41,538 nt of DNA from a virus. The stretch is taken from positions 1 to 41,538 of the IMG/VR virus record IMGVR_UViG_3300031608_000010. One strand, given 5' to 3'. Positions 1 through 41,538 of the stretch are shown one piece after another. Below the pieces are notes generated by a model. The model had not been told where the DNA came from. It searched no databases and saw only the letters and a list, made by a program, of their open reading frames with translations. Made by a program: the position numbers and the translations under genes. Numbering within the stretch: the first letter of the stretch is position 1; the number at the start of each line of letters is the position of its first letter.

Positions 1-98
1 GAACCTAATAAGATTTTAATGTTAACCTGATGTGTTGCAATCTCACCCTTGAGTTTAAGTTCCAACGCTTTTAAGATGTCATCTCTAAAATTTGACAT
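1..98 (-). CDS. Conserved T4-like hypothetical protein, N-terminal part
   Basis: The N-terminus begins MSNFRDDILKALELK and runs off the left edge of the window, leaving about 32 codons. A GGGAGATAAAAAT stretch before the ATG at 98 is a good ribosome binding site. A TATAAATA site lies about 50 bases upstream, so the gene is probably late. The fragment looks helical and resembles a small conserved protein of marine T4-like phages that I know only as hypothetical. No function is assigned. Confidence 0.7.
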   Translation of the reverse strand, partial: MSNFRDDILKALELKLKGEIATHQVNIKILLG

Positions 99-102
99 AT
101 TT

Positions 103-774
103 TTATCTCCCGAAAAGTTTTTCTTTTTTATATTCGTTAATAGTATTTATAAGCGATTTAGTCCAATTGTCTCTATCTTCGACAAATACTTGTGGTCCTT
201 CATCACCTGCAATACAAACAACCAATTTCTTGATTGGCATTCCAGTTCTTTCTTCCCACATAACAGCATAAGCTGCGCATTGCATAAAGTAACCACTAAT
301 CCATTCTACCTTTTTTAGCTTCTTAGATGTCTTATAATCTATGATAGCATCAACACCTTCCCACTGTCCTACGCAATCAACTCTACCCGCAACACCTAAG
401 TGTTTAGAATATAATGGAGCTTCTTGTGCATATACTTTCGTTAAACATTTATCTAACGTTGGTTGTATATCCTTAAAGGTTTGTATGTTATGTGGCATTT
501 CGCCTTCAAGATAGTCAGGGTCATTATTCACATATTTTTCCAATAGATTGTGAACTATCGTTCCACGACCAGATGCTCTAGAACTAATACGATTAGCTTC
601 CTCTTCGCCTACTCTTGCTCTCCATTTCTGAATAGCTTCTCTACTTAATATCGAGAGAACAGTAGTAATAGAAGGATAACTATTACCGGCTGGGTCACGG
701 TAAGTTCTACCAGACTTAGCAGTAACTGCAGTGAGATCATTATATCCGAGATCAATTGGTTCATGTTTAAACAT
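103..774 (-). CDS. RecB/Cas4-like PD-(D/E)XK exonuclease
   Basis: Predicted 223-aa DNA exonuclease of the PD-(D/E)XK superfamily. A GRGTIVHNLLE motif carries H75 and E79, followed by E118, GRVD with D133, and IDYKTSK with D146 and K148. This is the order of metal-binding and catalytic residues in RecB/Cas4-type nucleases. The upstream in-frame ATG at 804 would force a long overlap with the co-chaperone gene; the ATG at 774 overlaps it by only 8 bases and gives the family-like start MFKHEPIDLGY. Phages use such nucleases for recombination, end processing or host DNA degradation; the exact role here is not visible. It closes the operon led by the SWIM gene. Confidence 0.8.
   Translation of the reverse strand: MFKHEPIDLGYNDLTAVTAKSGRTYRDPAGNSYPSITTVLSILSREAIQKWRARVGEEEANRISSRASGRGTIVHNLLEKYVNNDPDYLEGEMPHNIQTFKDIQPTLDKCLTKVYAQEAPLYSKHLGVAGRVDCVGQWEGVDAIIDYKTSKKLKKVEWISGYFMQCAAYAVMWEERTGMPIKKLVVCIAGDEGPQVFVEDRDNWTKSLINTINEYKKEKLFGR
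144..151 (-). promoter_or_regulatory. T4-type late promoter (TATAAATA)
   Basis: Perfect TATAAATA on the minus strand inside the 3' end of the exonuclease gene, about 50 bases before the ATG of the gene leaving the window at the left. T4 late promoters are this single -10 element, used by gp55/gp33/gp45-modified polymerase. Position and match support the call, but the sequence is AT-rich enough for chance matches. Confidence 0.5.
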
Positions 775-1039
775 CCGTAATAACAGCCTTGATATGATCG
801 TCATTTACAATAACAGCACCTTGGCCTTCATGGTTAATAGGCATTGATTTAGACCAATCTAAATATACTCTATCTCCAGGTTTAATGCTCTTGATGTCGA
901 CACCAGGACCTATACCTAGAACTAATCCTGGCTTATGGCTCTTGTCTAATACTGCATCATTCGATAATATAATACCACCGGCAGTTGTTTGTTCTTTAGC
1001 AACTTCAGCTACTAACACATAGTTTTTTAATAATTTCAT
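767..1039 (-). CDS. GroES-like co-chaperonin (gp31 analogue)
   Basis: 90-aa co-chaperonin of the Cpn10 family. The N-terminus KLLKNYVLVAEV matches the first strand of GroES. TTAGGIIL corresponds to the mobile loop that docks on GroEL, and VLGIGPG with KPGDRVYLD follows as in GroES. It probably caps host GroEL to fold phage proteins, as gp31 does for the T4 major capsid protein. The start shares an ATGA junction with the upstream gene, so translation is likely coupled. The length is normal for the family. Whether it replaces GroES or competes with it cannot be read from sequence. Confidence 0.85.
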   Translation of the reverse strand: MKLLKNYVLVAEVAKEQTTAGGIILSNDAVLDKSHKPGLVLGIGPGVDIKSIKPGDRVYLDWSKSMPINHEGQGAVIVNDDHIKAVITDV

Positions 1040-1281
1040 TTTGTTTTAATATTTCCTCTTAGTCGTGGTGGCATTCCACTTTGAATTCTTTGCTGGACTT
1101 CCTTCCAACCGTCGCCTGCTTTTTTTAATACGTCGCCGTCTTGTCGTGTATTCATAACGGGTGCACTAATTTGTTGTTGTAGGTCTGGATTATCTGCTTT
1201 AAACTTATCGAGTTCTTTCCAACTCATAGTATATTCAGTAATTTCACCAGACTTCAAATGTATAAAATCGTATCTAGGCAT
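1036..1281 (-). CDS. Conserved marine T4-like hypothetical protein
   Basis: 81-aa protein starting MPRYDFIHLKSGEITEY, followed by a charged helical stretch and the tail GWKEVQQRIQSGMPPRLRGN. It resembles short proteins in cyanophages and related phages that begin like FmdB zinc ribbons (MPxYDF) but lack the cysteines; none are present here. It overlaps the 3' end of the upstream gene by 8 bases and the co-chaperone start by 4, so it is translated as part of the operon. Function unknown. Confidence 0.7.
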   Translation of the reverse strand: MPRYDFIHLKSGEITEYTMSWKELDKFKADNPDLQQQISAPVMNTRQDGDVLKKAGDGWKEVQQRIQSGMPPRLRGNIKTK

Positions 1282-1819
1282 TAAACCACTCCGGTACTTC
1301 TCGTTTTGTCCACGCCATATTAAATCTTTCTCTCTTTGTTTTATAGAATGCTCTGTAAGATTCCACTGGATCTTTAGTTATACATTCCGGGAATGATGCC
1401 ATTGCTAATTTGAATGGTGTCATATCTGTTATTGTTATATTATTTGGTATGCTTTTCAATGCTACTCTCAGTTTAGTATCTGTTGCATGTATCTTTCCAT
1501 ACCTATATTTATACTCATCACATAAAGCAATAAAATGCTTGTAGTGCCATTCATAGTTAAGACAAGATTCTCTAGTCCATACTGTTGAAGGGTGATTAAA
1601 ATGACAAGCTTTGTATAAGACATCTTCACGATCGTCGTTAAGTTTCCAATATTGTATCATTGAACCAGACTTAGATGGCCTACGTTCCATAGTACCATCA
1701 AGCATTCGATGAACAGTTGATAACATCTGAGCTGATTCAACAATCATTTTGACTACATGTTTATCACACTGTAGTTGAGCAGCTATCACTGGATCATTAT
1801 CTAGAATAAATATATTCAT
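1274..1819 (-). CDS. Conserved phage protein, possibly pyrimidine-dimer glycosylase-like
   Basis: 181-aa protein starting MNIFILDNDPVIAAQLQCDK, then HVVKMIVESAQMLSTVHR. This N-terminus is typical of a phage family that some annotations link to the pyrimidine-dimer glycosylase/endonuclease V group (Pyr_excise). I cannot confirm the catalytic residues, so DNA repair is only a possibility. The rest is rich in aromatic and basic residues, consistent with nucleic-acid contact. It is joined to the SWIM gene by an ATGA overlap. Confidence 0.6.
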   Translation of the reverse strand: MNIFILDNDPVIAAQLQCDKHVVKMIVESAQMLSTVHRMLDGTMERRPSKSGSMIQYWKLNDDREDVLYKACHFNHPSTVWTRESCLNYEWHYKHFIALCDEYKYRYGKIHATDTKLRVALKSIPNNITITDMTPFKLAMASFPECITKDPVESYRAFYKTKRERFNMAWTKREVPEWFNA

Positions 1820-2139
1820 GCTGCTACCTTGTCTAAATGTTTACAAGAACCTCTGAATTTAAAACCTGGACATGAGCACTTCTTGTTATAAATGGTATAG
1901 GTGTTACCCTTACTACCTGTCACAGTTATATAACCCTTCGGCAATTCTTCTGGCCATTCGCCTATGAGTTTAAATTTGCGTCTTGATTTAGAAAACGTTT
2001 TGAGTGGAGTTTTAAACATTTTACATGCTTTGCCGGGTGGCATATATCCAATAAGATATCCATGGCTGTTGACATAATAGTCGCCATTGGCAATAGTTAG
2101 ATCGCCCCAATCGGTTATTTCTCGTAGTATTTGTATCAT
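1816..2139 (-). CDS. SWIM zinc-finger protein
   Basis: 107-aa protein whose C-terminus carries CSCPGFKFRGSCKHL, the CxCx(n)CxH signature of the SWIM zinc finger used for DNA or protein binding. The N-terminal part has alternating strands with VTGSKGNTYTIYNKK just before the finger. It is the first gene after the promoter at 2165-2193, with an AAGGAT ribosome site before the ATG at 2139, so it is probably expressed early. Partner and target are unknown. Confidence 0.75.
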   Translation of the reverse strand: MIQILREITDWGDLTIANGDYYVNSHGYLIGYMPPGKACKMFKTPLKTFSKSRRKFKLIGEWPEELPKGYITVTGSKGNTYTIYNKKCSCPGFKFRGSCKHLDKVAA

Positions 2140-2164
2140 AATATAATCCTTGTCATAATAGTAT

Positions 2165-2193
2165 ATTATAACACAGTTTCATGTGAATGTACA
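2165..2193 (-). promoter_or_regulatory. Early-type sigma70 promoter for the SWIM operon
   Basis: On the minus strand: TGTACA (2188-2193), a 17-bp spacer ending ACTGTGT with TG extending the -10, then TATAAT (2165-2170). The gene start at 2139 leaves room for a leader with an AAGGAT ribosome site. One of nine sites of the same design in the window. Confidence 0.85.
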
Positions 2194-2199
2194 CCTTTA

Positions 2200-2262
2200 T
2201 TTACATTTATATGTGCATAAAAGTGTAAGATTGATGCATTTATACGTACATATAAATGTAAA
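2200..2262. repeat. Long AT-rich inverted repeat upstream of the early promoter
   Basis: Perfect 15-base arms TTTACATTTATATGT (2200-2214) and ACATATAAATGTAAA (2248-2262) flank a 33-base centre whose edges also nearly match (GCATAAA against TTTATAC). It lies between the terminator and the -35 of the SWIM promoter. It also contains TATAAATG sequences on both strands. It could be an operator or a structured insulator; function unknown. Confidence 0.65.
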
Positions 2263-2288
2263 AAAATGGGACACCGGCCGATATCCCA
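2260..2288 (-). terminator. Rho-independent terminator after the DUF6433 gene
   Basis: On the minus strand the stem TGGGATAT, a GC-rich loop and GTGTCCCA (2267-2288) are followed by a run of T residues (2260-2266). It ends the RNase H transcript before the next promoter. Confidence 0.8.
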
Positions 2289-2368
2289 TTCTCGTGTTCT
2301 CTAGCCTGATTGACCCTCCTTAAACTTACTGTTAAAATTAATAACGAAGTTAGATAAGATCACCTCCT

Positions 2369-2869
2369 TTAGTCCTGAGTTGTACTTTCCTCATCTACCG
2401 GTTTCACTTTAGTAGATTTAGCCCTTGTAGCCTTCGGCTTCACAAGGAGATTAGGAAAGACTTCAGAAACCAACTTAGTAGTGATTCCTTTATATTTACC
2501 CATAAGTTTTTTCTCCTTCATAGCAATTACCAGCTCTGCTTCGTCTGGATGTAAAGATTCTAAAACATCTATAAACATCTTTTCTCTGCGACCTGCTGGC
2601 ATTTGTTCGCCAATGCCGCCTTTGAAAAAATACTTAAATCGTGGCGACATCCTATGCAGATTGCTTGGTTCATACCCCTTAGGAGCATCATCTTTCTGGT
2701 ATGGCGGTACGCCTTTTGGTAATATAAACTGAATAGACTCGTCTAAGGTTCCTTTAAGAATATTTCTTAAGGGACGAGAATTCATTTTTTTAAGGTATGC
2801 TACCTTTTCTTTTTGAGTCTTTAAGCTACATGCTTTAGCTAAGATCTCGGATATCATTTTTTCAGCCAT
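2369..2869 (-). CDS. DUF6433-like conserved T4-family protein
   Basis: 166-aa protein starting MAEKMISEILAKACSLKTQ. The body has RPLRNILKGTLDESIQFILP and the conserved end KYKGITTKLVSEVFPNLLV, matching a family found beside RNase H in many T4-like phages and catalogued as DUF6433; function unknown. I chose the ATG at 2869 because GGAGG sits ten bases upstream and it overlaps the RNase H stop. The longer start at 2893 lacks such a site. The tail after residue 140 is lysine-rich and probably disordered. Confidence 0.7.
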   Translation of the reverse strand: MAEKMISEILAKACSLKTQKEKVAYLKKMNSRPLRNILKGTLDESIQFILPKGVPPYQKDDAPKGYEPSNLHRMSPRFKYFFKGGIGEQMPAGRREKMFIDVLESLHPDEAELVIAMKEKKLMGKYKGITTKLVSEVFPNLLVKPKATRAKSTKVKPVDEESTTQD

Positions 2870-3704
2870 TGTAAAATTCCTCCACTGATTCAATCAAGTT
2901 GTTACATCTTTTCTTAATAAGATAATTAAGTACTTTCATTTTCATCGGCACTTTTTGCCCATTAAATTCATTTACTATAGTATTATATATATCTTCTGGA
3001 ATCTTAGTGAGATCAATCAGTGTAGTATTCCTTTGAAAATTACGTTTAATTTCATCTGGCATTATGCTAGGATCTTCAATCCATGTGTCTATAAGGGTTT
3101 GTCTTAATGGTGATTGCTTAATACCTTCGACTAAACATGAATCAGATGATAAGATGTTTGGTATACCATCACCTTTATCTCCTCTGCATATGTGTTCAAA
3201 TAAGTATTTCCTAGGAGTTTTATCTACTACCATTTTCTTTTGAATAGGAGAGAACTGCTTAACATGGTTGAACTTTTGTAGTTGAATAAAATCTTTATCA
3301 GATGATATAATCATTACTGGTTCATGATTACCAAACTCTTCAGTGTTTAATGTTAATGCACCAATGATATCATCAGCCTCGCATCCTTCCATGTGTAAAA
3401 CTTTATATGGTAGATTCTCTTTAATCTCATCTCTTACTAAATTCAATACTCTAAAGATTTCATTCCAATCCATAGTAGATTCAGACCTAGCTTTCTTACG
3501 ATGTGCTTTGTATTGAGGGAAATATTCTTTACGCCATGTATTCATACCATCGGCACATATAACCATTTGGCCATATTCTTTTCTGTATCTTTTATTGTAC
3601 ATTCTAATACTGTTAAGTATCATATGTCTAATAATGTTTTCATCATCGACTTTTTGTACAATAATGTTCGATAGCGCTATTTGGCTATAATCAAGTAATA
3701 TCAT
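2862..3704 (-). CDS. rnh: T4-like RNase H (5'-3' exonuclease)
   Basis: 280-aa member of the FEN/T4 RNase H family, which removes RNA primers and flaps from Okazaki fragments. The acidic metal-binding residues appear in order: LLDYSQ near the start, CADGMN, EGCEADDIIG, SSDKDFIQL and GDKGDGIPN. The tyrosine- and arginine-rich YKAHRKKAR bridge region between the second and third motifs is also present. The start overlaps the upstream gene by 14 bases. It works with gp43, gp62/44 and gp41 from the same window. Confidence 0.9.
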   Translation of the reverse strand: MILLDYSQIALSNIIVQKVDDENIIRHMILNSIRMYNKRYRKEYGQMVICADGMNTWRKEYFPQYKAHRKKARSESTMDWNEIFRVLNLVRDEIKENLPYKVLHMEGCEADDIIGALTLNTEEFGNHEPVMIISSDKDFIQLQKFNHVKQFSPIQKKMVVDKTPRKYLFEHICRGDKGDGIPNILSSDSCLVEGIKQSPLRQTLIDTWIEDPSIMPDEIKRNFQRNTTLIDLTKIPEDIYNTIVNEFNGQKVPMKMKVLNYLIKKRCNNLIESVEEFYNG

Positions 3705-4026
3705 CAGTATGTTTCTCCATTTCCATAATTCTATCTTTCAACAATTCCATCTCTTCTTGGAGTACGTGCTTAATGCCAGCATCTCTTAGTAGAGTAGAAA
3801 CCATTAGGTTTAAGATGACAAACATGTCACCTTTCAATTCAGGGTTTTCTGTATAGTCAAAATTGACACCATATTCTTCTAAAGCACCTTCGACTACCTC
3901 AATAGCGAATCGGCCTAGATCAACGGATTGTTCAAACATATCAGTAGCTTCCATATCCTCGTCATAGGTATCAGCTAGTATTTGAGCAGTCCTTCGTTCT
4001 ATAAATGTGTTGTCTATTTTGTCCAT
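3691..4026 (-). CDS. Conserved acidic hypothetical protein
   Basis: 111-aa acidic, largely helical protein (MDKIDNTFIERRTAQILADT) with a hydrophobic segment MFVILNLMVSTLLRDAG and a charged C-terminal helix that could form a coiled coil. I do not recognise a domain. It is the first gene after the promoter at 4037-4065 and overlaps the RNase H start by 14 bases, which suggests an early or replication-linked role. Confidence 0.6.
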   Translation of the reverse strand: MDKIDNTFIERRTAQILADTYDEDMEATDMFEQSVDLGRFAIEVVEGALEEYGVNFDYTENPELKGDMFVILNLMVSTLLRDAGIKHVLQEEMELLKDRIMEMEKHTDDIT

Positions 4027-4036
4027 ATATTAGTAT

Positions 4037-4065
4037 ATTATACCATAGTTGGATGCAAATGTACA
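4037..4065 (-). promoter_or_regulatory. Early-type sigma70 promoter for the RNase H operon
   Basis: Minus strand TGTACA (4060-4065), 17-bp spacer ending CTATGG, TATAAT (4037-4042) with a TGn extension. The -35 directly abuts the stop codon of the GIY-YIG-like gene. Confidence 0.85.
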
Positions 4066-4491
4066 CTACTTTTTTAAGTTTTTTACGCTTTGTCCGCCGA
4101 TTCTGCAGCTGATTATGCCGTTATAATAGTCATCAGTCAATAGAACTTCACGTGCAAACTGTTCTTTTGCTTCCATATAAGCGGCTTCACCTTTGGTTCT
4201 ACATAGATGTAGGATTTCTCTGTGATAGATATCATCACCTTGAATTTCTCTTTCTTCGTTTAAGATCCTACTGGAACCGTAATAGGATCTCCAGTCAGAT
4301 TCAACATAGGTGATTTTTCTTCTCTTACGAGTTTTAGTTTTGGGTAGGGTTTTCTTTGACCAAAAGAATTTCTTTCCAACATACTTTTGTGCAGTTGCTC
4401 TATTGGTAATTAGATATACAAATGCATAGTAATCATCAGTAGAAAAATCTGCTGGAGGTTCGTATTCTAGTCCTTCGTATAACCAATTCAT
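4066..4491 (-). CDS. GIY-YIG-like (SegE-type) endonuclease homologue
   Basis: 141-aa protein with an N-terminal segment FVYLITNRATAQKYVGKKFF that fits the two-strand GIY-YIG core (here VYL and YVG), then a basic loop KTRKRRK, SDWRSYYGSS and a C-terminal ILHLCRTKGEAAYMEAKEQF helix. This layout matches the SegE-like group in T4-type phages. It could be a homing endonuclease or a retained DNA-processing enzyme. It ends just before the RNase H promoter. Confidence 0.65.
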   Translation of the reverse strand: MNWLYEGLEYEPPADFSTDDYYAFVYLITNRATAQKYVGKKFFWSKKTLPKTKTRKRRKITYVESDWRSYYGSSRILNEEREIQGDDIYHREILHLCRTKGEAAYMEAKEQFAREVLLTDDYYNGIISCRIGGQSVKNLKK

Positions 4492-4502
4492 AGATCTATT
4501 TA

Positions 4503-4640
4503 TTAGTCAAAATCTAGGTCGTCTATATCTTCAACTGCGGTTCCACAACAAGGACAATATACATTCTCGGGTTGATAGTCAGTAAATACTATTTTTGTTA
4601 TTTCGAAACAGAATTCACAGTGATGTGTTATCTCATTCAT
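4503..4640 (-). CDS. Small zinc-ribbon protein (45 aa)
   Basis: Short gene encoding MNEITHHCEFCFEITK followed by VYCPCCGTAVED and an acidic tail DIDDLDFD. The two CxxC pairs, C8/C11 and C29/C32, form a rubredoxin-like zinc knuckle. Its ATG overlaps the glutaredoxin stop, so it is translationally coupled. Such mini zinc ribbons are common in phage operons; no target is known. Confidence 0.7.
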   Translation of the reverse strand: MNEITHHCEFCFEITKIVFTDYQPENVYCPCCGTAVEDIDDLDFD

Positions 4641-4863
4641 TTGGAACAGAGCTCCAATCTTTAAAGTTATCGTAACCGCCTATAGCTTCACCATCTATTC
4701 TAATCTGTGGAAACGTTCTTGCCGTAGGGAATTCTTGAAATAGTTCTCTCTTAGTAAAATCTTTATCTAACTGTTTATAGGTATATTCATATCCTTTAGA
4801 TTCGCATAAAGCTTTTGCTTTATCACAGTAAGGACACTGTGTTTTTCCAAATATTTCTATCAT
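4633..4863 (-). CDS. nrdC: Glutaredoxin
   Basis: 76-aa glutaredoxin with the CPYC active site near residues 10-13, the TFPQIRIDG cis-proline segment and GGYDNF glutathione-binding loop. It reduces the C-terminal cysteine pair of ribonucleotide reductase. It lies downstream of nrdA-nrdB and starts with an ATGA overlap with a small membrane-protein gene. It is compact compared with bacterial Grx, as expected for phage forms. The symbol follows T4 usage by function. Confidence 0.9.
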   Translation of the reverse strand: MIEIFGKTQCPYCDKAKALCESKGYEYTYKQLDKDFTKRELFQEFPTARTFPQIRIDGEAIGGYDNFKDWSSVPNE

Positions 4864-5033
4864 AATTTTAATCCTATGTTAATCATCCAAAACGCCGTAA
4901 GCATTCCACCGAATACGCATACTTGCAATATAGATGCCCAGAATATCTGGCGCATTGGATGTATTAATGTTATTTTTTCTATCCAATCTTCACTAGGAGA
5001 TAGATTAACGATCTGTAGTATTTTCTTTTCCAC
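4860..5033 (-). CDS. Small membrane protein between nrdB and glutaredoxin (57 aa)
   Basis: GTG-initiated gene whose start shares one base with the nrdB stop and whose TGA overlaps the glutaredoxin ATG. The protein begins MEKKILQIVNLSPSEDW. It carries one hydrophobic segment at about residues 30-53 (FWASILQVCVFGGMLTAFWM), so it is probably a single-pass inner-membrane protein. Tight coupling on both sides supports it as a real gene. Function unknown. Confidence 0.65.
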   Translation of the reverse strand: MEKKILQIVNLSPSEDWIEKITLIHPMRQIFWASILQVCVFGGMLTAFWMINIGLKL

Positions 5034-6106
5034 TATAGTGAAAGGCCTGCTAAGGTCGTTTCATCTACGTCTTGTTTAACTCCACCTACAACATATGAAC
5101 TGATCTCTGTTTCTTGAGGAGCAACTTGAACGTTACCTCCACCAATCCACTTTTCAGTCCATGGCAACGGATTTAGTTTAGATACATGATACGGACATGT
5201 TAACCCTAAGGCTCTCATTCGTTTACAACCAATCCATTCAATATAATCACATAACAGTTTTTCGTTTAAGCCAATCATTGAACCATCTTTAAATAAGAAC
5301 TTAGCCCATTCTTTTTCTTGCTCAATAACTTTTACGAATAACTTAGTTACTTCAGGTTGCATTTCTTTTTGTAACTTTGCGAAATCTGGATCTTCCTTTA
5401 CCATATTTTTTAACATAGTAGTAGTTGCAGCTAAGTGGACGTTCTCATCCCTTGCAATAAACTTAATGATTTTAGCATTACCTTCCATCTTTTTAAGCTC
5501 AGCAAATGCCCAACTACATGCGAATGAAACATAGAACCTAATACCTTCTAATGCATTAGCACTATTCATACACATCCATAGTGCACGTTTATGGTCCATC
5601 TTGTTTGAAGCTGAGTTATTGTAATCAATTAAGTCATCATAGTATTTTGCGATATCATTACCACATTCTAAGATTTCTTTTATGTCGAGCATACCGTCAA
5701 AAACAGTGGAAGGATCAGCATAGACATTCCTAATGATGTGTGTATAAGATCTAGAGTGGATAGTTTCAGAGAATGACCATGTTTCGATCCAATTTTCCAC
5801 CTCGGGCAGAGAAGCGATTGGTAAAAATGCAAGATTTGGTGCCCTCCCTTGGACGCTATCTAATAGTATTTGTCTTTTTAAATTTGAAGTAAAGATGTGG
5901 CGTTCATGTTCAGTAAGTAAGTCAAAATCTTTTTTGTCCCTACTGACATCTACCTCTTCTGGTCTCCAAAAGAAACCTAATTGTTTGTCTGTTATTTTGT
6001 CTAGTGCTGGGTACTTAAGGATATCAAATCTTTGCACATCCACCGGTTCATCAAGAAACATCATTTTATCTAAGTGAGATTTTTTATTCTTTTTTAATAT
6101 GCTCAT
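5033..6106 (-). CDS. nrdB: Class Ia ribonucleotide reductase, small subunit
   Basis: 357-aa R2 subunit that holds the diiron-tyrosyl radical for reduction of ribonucleotides. The iron ligands and radical tyrosine are visible: D83 in LLDS, E114 and H117 in SETIHSRSY, Y121, E187 in ALEGIRFY, and E221 and H224 in ARDENVHL. The C-terminal tail that docks on the large subunit ends TLAGLSL. It overlaps nrdA by ATGA and makes deoxynucleotides for phage replication with the nearby glutaredoxin. No intron or disruption is seen. Confidence 0.95.
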   Translation of the reverse strand: MSILKKNKKSHLDKMMFLDEPVDVQRFDILKYPALDKITDKQLGFFWRPEEVDVSRDKKDFDLLTEHERHIFTSNLKRQILLDSVQGRAPNLAFLPIASLPEVENWIETWSFSETIHSRSYTHIIRNVYADPSTVFDGMLDIKEILECGNDIAKYYDDLIDYNNSASNKMDHKRALWMCMNSANALEGIRFYVSFACSWAFAELKKMEGNAKIIKFIARDENVHLAATTTMLKNMVKEDPDFAKLQKEMQPEVTKLFVKVIEQEKEWAKFLFKDGSMIGLNEKLLCDYIEWIGCKRMRALGLTCPYHVSKLNPLPWTEKWIGGGNVQVAPQETEISSYVVGGVKQDVDETTLAGLSL

Positions 6107-8385
6107 ATTTTACAACTATCGCAGTCCTCTTCATCTATGTTTGCTTGCTCTAACTCTGGTAGATCGTCTTTAACGTTGACATCGACAGATCCATCATAAG
6201 TATTAAAGTAATACAATTGTTTTAAACCAAATTGATAAGCCATTACTAAATCTTTAATCATTAAAGACATAGGAACTTTGTTATCCTCGAAGTGTTCAGG
6301 ATTATAAGATGTGTTAACACTTATTCCCTGATCTATATATTTCTGAAGTATAGCACAGATCTTTATATAACCTTCAGGAGACTTTTGGTCCCACAATAGG
6401 TCATACTTATTCTTAAGATGATGATAACCAGGAACTACCTGAGCCATCACTCCATCTTTACTCTGTTTATAACTAACCAATGCACGAGGTGGTTCTATAC
6501 CATTCGTACTATTAGAAATTTGTGCAGATGTTTCTGCTGGCATTAATGCCATTAACGTAGAGTTTCTAATTCCATGTTCTACTAGAGAGCTTCTCAGCGT
6601 GTCCCATGGTAATGTAGATTTACGTTTTACTAAATTATCTACTGCACTCTTATATGTATCATTTGGAAGGTCTCCACTGGCATATTTTGTCTCATTATTT
6701 AATAAACATGCACCTTTTTCTTCAGCTAATTCAGCAGAAGCTTTAATTAAGTAATATGACCATGCCTCTGCATACTCATCAATGATCTCATGAGCTCCTT
6801 CATTATACTTTAATCCTCTCTTAGCAAGGAAATACGCTAGGTTGATTATACCTATGCCTAGTGGTCTACGATTCATAGTAGATCTTTCTGCTGCTTTGAT
6901 TGGATACTCTTGATAATCTAATAGGTTATCTAATGCTCTTACTGCTAGTGTACAATACTTTTCAAAGTCTTTTGTATCATCTATCAATCCCCAATTAATG
7001 GCTGATAAAGTACATAAAGAGATCTCTCCGTTTTCATCATCATATGATTCTAAAGGTTTAGTGGGTAGATCTATTTCGCAACATAAGTTACTCATTCTAA
7101 TAGGAGCTTTCTTTACATCAAATGCACCATGCTCATTCGCATGATCGACATTCATTATATAAATTCTACCAGTATCTTTTCTTTCTGTAAGTATCTTTTG
7201 AAATACTTCTAAAGCTGGCATTGTTTTCTTTCTTATGCTATAAGCTCTTTCATATCTTTCGTATAGTTCTTTAAACTTTTCTTGATCTGCAAAGAATGCT
7301 TCGTATAAACCAGGAACATCGTGTGGATCAAAGAATGTAATATTACCACCAGTCAACAAACGTTCGTACATTAGTTTATTAAACTGAAATGCATAATCCA
7401 TGTGTCTTACACGATTCTCTTCAGTACCTTTATTATTCTTTAATACTACTAGGTCTTCAAACTCGTAATGCCATACTGGAAGATATACCGTTGCCGCACC
7501 ACCACGAACACCACCTTGTGAACATGACTTAACAGCTGATTGAAAATATTTAAGGAATGGAATAAGACCAGTATGAACTACTGATCCATCTCCTACTCTT
7601 GCTCCAGCTCCTCTTATTGAGCCAGCACCTATACCTATACCTGCTTTTTTACTTATATACTTAACAATGCTAGTACTAGTAGCATTAATGGAATCCAAAC
7701 TGTCTCCAGACTCAATAAGTACACAAGATGAAAATTGCCTAGTTGGCGTTCTAACACCTGCCATGATTGGCGTAGGGAGCGAGATATAAAATTGACTAAT
7801 CGCGTCATAATAATGTTTTACCCATGCTAATCTATTTTCTTTTTCGTTGGCAAACAACGTTGCGGCTACCATCATATATAATATTTGAGGTGTTTCGAAA
7901 CATTGCTTAGTCCTTCTATCTTGTACTAAATACTTACCACGAAATTGTTCCATACCTGCATATGTAAACGTATCATCTCTATCGTGTTTAATATAGGTAC
8001 CTAGCTCTTCAAGCTCATCTCTTGTATAATGAGTCATGATATCACCATCGTATACACCACGATCGACATTATCAATTACAATTTCAACTAGTGGTTTAGG
8101 TGTAAAATCTCCGTATACTTCTTTACGAAGCTTATAAGATATTAATCTTGAGGCAACGTATTGATAGTTAGGTGTGTGCTCAGATATAAGCTCAGCAGCG
8201 CTTTTAATAAGTAACTCATGGATATCATAAGCTGGTATCTTATCGTATAGTTGTATGTTGGCACGAATTTCTATTTCAGATTGTGACACCGATGTAACAC
8301 CATCAGTAGCCCATTCAAGGACTTTATGTACTTTTTCTAAATCGAAATCTTGGAGTGTGCCGTCTCTTTTAGTGACGTGTATCAT
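6103..8385 (-). CDS. nrdA: Class Ia ribonucleotide reductase, large subunit
   Basis: 760-aa R1 subunit. An N-terminal ATP-cone (IHVTKRDGTLQDFDLEKV) precedes the barrel; SSCVLIESGDSL carries the first active-site cysteine, and MSNLCCEIDLPT the Asn-Cys-Glu catalytic site. The C-terminal CDSC pair shuttles electrons from glutaredoxin. I chose the ATG at 8385 (MIHVTKRDG) because it matches the T4 NrdA start and leaves a leader of about 28 bases after the predicted transcription start. The ATG at 8406 would leave only a few bases and no ribosome site. It is the first gene of the nrd operon. Confidence 0.95.
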   Translation of the reverse strand: MIHVTKRDGTLQDFDLEKVHKVLEWATDGVTSVSQSEIEIRANIQLYDKIPAYDIHELLIKSAAELISEHTPNYQYVASRLISYKLRKEVYGDFTPKPLVEIVIDNVDRGVYDGDIMTHYTRDELEELGTYIKHDRDDTFTYAGMEQFRGKYLVQDRRTKQCFETPQILYMMVAATLFANEKENRLAWVKHYYDAISQFYISLPTPIMAGVRTPTRQFSSCVLIESGDSLDSINATSTSIVKYISKKAGIGIGAGSIRGAGARVGDGSVVHTGLIPFLKYFQSAVKSCSQGGVRGGAATVYLPVWHYEFEDLVVLKNNKGTEENRVRHMDYAFQFNKLMYERLLTGGNITFFDPHDVPGLYEAFFADQEKFKELYERYERAYSIRKKTMPALEVFQKILTERKDTGRIYIMNVDHANEHGAFDVKKAPIRMSNLCCEIDLPTKPLESYDDENGEISLCTLSAINWGLIDDTKDFEKYCTLAVRALDNLLDYQEYPIKAAERSTMNRRPLGIGIINLAYFLAKRGLKYNEGAHEIIDEYAEAWSYYLIKASAELAEEKGACLLNNETKYASGDLPNDTYKSAVDNLVKRKSTLPWDTLRSSLVEHGIRNSTLMALMPAETSAQISNSTNGIEPPRALVSYKQSKDGVMAQVVPGYHHLKNKYDLLWDQKSPEGYIKICAILQKYIDQGISVNTSYNPEHFEDNKVPMSLMIKDLVMAYQFGLKQLYYFNTYDGSVDVNVKDDLPELEQANIDEEDCDSCKI

Positions 8386-8419
8386 TGTTGTTTGTATTCC
8401 ATTCATAATATTAAGTTAT

Positions 8420-8448
8420 ATTATAACACAGTTATGTGCTATTGTAAA
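8420..8448 (-). promoter_or_regulatory. Early-type sigma70 promoter for nrdA
   Basis: Minus strand TTTACA (8443-8448), 17-bp spacer ending AACTGTGT, TATAAT (8420-8425). Same extended -10 design as the other sites, with TTTACA instead of TGTACA. Confidence 0.85.
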
Positions 8449-8451
8449 GGT

Positions 8452-8823
8452 TTATTTCTTTTTCTTTAAGTGATTTCCAATCTCTTTGAGATGGATATCC
8501 CATAGAGTATTTAGATCTTCTTCTAAAGATTCTATTCTATCTATAAGTGGAATATACCCATCAAATCCTTCTATGCCACATTTAGGATGGCAATGAGATT
8601 CTAGATGGTCTAACCTTTCAGCTTGTATCGGATATTGTTTTCTAAATTTTGCATCTTTCTTAGCCACTTCCAAATCGTATTTCTCTGCATAATGCTGCAG
8701 GAAAGCATCTAGTTTCGCTTGAAACCATATACCCATAGTGGTTTTTTCAAACCAGTTGTAGAAAGAACTACCAATCACTGATGATAGTATTGACTTAAGA
8801 GATAGTATCAATAAGAAATACAT
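8452..8823 (-). CDS. Hypothetical membrane-anchored protein
   Basis: 123-aa protein with a hydrophobic N-terminus (MYFLLILSLKSILSSVIGSS), probably a single membrane anchor, then a helical charged body ending in a KKKK tail. Two cysteine/histidine pairs, HCHPKC, lie near the middle. It follows the lipase gene directly, with its start overlapping the lipase stop, so it may belong to the lysis group. I recognise no family. Confidence 0.6.
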   Translation of the reverse strand: MYFLLILSLKSILSSVIGSSFYNWFEKTTMGIWFQAKLDAFLQHYAEKYDLEVAKKDAKFRKQYPIQAERLDHLESHCHPKCGIEGFDGYIPLIDRIESLEEDLNTLWDIHLKEIGNHLKKKK

Positions 8824-9578
8824 TAATCTTTAATCTTATTAAGTTTTGCTATTGCTCTTACATAGTTGGGCATGCCGTGATCGACAATACCGTCAAAGAA
8901 TTTAAATCTTTTCCAAGAGTTTAATATTCCTTTAAATGCATCTTTCCAAGATGGACCAGTTGCTTTATTGCCATCACTATCAAAGTAAATCATTTCACCG
9001 TGATGTGTGAATCCTAACCATGCTGGTGGAATCCTACATACGATATCGTTATTGTTCATGAATCTAAAATGAGGACACTTAATATTTCTAATGAATTTTG
9101 GTCCACCAACTCTTGGAGATCCGAATGTAAACAATTCAATAGGTGTATAACGAGTTGCAGCTATAGTTGCCATTGCAGCACCTAGAGAATGACCAGTCAT
9201 ATACACATCTTTTCTAACCTTTAATTGGTCGTTATGTTCTATTTCTGCCAATACATCCATCCATAAGTCATTCACTTCTTTCTGGAATCCACTATGAACT
9301 TTACCGCCTGCCATTGCCGCGCCCTTAATAACATTAAGATCAGCCATGACATCATTAATCTTTGAAGGTTCTGTACCTCTAAACGCAAACCATAAATCAT
9401 TACGATCTTTTACTACTAAGCATTCAGCGCCATCTCTGGATATAAGCTTACACCATGGAAATCCTAATTTCTTAGTAGCGGCTTTTGCTTGTGCTTCTGT
9501 TTTATATGCATTCGCTGCTAGCTTAGCTGCTATGCTTGCTCTGTCCCATTGGCCCATTTCTTTTATCCTAGTTCCCAT
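8823..9578 (-). CDS. Class 3 (fungal-type) lipase
   Basis: 251-aa alpha/beta-hydrolase of the lipase class 3 family. The nucleophile elbow TGHSLGAAM gives S131; D178 in NNNDIV and H234 in VDHGM complete a plausible catalytic triad. FAFRGTEP provides the usual oxyanion strand, and FTFGSPRVGG follows the nucleophile as in the family. No clear signal peptide is present, so it would act from the cytoplasm or after lysis begins. It directly follows the spanin-like pair, which suggests a role in membrane breakdown during lysis. Substrate (phospholipid or other ester) is not determinable here. Confidence 0.85.
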   Translation of the reverse strand: MGTRIKEMGQWDRASIAAKLAANAYKTEAQAKAATKKLGFPWCKLISRDGAECLVVKDRNDLWFAFRGTEPSKINDVMADLNVIKGAAMAGGKVHSGFQKEVNDLWMDVLAEIEHNDQLKVRKDVYMTGHSLGAAMATIAATRYTPIELFTFGSPRVGGPKFIRNIKCPHFRFMNNNDIVCRIPPAWLGFTHHGEMIYFDSDGNKATGPSWKDAFKGILNSWKRFKFFDGIVDHGMPNYVRAIAKLNKIKD

Positions 9579-10068
9579 CTTTATTCACCTCAATTTGCGC
9601 GCCGATACCCTTTTGGCCATCGGACATTGTTACATCTCTATAGTATACTACTACTTCTCCAAGTTGTTTGATATATCTTTTTAGTTCTTGCATATCTTCC
9701 GCCATTACTTTATAGTCACCTATTGTAGTAGCAACGAAAACAACTTCTCCGTTATTTTGTTCTTTCATTTCATCTATGAATCTGTCTAAGTAGGTATATC
9801 CTACAGGCCATTCTGGATTCTGTGTATCTTCTTTAGCACATGCTTTAGGTCTTTTATCTCCAACCTTAACGCATGGATTTGCAATATTTGCTTCTGATAC
9901 TACATACCAATTAGGTGCTGTAAGATCAACAGGCCTTGGTAATCCAGGCTGCATGATTTCTATTTCAATCGGCTTAGCGACGATCTCTATATTTTTTGTT
10001 CCTAATAAAGAACAACCACTAGTCAGTACTAGTAGGAGTGTCAATACTGTATAATTTTTTAGTGTCAT
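9568..10068 (-). CDS. Outer-membrane spanin-like lipoprotein (Rz1-like)
   Basis: 166-aa protein with a lipoprotein signal (LLLVLTSGCS; acylated Cys at about residue 19), then a soluble domain with KPRPVD-like proline-rich start and an acidic C-terminus. It overlaps the preceding membrane/coiled-coil gene by 50 bases, the nested arrangement typical of Rz/Rz1 spanins that fuse inner and outer membranes at lysis. It is longer than classical Rz1, so another lipoprotein role is possible. The lipase starts at its 3' end. Confidence 0.65.
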   Translation of the reverse strand: MTLKNYTVLTLLLVLTSGCSLLGTKNIEIVAKPIEIEIMQPGLPRPVDLTAPNWYVVSEANIANPCVKVGDKRPKACAKEDTQNPEWPVGYTYLDRFIDEMKEQNNGEVVFVATTIGDYKVMAEDMQELKRYIKQLGEVVVYYRDVTMSDGQKGIGAQIEVNKDGN

Positions 10069-10402
10069 CTTCTAATCCCTCCATAACATTTTCACTAGCT
10101 GAATTAAACCTATTCTGCATTAGTCCAGGTTTCTTTATAGCTAACATATCCAAATTGTGCCTTCCGAATATCGCTAGGTATTCTGCTTTCTCAGCTTCAA
10201 TTTCGGCATTCACTCTACTCATATTCTGTAGGGCATTGCCTTGTTTTTCAAAGGCTTCTCGTATAGCCACCATCGTAGCTTTTTGTTCAGCTACTGCACC
10301 TTCCAGTGCTATGTTATTAGATGCTAGTGTTTGGTTTTCTTGGTATAACCAATAACCTCCTAGACCTAATACTAATATAATTCCAATTAATAATTGTTGC
10401 AT
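10019..10402 (-). CDS. Inner-membrane spanin-like protein (Rz-like)
   Basis: 127-aa protein with one N-terminal membrane segment (LLIGIILVLGLGGYWLY), then a long heptad-like helix rich in Ala, Glu and Gln (about residues 24-80), as in i-spanins. Its 3' end overlaps the lipoprotein gene. The pair would connect inner and outer membranes across the periplasm and trigger fusion in the last lysis step. The evidence is topology and overlap rather than sequence similarity. Confidence 0.65.
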   Translation of the reverse strand: MQQLLIGIILVLGLGGYWLYQENQTLASNNIALEGAVAEQKATMVAIREAFEKQGNALQNMSRVNAEIEAEKAEYLAIFGRHNLDMLAIKKPGLMQNRFNSASENVMEGLEDDTKKLYSIDTPTSTD

Positions 10403-10668
10403 TAATCTTGTTCCTCTATCTTATAGTTCAGTCCATCCGCTCCAGCGAATTTCACTCTTCGGCCTTCGTCATCTATGAAGACTAAAATCTTTTCTTTTTC
10501 TGTTATTATTTTTGGGACGTTTTCAAAGACTTGGTCGTCTGCGTCACCGTATATTGCGTTATATGATACTGTTACTGTATGATATGTAATGAACCATGAT
10601 TTGATCCATATCCAAGCTCGTTTACACCAACCTGGTGCTTTTTTAAACCAATCAATTACCTTGTACAT
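10402..10668 (-). CDS. Conserved marine T4-like hypothetical protein
   Basis: 88-aa protein with a tryptophan-rich amphipathic N-terminus (WFKKAPGWCKRAWIWIKSWF), then VTVSYNAIYGDADDQVF and a C-terminal GADGLNYKIEEQD. The second half resembles a small conserved protein in marine T4-like phages with no known function. The N-terminal helix could bind membranes. It sits immediately before the spanin pair, its stop overlapping the i-spanin start. Confidence 0.6.
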   Translation of the reverse strand: MYKVIDWFKKAPGWCKRAWIWIKSWFITYHTVTVSYNAIYGDADDQVFENVPKIITEKEKILVFIDDEGRRVKFAGADGLNYKIEEQD

Positions 10669-10804
10669 TTTTTAATTTCTCTCGCTTCAGCATTATATTT
10701 TTCTTTTTCTTCTTGTCGTATTGAGCATCTGCTGGCATCGATACGCCACCACCACCAACTGAATTGGCTGCCATTTCCCACATTTTAAATGTTTTTAACT
10801 TCAT
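10652..10804 (-). CDS. Small basic protein with MKTFK-like start (50 aa)
   Basis: Short gene encoding MKLKTFKMWEMAANSVGGGG, then VSMPADAQYD and a run of five lysines. Short proteins with NSVGGG and a lysine-rich tail are common in marine T4-like phages near structural genes. The start resembles the capsid-targeting-like N-termini of the upstream cluster, though no clear protease site follows. Its end overlaps the next gene by 17 bases. Function unknown. Confidence 0.55.
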   Translation of the reverse strand: MKLKTFKMWEMAANSVGGGGVSMPADAQYDKKKKKNIMLKREKLKNVQGN

Positions 10805-10825
10805 ATTATTATATATAATAGAACA

Positions 10826-11443
10826 CTATCGGATAATGTCGTGGTTAGTGATAAATAGGTCTTGTTTAGTTAAAGCGTGTTTCACCTTATAAACAGAACA
10901 ACCTAGGAAATTATCATAGGGGTCAGTTACGTCTTCTACAACCACCTTTGATTTTTTGAGACCAATCATATCACCAGTAATTGGAGATGCGATGTCTCTT
11001 ACAAGCATATAGGTTCCAGGATTGAGCTGACCAAGTTCGTTTTGAAACCATTTCGATTCTTCAATCTGTAACTGATCCCAATCTTCTCCTTCCATTTTAC
11101 TCATTATATTTTTAATTTGCTTTTCTGACATTCCTGTCTCTTCTTTAATTAAAAATAACGCAGTAGCGTATGAAGCTATCTTATTAGCTACACCACCTGG
11201 TACTAAATTTATTAATCTTTTGACATTGAATACTAATCTATGAAAGATAGTATAGGCTGATTTCTCAGCAGGAAGTTCTGGCTTCTTAATCTTCTTTCCT
11301 TTCTTGTCAATAATACCATAATCAAATGCTTTCATTTTCTCCCATGGAGTAACTAAAAGCTTTAAGAAACGAAACGCATAAAAGATATCACCTGCTCTAG
11401 AGAGCAAGCCTTCGCTTAGTGTCGGACTCTTTTTTAGGTTCAT
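10826..11443 (-). CDS. Conserved T4-like hypothetical protein
   Basis: 205-aa protein, starting MNLKKSPTLSEGLLSRAGDI, with FYAFRFLKLLVTPWEKMKAF and a KKPELPAEKSAYTIFHRLVF segment that I associate with a conserved protein of marine T4-like phages lacking an assigned role. The C-terminal third has a strand-rich region with DPYDNFLG. It overlaps the upstream gene by 4 bases. The gene lies at the end of the internal-protein cluster, so a virion role is possible. Confidence 0.6.
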   Translation of the reverse strand: MNLKKSPTLSEGLLSRAGDIFYAFRFLKLLVTPWEKMKAFDYGIIDKKGKKIKKPELPAEKSAYTIFHRLVFNVKRLINLVPGGVANKIASYATALFLIKEETGMSEKQIKNIMSKMEGEDWDQLQIEESKWFQNELGQLNPGTYMLVRDIASPITGDMIGLKKSKVVVEDVTDPYDNFLGCSVYKVKHALTKQDLFITNHDIIR

Positions 11444-11811
11444 AGTTTCCTTAGTACATCTACTATTGGTTCGTCCATTCCTATTTCAACATATTCACTC
11501 ACTGGTAAAAAATGTAGAAATATTAAGAATGGTTTAATATAATGATAGTGTTCATCTTCTACTTTAAACCATACCATCTTATTAGCGGCTTCTATTCCGA
11601 ATACATTGTATATTACGATTAAATGGTTTAAGATTAAGCGCTCTTGAAGATCACCATGATCAGCATATCTTCTTAACAAGCGCTTTAAATACTTAAACCG
11701 TTTTAAATCATCTTTAAACTCTTCAACATCCATACATTCTGGATTGTTATAACTCTTTGCTGCGAAGAGATCAAAGTTTTTATTAGTCAGCGTTTCAAAT
11801 TTAGTGTCCAT
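11440..11811 (-). CDS. Conserved T4-like hypothetical protein
   Basis: 123-aa protein with CMDVEEFKDDLKRFKYLKRL and ERLILNHLIVIYNVFGIEAA, a helical pattern conserved in marine T4-like phages. Domain family and role are unknown. It is coupled to the next gene through an ATGA-type overlap. No signal peptide or clear membrane segment is seen. Confidence 0.6.
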   Translation of the reverse strand: MDTKFETLTNKNFDLFAAKSYNNPECMDVEEFKDDLKRFKYLKRLLRRYADHGDLQERLILNHLIVIYNVFGIEAANKMVWFKVEDEHYHYIKPFLIFLHFLPVSEYVEIGMDEPIVDVLRKL

Positions 11812-11839
11812 AATAATATATATAACCCGTAAGGTTAAC

Positions 11840-12202
11840 CTACTTGTTTATATACGGGCCGTTGACTTTAGCTTTATATTTCTTCATAGTTTTTACTACA
11901 CTTGAATCTTTCAAAAACGTATCAAGTGAAGTCTTATCACCATAAAATTCTAAAGATGCAGGAGCTCCTTCTCCACCATCAAAGCTAGATATATGCATAG
12001 ACTTAACTTTACTAATAACTTTATCCATAGCACTCATTTCAGCTTGATTGAATCCAAAGTCATCATCAAACTTATTAGAGGTATTACCTTTAACTATCTC
12101 AATGGTCATTGAAGCTTCAGCTTTACGGTTTTTATTCTTAAAGTTTTTAAGATCTTTTACACCTTCAGTAACATGATTTCTAATTTCTGCGAATGTTTTC
12201 AT
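11840..12202 (-). CDS. Putative internal head protein with CTS-like N-terminus
   Basis: 120-aa protein starting MKTFAEIRNHVTEGVKDL. The first residues look like the T4 capsid targeting sequence (MKTYQEFIAE before A in IPIII) with a possible VTE/G cleavage site after about residue 13. The rest has a basic stretch and a C-terminal alpha/beta region (ASLEFYGDKTSLDTFLKD). I chose 12202 because AGAGGATAAG precedes this ATG and it follows the upstream stop directly. Function after packaging is unknown. Confidence 0.6.
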   Translation of the reverse strand: MKTFAEIRNHVTEGVKDLKNFKNKNRKAEASMTIEIVKGNTSNKFDDDFGFNQAEMSAMDKVISKVKSMHISSFDGGEGAPASLEFYGDKTSLDTFLKDSSVVKTMKKYKAKVNGPYINK

Positions 12203-12203
12203 C

Positions 12204-13445
12204 TTATCCTCTCCTACCAGCTCTAGCCTTTTTAAGTGCATCTTTTAGCTGACTGATTTCTTTTCCAATATTGGCCATTACTTCGTTGTAGAAAGATTCC
12301 TTTTTATCAAATTCTTCATCAGATAAAGAGTCATTTTGTTCTGCAGCTTTAAGTTTAGCTTGAGCTTCTCTATCTTTATCAACAAGAGCATTAATTTTTA
12401 GATTAATTTTCTTGATTTTATCTCTATCAACACCTTTGACTTTATCTTTGACTTTACCAATTACATCACTAATACCTTCTTTAACTCCGTCAGTGCCTTT
12501 TTCAGCTTTAGAGTTATAGTTAGCATCTACGTAATCAAAGAATTCTTTCTTCTTGTCGCCTTTTAATTCAGCTGGGTTACTAACACCAAACTTCTTAAGA
12601 GCTTTTGCGAAGAAAGCTTGATACGCTTTTTGATCTTCATTGACAGTATCTTCAAATAGATTCGCGAAGATATCTTCGATATCATCTTGGTCCATACCAT
12701 ACATGTCGCTTTTTAGCCATTTAACGATATTAGCTTTATCACCAGTTACGTCAGCAGTTCCTCTACCACGCATTTTAATTTTAAGCTTGAACTTTTTCTC
12801 AGCATTCTTAGCATCAGTTGTATCACCACTGTAATCTACATCAATAGTAACTTTTCCTTTGCCAGCTTTCTTAGCTTCGTCTAGTTCATCTTCGTCTTCA
12901 TCTTCTTTATCGTCATACTCAGAAACAGTATACTTCTTACCAGAGACTACGAATGTTTTATCGCCATTCTTACGAGCAGCATTTAAAGCACCAGTAAATT
13001 TATTACCTTCTTTTTCAATGCCTTCTTCTACTTCGTCTTCGTCGTCAGTTTTCTTACCGTTCTTTTTATCAATAGCCTTTTGAAGAGCTGGTGGTAAAGT
13101 ACCTTCAGCACTAACTTCGCCTTTGTCGTTAGCACCAGTTTTCTTGATCTTATGCTTCTTATCAAAGTCATCTTCTCCAGTTGCTGGGCCATTCTTCTTA
13201 CTAGGTTTATTAGGCTCTTCTGATTCTTTCATTATGGCATCATGATTCTTAGTTGCCCAAGCTGATGCTTCCTCTTCTGAATCAAACGATTTCATTACCG
13301 TACCATCATTCTTTTTGACTACATATGAGTCACCGTCTTTCGTAACGTGATCTTTTGGATCCATTTCGTTAACGGCTTTCTTGTTCTCTAAGACATTCTT
13401 GACAGCGTCAGCAACACTTAGAGTTTCTTTATCTTGCAATTTCAT
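12204..13445 (-). CDS. Highly charged putative internal or scaffold-like head protein
   Basis: 413-aa lysine-, aspartate- and glutamate-rich protein. A low-complexity acidic tract (YDDKEDEDEDELDE) at about residue 180 ends in LDE/A, a match to the T4 prohead protease consensus. The segment KFTGALNAARKNGDKTFVVS resembles a short motif found in other marine-phage virion proteins. VEE/G and VKE/G are weaker sites. The C-terminal 100 residues form long charged helices. Composition and neighbours suggest a head-interior protein; there is no direct functional motif. Confidence 0.55.
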   Translation of the reverse strand: MKLQDKETLSVADAVKNVLENKKAVNEMDPKDHVTKDGDSYVVKKNDGTVMKSFDSEEEASAWATKNHDAIMKESEEPNKPSKKNGPATGEDDFDKKHKIKKTGANDKGEVSAEGTLPPALQKAIDKKNGKKTDDEDEVEEGIEKEGNKFTGALNAARKNGDKTFVVSGKKYTVSEYDDKEDEDEDELDEAKKAGKGKVTIDVDYSGDTTDAKNAEKKFKLKIKMRGRGTADVTGDKANIVKWLKSDMYGMDQDDIEDIFANLFEDTVNEDQKAYQAFFAKALKKFGVSNPAELKGDKKKEFFDYVDANYNSKAEKGTDGVKEGISDVIGKVKDKVKGVDRDKIKKINLKINALVDKDREAQAKLKAAEQNDSLSDEEFDKKESFYNEVMANIGKEISQLKDALKKARAGRRG

Positions 13446-13456
13446 AGTTTTCTCCT

Positions 13457-13741
13457 TTATTGCAGTATTATCATTCCAGTGACAGCGGTTGCGGCTGCAG
13501 CCATAACTATCCAGAATATTTTATTGATTATATTAATAGTAGTTCCATTTTCTGAAACTTTCTTTTCTACCAGTTCTAATCGCCTTTGCCCATCAACCAA
13601 CATTTCCATTTGTTGATGAACGAATTTTTCTAATCCCATGAGCTTTTCTTCAGCTCGTGCGAGTGATATAATAGCATCAGATAGTCGATCGAGTTTATCT
13701 TCAATTCTATCTAATCTATCTGTTTGAGTCACTCTTGCCAT
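13457..13741 (-). CDS. Coiled-coil protein with C-terminal membrane segment
   Basis: 94-aa protein with heptad-rich sequence DRLDRIEDKLDRLSDAI over residues 8-60 and one C-terminal membrane helix (INKIFWIVMAAAATAVTGMI). This tail-anchored coiled-coil design resembles XhlA-like small phage proteins. It may associate with the membrane during lysis or infection, but its place in the internal-protein cluster leaves the role open. Confidence 0.6.
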   Translation of the reverse strand: MARVTQTDRLDRIEDKLDRLSDAIISLARAEEKLMGLEKFVHQQMEMLVDGQRRLELVEKKVSENGTTINIINKIFWIVMAAAATAVTGMIILQ

Positions 13742-14520
13742 TATTTAACTAATCCTTTTACAGTCTTTTTATCTAAACCGTAAACATCTACCAACCATTT
13801 TTCTAAACCTCTTTTATCTGTACTTGTGACCACTAATTGGCCTTCTCTTTTATCCCAAGTATCGATAAAGACTCCATCGTCTTGCCAGTCATCTTGATTA
13901 TCTCTCGGATCACCCATATCATAATCTAAAGTAGCTTTAAAGTTTCTTTCATTAATTATATTATAATGTTCTTTAAAGTTTTTCATGCCTTGATATTTTT
14001 TAGTTTCTTTATGACTACCAGCCATTGAACCAGCATACTTACCTACAATATTTCCTGATGTCATATAAGATGCTAGGATTTTCTTTTGCTTTGGATTAAT
14101 CTTCATAGCATTATATAAGGCTTCTTTCTTATCTGTTAATTGACCTCTATAAGGTTTCTTAGCAGCATAAATTCTACTAGCTTTTACATCACCAGCAGCA
14201 CGTCCTACATATTGAGATTTGATTTGACCATGGTCCATATAATCTTTAAGGATATCTTTTTGAACTTTGTTTAACTTCATTGAAGCACATAGTTCATCAA
14301 GGTTCTTACCCCAAGCTTCTTTGATAATAGCTTTCAGATAGCTAACTGATTCGTTATTAACTTTATACAATACATCATTAACTTCTTTGTATTTAGAAAG
14401 ACCTTTTTGTAATTTTTCAATTGCTCTAACTGCGCCTGAATAATTACCGGCCATCTTATTAGCAATGCCAATTGCTTTTTTTATTAATGCCGGTTTAAAT
14501 TTTGCTTCTGTTATCGACAT
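13741..14520 (-). CDS. Putative internal head protein (ITE/A site near N-terminus)
   Basis: 259-aa mostly basic protein starting MSITEAKFKPALIKKAIG. ITE/A at residues 3-6 fits the (L/I)xE/(A,G,S) rule of T4 gp21, so five residues could be removed. Two related segments, KLNKVQKDILKDYMDHGQI and KINPKQKKILASYMTSGNI, show an internal duplication, each followed by VGR/VGK and AGD/AGS. The C-terminal 60 residues form an acidic module. No enzyme motif recognised. Confidence 0.6.
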   Translation of the reverse strand: MSITEAKFKPALIKKAIGIANKMAGNYSGAVRAIEKLQKGLSKYKEVNDVLYKVNNESVSYLKAIIKEAWGKNLDELCASMKLNKVQKDILKDYMDHGQIKSQYVGRAAGDVKASRIYAAKKPYRGQLTDKKEALYNAMKINPKQKKILASYMTSGNIVGKYAGSMAGSHKETKKYQGMKNFKEHYNIINERNFKATLDYDMGDPRDNQDDWQDDGVFIDTWDKREGQLVVTSTDKRGLEKWLVDVYGLDKKTVKGLVK

Positions 14521-15080
14521 TATTTTTTCCCCTCAACTCTCATTTGTTTAAATGTTTTAATAGTTGTACTCTCACCAAGTTTCTTCTTTAAACTTGAAAT
14601 TTGCTTTAGTAATACCTTAACGTCTTTACCTTTACTCTTTTGATCTGTATAAGCTAGGGATAAAGTTTCTAAATCTTTTAAATCTTTTTTTCTATCTTCA
14701 TTAACCTGTTCATCAAACATACCAGAATCTTTCATCATTCTAAGAGCATCTTTCTTAGCCATATCAGCATTACTCTTAGAGATTTTTTCTACTGCCTTTT
14801 TGATCATAGCTAAACGTTTCTTTTTATCTTTATCAGATAAAGCTTCTTCAACACCTTCTTTCTTATCCTTCGCTACTTCTAGGTAACCTGGCATATTAGC
14901 TTGTGGGTCTCCAAGGTTCTTAGCACCTTTTTTCAGTGCTTCACTAGATCCACGGGCTTTAACAACAACCTTTTGTCCCTTCTTTAACTTATTTATAGAC
15001 TTCAGAACAGTGACTGTCCAGAACTCCTGCTTAGCTTCGTCAATAGCGGTAAATTTTTCTCTTAAGTCTTTTAATTTCAT
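14520..15080 (-). CDS. Putative internal head protein (IDE/A site near N-terminus)
   Basis: 186-aa charged protein starting MKLKDLREKFTAIDEAKQEF. IDE/A at residue 15 matches the prohead-protease consensus. More sites lie inside: VEE/A and, near the end, LGE/S followed by IKTFKQMRVEGKK, which resembles a second targeting peptide. The middle is lysine-rich and helical. It overlaps the downstream gene by one base. No catalytic motif recognised. Confidence 0.6.
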   Translation of the reverse strand: MKLKDLREKFTAIDEAKQEFWTVTVLKSINKLKKGQKVVVKARGSSEALKKGAKNLGDPQANMPGYLEVAKDKKEGVEEALSDKDKKKRLAMIKKAVEKISKSNADMAKKDALRMMKDSGMFDEQVNEDRKKDLKDLETLSLAYTDQKSKGKDVKVLLKQISSLKKKLGESTTIKTFKQMRVEGKK

Positions 15081-15089
15081 TTTTTTTTC

Positions 15090-16328
15090 CTATACTTTAG
15101 CGGCTAGATCTTTATCAGCTCCGCCCCATGTTCCTTTGCTTTTAGTAGCAAAAGAGTTAACTCTTGCCATACCCCATTGTGTTGGATTAGTCCCTGGTCT
15201 ATGACTGGTCTTCCAGGCTGCGTATCCCCTATCAAATACTTTCTTTAATATACCATACGGCATACCGGTTTTATCCGCCTTTTTCTGCAATGATACTTTT
15301 GTACCATCTTCTTTTAAAGAATCCTTGAAGCTTTTCATTTCTCCAAATTTCTTTTTAAAATTCTTTGTATGTTTACTCTCTGGAGCATCATCTCTAGGCT
15401 TATCATGCTTTGCCTTTTCTTTAGAGTCCATAGTATCATAGTCTTTAGCTTCGCCAGGAGTGACTTTCTTATAATCTTTAGTAGTTTTATCTGTGCCAAC
15501 TTCATTGACATATTCGATTAACTCTACTCCGTCCAACCAAACTCTTTTCTTTTCTTCACCTAGTTGTACTATGACATAGTTAGAAGCACATACTTTAATA
15601 CTACCAACTTCATTAGTGGCTTTAATGATTACTTCATCACCCTCTTTAAAGAGTTGGCCATTAATATATTCTTCTCTTCTATCAGATACTTTTTCTAATT
15701 GAACATGCTTTCTGAAATTCTTTGATTCAGCTAAACCCATTCCAGCTCTTACGGCATTCATAACTTCTTCTGCAGCCTTAAATCCTTTAGGCATACCTTT
15801 TGAAAATGCAGCTAAATCGTTTTCTTTTGCTGCAGCTCTTAATTTAGAAGCTGACATTCCAGTAGCACCTTCAGCATCAGGATCTCTTTCACCTGCGCTT
15901 TTAACAGTTATGCCACCTTCAAATTGGTAGAACCCATGCCTACCTTTTTCGCCATTATATTTGTTCAGTAACTTTTCAAACTCTAGTACTCTATCACTAC
16001 CAGCAACCATGGTTACTTTAGTAAACCCTTGCTTATATAGTGCAACAACAATATCCATTGGTTGTCTTATTCCTTTATCTGCCATAATATTTCTGGCATG
16101 CTTAGGAAACATCTTTCTCATAAACTTAACTTTATCATTAAAATTAAGAGGATTCTTTTTAGCATCCTGTGACTGAGATGGATATACTCTATATGTTCCA
16201 CCCATAGATACTTTCTTAACAGCATCCATTAACTTTTCATGTCCTATTGTTGGCGGATTGAACCTGCCAAAAGCAAAGGTGACTTCCGATTTATCTTCCT
16301 TAAGATACGACTTAAACGAGTTTATCAT
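15090..16328 (-). CDS. NMNAT-like nucleotidylyltransferase with C-terminal DUF5824-like domain
   Basis: 412-aa multidomain protein. Residues 15-185 form a nucleotidylyltransferase: FGRFNPPTIGH is the N-terminal binding loop (TxGH in place of HxGH), VAGSDRV follows in the middle, and MSASKLRAA is the C-terminal phosphate-binding motif. MGLAE/SKN after about residue 203 fits the prohead-protease consensus and separates this domain from a small beta module (EGDEVIIKATNEVG). The final 70 residues (GILKKVFDRGYAAWK, GTNPTQWGMARVNSF) resemble DUF5824 of T4-like phages. The N-terminus MINSFKSYLKED is targeting-like. The substrate is unknown. Confidence 0.7.
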   Translation of the reverse strand: MINSFKSYLKEDKSEVTFAFGRFNPPTIGHEKLMDAVKKVSMGGTYRVYPSQSQDAKKNPLNFNDKVKFMRKMFPKHARNIMADKGIRQPMDIVVALYKQGFTKVTMVAGSDRVLEFEKLLNKYNGEKGRHGFYQFEGGITVKSAGERDPDAEGATGMSASKLRAAAKENDLAAFSKGMPKGFKAAEEVMNAVRAGMGLAESKNFRKHVQLEKVSDRREEYINGQLFKEGDEVIIKATNEVGSIKVCASNYVIVQLGEEKKRVWLDGVELIEYVNEVGTDKTTKDYKKVTPGEAKDYDTMDSKEKAKHDKPRDDAPESKHTKNFKKKFGEMKSFKDSLKEDGTKVSLQKKADKTGMPYGILKKVFDRGYAAWKTSHRPGTNPTQWGMARVNSFATKSKGTWGGADKDLAAKV

Positions 16329-16334
16329 AATATA

Positions 16335-16697
16335 TTACTTTTCACCTTTGGGTTCTTTTACTTTCTTCAACTTTAATTTATCTGCTTTTTTAACGGCCGG
16401 TAATAGCTTCTTTGCTATTCTCTGTATGGCTGCTTTTTTCTTGTCTAATTTCTTTTCTAATTCACCACGTGCAGCAAAACCTAGGTCAGCTTTGTTTTTG
16501 TCTTTTAGGATTTTTTTGATAAGGATATTACGTGCTTGTTTAGTTGCACGAGCTTTTAATTTTTCTGGGGAGGCTAGTTTTTTAGCAGCTTTCTTTCTGC
16601 CTAATGCGATCTTCCCTTTATTCTTTCGGAACGTAGCCTTAGCCTTCATTCGCTGAGAAGTAGTCATCGCTTCATTGAACTGTTTAAATGTCTTCAT
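16335..16697 (-). CDS. Basic internal head protein with MKTFKQFNEA start
   Basis: 120-aa strongly basic protein. The N-terminus MKTFKQFNEAMTTSQRM resembles the T4 internal-protein targeting peptide with a probable cut after NE. The remaining sequence is dominated by Lys, Arg and Ala, as in DNA-bound T4 internal proteins. A similar protein occurs in cyanophages. It would be packaged with the genome and delivered to the host; its effect there is unknown. Confidence 0.65.
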   Translation of the reverse strand: MKTFKQFNEAMTTSQRMKAKATFRKNKGKIALGRKKAAKKLASPEKLKARATKQARNILIKKILKDKNKADLGFAARGELEKKLDKKKAAIQRIAKKLLPAVKKADKLKLKKVKEPKGEK

Positions 16698-16715
16698 TAT
16701 CCTCGGTCACCCATA

Positions 16716-17960
16716 TTAGTTAGGATTTTCCCAACCTTTTATTATATCCTTGCTAAAGTTATTGGCAGAGAATTCTAATCTGTCAACAAGTTTAACCGCT
16801 CCACCTTCCATACGATCTATAGCAACAAAACCCTCAGGGTTGGTCACTTTAAATCCGGACTTCGTTTTAACAAATGTACCTATTTTGTTAAGACTGTTTA
16901 GTTTATTTATAATAATTAATTTGCTATCTACTATAGAATTTTGCAAATCGAACACATTTATTAACTTTTTTTGATTAGACGTACTAAAAAAGGATAATAT
17001 AGCCTCTCTTTGTTTGTTTTTATTTGCTTTACCTTTTTCAGATGATAGCTTATCAATCTGTTTCATATATCTATCGTTAACCCAATCTATTAATCCCTTT
17101 ACATGAGTGGTAGTATTAGTGATTCGTTCACCTTTACGAACTTTAGTATTGTTATATGTGTTAAGTAATAGGTTAAGTTCTTTATTAGATTCGATTTCTT
17201 TAAGCGTTGAACCAGCTACTGTCTTGAATATCTTGCCAGCAATTGATAAGTGTTTAGTTACTTCTTCAGTTTCCTTTGCAGTCATTGTTGCAGAACCAGA
17301 AATATCTGGTAACATAGCATCGACCTGCCAAACCTTAGATGTAGATTTAATTTTAGGTGTAATAGGTTGTCCAAACGTAGCTGACATTGATTCGAATGTT
17401 GAACCACTATATGATGTATGCCATACAACTCCGAACTCAGCCTTTGTGATATCCTTGGCCAGTGAAGTCCCTACAGGAACAGCGTAAACAATTGTATTAG
17501 GATGAAATGTAATATGCTTAATACCATTGATAGTTTCTGTTTTGATGTCACTCTTATCAAACATAAAATCGCCTTGGATAACATCAGTGATGCCCAAGCC
17601 TTTTAAGTTATCGAATGCTATTTTTAATTTCTTAGATAAATCGCCTGATGTGTCAGCGTCAATATCTTCATGAGATTTATATACCTTTGGATTAGCATTA
17701 AAGATTCCCTTTTTCGCTACAAAGAATTTGCCATCACTTGGATCCATACCAGCGAATATGGCGGGGGCACCGTCCCACTTGACCGTAACGTCGACTGGCG
17801 CCTTCGCGTTACCAGATAACATATCCCTAAGCGCTCGTAATGCTAGGATTGCTTGGCGTGCCCCCTTAACTCCACCGTCCAAAACTAAGTCCTCAATATG
17901 TGTCATATGAGTATTCTTAGATGCGGCTTCTGCTATCAGCTGTCTTTTAAAACTTAACAT
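16716..17960 (-). CDS. DUF6267-like protein with DNA/RNA-ligase-type nucleotidyltransferase motifs
   Basis: 414-aa protein. TVKWDGAPAIFAG carries K61-x-D63-G64, the lysine motif I of covalent nucleotidyltransferases. GKFFVAKKGIFN and VIQGDFMF lie where motifs III and IIIa would be, and GVVWHTSYSG may be near motif IV. The family is conserved in T4-like phages, which I recall as DUF6267. The N-terminus MLSFKRQLIAEAASK ends a perfect IAE/A prohead-protease site at residue 11, like the T4 internal-protein CTS. It may seal or modify nucleic acid early after injection; activity is unproven. Confidence 0.65.
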   Translation of the reverse strand: MLSFKRQLIAEAASKNTHMTHIEDLVLDGGVKGARQAILALRALRDMLSGNAKAPVDVTVKWDGAPAIFAGMDPSDGKFFVAKKGIFNANPKVYKSHEDIDADTSGDLSKKLKIAFDNLKGLGITDVIQGDFMFDKSDIKTETINGIKHITFHPNTIVYAVPVGTSLAKDITKAEFGVVWHTSYSGSTFESMSATFGQPITPKIKSTSKVWQVDAMLPDISGSATMTAKETEEVTKHLSIAGKIFKTVAGSTLKEIESNKELNLLLNTYNNTKVRKGERITNTTTHVKGLIDWVNDRYMKQIDKLSSEKGKANKNKQREAILSFFSTSNQKKLINVFDLQNSIVDSKLIIINKLNSLNKIGTFVKTKSGFKVTNPEGFVAIDRMEGGAVKLVDRLEFSANNFSKDIIKGWENPN

Positions 17961-18289
17961 TAATTATCTACCTTAGCGCCAGCGCGCCATTGAAAACAGC
18001 TCCAATATTTAGCTTTCCATTTCGGTCCAGGATCTTTATCGCATCCATGTCTTGCACGAAACGAAGCTCTTGCTTTTGGGTCATCACGATTAATTCCCAT
18101 CTTAGGATCGCCAAATCTGACCACTACTACAGTTCCTTTGTCATTTTTAACATACACTTTGAATTTCTTATTCTTATTTTCTGATGTTCTAATAGGATCA
18201 TTAAGCTTAACCTTTTTCCCTTGATACTCGGAAGCTTCTATCACAACATCGTGGCATGATTCACAGCAGTACTGCACTAGTGATTTCAT
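17960..18289 (-). CDS. Conserved phage domain protein with ARHxCD/YWSC motif
   Basis: 109-aa protein. The second half, VVVVRFGDPKMGINRDD, ARASFRARHGCD and PGPKWKAKYWSCFQW, is a compact motif that recurs in T4-like phage proteins, with Cys and His placed as a possible metal site. The start MKSLVQYCCESCHDVVIEA resembles a targeting peptide with weak CCE/S or VIE/A sites. I chose 18289 because GGAG lies nine bases upstream and the ATG overlaps the upstream stop. Function unknown. Confidence 0.55.
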   Translation of the reverse strand: MKSLVQYCCESCHDVVIEASEYQGKKVKLNDPIRTSENKNKKFKVYVKNDKGTVVVVRFGDPKMGINRDDPKARASFRARHGCDKDPGPKWKAKYWSCFQWRAGAKVDN

Positions 18290-18723
18290 TATAAGCTTCT
18301 CCATACTTTGCTTATAATCATTTTAAGAGCAGCTTGATAAGCTAAACCGTGGCCAAATATAAAATGAAAGGTATGGTTCTTTTCAATTTCAGATTTAGGA
18401 CCAAACTTCTTAGTCCAGTTGTCTACGTATTCACCTTTATATCTTAATACTGCGTGTGATGATTTCCATTTAGAAGGACCAACTAAACATATACCAGCTT
18501 GATGAGTGATTAACATCCACCACATTTTTATATGACTTTCGCCACACAATCTATATAAGATTGATAATGAGTAGTCCTCGCAGTCACCTACGAATTTACC
18601 TTCGGCATTAGCTGAGTAAATAATTTTCCAAGCATCTGCCATACCATATTGATCTTTGTCTTTTCTATATTTCCATTTACTGTTAAATGAACGTACAATT
18701 TTATTTCTTTGTTTAATATCCAC
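18289..18723 (-). CDS. Transglutaminase-like cysteine proteinase-fold protein
   Basis: 144-aa protein of the bacterial transglutaminase-like cysteine proteinase type. GDCEDYSL gives catalytic C48, SSHAVL gives H90 and YVDNW gives D101, in the correct order and spacing for a papain-like triad. Unlike its neighbours it lacks a targeting-like N-terminus (MDIKQRNKIVRSF), so it may act in the infected cell or in the head without being cleaved. It overlaps the next gene by one base. The substrate (peptide or amide) is unknown. Confidence 0.7.
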   Translation of the reverse strand: MDIKQRNKIVRSFNSKWKYRKDKDQYGMADAWKIIYSANAEGKFVGDCEDYSLSILYRLCGESHIKMWWMLITHQAGICLVGPSKWKSSHAVLRYKGEYVDNWTKKFGPKSEIEKNHTFHFIFGHGLAYQAALKMIISKVWRSL

Positions 18724-18724
18724 G

Positions 18725-19078
18725 TTATCCTCCGAATTCGTGACCAGCTACTCTTTTCATTTGCTTCTTAAATTCAGCAAAGTCTGGTTTTGTTTTATAA
18801 AGCTTAATAGTTATTTCAGCTTTTTCTTTACCCTTAATTCTATACTTATAACCTTTTTCTAAATGTTCTGGCTTAGTAGTTTTTATTACACGTCTTTGAA
18901 ATCCTGCTTCCCAAGATTCGCTACTTCCTTTATCTTCTTGAGCTGACTTCATAGCAGCTTTAGTAGGAGCACCTTTCGCTCCCTTCTTTCTCATCTTCTC
19001 ACCACGCGCTTTCTTAGCACGGATGTTGGCCCATAATCCTGGGCCTGCTTCTAAGATAAAATTCTTAAATGTTTTCAT
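18725..19078 (-). CDS. Putative internal head protein with CTS and GLWANIRAK motif
   Basis: 117-aa basic protein. MKTFKNFILEAGPGLW contains a perfect ILE/A prohead-protease site after residue 10, the closest match in the window to the T4 internal-protein CTS. The next segment, LWANIRAKKARGEKMRKKG, is a small basic motif that recurs in phage virion proteins. The C-terminal half has strands (YKYRIKGKEKAEITIKLYK). It is a strong candidate for a packaged, DNA-associated protein. Confidence 0.65.
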   Translation of the reverse strand: MKTFKNFILEAGPGLWANIRAKKARGEKMRKKGAKGAPTKAAMKSAQEDKGSSESWEAGFQRRVIKTTKPEHLEKGYKYRIKGKEKAEITIKLYKTKPDFAEFKKQMKRVAGHEFGG

Positions 19079-19344
19079 TATTTTTTAAGATCATATCTAA
19101 AAGCTTTACCTTTAGATTGATTCGACTTAGTAATACCATACCCAACGATTTTGCCTAATTGCTGAAGCATTGCTAAAGCTTTTTCTGGACTTTTGTTAGC
19201 CTGTTTATCAAACTCTTTTTTAATTGCGTTTAATACAGTATCCATAATATCTCTTTCAGCCATTACTAATGGAGCTTCTTCCAGTTCCGTAGTGCCTAGT
19301 TCTCTTGAGGCTTCTTCTAATGTTTTATATTCTGCATATACCAT
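19078..19344 (-). CDS. Small putative internal head protein
   Basis: 88-aa protein starting MVYAEYKTLEEASRELG. LEE/A at about residue 11, and again LEE/A at about residue 23 (TELEEAPL), fit the prohead-protease rule. The rest is helical (TVLNAIKKEFDKQANKSPEK). It overlaps the next gene by one base. No domain is recognised; the repeated sites may be coincidence. Confidence 0.5.
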   Translation of the reverse strand: MVYAEYKTLEEASRELGTTELEEAPLVMAERDIMDTVLNAIKKEFDKQANKSPEKALAMLQQLGKIVGYGITKSNQSKGKAFRYDLKK

Positions 19345-19352
19345 GTTAGTTC

Positions 19353-20804
19353 CTATTTGTATAATTTTTTAAATTCTGGTGTCATTTGTGCCATAAACGA
19401 TGGCGCTGATCTGAAGTTTCCTTTGTATCTTAATGTAATATTACATACTGGTATGTCACCAATCATTAAGTCAAAGAATAACATTGCTGCTCCAGCACCA
19501 ACTTCGAATGCTTGTTTCTTTCCTGGTGTTAATCTTATATCGACTTTGCCTGTACTAAATAGTTCATCTAGTTTAGTTGTTACAGTATCGATGTCTTTGT
19601 ATTCACCCTTCTCAACTACTACACCTTTTTTTGGTCCATAATCTCCTATGCCAGTAACAAGCGTAAAATCAAAGTTGACTTTCTTTAATTCTTTTAGATC
19701 TGCTTTAAATATTAGTTGTACTAATTGATTAGCAATCTGCATTTTATTCGTAATAATGATATCAGACATTGCTTTGAATAAAGACTTAGATCCTTTTAAC
19801 TCTGAATTAATAAATTTGTTATCAATTCTTTGTACATACATTTTCCAATTGGTTGTGCTAGGTCTTTTCTTTGCCATCATGGTCAACATATCTGCAGATA
19901 ACCCGCCGTCTTTTTTGGCCTTAGCAATAACTCTTAAGTAAAACATACCAGCTTTTAATTCTAAAGCTTTAATCATTGAATCAAATTTCTTATCTTGGAA
20001 TAATGTAGCGAATGATTTATTAATTAGAGTTGGGTCAGATGAACTTAATCGTGTTTTCTTCTTAAGAGATACACCAAGGTAGTTCTTACCTTTTTTAATT
20101 ATGAAATCTGAAGAGTTAAAATCAGCCATTCCATATTTAGATATTTGGAACTGTTTAACATCGTCGTCCCATGCTTGGCCTGTAAGATATACCATATCAG
20201 CATTACCGTAACCAGCTTCGTGTATTGATATTGCAGCTGAAACTGCCATACAAAGATTCGGATAATCTTCTTTTAAAGAATCGACTTGGCCTTGTTTATA
20301 ACCTTTTACTTTCTTTAAACTACCTGATACAATATCGATAAGAATATCCATATCATCTGAGTTAGTAGGTACTTTAAGTTTAGGTAGTAAACATAACGCT
20401 GCTGTCATTAGTTCGTTAGGATCATCGCCAGCCGCAGATCGTTTTCCTGTTGGTCTAAGATTAACATAGATATATTTGGTCATATCCACATGTTTAAATG
20501 CGTAATCTTTTTCTTCTCTTCCAGGAGCTGTATTTTTTCTTTCTAATTCTGGGCTTTTGTCGATGATTGAGTTTGCTAATGAAGAGAACTTACCACGTTG
20601 GTTGTCAATCATTAATTGAGATATGCCAAGCTTGGCACCGCTATTTTTTCCAGACCTTCCATCTAATTCAATCTCGCTATCGATACTTCCTATTTGATCA
20701 TCAATCTCTGAGATTAGTTTTATCGCAAATTCAGCGTCGTCACCTGCATACTTTAATGCACTAATGTCTTCGTTTAATTTTTTGAATGTAGAAAATTTTA
20801 ACAT
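19353..20804 (-). CDS. Large conserved protein at the head of the internal-protein cluster
   Basis: 483-aa protein starting MLKFSTFKKLNEDISALK, targeting-like but with Asp after the Glu. The centre has MADFNSSDFIIKKGKNYLG followed by VSLKKK, a strand-turn-strand that resembles the D...xxK core of some PD-(D/E)XK folds, but the motif is incomplete. Other segments (MVYLTGQAWDDDVKQF) look enzymatic. A nuclease is possible, not shown. It follows both an early-type and a late promoter; the early one would give almost no leader. Confidence 0.55.
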   Translation of the reverse strand: MLKFSTFKKLNEDISALKYAGDDAEFAIKLISEIDDQIGSIDSEIELDGRSGKNSGAKLGISQLMIDNQRGKFSSLANSIIDKSPELERKNTAPGREEKDYAFKHVDMTKYIYVNLRPTGKRSAAGDDPNELMTAALCLLPKLKVPTNSDDMDILIDIVSGSLKKVKGYKQGQVDSLKEDYPNLCMAVSAAISIHEAGYGNADMVYLTGQAWDDDVKQFQISKYGMADFNSSDFIIKKGKNYLGVSLKKKTRLSSSDPTLINKSFATLFQDKKFDSMIKALELKAGMFYLRVIAKAKKDGGLSADMLTMMAKKRPSTTNWKMYVQRIDNKFINSELKGSKSLFKAMSDIIITNKMQIANQLVQLIFKADLKELKKVNFDFTLVTGIGDYGPKKGVVVEKGEYKDIDTVTTKLDELFSTGKVDIRLTPGKKQAFEVGAGAAMLFFDLMIGDIPVCNITLRYKGNFRSAPSFMAQMTPEFKKLYK

Positions 20805-20810
20805 AAATAG

Positions 20811-20839
20811 ATTATACCATACTTTTTAGCCAATGTAAA
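20811..20839 (-). promoter_or_regulatory. Early-type sigma70 promoter before the internal-protein cluster
   Basis: Minus strand TTTACA (20834-20839), 17-bp spacer ending GTATGG, TATAAT (20811-20816) with TGn. Transcription would begin at or very near the ATG at 20804, so the transcript would be leaderless or nearly so. Confidence 0.7.
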
Positions 20840-20864
20840 GGCTTTTCTTAGTTTACTGTATATC

Positions 20865-20872
20865 TATTTATA
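20865..20872 (-). promoter_or_regulatory. T4-type late promoter (TATAAATA)
   Basis: Perfect TATAAATA on the minus strand in an intergenic gap, about 60 bases before the ATG at 20804. It fits late expression of the putative internal head proteins downstream. Confidence 0.7.
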
Positions 20873-20877
20873 CAATT

Positions 20878-21057
20878 TTAATTCTCTTCTGGGATGAAGA
20901 ATGGGTTAGGAACTATTTGTCCATCACTATCATAGCTGATAATCCGTTTGTCATGTAGTATGTCTAAGCAATGCTGAGCGCCTTCACGCCTTCCTATTTT
21001 ATAAGAAGTCCAGCCTACGCCTATGACACATATAATTCCAATTATAGTTTCAATCAT
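20878..21057 (-). CDS. Small membrane protein (59 aa)
   Basis: Encodes MIETIIGIICVIGVGWTSYK followed by IGRREGAQHCLDILHD and a proline-rich tail ending PEEN. The first 20 residues are one membrane helix; the YKIGRREG turn resembles small T4-like membrane proteins. The ATG overlaps the stop of the next upstream ORF. Function unknown. Confidence 0.6.
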   Translation of the reverse strand: MIETIIGIICVIGVGWTSYKIGRREGAQHCLDILHDKRIISYDSDGQIVPNPFFIPEEN

Positions 21058-21196
21058 GAGATGCTATCTTTTCAATCTTGATTTGATAACCTTTTTCTCT
21101 CATACGAACGGCAAATACCGTAGCAGTTTCTTCTAATTCATATAGATATTCTGATACGATATTGCCTTCCTTTATTGCTGTGACTTTAAAAATCAC
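21050..21196 (-). CDS. Small hypothetical protein (48 aa, GTG start)
   Basis: GTG-initiated ORF encoding MIFKVTAIKEGNIVSEYLYE and a C-terminal RMREKGYQIKIEKIASHD. It overlaps the phosphatase stop by 11 bases and the small membrane-protein start by 8, which supports coupled translation. It reads as a small alpha/beta protein. I recognise no family. Confidence 0.5.
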   Translation of the reverse strand: MIFKVTAIKEGNIVSEYLYELEETATVFAVRMREKGYQIKIEKIASHD

Positions 21197-21626
21197 CGGA
21201 CGCAACCTGTAATGTCTTTAATCCGTTTGCTCTCCACATGTCTACAACTTGTTGCCTGTCATCTAAGACGAATGCAACTTTGTAGAATGGCTCAACATGT
21301 TCTTGAAACATTTCCCATTTAACGATTGAATCTTCTCTAAAGTCTTTGTCTTTCCTGAGGAAGATAGCGTCGAATGTAACACCATGTTCTTTCAACCATG
21401 TTCTGCAAATGAATTCAGCTGCAGCAGGTCTTGCTGTAAAGATGATAATAGTATGGTCAGCAGAAAATCTTTGAACGATATCTGCAACCGTTGGGTCTAA
21501 TCCATCTTCACCAGATCTAGTGTAATCATACGGATCTCTATCGGTGAATCCTTCTCTATGGCACAACGTTCCATCCATGTCAACTAGGATAGCTGATTGC
21601 GTTTGCTTTAATTGTGCTTGTGTCAT
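21186..21626 (-). CDS. Stand-alone Pnk-type 3'-phosphatase (HAD family)
   Basis: 146-aa protein closely matching the C-terminal phosphatase half of T4 polynucleotide kinase. The HAD nucleophile motif DMDGT lies at residues 16-20, IFTARP provides the second motif, and FLRKDKDFREDSIVKW and VLDDRQQVVDMWRANG follow T4 Pnk nearly word for word, including the end VASGDF. The N-terminal kinase half is absent. It should remove 3'-phosphates or cyclic phosphates from nucleic acid ends. It belongs to the thyX-led run with short overlaps. Confidence 0.85.
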   Translation of the reverse strand: MTQAQLKQTQSAILVDMDGTLCHREGFTDRDPYDYTRSGEDGLDPTVADIVQRFSADHTIIIFTARPAAAEFICRTWLKEHGVTFDAIFLRKDKDFREDSIVKWEMFQEHVEPFYKVAFVLDDRQQVVDMWRANGLKTLQVASGDF

Positions 21627-21913
21627 TAGTGACTCCTTAATTGTTCATTTTTGTATACACCTTCAAGGAAGTGATTCTCTTGAAAGTCGGCAATATCTTC
21701 ATTAACTGAACCGCCAGTTTGAGGGATAATGCCTCTTAACCAAAGTGACTGTAATGCTTGGTCGAACTTAGCATCCATGTTCTCTTTGACTGTCATGAGC
21801 TTAAACTCATTTTCATTTAGATATAAGTATACTGGGTAGGTTGTTGCTATGTGCTCGAACCTTGCAGTAAACGTATCACTAAACATATCGTATTGGATTC
21901 CGGGAGTATTCAT
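21626..21913 (-). CDS. Hypothetical protein
   Basis: 95-aa acidic protein (MNTPGIQYDMFSDTFTARFE) with an amphipathic pattern and no motif I recognise. It is joined by single-base overlaps to both neighbours, indicating one transcript. Its role may be linked to the adjacent Pnk-type phosphatase, but nothing in sequence shows this. Confidence 0.5.
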   Translation of the reverse strand: MNTPGIQYDMFSDTFTARFEHIATTYPVYLYLNENEFKLMTVKENMDAKFDQALQSLWLRGIIPQTGGSVNEDIADFQENHFLEGVYKNEQLRSH

Positions 21914-22326
21914 TATACTGATACTCCTTCAACTGTGATAACTTTAGAGTTGCCACTTAAGAGATCCATATCTCTCGTTCCACCTGCTGAGTAACCAGCA
22001 AGATAGTGTGGTCCTGTCCAAGATACCGTGTACTTATCAAGGATGTTTCCTCTTGCCTTGTTAAGCGCTGGAGCTCTATATCCAGCTGGTTTTAAGATAT
22101 CGCCAACTTTAAATTTGTCGTTACCTTTGTTTATGAATCCCCACACTGAACCTTTAGTATCGATTCTAATGTATTTAGAACCTTCCTTCACGGTAAGTGC
22201 TTCTTTGAATTCAGCTACGTTTTCTTCTACATCGTATGTATACCCATTGGCAACTTTCGATCTAGTTTGAAACGTCCTATAGTCATCGGCGATGGCTTCT
22301 AGTAGTTGATTTATTTCGTTTTTCAT
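21913..22326 (-). CDS. Hypothetical protein
   Basis: 137-aa protein with a helical N-terminus (MKNEINQLLEAIADDYRTFQ) and a strand-rich C-terminal part (GSVWGFINKGNDKFKVGDIL, YTVSWTGPHYLAGY). I chose 22326 because AAAGGAG sits just upstream; the upstream ATG at 22386 is inside the promoter. It is the first gene after the promoter at 22357-22385. No family recognised. Confidence 0.6.
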   Translation of the reverse strand: MKNEINQLLEAIADDYRTFQTRSKVANGYTYDVEENVAEFKEALTVKEGSKYIRIDTKGSVWGFINKGNDKFKVGDILKPAGYRAPALNKARGNILDKYTVSWTGPHYLAGYSAGGTRDMDLLSGNSKVITVEGVSV

Positions 22327-22356
22327 ATTAACTCCTTTATTATCTAATATAGGTAT

Positions 22357-22385
22357 ATTATACCATAGTTTACTAGTAATGTACA
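22357..22385 (-). promoter_or_regulatory. Early-type sigma70 promoter for the phosphatase operon
   Basis: Minus strand TGTACA (22380-22385), 17-bp spacer ending CTATGG, TATAAT (22357-22362) with TGn. It is directly followed by a well-placed ribosome site at 22326. Confidence 0.85.
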
Positions 22386-22408
22386 CCCTTTTTTACGTTT
22401 ATTTTCGT

Positions 22409-23065
22409 TTATTTAGATAAGGGAGTGAATATAGTGTCAATTACCTTGCCACAGGCTTTGGCTATTTCTATGTGTTCTTCTTGAGTACCATGAGATCCTC
22501 TTAGTTCTATGTAATGAATCCAGCTTCTTAGCGTTCCATTAACATACATACGTGACATAGTTAAACCCTCAGGCAATACTGCACGGGCTTGTTCTTTTGC
22601 TATGCCAGCTTCGATAGCCCAATCATATGCTTTCTTACATCTTTCGATTATTGTTTCTTGATATGATTCCCAGATGTAGTTAATAGTATCGTCTTCTGGT
22701 AATTCAATAGAATTCTGACGGTTACTAGGATCTTGCATCCTTGCTGCTCTCGTAGTGAACTTTAAGTCTTTTGTTGGGTCGGCGTATCGTTGACTAAACT
22801 CTTGAAAAGAGAATGAACGATGCCGAAGTATTTGTCTAGCAATGTCTCTAGGGCAATTAATCTCCATACAAACAGATACCATTTCTAATGGTGACCAATG
22901 TTTGTGCTTCATTAAATACTTAACTAGACCTTCTGCTGTTTTTTCATTATTCTGATTGTCTGGGTTTGATACCCTAGCGCAATAGGCAACCAACTGTAGA
23001 ACATCGTTTGGTATATCGAAGTCTACAGCTGGTTGTGAATATGATATGAGTTTCACATCCATCAT
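22409..23065 (-). CDS. thyX: Flavin-dependent thymidylate synthase ThyX
   Basis: 218-aa ThyX, which makes dTMP from dUMP using FAD and methylenetetrahydrofolate. The signature RHRSFSFQEFSQRY is complete, and EQARAVLPEGLTMSRMYVNG and LRSWIHYIELR match the C-terminal active-site strands. With dCMP deaminase and ribonucleotide reductase it gives the phage its own thymidylate route. The start MMDV is ambiguous by one codon; AAGGACT lies upstream. T4 itself uses ThyA-type synthase, so this is a marine-phage substitution. Confidence 0.93.
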   Translation of the reverse strand: MMDVKLISYSQPAVDFDIPNDVLQLVAYCARVSNPDNQNNEKTAEGLVKYLMKHKHWSPLEMVSVCMEINCPRDIARQILRHRSFSFQEFSQRYADPTKDLKFTTRAARMQDPSNRQNSIELPEDDTINYIWESYQETIIERCKKAYDWAIEAGIAKEQARAVLPEGLTMSRMYVNGTLRSWIHYIELRGSHGTQEEHIEIAKACGKVIDTIFTPLSK

Positions 23066-23083
23066 TATATATTAGTCCTTTTC

Positions 23084-23701
23084 TTAAAAATTATAATGTA
23101 AACCGAGAGATACAGAATCACTAAACTGATTTTCGAAAGCCATGTCAAGCATTACCATCATGCTAAGTTCGAATTCATCGTTTAGATCATATGATACGGT
23201 CATTGTCGAGAAATCATTTTCTTCGTCATGGTAACCATAACCAAGAGCTACATCTACTACTGGAACAAAGTCCGATATGTCATAGCTGATATGCGCGTAA
23301 TCATCTTCATTTTCGGTGTCTAGAAAATACATGACGTTTAAGTTTTTGTAATTTACTTTAACAAATCCTTCTTCTTTCACGCCTCTTCCACCACCGTCAT
23401 AACGTATTTGATTAATACCCGCTTTGACGCTTAAGTTATCACTAACGCTAAAGCCATATCCTAAATATAGATTCCTTTCCCAAGATGCATCGTCTCCGAA
23501 GTCAACTTGTCCAGTCCATGCACCTGCAAAGAAACCGTTGGATTCTACTTCAAGATTGGCGTTAAAGCTAGATTGGCCATTGGATTGAGTTGCCCCTCTC
23601 CACATGTAATCACTACTATATCCTACACTACCACTTACGTCTGCAAATGAAAATGATGGAATTAATAATGTTGCCATTCCTAATGATTTTAAATAACTCA
23701 T
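23084..23701 (-). CDS. Outer-membrane beta-barrel protein (TIGR02001-like)
   Basis: 205-aa protein with a signal peptide (MSYLKSLGMATLLIPSFSFA before DVSGS) and repeated amphipathic strands ending in a C-terminal phenylalanine (LGLHYNF), the outer-membrane barrel signature. GYSSDYMWRGATQSNGQ matches the start of a bacterial family of porin-like proteins (TIGR02001). I chose 23701 for the AGAGGAAG ribosome site and signal start. A phage-encoded porin in the replication region is unusual. It may alter host permeability or block superinfection. Confidence 0.75.
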   Translation of the reverse strand: MSYLKSLGMATLLIPSFSFADVSGSVGYSSDYMWRGATQSNGQSSFNANLEVESNGFFAGAWTGQVDFGDDASWERNLYLGYGFSVSDNLSVKAGINQIRYDGGGRGVKEEGFVKVNYKNLNVMYFLDTENEDDYAHISYDISDFVPVVDVALGYGYHDEENDFSTMTVSYDLNDEFELSMMVMLDMAFENQFSDSVSLGLHYNF

Positions 23702-23877
23702 TACGCTTCCTCTCTGACTAAAGTATAGATACCGTAACCTATTCCTACCCATGCGAGTAGTTTAGCTACACCACCAAAAAGCAACACACTACCGCATATC
23801 ACAATAAGCAATACTCCGTCATGTGAAGTTCTTTCAGGCAATCTATTTTTTACCCAGTTTTTTATTGAATTTAACAT
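23701..23877 (-). CDS. Small conserved membrane protein
   Basis: 58-aa protein, MLNSIKNWVKNRLPERTSHD, then a membrane region VLLIVICGSVLLFGGVAKLL and a short tail. It resembles a small protein next to gp41 in T4-like cyanophages, possibly with two closely spaced membrane segments. GGAG nine bases before the ATG at 23877 supports this start over 23892. Its stop overlaps the barrel-protein start. Function unknown. Confidence 0.65.
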   Translation of the reverse strand: MLNSIKNWVKNRLPERTSHDGVLLIVICGSVLLFGGVAKLLAWVGIGYGIYTLVREEA

Positions 23878-23892
23878 ATATATTTTCTCCAT

Positions 23893-25296
23893 TTATGTTT
23901 TGAATTCCGCGAACGTGTCTTTGTTTTCTCTATCGCCCCACGTTGCGATTGGTTTGTCGGGAGCCATATCTGACATAATATCAGTTTGAGCCGACTCTTC
24001 TACATCGTAAAGTTTCATTCTTGCTCGATCAATACCTACTACAAATCTTTTGTATTTGGTTGGATCGTTATAACGATTCTTCAATTGTTTTACCAGCATT
24101 TGGCCTAATTCTTCTAGTTCCTCAGTTGATATGAGAGCAAACATAAGATCAGCCGTTGCGGGTAAACCGAACGATTCCGAAGTATCTTCCAGTCCGACAT
24201 CAGTATTACCATAACCACCACGCGTTGTTTGAGTTGCGCTCATGATTGGAAGATTAAATTCCACCGCTAAACCTCTTAGCTCTTCTGCTATAGATTTAAT
24301 GTAGGAATAAGTATTTATAGATCCACCAAGGCCTTTCACCCTAGAAGATGCACAAATATTCAAATAATCTAGATATATGATATCCGGTTTGAAATTCTTT
24401 TTAAGTTTTAATTCATTAAGTAATGCCCTAAAGTGTCCAGTATGAGCTGCACCTGTAGGATATTCCTTTATGATAAGTTTACCTATTGAGCCTTTACCAA
24501 TCTTTTCTATCTTAGAATCAAATACATTCTTAGGAAGAGTCTCTAATTGTTGGATTGGTAAATCCATAAGGTTAGCATCAATACGTTCAGCAATTCTTTC
24601 TTCAGCCATTTCCATAGTAATGTACAATACATTCTTTCCTAGCTCAAGATTAGCTGCTGCACAATGACACATGAAGAGTGACTTACCTACGCCTGTGCCG
24701 GCCATTGCAATATTCAAGGTCTTATTCGGTAAGCCACCCTTTGTAATTTTATTCATGTAATCTAAATCAAACGGTATACGTTCTTCTTTCGTATTATAAA
24801 AATGGAAACGATCATCCGAGTTATCGATATAATCATGGCCAATATTAGGATCGAAAGAAACACCCAATGCATTAGAAAGAATTTCAGGGATTGCACCATC
24901 ATCTTTCTCTGGATCTTTGCCATCAATGATTTTAATAGATTCCATTATAGCATTATATACTGCTCTATCTTTACACCACTTTTCAGATTCTGCTATAATA
25001 TAATCTATATCAAGATCAGATCTTACTTTCATTTCATCAATCAATTCTTGAGTTCTTGTTAGAACATCATCAGGAGCTTGAACTTTCTTAAGCTCTAACT
25101 CTAGAATTTTGCCTGATGGTATTTTGTTATGTTTAGTAACAAATTGAACCACAAGATCGAATGCGACCCTGTGTTCATGTTCAAAATATTCTTTCTTTAG
25201 GAAAGGTATTACTCTACGGCAATACTCCTCATCATTTATCAGATGATTGAGTATGTGTGTTTGTATTTGATTTGTTATTTCCAATCTTTGCTCCAT
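23893..25296 (-). CDS. 41: Replicative DNA helicase gp41 (DnaB family)
   Basis: 467-aa DnaB-type helicase that unwinds the fork 5'-3' as a hexamer. The N-terminal helical domain (QIQTHILNHLINDEEYCRRV) is followed by the RecA-like core: Walker A AGTGVGKS at 199-206, ITMEMAEERIAERI, IIYLDYLN as Walker B, and SATQTTRGG for the sensor. It overlaps the preceding hypothetical gene by 65 bases. It would work with the primase-like protein and gp43 found elsewhere in the window. Confidence 0.93.
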   Translation of the reverse strand: MEQRLEITNQIQTHILNHLINDEEYCRRVIPFLKKEYFEHEHRVAFDLVVQFVTKHNKIPSGKILELELKKVQAPDDVLTRTQELIDEMKVRSDLDIDYIIAESEKWCKDRAVYNAIMESIKIIDGKDPEKDDGAIPEILSNALGVSFDPNIGHDYIDNSDDRFHFYNTKEERIPFDLDYMNKITKGGLPNKTLNIAMAGTGVGKSLFMCHCAAANLELGKNVLYITMEMAEERIAERIDANLMDLPIQQLETLPKNVFDSKIEKIGKGSIGKLIIKEYPTGAAHTGHFRALLNELKLKKNFKPDIIYLDYLNICASSRVKGLGGSINTYSYIKSIAEELRGLAVEFNLPIMSATQTTRGGYGNTDVGLEDTSESFGLPATADLMFALISTEELEELGQMLVKQLKNRYNDPTKYKRFVVGIDRARMKLYDVEESAQTDIMSDMAPDKPIATWGDRENKDTFAEFKT

Positions 25297-25582
25297 TATC
25301 TAGTGAATCTGTAATGATATGTTGTAATATACCACCCAGATAATTTTTAAATTTAATATCATTTATTAAATCATCCTCTTCGAATTGTTTAGAATCTACA
25401 ACTTGATAGGTAAATCCTAACGTGGCTGTTCCAAGTTCAGGTGATTCATTTATATTCACCTTGCCATATATGTATTGGATTCCTTTCCACTTCGAATGAG
25501 TAAGAAGTTCTATACCATAAAAGTCTTCGACTTCTGATTCTATATATTTAAAGTCATTATTATCGACAACACTATTCGGCAT
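25232..25582 (-). CDS. Hypothetical protein between uvsX and gp41
   Basis: 116-aa acidic protein starting MPNSVVDNNDFKYIESEVED, with a hydrophilic NTNTHTQSS tail encoded inside the gp41 start region. The position between uvsX and gp41 is conserved for small proteins in marine T4-like phages. The ATG at 25582 overlaps the uvsX stop. I recognise no domain; a recombination accessory such as a mediator is only a guess from context. Confidence 0.6.
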   Translation of the reverse strand: MPNSVVDNNDFKYIESEVEDFYGIELLTHSKWKGIQYIYGKVNINESPELGTATLGFTYQVVDSKQFEEDDLINDIKFKNYLGGILQHIITDSLDNGAKIGNNKSNTNTHTQSSDK

Positions 25583-26636
25583 CTTCAGAATCCAATGATA
25601 AGTCAGTTGCAACTTCTAGTAAAGGCTTATGACCTATTTGGTAATGACCTTTGAGGAACTTCTTAAAGTCGGTACCTTCAAAGATTGGGTCCCAGAATTC
25701 TTTTTCAAGAGTACCTTTTTGTCTTACTTTAGGATCGAGTAACTCTCCAGTTTCTTTATCAACTCTACAATACCAACCGACGGAAGGCTTAGCAACATAG
25801 TTACCAATAAGAGCGACATCTAGCAAACCAGAATAAGTTTCAATTCCACCTTCCCATGTAACTGAGATAGGTATCTTTGATTTCTCTCTAACAAACCTAG
25901 ATTTCTCTACGTTAATTACAAAATGATAACCTTTGATTTCAGTTCCAACTTTCTCTTGCCTTCTACCAATAATCCAAATATTATCTGCTGAGTAATATAT
26001 ACCTGTGCCACCTGAAACTACTGCTTTAGGAAACAGACCAATTTCTTGGTAGGTATGGTTAACTGCTAAAAGAGGAACGTTTTTCATTGTTAGATATGGT
26101 GTTACCATTCTAAATAATCCTTTTAAAGCTTTTGCTCTTGACATATCAGCTACACCTTTTTCATTCAGTGCATCTTCTAATTCTTTCTTAGAAGCTAAGT
26201 TACCAATTGAATCAATAACAATACATACTTTATCACCACGATCGATATTATCCAATTGACCTACAAGATCAAATTTCAATTGCTCGACATCTGTAATAGG
26301 AGTATGTAATACTCTACTAGTATCGATACCGAATGATTCGAAGTATGATTGCGGTGAACCAAATTCTGAATCATAGAATAACAATACTGCATCCTCATGT
26401 TCTTTTAAATAAGCACTTGCCATAAGTAATGCAAATGATGTTTTAAAATGTTTGGAAGGACCAGCTAATACTGTCAATCCACTTGTCATTCCACCATCAA
26501 CATCTCCTGATAGCGCAACGTTAATCATTGGCACCTCAGTTTTAACTGTATCTTGCTTTTGAAAGAATATACTCTCTTGCAATATAGCTGTTGTTTTAAT
26601 TTTGGAATTCTTTTTAAGTTTATCCATTATACCCAT
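25572..26636 (-). CDS. uvsX: UvsX RecA-like recombinase
   Basis: 354-aa strand-exchange protein. Walker A GPSKHFKTS at 59-67 is the UvsX form, IVIDSIGNL is Walker B, and VSGGTGIYYSADNIWII and INVEKSRFVREKSKIP match the DNA-binding loop and core of T4 UvsX. The ATG at 26636 has GGAG eight bases upstream. It drives recombination-dependent replication and repair with gp41 and the exonuclease. Confidence 0.95.
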   Translation of the reverse strand: MGIMDKLKKNSKIKTTAILQESIFFQKQDTVKTEVPMINVALSGDVDGGMTSGLTVLAGPSKHFKTSFALLMASAYLKEHEDAVLLFYDSEFGSPQSYFESFGIDTSRVLHTPITDVEQLKFDLVGQLDNIDRGDKVCIVIDSIGNLASKKELEDALNEKGVADMSRAKALKGLFRMVTPYLTMKNVPLLAVNHTYQEIGLFPKAVVSGGTGIYYSADNIWIIGRRQEKVGTEIKGYHFVINVEKSRFVREKSKIPISVTWEGGIETYSGLLDVALIGNYVAKPSVGWYCRVDKETGELLDPKVRQKGTLEKEFWDPIFEGTDFKKFLKGHYQIGHKPLLEVATDLSLDSEDAE

Positions 26637-26640
26637 AATA

Positions 26641-26892
26641 TTATCTCCACCTGTTCGGTCTTAATTTTGCTGCTCTTTCTTGCTTGCGAGTACGAGCAAT
26701 TGCTTCAGCCTTTTTTCTCTTTCTTTTAGCAGTTGGCTTTTCATAGAATTCTTTCCTACGAACCTCCTGCACGATTCCAGCTCTCTCACAAGCTTTCTTA
26801 AATTTGCGTAAACCAACATCAAAGGGCATTTCCTTCTGAGGTCTTTTATCCTTAGGATTTGGTTTACGCGGTCTTAGATCTACACTAGGCAA
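26641..26892 (-). CDS. rpsU: Ribosomal protein bS21 homologue
   Basis: 83-aa basic protein whose core [30 protein letters not shown] and [15 protein letters not shown] is bS21, which helps the 30S subunit start translation. The N-terminal 21 residues are a basic extension. I prefer the TTG at 26892 because AGGAG sits eight bases upstream; a GTG at 26919 and the ATG before PFDVG have poorer sites. It overlaps the peroxiredoxin stop by 8 bases. Phage bS21 is known and may favour phage mRNA. Confidence 0.88.
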
Positions 26893-27394
26893 CGAACTGC
26901 TCTCCTGCAACCCAATCACATCCGGTTAAACCGCCTGCTTTAAGTGCCTCGAGAGTTTGTAATAGTACATCTACGTTCCTTCCAGTATCCATTGCATTCA
27001 TTGATGAATGTTGGATTATACCTTCAGGGTCGATAATGAACGTTGCTCTATTTGCTACAAGATCAATCATATTAATGATATCACATCTTCCTGCTAATGA
27101 CAAACCGGGATCGGCTGCCAGTGTATGTGTAATGTCTTTTATAAGCGGATTGGATTTTTTCCAAGCTTGCTTACAATATTCATTATCACCAGATACTCCC
27201 ATTACAATAGCCTCTTCGCATAGTTTATCCATACCTGAAATTTCAGTTGGACAAATGAACGTAAAGTCTTTTGGGTAGAAGTAAATGACTGCCCAAGAAC
27301 CAGAAAGATCTTCTGATTTAACTTGAACAATTTGATTTTCCGAGTTTACGCCGTTAAGCATAAATCCTGGAAATTTTTCGTTTGTATTTAACAT
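26885..27394 (-). CDS. 2-Cys peroxiredoxin (AhpC/TSA family)
   Basis: 169-aa thiol peroxidase that reduces hydrogen peroxide and organic peroxides. The peroxidatic site FTFICPTE has C48, and GLTGCDW near residue 159 supplies the resolving cysteine. The core VIYFYPKDF and [11 protein letters not shown] match AhpC. It is the first gene after the promoter at 27418-27446 and is co-transcribed with bS21 and uvsX. It probably counters oxidative stress during infection. Confidence 0.9.
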
Positions 27395-27417
27395 ATTTTT
27401 TTCCTCAATATTAGTAT

Positions 27418-27446
27418 ATTATACCATAAAACTGTCGAGTTGTACA
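27418..27446 (-). promoter_or_regulatory. Early-type sigma70 promoter for prx-bS21-uvsX
   Basis: Minus strand TGTACA (27441-27446), 17-bp spacer ending TTATGG, TATAAT (27418-27423) with TGn. It overlaps the last codons of the methyltransferase gene. Confidence 0.85.
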
Positions 27447-28603
27447 CTGTTTTTTTGATATTTTATGGCTTTTTTTCGATTATCTTGAATAAGAAAATCT
27501 GTGTCTACTAAATCAATCTGTCCATTTAAATATTTATAGATCTGTTTAGCTGCAAACTCTGCAGTTGTAACCGGAACGTTTTGACATATATGGTTTAGTG
27601 TTCTTTTAGGGTCAAGCAATTCAAAATCACTTGGCATTCTCATAATGTATAAGGCTTCCCTTACAGTCAAGAATCTGTCTTCATCTGGATGAGTTAACAT
27701 AGTTGGTAGATGACCAACAAATGCACCAATTTTATCACATGGTACTTCAATATTCTTTCTCATAATATTGCCACCTGATTTTAATTTGTGATACATTGTC
27801 AAGCATCTCTTAGATTCTTTTTCAAATCCATGCTCTTCCATCCAAACTGAAACTTCTTTATAATTCGTATGTTCTTCTATATAGTCCATAACGTTACATG
27901 ATTTAGTAAGCTTGGAACTGAATTCTTTATGAGTAATACCACCTTCGATTGCTTCTAATACATATCGATAAAATGGATTTTCTGAGGGTGTTTTTTCATT
28001 AGTTAAAGCTGACATTGGATCACTACTATCTAAGGATATTGATCTAATATCTTCTGCTATGTTTCCTGGTGCTTCATGAATATAATCAAAGAGAGGAACT
28101 TTACTATCTTTCCAAAAGAAATAGAATGATCGATCTCTAGTTTGGCTTAGCCCATGGAGTATTGACTTAGTTTGTAGCAATGAAAATGTATATCCATGTC
28201 TATAAGCAATCCTTCTTAATTTTTCTACTACGGGCTCACCCATTTTAGATGCTAGCCTCGGTGCATTCTCTCCCCAGAATACTTTAGGTTTAACTGTACT
28301 TAGTACGTATTCTGCAGAAGTGACCATCCAGTCATTAGCTTCATTAGTAGAACTAGATGCAACCGATAGAGAACTTAATCCTGCGCAAGGACATACTGTA
28401 TTTACTACATCAACGTTATGAGTTGGTTTAGGTCCTTCTGATAGATTATAATATGGTACTTCATTATTATAATAATTAATAAGATGCTTTTCATTATCTT
28501 GAAACCCATCGTATGTCATCATATATTCTGGTCTTTTACCAAATACGTTTTGCATGGCTATTGTTGACCCGCCAATTAAGGGTACTATTGATGCGTAATT
28601 CAT
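27419..28603 (-). CDS. C5-cytosine DNA methyltransferase homologue
   Basis: 394-aa protein with the C5-methyltransferase motif order: SIVPLIGGSTIAM where motif I FxGxG lies; CPCAGLSSLS (motif IV, catalytic Cys kept but PCQ reads PCA); FWGENAPR (motif VI); HGLSQTRDRSFYFF (motif VIII QxRxR); and CQNVPVTTAEF (motif X). The ATG at 28603 overlaps the mutase stop, preferred over 28678. It may methylate host or phage cytosine, but motif I and IV changes and the neighbouring hydroxymethylase make its target uncertain. Confidence 0.75.
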   Translation of the reverse strand: MNYASIVPLIGGSTIAMQNVFGKRPEYMMTYDGFQDNEKHLINYYNNEVPYYNLSEGPKPTHNVDVVNTVCPCAGLSSLSVASSSTNEANDWMVTSAEYVLSTVKPKVFWGENAPRLASKMGEPVVEKLRRIAYRHGYTFSLLQTKSILHGLSQTRDRSFYFFWKDSKVPLFDYIHEAPGNIAEDIRSISLDSSDPMSALTNEKTPSENPFYRYVLEAIEGGITHKEFSSKLTKSCNVMDYIEEHTNYKEVSVWMEEHGFEKESKRCLTMYHKLKSGGNIMRKNIEVPCDKIGAFVGHLPTMLTHPDEDRFLTVREALYIMRMPSDFELLDPKRTLNHICQNVPVTTAEFAAKQIYKYLNGQIDLVDTDFLIQDNRKKAIKYQKNSVQLDSFMV

Positions 28604-29604
28604 TTTAAAAATTTCCTTGCTACTGCTAATGCTCCGCCAACTGCCATGTGCATATCGATATAAACATATTGACCGCACCTTCCGATAAATTTCATTTTAG
28701 ATTCGTCTACCATATCTTTGTATTTCTTATACGTATCTCTATTAGTTCCTTCTACGTCTTGAACTGGATAGTATCTTTCCATATTATTATCCTTATAATC
28801 ACATGGCTCTTCGTAAGTAAGCACTGTTTTATAGTCGTTTACTCCGTGATTTGCTATATTCTTCCATTCGGTTACTCTTGTAAATGGACCATCATGTGTA
28901 AAATTAACTGTTCCTGTTGGTAAAACTTTAGTTTGATTTAGTGTTACGTTATGAAACTTGATAGATCTATATGGCAATTCACCATGGCAATTATCAAAGT
29001 ACTCATCTATAGGCATCGAGTTAAAGATATAATCATAATCCTCTTCCATTAATTTATTGAAAGCTACTGAAGTACATACGTTAATATTAGTATGACTAAA
29101 GATATTCTCAAACAACTTAGTATAACCTTCTTTCGGCATTTGCTGATACTTGTCATTAGGAAAATACAACTCATTATCATCATCTCGTATTGGAACTCTG
29201 TTTATTATTGCAGGATTTAATTCATCTAATGTTTTACCCCACATCTTATAAGTGTAAGGTCTAAAGAAAATATCTAGTACATTCTCTTCACCCACTATTT
29301 CTTTTGTTTCTTTATTAACTGGTAGAGTAACATAACGTCCATCATCCAATTGAGCTTTAACTTTATGCTGATACTGAGTCCATTCAGTAAATCTAGATAG
29401 CCACTTCACTACATCAACGTTGTTTGTATGAAAGAGATGTGGACCATATTTATGAATTCGTATTCCATTTTCATCAGTGTAGTCATAAGCATTACCACCA
29501 ATGTGATCTCTTTGATCTATTACATCTATCGTGTGTCCTTGTTCTGCGCATTCCCTTGCTATAACTGCACCAGCAAATCCAGCGCCAACTACTAATATCT
29601 TCAC
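28600..29604 (-). CDS. glf: UDP-galactopyranose mutase
   Basis: 334-aa flavoenzyme converting UDP-galactopyranose to UDP-galactofuranose. The FAD site GAGFAGAVIARECAEQGH and RDHIGGNAYDY are followed by HKYGPHLFHTN, and RPYTYKMWGKTL and IGRCGQYVYIDMHMAVG match the substrate and flavin regions of Glf. It sits between the glycosyltransferase and the methyltransferase with ATGA overlaps on both sides, which ties Galf supply to these genes. Use in cell-surface modification cannot be excluded. Confidence 0.92.
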   Translation of the reverse strand: MKILVVGAGFAGAVIARECAEQGHTIDVIDQRDHIGGNAYDYTDENGIRIHKYGPHLFHTNNVDVVKWLSRFTEWTQYQHKVKAQLDDGRYVTLPVNKETKEIVGEENVLDIFFRPYTYKMWGKTLDELNPAIINRVPIRDDDNELYFPNDKYQQMPKEGYTKLFENIFSHTNINVCTSVAFNKLMEEDYDYIFNSMPIDEYFDNCHGELPYRSIKFHNVTLNQTKVLPTGTVNFTHDGPFTRVTEWKNIANHGVNDYKTVLTYEEPCDYKDNNMERYYPVQDVEGTNRDTYKKYKDMVDESKMKFIGRCGQYVYIDMHMAVGGALAVARKFLK

Positions 29605-30710
29605 AGAATAACACCTAGTTCTTTCTGTTGCTTTCTTTTATCCAATGGATGCCTACTATATAGCGCATCTTTTTGGCGTTCTGCTACAGAAGTTAGTTCT
29701 TCTATATTCATTTCTTCTAGGTTTTGAGCAGTTAAGCCTGCAAGGTATTCGTCTCCATATAGCAAATACATTTCGTCGTATTCACCAATTAGAATAGAAC
29801 CACCATCAGCTACTTGATAAGGTCTAGCTCTCCACCAACCTGAACCTGCATGAGGGTAACCTGGCATTAAACTTCCCCATTGTTCTGCATATACTTTACA
29901 CATATCACTTTCGAGTAATCGTCTTTGTTTTTCTTTTCTAGATCCAAAGAATTCGATATCCCACTCACTAACGTTTTGCTGCTTTAACCAACGTTTTGTT
30001 TTACCTTGTACAAGTGAAGCGAAGTTAAAGACCATAGCTTTCTCATCGGGTCCAATAGTATCTTCTTCTATACTTGGCATCAGAGATTGCTCCATGAATT
30101 CCATATCTTCTATTTCGATATCGCCTCTATTTCCAGGAGTTCGATTCCTATGATATGGATTAGGATCATATCCTACTAATAAATCTTCAGGATAATTAAT
30201 GAGCTTAGACATGTCACCACCCATAAACACTGATAACAACATTGGCCTTCTTTTCTCTCCAATGAATTTAACAGCATCTAACAAAGTTTCAGCATGTGGT
30301 TCTAATAGTTCATATGACATATCAGGGTCACACATCTTGTTTTGTCCGATGGTAAATTCTTTTAAGAGTGATTCCTTATCTGTACATGATTGAATACCTT
30401 TAAAGATATCTTCTGTCTGCCAATCATCCATTGCAAGAATAAGGTTATGCTTTGCGGTAGCGTGAATAGCCCATAGTCCATTATAGAACGCTAATTGTAA
30501 AGCTTGTCTAGGTGATGCTAGGAAACAGATTACTTTGTCATAATCTCCTAGATCTTCTCCGATCTTTACTAATCTTTGCTCTACCTCGTGTCCCATATCT
30601 TCTAAACATCGAATCAATGAATAGTGTGATGGTACTACCTTTAGCTGTTGTCTTAAATAGAAATCTTTTGTTGTTTGATTTTTATTCATTCCGGTTATTA
30701 ATATTTTCAT
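29601..30710 (-). CDS. BGT-like glycosyltransferase, probably acting on DNA
   Basis: 369-aa protein. By eye it aligns with T4 beta-glucosyltransferase: the N-terminal MKILITGMNKNQTTKDF and SHYSLIRCLEDMGHEVEQ match the nucleotide-fold start; WDIEFFGSRKEKQ matches the BGT IEFFGNAREKQ sugar-nucleotide loop; ARPYQVADGGSILIGE aligns with the VWETMASDAVMLID region, with Gln replacing the ribose-binding Glu. It is flanked by UDP-galactose mutase and a GalE-like epimerase and lies in the operon of the hydroxymethylase. The most likely acceptor is hydroxymethylcytosine; donor sugar unproven. Confidence 0.65.
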   Translation of the reverse strand: MKILITGMNKNQTTKDFYLRQQLKVVPSHYSLIRCLEDMGHEVEQRLVKIGEDLGDYDKVICFLASPRQALQLAFYNGLWAIHATAKHNLILAMDDWQTEDIFKGIQSCTDKESLLKEFTIGQNKMCDPDMSYELLEPHAETLLDAVKFIGEKRRPMLLSVFMGGDMSKLINYPEDLLVGYDPNPYHRNRTPGNRGDIEIEDMEFMEQSLMPSIEEDTIGPDEKAMVFNFASLVQGKTKRWLKQQNVSEWDIEFFGSRKEKQRRLLESDMCKVYAEQWGSLMPGYPHAGSGWWRARPYQVADGGSILIGEYDEMYLLYGDEYLAGLTAQNLEEMNIEELTSVAERQKDALYSRHPLDKRKQQKELGVIL

Positions 30711-31555
30711 TATGTTATCCTCACTATATCTTCTAATGTTTTTTCTGGTGTTATAAATTTTGACTTAAATGGAACTGCAGAATACTCGTTATCTCCAGGT
30801 CTACGAGGTCCGTATTTGAGCTCGAACAATGGACCGTTTACTTTTAGAAACGTTTCCATGTATTGTTTAACTGTGTATGATTGTCCTGATCCTAATGGTT
30901 CGTAATCAGCCCAGCTTCCAGGCTTATCGATTGCACGGATAATTGCATTACATATATCATCGACGTGTACGTAATCTCTTACACATGTTCCATCGCTTGT
31001 ATTATAATCATCTCCCCAAATAGTAAACTCACCAGATTTAATTGCGTTTTGCGTAGCGGCATATAATCCTTCAGGGTTATTTGGTTTTCCACCCCCGACA
31101 TTAAAGAATCTAAATACTGTATAGTCATCACATAGACTTCTTACTATATCTTCTGCAACTACTTTTGATTTTGCATAGGGAGACGTTGGATCAAAAGCTG
31201 CACCTGTTGAAGCAAAAATAAATTTAGCTCCTGGAAATGCTTCGATAACGTTTCGAGTACCATTGATATTAGTATTATAGTATTCCCATGGCTTTTCAAC
31301 GCTTTCACCAACTTTAACTAAAGCTGCTAAATGGACTACACAATCGTATTGTATCCAACACCATGGCAATCCACCATGATAAGGTGTAGTAGTGATATTC
31401 CAAGATACCTTTGGACCTTTAATATTAACTTCACGATTGTAATAATCTTGCTGCCTAATAAGATCTATTTCTAAGATATCGTGACCGCTACCTTTTAATT
31501 TTTCTATTAAGCGTTTGCCTATGTAACCGTTACTTCCTGTTATTGCTATTCTCAT
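30710..31555 (-). CDS. NAD-dependent epimerase, GalE-like
   Basis: 281-aa extended short-chain dehydrogenase. TGSNGYIGKRL is the NAD loop, FASTGAAFDPTSPYAKSK carries the catalytic Ser/Thr and YxxxK, and VRDYVHVDDICNAI matches UDP-glucose 4-epimerase. It probably makes UDP-galactose for the mutase next door. It overlaps the cytidylyltransferase gene by 26 bases. It is somewhat short for GalE (usually near 330 residues), so a related epimerase or dehydratase is possible. Confidence 0.85.
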   Translation of the reverse strand: MRIAITGSNGYIGKRLIEKLKGSGHDILEIDLIRQQDYYNREVNIKGPKVSWNITTTPYHGGLPWCWIQYDCVVHLAALVKVGESVEKPWEYYNTNINGTRNVIEAFPGAKFIFASTGAAFDPTSPYAKSKVVAEDIVRSLCDDYTVFRFFNVGGGKPNNPEGLYAATQNAIKSGEFTIWGDDYNTSDGTCVRDYVHVDDICNAIIRAIDKPGSWADYEPLGSGQSYTVKQYMETFLKVNGPLFELKYGPRRPGDNEYSAVPFKSKFITPEKTLEDIVRIT

Positions 31556-31976
31556 GTAACCTTTCTCTCAATGTTGAAGTACTAAAACTGTGCTTCCTAC
31601 TATTATATATGATTTTAATTTTCTGTTGGATACAGAGCTCTTTACCAGTGAATTCTTTTCCCTTGTAATCTTCGCCAACTACTCTGACACTTATAGGTAA
31701 TGTTAATAGTAAATCCATAATATCATTTTCTGTTTGGTATGTTACTATCTCATCTACGTATTTAAGTCCAGCTAATTGTATTTGTCTTTCTACAATAGAT
31801 TGGATTGGCTTATTTTTTTCTGGTCGGTCTATGCTTGGATCTGTCTGTAATCCTACTATTAAATAGTCACAGTGTCTTTTTGCTTCTTCGAGCATTGTGA
31901 CATGACCAGCATGCAATAAATCGAAACATGAGAATGTTATTCCTATCTTTCCGACGTTCTTATAATCTAATCTCAT
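31530..31976 (-). CDS. TagD-like cytidylyltransferase
   Basis: 148-aa nucleotidyltransferase. TFSCFDLLHAGHVTMLEEAK carries the HxGH motif at residues 22-25, and HSFSTSTLRERL is the C-terminal phosphate-binding motif. The family (glycerol-3-phosphate cytidylyltransferase and relatives) makes CDP-alcohols or CDP-sugars. It shares the modification operon, so it may make an activated donor for DNA or envelope modification. The natural substrate is not visible. Confidence 0.8.
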   Translation of the reverse strand: MRLDYKNVGKIGITFSCFDLLHAGHVTMLEEAKRHCDYLIVGLQTDPSIDRPEKNKPIQSIVERQIQLAGLKYVDEIVTYQTENDIMDLLLTLPISVRVVGEDYKGKEFTGKELCIQQKIKIIYNSRKHSFSTSTLRERLHENSNNRK

Positions 31977-32266
31977 GAGGATATATACGTTATTAAGTTT
32001 CTTATTAGTAGTATAAATCCTACCGAGTTTAATAGAATCAATGCTCTATCTTTCCAAAGCAGTGCAACTACTGTCCATAGACCTACACCCGTAGCTGACA
32101 GGAGTAAATCATATAGTTGCCAACCATCAATACCTCGTATTGACATTGCAGCTAATACGAATACCGATGCCACCCATTTTACATACCAATCAAGTGTGTA
32201 TTTTGGAGTAGCAGATTTAAATATTCTTTTGCTGTGTTCTATTTCTTTTACATCAAATTTTTTCAT
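31973..32266 (-). CDS. Hypothetical membrane protein
   Basis: 97-aa protein with probably three membrane segments (WVASVFVLAAMSI, LLLSATGVGLWTVVALLW, ALILLNSVGFILLIRNLI) after a basic N-terminus. It is coupled to both neighbours by 4-base overlaps. Similar small membrane proteins occur in marine phages without known function. It may place the sugar-nucleotide enzymes at the membrane, but nothing demonstrates this. Confidence 0.6.
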   Translation of the reverse strand: MKKFDVKEIEHSKRIFKSATPKYTLDWYVKWVASVFVLAAMSIRGIDGWQLYDLLLSATGVGLWTVVALLWKDRALILLNSVGFILLIRNLITYISS

Positions 32267-32715
32267 AATTTTATATCGTGTATCTCTACTTTTACGCCTG
32301 CATCAACGAAAAATTTAGTAGTTAATCTAAAAGAGTCATCCCATTTTTGCGGAATCTCTTGCGTGGTTAGTGGTATTACAACGGTCTTTATTCCAACTTG
32401 GATAATAGCTTTAGCGCATTCATGACAAACTGGTAATCCCCAAACAAACAATGTAGCTTCATTTAGAGATACTCCATTCCATGAAGCGTTGTATATACAA
32501 TTCATTTCAGCATGGACTATACGTGCATACTTATGTTCTTTATTTTCATAGTTAGTATCGTCAAATCCTCGAGGATATCCGTTATAACCTTGAGCTAATA
32601 TTTGACCTTTATTTCCTACTGCAACAGCTCCAACTTGAGTACTTGGATCTTTACTCCATGTAGCTACAAGCTTGGCTAGTTCTAAATATCTTGGATACCA
32701 TTTATTATTATTCAT
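32263..32715 (-). CDS. cd: dCMP deaminase
   Basis: 150-aa zinc deaminase converting dCMP to dUMP. HAEMNC supplies H68 and catalytic E70, PVCHECAKAI supplies C97 and C100. The ATG at 32715 (MNNNKWYPRYLELAK) overlaps the hydroxymethylase stop; the 32766 start would lie inside it. It feeds thymidylate synthesis by ThyX and competes with the hydroxymethylase for dCMP, as in T4. Confidence 0.92.
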   Translation of the reverse strand: MNNNKWYPRYLELAKLVATWSKDPSTQVGAVAVGNKGQILAQGYNGYPRGFDDTNYENKEHKYARIVHAEMNCIYNASWNGVSLNEATLFVWGLPVCHECAKAIIQVGIKTVVIPLTTQEIPQKWDDSFRLTTKFFVDAGVKVEIHDIKL

Positions 32716-33371
32716 TTTACTAAATCGAAATGCCTCTCGTATACATGTAAGTTCTGTACTTGCCAATGGATGTCACCAGATTGAACATATAGATCATATG
32801 ATAATTTGTCTAGAACATATTTTTGCCAAGCGTAATCATTTCTATAACCAAAGATAACATCATTAGATCTCATTTGAACTACACTGTGTAGCTTCTCGTC
32901 TCTAATATAATATGTTACTGCATTGGTACATATGAAATCGTTTTTAAACTGATCATTGTATTCTAGCCAAATGCTAGGACGTGTATAAATCATAGCAGCT
33001 CTACGGCTATCAGGATTTTGATCTAGTTCTTCTACTACTTGAGCATATTGATTATAATATTTTTCAGAGTATATTAGATGACCATAGTTGGAATTAATTT
33101 CACCATGAACATTTGCTGTTTCTTGCCAAGCCTTTGGTGGTTCTTTATCTCCTTCAGGATAGATATCAGTGATATTAGTTGATTCGCTTTCGTACCATTC
33201 TAATTCAGCATCTATATATTCTTGATTAGGTTTACCAAATATAGCTGGTTCATCTGCTATAAATGAAGCACCAATCATTTCAATTGTTTTACTACCATTT
33301 CTATCAGTAGTAAATCGTTCCATTGCTAATTGCGTTTTAAAGTATTGTCTTACTGCAGGTATTTCCATCAT
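32712..33371 (-). CDS. 42: dCMP hydroxymethylase (T4 gp42 homologue)
   Basis: 219-aa enzyme converting dCMP to hydroxymethyl-dCMP. It follows T4 gp42 closely (IEMIGASFIADEPAIFG, NPDSRRAAMIYTRP, MRSNDVIFGYRNDYAWQKYV). From the ATG at 33371 the nucleophile is C148 (ICTNAV) and the cytosine-selecting aspartate is D179 (YRNDYAW), the same numbers as T4; thymidylate synthases have Asn there. The start forms an ATGA overlap with the upstream gene. It implies hydroxymethylcytosine DNA. Confidence 0.93.
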   Translation of the reverse strand: MMEIPAVRQYFKTQLAMERFTTDRNGSKTIEMIGASFIADEPAIFGKPNQEYIDAELEWYESESTNITDIYPEGDKEPPKAWQETANVHGEINSNYGHLIYSEKYYNQYAQVVEELDQNPDSRRAAMIYTRPSIWLEYNDQFKNDFICTNAVTYYIRDEKLHSVVQMRSNDVIFGYRNDYAWQKYVLDKLSYDLYVQSGDIHWQVQNLHVYERHFDLVK

Positions 33372-33736
33372 GTTCTTTCCCACTCGTCAGTTTCGTGACT
33401 TGGTCTTGCTAAAGGTCTAGCTTGTCTATTAAAGCAATCACGGTTAGGATCTTGACCTTCCATTTTGCCACGCATAAATGATACTGCAAAGGATGCGTAA
33501 TTAATCATATCCTTGTAGGTATCTTCTAGGGACTCAAAATTTGGGTCACCATGTTGGCCTGCTTCGAGCAGCGATTGTGCTCGTAACATTTTACCGTTTA
33601 TAATATCGTGTATACTATCTACACCTCTGCGATAATGCATTGCTTGAGTAACGTTAGATTCCTGATTCTGGTAATCATCAGATTTTCTAGCTTGTAATTC
33701 AGCACACTCTTGTAAAACTTTTAAACTTTCTTTCAT
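33368..33736 (-). CDS. DUF1599-like nucleotide-modification-associated protein
   Basis: 122-aa helical protein with ECAELQARKSDDYQNQESNV, GKMLRAQSLLEAG and YKDMINYASFAVSF, a pattern resembling DUF1599 (nucleotide modification associated domain 1). It leads the operon with the hydroxymethylase and is coupled to it by ATGA. A role in nucleotide-pool or modification control is suggested by family name and place. I cannot see catalytic residues for certain. Confidence 0.6.
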   Translation of the reverse strand: MKESLKVLQECAELQARKSDDYQNQESNVTQAMHYRRGVDSIHDIINGKMLRAQSLLEAGQHGDPNFESLEDTYKDMINYASFAVSFMRGKMEGQDPNRDCFNRQARPLARPSHETDEWERT

Positions 33737-33760
33737 ATCAATTCCTTAAATAATATATCT

Positions 33761-33789
33761 ATTATATCATAGTATACAGCAAATGTACA
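33761..33789 (-). promoter_or_regulatory. Early-type sigma70 promoter for the DNA-modification operon
   Basis: Minus strand TGTACA (33784-33789), 17-bp spacer ending CTATGA, TATAAT (33761-33766) with TGn. It would transcribe the DUF1599-like gene, gp42, deaminase and sugar-nucleotide genes. Confidence 0.8.
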
Positions 33790-33797
33790 CTCTTTTT

Positions 33798-34286
33798 TTA
33801 ATTTTGTTTGACCCATGATTGATAGAACTTACTACCAACTGTAGTGTTCCAATGGTATCTACCAACGTACTTATACTCTGGGTTATATACGCCTTGTGTC
33901 TTTGATGGACTATGCCATACTTCTAGAATTGTTGGCCAGCCGGTCCAAGCTAGCTTTACAAGTTCTCCCCATTTAATAAGGTTACTTTCTAGATAATTCA
34001 TATCACCTATAACTTTGACTTCAACAGACTCTCCAAGAGGATTACGTACATCTCTGCATTTTCCGTCGTCGTCTGAATAACCGCAGTGAGTCATTAAGAA
34101 TTGCTCTGCAGCTTGGCCTCTTTTAGTTTGCCATACTAAATGGTCATACGTTCTTTTAATCCACATACCATTTGTAAATTGCTTTGACTCTTTAAAGCTT
34201 TTATTGGTTCTAGTTAAATTGGCTTCTTCTATAGAACGGCTATGCCAAGCATCGTAGTCGATTTCTGTTAAGTTAAAATTTCTCAT
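33798..34286 (-). CDS. Hypothetical protein, possible PD-(D/E)XK-like nuclease
   Basis: 162-aa protein with RGQAAEQFLMTHCG followed by DVRNPLGESVEVKVIGD. The Glu in the first helix and the D...ExK strand pair could be a compact PD-(D/E)XK core, as in some restriction-type phage nucleases, but I cannot verify it. The remainder is rich in Trp and aromatic residues. It is coupled to the endolysin gene by a 4-base overlap. Confidence 0.5.
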   Translation of the reverse strand: MRNFNLTEIDYDAWHSRSIEEANLTRTNKSFKESKQFTNGMWIKRTYDHLVWQTKRGQAAEQFLMTHCGYSDDDGKCRDVRNPLGESVEVKVIGDMNYLESNLIKWGELVKLAWTGWPTILEVWHSPSKTQGVYNPEYKYVGRYHWNTTVGSKFYQSWVKQN

Positions 34287-34816
34287 TTGTAGAATATGTG
34301 GTTATTAATAGTTATAGTTTGTGTAAGGTAATCATTCCAATACGGATCTACTTGATCGTTGTGATACCATAAAGCCCCTTCAGTCAAATCAATGGCTTGT
34401 TCGTATATGACCATATCAGCTACTCGTAGAGAATCCATCCATGTGACTGAATCGGTTGGCTCATCAGATTTGCCATCACAGAACCAACTGAACTGACACA
34501 TGTTTCTGATTGGATATTCATTACCTTTCCAGTTTGTTCCTATCTTAGCTTGGTATACAACATCACAGATTGAATCGGGAAACTGATTATCAGCAGCTCT
34601 ATTCAATACTACTTGTGCTACTGCGAGTCTTCCTGCTAAAGGTTGATTGGCTGCTTCGAAGTATATATTCTGAGCTAAACAATATCTGTCGCCATTTTCA
34701 TCTGATGCATTTGCTATTGGAGCAAACATTAAAAACAATACCAATACTGGCCATGCTAAGACGCAAACCCAAATTAAAATCTTCATAGTTATTTCTTCAA
34801 ATTTATCAAACATCAC
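34283..34816 (-). CDS. SleB/CwlJ-type cell-wall hydrolase (endolysin)
   Basis: 177-aa protein with a hydrophobic export segment (ILIWVCVLAWPVLVLFLMF) followed by APIANAS, a plausible signal cleavage or signal-anchor, and a cell-wall hydrolase domain: CLAQNIYFEAANQPLAGRLA and QVVLNRAADNQFP, CQFSWFCDG. The Glu in YFEA is the likely catalytic acid. It would cut peptidoglycan at lysis. GTG at 34816 has AGGA upstream; a second start at 34786 would shorten the N-terminus. Confidence 0.8.
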   Translation of the reverse strand: MMFDKFEEITMKILIWVCVLAWPVLVLFLMFAPIANASDENGDRYCLAQNIYFEAANQPLAGRLAVAQVVLNRAADNQFPDSICDVVYQAKIGTNWKGNEYPIRNMCQFSWFCDGKSDEPTDSVTWMDSLRVADMVIYEQAIDLTEGALWYHNDQVDPYWNDYLTQTITINNHIFYK

Positions 34817-34825
34817 AATATTTTC

Positions 34826-35731
34826 CTATATGTTTTTACTGAATACGAACTCAATTGCTCTTTCAGCTTCTTTAGTGATTGGTCTTTTGACATACCAATT
34901 ACCGGTTTCACTATCCAGATCTCTTATGAGATATTCTACTTCTTTCGAAGTTATTGGATAACCTTTACTAATTGCATTACCTGCAATCGATACCATAAGT
35001 TGATACATTGAATAGTACCAACCATCTGACTGAGCTTTATACTCATCTACTTTTCTTTGATTAACGAATGGACAATCTTTATATCCTGTCCATGTATAAC
35101 TAGTATTGTTTAAACTTTTCTTAGTGTGTTCAATGATTCCTTTACGAATAGCTTCAGGCCATTTTGACATAGGATCGTTTGAAACAAACTTATGCTTAGC
35201 CATTATTTTATCCGGATCCATCATGAGGCCTTCATTAAACTTGTTTATAAAGTTGTTAGCGCCATCATATGTTGCTGGTATATAATACATACGAGATAAA
35301 TCTTTAGTTTGTATATCACCAATCTCTCCCATTTCTTTGTTTAAGGCATACCAGAAATGCTTGATCTCTGTATTGTCAACCCAACGTGATAGTGGAAACA
35401 CTAATCTAAACTTTGGTAACTCTTTCGTAGAAGATGCAGTACTATATTGAATATGGCTGTAGGCCTTCCATGGCTCACCTTCAACTGCAGTATCGACATC
35501 AACTGCGCACCAACCAGCCCACGAAATAACTGAAGCATTCGATCTTGTCGAATCTTTAGTATAGATTGCGGGACTTATGAGCGGAGCATCCTTCTTAGTA
35601 GGATACTTTGTACTTTTTGCAAGCTTGAATAACACGGCAGCAAACTCATCAAAAGAATCATAATCCATTCTCTTTAACGTTTTGTTATCGTATATGTTAT
35701 CGAATATTGTTAAACTTACCATGGTTTCCAT
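34826..35731 (-). CDS. Primase-like protein (AEP/BT4734-N-like)
   Basis: 301-aa protein. WCAVDVDT looks like the two-aspartate motif of archaeo-eukaryotic-type primases; YSTASSTKELPKFRLVFPLS and DLSRMYYIPATYDG follow in the order seen in such primase or RepB-like N-terminal domains. The C-terminal half has a helix-rich region (VEYLIRDLDSETGNW). A second start at 35722 is possible. It lies close to gp43, so a priming role would fit; activity is inference. Confidence 0.55.
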   Translation of the reverse strand: METMVSLTIFDNIYDNKTLKRMDYDSFDEFAAVLFKLAKSTKYPTKKDAPLISPAIYTKDSTRSNASVISWAGWCAVDVDTAVEGEPWKAYSHIQYSTASSTKELPKFRLVFPLSRWVDNTEIKHFWYALNKEMGEIGDIQTKDLSRMYYIPATYDGANNFINKFNEGLMMDPDKIMAKHKFVSNDPMSKWPEAIRKGIIEHTKKSLNNTSYTWTGYKDCPFVNQRKVDEYKAQSDGWYYSMYQLMVSIAGNAISKGYPITSKEVEYLIRDLDSETGNWYVKRPITKEAERAIEFVFSKNI

Positions 35732-36101
35732 TGTGTGACGGTGCTTCCCAGCCTTCTGGCTTAATTAAATCTGGCACTCCCAAAGGGTTAGGCCTTGAGG
35801 GTTTTTTACCAACTTCTTTATTCATATTAGCTTCGAGTACTGCATCCCATGCTTTATAAGGATCTACTCCAAAAGCATCAAGAGTACCAATTGCTACTAC
35901 ACATAAGTCGATAAGACCATCAACGATTTCTTCAGGATCGTTTTCAGTAGTAGCTTTTTTAGTTTCCATCAATTCTTCTTTAAGAAAATCAACTCTAAAT
36001 TCTAAGAATTCTTTGAGTTTATCTGGATTAGTTTCAACCCATTGTCGCGTAAGATATTTAGCTTGCATAACGTGAATATCTTTTACCCAATCCTTACTCA
36101 T
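35697..36101 (-). CDS. MazG-like NTP pyrophosphohydrolase
   Basis: 134-aa all-alpha protein. RVDFLKEELMET and EEIVDGLIDLCVVAIG form the EExxE...ExxD metal site of MazG-type NTP pyrophosphatases. The C-terminus carries KKPSRPNPLGVPDLIKPEGW. It could remove dCTP or dUTP, as T4 gp56 does, to keep unmodified cytosine out of DNA; general house-cleaning is equally possible. It is coupled at both ends. Confidence 0.75.
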   Translation of the reverse strand: MSKDWVKDIHVMQAKYLTRQWVETNPDKLKEFLEFRVDFLKEELMETKKATTENDPEEIVDGLIDLCVVAIGTLDAFGVDPYKAWDAVLEANMNKEVGKKPSRPNPLGVPDLIKPEGWEAPSHNGNHGKFNNIR

Positions 36102-36403
36102 TATGTAATAATCCCAGAAGGTGCAGAAGCAGATAAGTCGATAGGACTTGTTGCGCCAGCATGTTGTTTAACTAGATCTTCTACTGGGTCAACCATAAAC
36201 ATAACGAATTTCAAATCAACTTCAAATCCTTCCCTGGCTTTTGTATAAGGCATAAATGGCATAAAGCCTAGTTTACCTTCTCCAGCTGGAATAAGAACGA
36301 TTGCATCCTTAAGTATAATTGTATCAGTATCGATACCGTTTAGATCAACGTTTGCGATGAGTTCTTCACCTGATGTTAATCTGACTAATTTTATATTTTT
36401 CAT
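36101..36403 (-). CDS. Sm-like conserved phage protein
   Basis: 100-aa protein, MKNIKLVRLTSGEELIANVD, with ILKDAIVLIPAGEGKLGF and KFVMFMVDPVEDLVKQ. The repeated strand pattern and SGEELIA resemble Sm/Lsm-like small proteins in marine T4 phages. It could bind RNA or act as a structural adaptor. It is the first gene after the promoter at 36424-36452. Confidence 0.6.
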   Translation of the reverse strand: MKNIKLVRLTSGEELIANVDLNGIDTDTIILKDAIVLIPAGEGKLGFMPFMPYTKAREGFEVDLKFVMFMVDPVEDLVKQHAGATSPIDLSASAPSGIIT

Positions 36404-36423
36404 ATTTTCTCCATATATGGTAT

Positions 36424-36452
36424 ATTATAACACAGTTTTAAGTGTATGTACA
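36424..36452 (-). promoter_or_regulatory. Early-type sigma70 promoter for the Sm-like/MazG/primase operon
   Basis: Minus strand TGTACA (36447-36452), 17-bp spacer ending AACTGTGT, TATAAT (36424-36429) with TGn. It lies six bases after the gp43 stop. Confidence 0.85.
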
Positions 36453-36457
36453 CTACT

Positions 36458-38980
36458 TTATTCAAAAAAATCATTTAAAGTAGCTATCTCCTTGGATGAC
36501 CAACCAATTGCATTGAGCACTGGTTCGATAGCATCTAAGAAAGTCTTTTGGAATTGCATGTCATAATCAACGTACTTATGCAATCCGAATTCTTCTGGTA
36601 AGTATTCAGGAAATGATATAACATTTTCATGAAGACTATTTGGTGTACGAAGATATACGAACTTAATCTTTTCTCCGTTGCCAATTGGTTGATGTTTCTT
36701 TTGTAGAGATAAGTCAAGCAATAGCTTATTATATAGTAACCCACCTCTTGCATGAATTGGTGTGCCCTTCTTATAGATCGTTTGTAGATCTTTAAAGGCT
36801 GCAATTTTAGTAATGCCACGTGGGAATGCAATTTCGTGTGGTGCTAGTGATTTGAAATATGTTTTAAATTGATCGATCGATGCTTGGACTTGAGCTTCAC
36901 TGCCTGATACTATTTCTTTGAAGATAGCTTTAAGAGCATCTCGACATGGCATAGGAGTAGAAGATTTAATAGCTTCGATTCCCATGATCTTAAGTTTAGG
37001 TTCAGCGTAACGTACACCTTCATTGTCTTGTACATTTAGAATGTAACGTTTCTTAGCAGTCCATATTCCTACATCAGCAATTACTTCACGATCCATAACC
37101 ATTTTGTTTTCGATACCACCTAAGGTAGCATATAGATTTTCATATGACTTAGCAAGCATTGGTACGATCTTGTCTTGGCAAACTGAATCTAAGAAATCAG
37201 TAACGTTTGTTGGATTAAACTTTTTAACTAATTCGTCTAAGCTAACATACACACTGTCGGTGTCAATTGCAATAACGTAATCCTTGGGACTATTTCCATT
37301 TGGCGAGTTAAGCAGTTTATTGATATAACCATTGACTGCTTGTTCAGCCCATCGAATTGTAAGCTGTCCTGTAAGAGTGATTCCTTCTGCAATTCGTTGG
37401 TCGAAGAATCTGAAGTACTTATTACCGAGAGCACCATAAAGAGAATTAAGGAGAATTTTAATCGACATTTGCTGGTTTTCGTTAATCGCAATATCTCTTT
37501 CGATTCTGTATAATTCTTGTTTATCATTTTTGTTTACCTTCTGTAATTCTTTTTGTGCTTTAAGCATGCTTTGCTTTATGATTGTACGTTCTTCGTATAA
37601 GTCGTTTATTATTTTAGGTAACACACCTTTGTTACTTGTATTAAAATGCTGGCCACCAACTGAGATACATTCATTAGGTTCAATCATTGGCCTAGAGCCA
37701 GATAAGACATTGTCTACCGTAACGTGTGATGATACTTTACCACTGATAATAGTTTCTGGAGACATATTATATTGCATAATAAGTGATGGATAAAGAGAGT
37801 TTAAATCAAAAGAAACTACATTACGATGTAATCCAACTTGAGGTTCTTTAACATAGCCACCAGGATATGGTGTTTTAAACTTTTCTTCAGCGAATGGTAT
37901 AGCAATTTTATTTGCGTATAGATCTCTATAGATGATTGTATCCCATATAGCAGTTGTGCCAAATGTATCACCGTAGTTAACGCCACCCTTATAACCCATA
38001 GTCATAGCAAGAGTAATAAGACCTGTCTTGTCTTCTATACGATCAACTAGCTCAACGTCTTTGATATTATAATCAATAAACTTTTGATAATCAAATTTGT
38101 ATAAACTAAATAGATCTCCATGTTCTTCATACGATAGTTTCTTTTCGCCTAGGACAACATTAGCAATGTGATCGAGACGATATGTTTCTTGTGGACCATA
38201 AGAGTAACCAAACTTTTTAAATAGTTCAAGGTAATCAAGATGTTCGATGCCACCAATTTCGTATGTTTGCTGTTTACGTTGCATGACATTAATTATTCTT
38301 TCGTCAACCATTCCCCATGGAGATAACTTACGTTGTTCTCCTGGAAGTAAACGATTAATTCTATTTACAAGATAAGGTATATCGAAGAATCTACTATTCC
38401 AACCAGTTATAACATCAGGTGTATGAGATGGTGTAGACCAATGGGATAAGAACATTTGAAGTAGGTGTACTTCGTTTAAGCACTTGGTATATACAACTCT
38501 ATGAGTTTTCATTAAAGAATTCTCAACGTCATAATCACCAACGCCAAATACGTAGTAAGTATTGTCTATATTGTTCTTAACACAAATTGCAGTTACTTCC
38601 TTTGCCGCATCTATTGGCTCTGGAAATCCATCATCAGAAGCAACCTCAATATCGATAGTAGTTACGTTAATAAGATTACGATCGAATTTGATTGTGCCTG
38701 GAAAGTATTCGTTAATGAATGTTGATATGTATCGAGTGTTGCCAAAGATCTTACGACCTGCAACCTCTTTGTTTTCGCCGACCCAGTTTTTCGCATCACG
38801 CATGGTGTCGAATTTAAGGGGTGCGCATTTAACTCCGTCGAGAGATGACCAATCACCTTTTGGTGAAGAGACAAATAACGTAGGAGCGTATTTGATTTTG
38901 TGACTAACTTTCTTACCGTTTTCATATCCACGATAGAGGATCATATTGCCGTAGCGAGTAACGCTGGTGTAAAAATTCAT
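36458..38980 (-). CDS. 43: Family B DNA polymerase gp43
   Basis: 840-aa replicative polymerase. The 3'-5' exonuclease motifs are TTIDIEVA (D110, E112), WNSRFFDIPYL (D200) and YNIKDVEL (D308). The polymerase motifs are FDLNSLYPSLI (D392), KILLNSLYGALGN and IDTDSVYVS (D573, D575), with KKRYILN after. The C-terminal EIATLNDFFE resembles the clamp-binding tail of T4 gp43. It is intact and shorter than T4 gp43 (about 900 residues). It has its own promoter. Confidence 0.96.
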   Translation of the reverse strand: MNFYTSVTRYGNMILYRGYENGKKVSHKIKYAPTLFVSSPKGDWSSLDGVKCAPLKFDTMRDAKNWVGENKEVAGRKIFGNTRYISTFINEYFPGTIKFDRNLINVTTIDIEVASDDGFPEPIDAAKEVTAICVKNNIDNTYYVFGVGDYDVENSLMKTHRVVYTKCLNEVHLLQMFLSHWSTPSHTPDVITGWNSRFFDIPYLVNRINRLLPGEQRKLSPWGMVDERIINVMQRKQQTYEIGGIEHLDYLELFKKFGYSYGPQETYRLDHIANVVLGEKKLSYEEHGDLFSLYKFDYQKFIDYNIKDVELVDRIEDKTGLITLAMTMGYKGGVNYGDTFGTTAIWDTIIYRDLYANKIAIPFAEEKFKTPYPGGYVKEPQVGLHRNVVSFDLNSLYPSLIMQYNMSPETIISGKVSSHVTVDNVLSGSRPMIEPNECISVGGQHFNTSNKGVLPKIINDLYEERTIIKQSMLKAQKELQKVNKNDKQELYRIERDIAINENQQMSIKILLNSLYGALGNKYFRFFDQRIAEGITLTGQLTIRWAEQAVNGYINKLLNSPNGNSPKDYVIAIDTDSVYVSLDELVKKFNPTNVTDFLDSVCQDKIVPMLAKSYENLYATLGGIENKMVMDREVIADVGIWTAKKRYILNVQDNEGVRYAEPKLKIMGIEAIKSSTPMPCRDALKAIFKEIVSGSEAQVQASIDQFKTYFKSLAPHEIAFPRGITKIAAFKDLQTIYKKGTPIHARGGLLYNKLLLDLSLQKKHQPIGNGEKIKFVYLRTPNSLHENVISFPEYLPEEFGLHKYVDYDMQFQKTFLDAIEPVLNAIGWSSKEIATLNDFFE

Positions 38981-39007
38981 ATAGCTTTTTCCATAATGTA
39001 GATATAT

Positions 39008-39036
39008 ATTATAACACAGTTTACGCTAAATGTACA
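39008..39036 (-). promoter_or_regulatory. Early-type sigma70 promoter for gp43
   Basis: Minus strand TGTACA (39031-39036), 17-bp spacer ending AACTGTGT, TATAAT (39008-39013) with TGn, about 28 bases before the polymerase ATG. Confidence 0.88.
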
Positions 39037-39056
39037 CTGTTATTTAATAATAAGTT

Positions 39057-39076
39057 GGGGGGACGTGAATCCCCCC
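39057..39076 (-). terminator. Strong G/C hairpin after the small membrane gene
   Basis: Six G:C pairs (39057-39062 with 39071-39076) around an 8-base loop; the following minus-strand sequence AACTTATTATTAAA is T/A-rich but lacks a clean T run. It separates the hsp20/small-gene unit from gp43 and probably stops or protects transcripts. Confidence 0.65.
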
Positions 39077-39097
39077 GATATGATGTAAAGGCTGGAC

Positions 39098-39256
39098 CTA
39101 GATACTCCATGAAGTGGCTGCCAACCACATTAGCAACGGCGCTGCACCTAAGCAGAACGTACCAATGAGGAAAACTTCCATCATTTCATATAAGGCCTTA
39201 GCGATATCATGATTTTTGTCAGTAATTAACATATTAATTAATCTTGTCATTATCAT
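39098..39256 (-). CDS. Small membrane protein (52 aa)
   Basis: Encodes MIMTRLINMLITDKNHDIAK followed by a membrane helix (VFLIGTFCLGAAPLLMWLAA) and a short WSI end. GGAGATAA precedes the ATG; a second ATG two codons in (39250) may be used. The gene occupies the gap between hsp20 and the hairpin at 39057. Function unknown. Confidence 0.6.
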   Translation of the reverse strand: MIMTRLINMLITDKNHDIAKALYEMMEVFLIGTFCLGAAPLLMWLAATSWSI

Positions 39257-39311
39257 TTATCTCCAGTAAAAGGTTAAAAAACAATCTACTGAGTGTTCGC
39301 TAATTGAGAGT

Positions 39312-39764
39312 CTATTCTTGAATAAACTCTTTCTTTTTTGATGCCCCAGCAGACCCTATATCGATCTTCCTAGGACGCCTCTCTTCTGGAACTTCTACTC
39401 TGGCATTCACCACAAGTATTCCATTCACAAGATTGGCACCGTCTATAACAACAAATTCAGAGAGTCGGAAGCTCTTCTCAAATTTGCGGGATGAAATTCC
39501 CTTATGTGCGTATTCTCGTGGCTCATCAGGCTGATCGCCTTTTACTATCAGAATACCATCTTTTACCTCAACGGAAATGTTCTCTTCCGAGAATCCCGCA
39601 ACTGCAAGTTCAATAATGAAATGTTCATCATCGACCTTTACAACGTTATGAGGTGGATAGTTGTCTTGAGATCTTCCAGCTGAGTGGATTCTTTCAAGCT
39701 CGTTAAGTATTGGGTCAAACCCAATGAATAGAGAACGCGGCACGTTCATAGTATTTCTTACCAT
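39312..39764 (-). CDS. Small heat-shock protein Hsp20
   Basis: 150-aa alpha-crystallin-type chaperone. NVVKVDDEHFIIELAVAGF begins the core, GILIVKGDQPDEP and GISSRKFEKSFRL follow, and NGILVVNARVEVPE closes it with the IxI-like dimer strand. Such Hsp20 genes are common in cyanophages. A perfect AGGAGGAA ribosome site and an upstream TATAAATA suggest strong late expression. It would hold unfolded phage or host proteins in the cytoplasm. Confidence 0.93.
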   Translation of the reverse strand: MVRNTMNVPRSLFIGFDPILNELERIHSAGRSQDNYPPHNVVKVDDEHFIIELAVAGFSEENISVEVKDGILIVKGDQPDEPREYAHKGISSRKFEKSFRLSEFVVIDGANLVNGILVVNARVEVPEERRPRKIDIGSAGASKKKEFIQE

Positions 39765-39829
39765 TTTAGTTCCTCCTATTAAATAGCAAGGTTAAGTGTA
39801 GACCGGTCCTATACCGCATCTATCAGTTA

Positions 39830-39837
39830 TATTTATA
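39830..39837 (-). promoter_or_regulatory. T4-type late promoter for hsp20
   Basis: Perfect TATAAATA on the minus strand in the gap between the small 43-aa gene and hsp20, about 65 bases before the hsp20 ATG. Position makes it the best-placed late site in the window. Confidence 0.7.
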
Positions 39838-39854
39838 GTAGCTGTCAGGCCCTT

Positions 39855-39986
39855 TTAAATAATTTGTGTGATTTGTCCAAGTATTACGCCAACATAAAAG
39901 ATCATCATATATTTTCCTACGATGATCTGTTGTTTAACTTTGCTTTTTCCTGGAATCAAACCTAATTGTTTTAATTCTTCTGTCAT
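39855..39986 (-). CDS. Small membrane protein downstream of regA (43 aa)
   Basis: Encodes MTEELKQLGLIPGKSKVKQQ, then a membrane segment IIVGKYMMIFYVGVILGQI ending QII. Its start lies seven bases after the regA stop. Small hydrophobic proteins like this are frequent in T4-like phages. Function unknown. Confidence 0.55.
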   Translation of the reverse strand: MTEELKQLGLIPGKSKVKQQIIVGKYMMIFYVGVILGQITQII

Positions 39987-39992
39987 ATGTTC

Positions 39993-40418
39993 TTAAGTAT
40001 CTTTATTAGAATTACCAATATTGTACTTAGGACATAGTTCCCATTCGCTTTTATCTTTAAAAGGAATAATCTTAATTTGTCTTAATGGCGCTACGTCCTT
40101 AGCTTGATCAGGAGTAATAATACTTATTAGTCCCCAATCAGCGAGTAGTACGGCTATAGTGTTTCTACGCTGTACATCGTTCTCGAGTAAATTGCTTGGC
40201 TTTCCGTCGAGTAAAAATAGTTCTTTAAAATGAACTATGAAATACCGACCTTGTTTGTGAAGGATGTGGCATGACTGGAAAAGTTTATTATCTTTCCTTG
40301 ATGCTACTCCTATACGGGTTAATGTCTCTCTTACTTTAAGAAAGTCATCTGGTTCGTTGAGCGTAATTTCGAGCATCATGTCAGGATGCCAATTACTTAT
40401 TGTTTTTTGTTCTTCCAC
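39993..40418 (-). CDS. regA: RegA translational repressor
   Basis: 141-aa RNA-binding protein that shuts off translation of early T4-type mRNAs, including its own. The core MLEITLNEPDDFLKVRETLT, FQSCHILHKQGRYFIVHFKE and KSEWELCPKYNIGN follows T4 RegA. T4 RegA begins at the second Met in MMLEIT (about 40376); here a GTG at 40418 with AGGA upstream could add 13 residues. The gene overlaps the gp62 end by 26 bases. Confidence 0.93.
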   Translation of the reverse strand: MEEQKTISNWHPDMMLEITLNEPDDFLKVRETLTRIGVASRKDNKLFQSCHILHKQGRYFIVHFKELFLLDGKPSNLLENDVQRRNTIAVLLADWGLISIITPDQAKDVAPLRQIKIIPFKDKSEWELCPKYNIGNSNKDT

Positions 40419-40782
40419 CTTTATAAATCCTGTTTTTCAAATCTTCAATTTGATTAATATGTAATAATGATAAAACAGATTTAGCCTTTTCATTGCTATA
40501 CCCATAATATTCCTTTAGAATACTAATGTTCTCATCCTCGTTTGGTTTAAACCATTTAGAGAACCTTTTCTTCTTCCTAGTTATATTTATAAGAAAATCA
40601 AATTGAAGGCGGCTATCTATGTGGTGGCACCTATTCATTTCATTAGCGTATAGAACTGTATCAGGAAAATACGATAATCCTCGATTTACCATAAAGGAAT
40701 TGTATCCTTTTTCAGCAAGATCATCAATCATAATATCTTTCTTAGAATAGTTGATCGCATTTAGGTATTCAAACGGATTCAT
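40393..40782 (-). CDS. 62: Clamp-loader small subunit gp62
   Basis: 129-aa partner of gp44 that loads the sliding clamp. NPFEYLNAINYSKKDIMIDD is the marine-phage gp62 start, and YNSFMVNRGLSYFPDTVLYA and RFSKWFKPNEDENISILKEY match the family; T4 gp62 is longer (187 residues). I chose 40782 because AGGAAGGA sits upstream and the ATG follows the preceding stop. The 40902 start reads through the upstream gene in another frame. Confidence 0.9.
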   Translation of the reverse strand: MNPFEYLNAINYSKKDIMIDDLAEKGYNSFMVNRGLSYFPDTVLYANEMNRCHHIDSRLQFDFLINITRKKKRFSKWFKPNEDENISILKEYYGYSNEKAKSVLSLLHINQIEDLKNRIYKGGRTKNNK

Positions 40783-40783
40783 C

Positions 40784-40987
40784 TTACAGTTCCTTCCTAT
40801 AAATTTCATTTTGCATTTGTCTGTAATCTGCTGTAAGTTCTTTTTCGTCCAACTTGGTAAGCATATCATCGGCTTCCGCTTTTGAATCAAATACCCACTC
40901 ACTAATAATTGTGTTGTCGTGCATTATGGCACTTACTCTATATCGAGTTTGAATTCCGTAATGGACTGGGTTTATAAAGTATCTCAT
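40784..40987 (-). CDS. Small conserved protein between gp44 and gp62
   Basis: 67-aa protein, MRYFINPVHYGIQTRYRVSA, with a helical acidic centre (SKAEADDMLTKLDEKELTAD). Overlaps by ATGA with a 34-aa ORF upstream and abuts gp62. The place between clamp-loader genes suggests a replication role, but no motif is recognised. Confidence 0.6.
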   Translation of the reverse strand: MRYFINPVHYGIQTRYRVSAIMHDNTIISEWVFDSKAEADDMLTKLDEKELTADYRQMQNEIYRKEL

Positions 40988-41088
40988 TTATTTTTACCTT
41001 TATACGATAATCTATCTGCAGTTCTTTGTAATGATTTTTCGAGCTGATGATCAAACCAGTTTCGTAACCACTGTCTAAATTTACCCAT
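40984..41088 (-). CDS. Very small basic protein (34 aa)
   Basis: Encodes MGKFRQWLRNWFDHQLEKSL followed by QRTADRLSYKGKNK. The ATG shares a base with the gp44 stop and the TGA overlaps the next ATG, so it is translated with its neighbours. It looks like one amphipathic helix that could bind membrane or nucleic acid. Function unknown. Confidence 0.5.
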   Translation of the reverse strand: MGKFRQWLRNWFDHQLEKSLQRTADRLSYKGKNK

Positions 41089-41538
41089 TATTTGAATTTA
41101 ACTCCTGCCATAACTTCCGTTAGACACGCAACCGTATTAAGTTCGTGATCTGCAACGAATGCATTCTTATACTGATAATCAGCTAAGATAAGAACTAACT
41201 GTGGAATAGAAGATGAATCTACGTGGTCACTCATATTATCATATAGCTTACGATAAATAGCAACTGGTTCGCTGTCCATGTTTTCTGAAACCCATTTACG
41301 CATTTGCTTAAAGTTCTTTTCTTTTAAGAAAGTCATAAGGTTATTAACGTTAGTATCAGATAGAGCAACTAAGATTCCAGTATCAATAGTACCACTCACA
41401 GAATATCTCTGCAATTCATTTAGAACCTTACGCCAATCGGGCGCATGCTTCATGATTAATTCTGCTAGTATTTGTTTCTCGTAATTTACATTGTTCATTT
41501 TAAGAATCATTTCACATCGTTCTAAGAACTGGGCACAT
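41088..41538 (-). CDS. 44: Clamp-loader large subunit gp44, C-terminal part
   Basis: The frame stays open to the right edge, reading CAQFLERCEMILKMNNVNYE in from the boundary, then HAPDWRKVLNELQRYSVSG and the helical collar domain to GVKFK. HAPDWRKVLNELQ is typical of gp44 lid/collar in T4-like phages. The AAA+ ATPase motifs lie outside the window. It would form the clamp loader with gp62. Confidence 0.88.
   Translation of the reverse strand, partial: CAQFLERCEMILKMNNVNYEKQILAELIMKHAPDWRKVLNELQRYSVSGTIDTGILVALSDTNVNNLMTFLKEKNFKQMRKWVSENMDSEPVAIYRKLYDNMSDHVDSSSIPQLVLILADYQYKNAFVADHELNTVACLTEVMAGVKFK

Follow-up and report, generated by a model that had tools for sequence, protein, structure and literature searches.

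Gram-negative lysis is taught as the work of a holin, an endolysin and a spanin, in which the outer membrane is removed by topological fusion and no lipid is hydrolysed. In T4, the spanin genes PseT.3 and PseT.2 complement lambda Rz/Rz1 in lysis, and they are not adjacent to the holin or endolysin gene (PMC6139136). LysB of mycobacteriophages is a lipolytic enzyme of lysis cassettes, and its deletion delays lysis or lowers burst size (PMC6116114). In a 2025 survey, the lytic proteins of prokaryotic viruses comprise endolysin, holin, spanin, pE, Pei and PVAP, and the text nowhere speaks of a lipase (PMC12596118). Furthermore, in the open-access literature we came across no account of a spanin cassette with a lipase, an absence that is weak evidence. 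The present study describes a lysis cassette with a lipolytic enzyme that occurs widely in marine viromes and has apparently not been described in the open literature searched. The initial annotation of this DNA knew of no standard lysis cassette with such an enzyme; this holds for Gram-negative phages in the searched literature (PMC12596118), but not for mycobacteriophages, whose LysB is lipolytic (PMC6116114).

The stretch of DNA analysed here (the window; 41,538 nucleotides) is a 41.5-kb IMG/VR record, a fragment of a T4-like phage with nearly every gene on the minus strand. It carries T4-type replication genes (gp43-like DNA polymerase, UvsX, DnaB-like helicase, thymidylate synthase, nrdA and nrdB), and its polymerase is nearest to that of Kyanoviridae phage C48C1 (53%) and next to those of cyanophages (45-47%). 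Read 5′ to 3′ on the minus strand, the unit runs Y88, i-spanin, o-spanin, lipase and X123, followed by nrdA and nrdB. Y88 and i-spanin overlap by 1 nt, the two spanin genes by 50 nt, o-spanin and lipase by 11 nt, and lipase and X123 share 1 base. The relevant features are as follows.

10402-10668, minus strand: Y88, 88 aa, cationic Trp-rich N terminus; kept 5′ of i-spanin in many relatives
10019-10402, minus strand: i-spanin, 127 aa, N-terminal transmembrane (TM) segment; phrog_739, T4 PseT.3 homology
9568-10068, minus strand: o-spanin, outer-membrane lipoprotein, 166 aa; phrog_812, lipobox, T4 PseT.2 homology
8823-9578, minus strand: class 3 lipase, 251 aa; Pfam PF01764, triad residues, Foldseek
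8452-8823, minus strand: X123, small protein, N-terminal hydrophobic segment; conserved after lipase, or after o-spanin where lipase is absent
6103-8406, minus strand: nrdA, downstream neighbour outside the lysis unit; Pfam PF02867, E=8e-124
23701-23892, minus strand: tm52 homologue, 63 aa, single TM segment, putative holin candidate; family HMM, E=2e-20
34283-34816, minus strand: endolysin (cell wall hydrolase); PF07486, E=2e-25; match to phage C48C1 endolysin, E=1.3e-39

The lipase and both spanin ORFs lie on the minus strand exactly where the initial annotation had placed them. Its span, 8823-10402, omitted Y88 and X123, each of which overlaps its neighbour. Pfam and PHROG searches with Y88 gave no match under E=0.1. 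An endolysin within the spanin-lipase cassette was ruled out, the gene having been found ~25 kb upstream of it, as also in the near-identical genome L003. The endolysin N terminus is hydrophobic in the TM scan and ends in a signal-peptidase-like ANAS motif, which suggests that the enzyme is probably exported (Sec) or membrane-anchored. The endolysin and the tm52 homologue lie apart from the spanin-lipase unit, an arrangement that T4 shares.

Adjoining the tm52 homologue is a Gcw_chp-like protein (23084-23752, minus strand; E=1.4e-7), possibly an outer-membrane protein. A coiled-coil protein with a C-terminal TM segment (13457-13741, minus strand) gave weak matches to phage holin and hemolysin PHROGs (E ~0.015) and to DUF7201; a protein resembling it lies directly 3′ of o-spanin and an X123 homologue in L128. 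At 31973-32266 (minus strand), a 97-aa multi-TM protein matched DUF6552 (E=2.7e-16) and had a weak match to MtN3_slv (SWEET sugar transporters); it could be a phage-borne SemiSWEET-like transporter. The window also has two thymidylate synthase-like genes (32712-33736 and 22409-23065, minus strand), one of them adjoining a DUF1599 'nucleotide modification associated' gene. Together with a nucleotide-sugar epimerase and a DNA methylase-like gene, these may point to a pyrimidine hypermodification pathway.

The lipase matched Pfam Lipase_3 (PF01764) with E=1.3e-20 and a score of 74.2 bits (cut-off 22), and PHROG 21992, esterase/lipase, with E=1.1e-24. The catalytic triad S131 (in GHSLG), D178 and H234, which had been called intact, occurs in that order, at those positions, and is invariant in 72/72 distinct lipases of the window's clade, as are R67-G68-T69 on the oxyanion side and H95. 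A median pairwise dN/dS of 0.13 indicates that the gene is under purifying selection. A sequence search of the PDB gave Rhizomucor lipases as the best solved relatives (E=2e-14). An AlphaFold2 model (pLDDT 76, pTM 0.79) retrieved class 3 fungal lipases and esterases as top Foldseek matches (best E=3.5e-7), with feruloyl esterase and phospholipase A1, at TM-scores of just 0.46-0.58. Judged by profile, triad and predicted fold, the protein is an alpha/beta-hydrolase nearest to the class 3 lipases and belongs to the Lipase_3 family. It shares the fold, the GHSLG elbow, the triad order and, tentatively, a helix at the lid position with the Rhizomucor miehei and Thermomyces lanuginosus lipases and with plant phospholipase A1; those enzymes are eukaryotic and the fungal ones secreted, whereas ours comes from a phage. 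The helix in the expected lid position (75-89) has pLDDT <50 in the model. Just before the catalytic His lies a conserved W/K/F-rich cationic amphipathic helix (211-227; muH 0.54, charge +4), which, together with the pI of 9.5, would plausibly suit contact with acidic membranes. Scan and alignment gave no signal peptide and no TM segment in the lipase.

As a functional precedent, LysB of Ms6 and D29 is likewise a serine alpha/beta-hydrolase with GXSXG in a lysis module; it removes the outermost barrier enzymatically and is accessory, not strictly essential (PMC6116114). In contrast, LysB is cutinase-like and cuts mycolyl-arabinogalactan ester bonds in hosts that have no Gram-negative outer membrane, whereas Pfam and fold place the window enzyme among the class 3 lipases, and its gene adjoins those of a spanin pair, with the endolysin 25 kb off. 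No cutinase was among the listed Pfam and Foldseek matches of the window lipase. We therefore rejected its identification as a LysB, since fold family and setting both differ, and regard it as analogous to LysB but not of the same family.

The i-spanin matched phrog_739 (E=2.8e-10) and the o-spanin phrog_812 (E=4.3e-9), both annotated 'Rz-like spanin', which bears out the overlapping spanin-like pair claimed before the lipase. The i-spanin, which lacks Cys, carries a TM segment at its N terminus. In the o-spanin there are a lipobox, LTSGC (Cys19), and two more Cys, C66 and C77. HMMs built from relatives of the window spanins matched T4 PseT.3 (E=2.9e-5) and PseT.2 (E=1.1e-3) within a 14-kb T4 stretch. 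This homology is modest in score, yet it involves both members, in order. Taking the TM i-spanin, the overlapping lipobox o-spanin and the homology to a proven pair together, we class this window pair as two-component spanins, and their presence implies a Gram-negative host envelope. T4 and the window are alike in their homologous spanins, in the broad nrdA/nrdB region and in having the endolysin elsewhere; T4 likewise has a Cys-free i-spanin and an o-spanin with two Cys beyond that of the lipobox (PMC6139136). They differ in that the spanin genes overlap by 50 nt in the window while those of T4 barely touch, in o-spanin length (166 aa in the window versus 99 aa in the T4 record), and in the lipase and X123 that follow the spanins; T4 has no lipase there. 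Since the T4 pair is homologous and similarly placed, the spanin-nrdAB neighbourhood is old T4 geography.

A search of IMG/VR with the lipase only gave 80 loci, and in 79/80 of them o-spanin lies directly 5′ of lipase; the remaining contig starts 165 nt before lipase. This count is free of the bias that affects L082-L159, which were collected via o-spanin. The commonest o-spanin/lipase spacing in relatives is a 4-nt overlap, and X123 lies directly 3′ of lipase in 99/99 near lipase loci. Three other contigs hold the lipase at 100% identity. These identical copies and the order kept in 79/80 loci argue that the locus is neither a chance nor an assembly artefact. Sister phages without the lipase, found via o-spanin, carry o-spanin, X123 and nrdA (L104, L107, L121, L148 and L159) or o-spanin directly followed by nrdA (L092, L098, L139 and L157). 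Because these sisters keep spanin-(X123)-nrdA, the lipase is an optional, cleanly inserted single gene in T4-type synteny, one that joined the spanin unit and not the nrd genes. A functional link between nrdAB and lipase was rejected on the same ground: lipase-less sisters keep nrdAB by the spanins. The o-spanin had no tblastn match among 50,697 phage records, and therefore the full cassette is not present in isolates at tblastn sensitivity. The lipase-bearing group is a large one of mostly uncultivated marine T4-like phages.

A profile search retrieved further lipases at 41-59% identity, among them a second clade at 41-47%. The lipase tree separates a spanin-linked group, a second viral group linked to X123 and tm52, and a bacterial group with relatives in Nitrosomonas, Planctomycetota and others (33-43% identity); it comes from a quick search with weak deep branches and is used only for this three-group split. 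In the second clade, o-spanin is usually not adjacent and nrdA usually absent nearby. An X123 homologue is adjacent instead, commonly followed by a ~52-aa single-TM peptide (tm52), and a two-TM EF-hand-like protein is sometimes also near. The order lipase-X123-tm52 occurs in L231, L235, L242, L248, L250 and L258. In L219, L222 and L239, a PF07486 endolysin gene precedes lipase by ~4 kb on the same strand; L226 has it 300 nt upstream (endolysin then lipase), and in L224 the two genes are 130 nt apart and divergent. L233, with the order tm52-i-spanin-o-spanin-lipase-X123, forms a bridge between both lipase groups. A role for the lipase as a spanin replacement was rejected for the window clade, which has both; in the second clade, a recognisable spanin pair is kept elsewhere on at least 3 contigs (L334, L335 and L337).

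Across 71 IMG/VR lipase representatives (<90% identity), 69 have a lysis or X123/tm52 neighbour by lipase and 58 a spanin or PF07486 endolysin; 58/71 is the firmer figure, as X123 and tm52 are functionally uncharacterised. No recognised lysis gene stands beside the lipase relative in representatives L228 and L234 or in the isolates P-SSM2 and XacN1. X123 proteins have in common an N terminus that is hydrophobic and a motif conserved at the C-terminal end, and adjoin lipase, spanins or tm52 in nearly all loci; homologues follow distant lipases in L219, L222, L239, L242, L248 and others. No Pfam or PHROG match was obtained for X123, which by its sequence and position is a candidate new lysis-module membrane protein. 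The tm52 peptide begins MNWIKxRLxERTSxDG..., followed by one TM segment, occurs also at L233:3155-3316 and L248:6216-6374, and recurs in lysis neighbourhoods; we consider it a holin candidate. At least 3 small-protein genes with signal-peptide-like N termini lie within ~2.5 kb upstream of lipase in L219, L222, L239, L227, L242 and L248. In L234, L244 and L164 (marine contigs and Xanthomonas phage XacN1), a GroES-like gene comes directly after lipase or lies a few genes off.

Two isolates carry comparable enzymes. P-SSM2, a T4-like phage, encodes a ~30% identical Lipase_3 protein with the triad conserved (PSSM2_200, T4-GC 195), near a DUF7207 gene and then a small, possibly membrane-associated protein. 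Unlike ours, it has 204 aa and no recognised adjacent spanin, and the annotated record gives it no lysis role. In Shewanella phage vB_Sb_QDWS, a class 3 lipase closes a gene run that includes an endolysin and a holin-like ORF; the start of the lipase is overlapped by a lipoprotein ORF of this run. This is another phage type (48 kb), its lipase is ~33% identical, and its lipoprotein is not recognisable as the window o-spanin; it may represent a third arrangement.

In a promoter search, TATAAATA occurred 9 times in the window against 8.0 expected, which is not above chance, with all nine copies on the coding strand and none within ~4.5 kb upstream of the cassette. In relatives, sense copies outnumber antisense copies upstream of the cassette. 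In most of them, however, no copy lies between the U205 stop codon and the cassette, the nearest being inside coding sequence. We therefore dropped late-promoter evidence for lipase timing, because the nearest copies are mostly upstream of the U205 stop codon, within coding sequence.

We propose that marine T4-like phages use the lipase as an accessory enzyme of lysis that acts on host membranes, a reading to which we give a probability of roughly 0.6. Y88, i-spanin, o-spanin, lipase and X123 would be made, presumably late, from one overlapping gene set, and the lipase, which carries no export signal, would build up in the cytosol. Once the inner membrane is compromised, it would reach membrane lipids, either host phospholipids or related ones, and cleave their ester-linked acyl chains. 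Inner- and outer-membrane remnants left after spanin-driven fusion would then break down faster, and virion release would be more complete. The genes, their catalytic residues and conserved order, the purifying selection and the repeated association with genes for spanins, endolysin and small TM proteins in differing layouts are firm; lipase activity on such lipids, late timing and an effect on lysis are what we infer. A membrane lipase acting at lysis is favoured because the gene is linked to lysis genes across different arrangements (guilt by association), and the homology of the adjacent spanins to a T4 pair that works in lysis lends support (PMC6139136). Assistance in envelope rupture, one of two roles offered in the initial annotation, is supported by the spanin overlap in the window clade and by the endolysin, X123 and holin-like company in the second. 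Against the proposal we count that sister phages manage without lipase and that part of the association rests on the uncharacterised X123 and tm52. Its weak point is access: with an exported endolysin, holin holes may be small, and until the inner membrane collapses the lipase would then reach only its cytosolic face.

That confinement leaves room for another mode of action, as lysis trigger or holin helper: lipase and X123 would together attack the inner membrane from the cytosolic face instead of clearing up after the spanins. Such an action would fit the missing export signal, the cationic amphipathic helix, the near-constant X123 neighbour with its N-terminal hydrophobic segment and the tm52-like single-TM peptides of the module. 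Besides, an apparently Sec-exported endolysin makes a large holin hole unnecessary. To our knowledge, an enzymatic holin has no precedent. Sisters with X123 and spanins dispense with lipase, and the topology of X123 is not established; we hold this explanation to be improbable. Less doubtful, though still unlikely, is an auxiliary metabolic enzyme that degrades host membrane or storage lipids for energy, carbon or remodelling, its adjacency to spanins being a frozen accident. The lipase is predicted to be cytosolic, with no signal peptide, it lies near nrdAB, which feed phage DNA synthesis, and cyanophage relatives, e.g. P-SSM2, have it amid genes of unknown function. However, the linkage tracks lysis genes and not metabolic ones, the second clade usually having endolysin, X123 or tm52 and no nrdA nearby. 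Since nrdAB beside spanins is inherited T4-like synteny, present equally in lipase-less sisters, the neighbourhood gives no support to the other role first suggested, digestion of host lipids for carbon.

A virion-borne or superinfection modifier of the envelope, packaged or made early so as to alter host lipids at entry or exclude other phages, would agree with cyanophage S-CREM1, whose virions contained a lipase-like protein (PMC9964418). A tblastn search with the window lipase did not match S-CREM1, and in the examined loci the neighbours of lipase are lysis genes and no structural gene is linked to it, which makes this explanation very improbable. A shade less probable again is linkage with no function, a retained host-derived lipase hitchhiking in an o-spanin/nrdA hot spot. 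Its optional presence in an otherwise syntenic slot and the existence of bacterial relatives (33-43% identity) would suit a hitchhiker; the invariant catalytic residues, the purifying selection, the tight overlaps and the separate clade in which lipase re-associates with other lysis genes argue the opposite. The accessory lysis enzyme thus remains our preferred reading. Whether Gram-negative phages have a further class of enzymatic lysis effector, a class 3 lipase, usually with X123, that digests host membranes and may be wired to spanins, endolysin or holin-like genes, we judge to have slightly less than an even chance.

If the proposal is true, marine T4-like phages add an enzymatic membrane-digesting step to lysis, much as LysB does for mycobacteriophages, and the sister phages that have or lack lipase constitute a natural experiment on its role. 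The lipase would then be a new class of membrane-active phage enzyme and its action a widespread, unrecognised step in marine bacterial lysis, one that would change the amounts of intact membrane debris and free fatty acid released to seawater by viral lysis.
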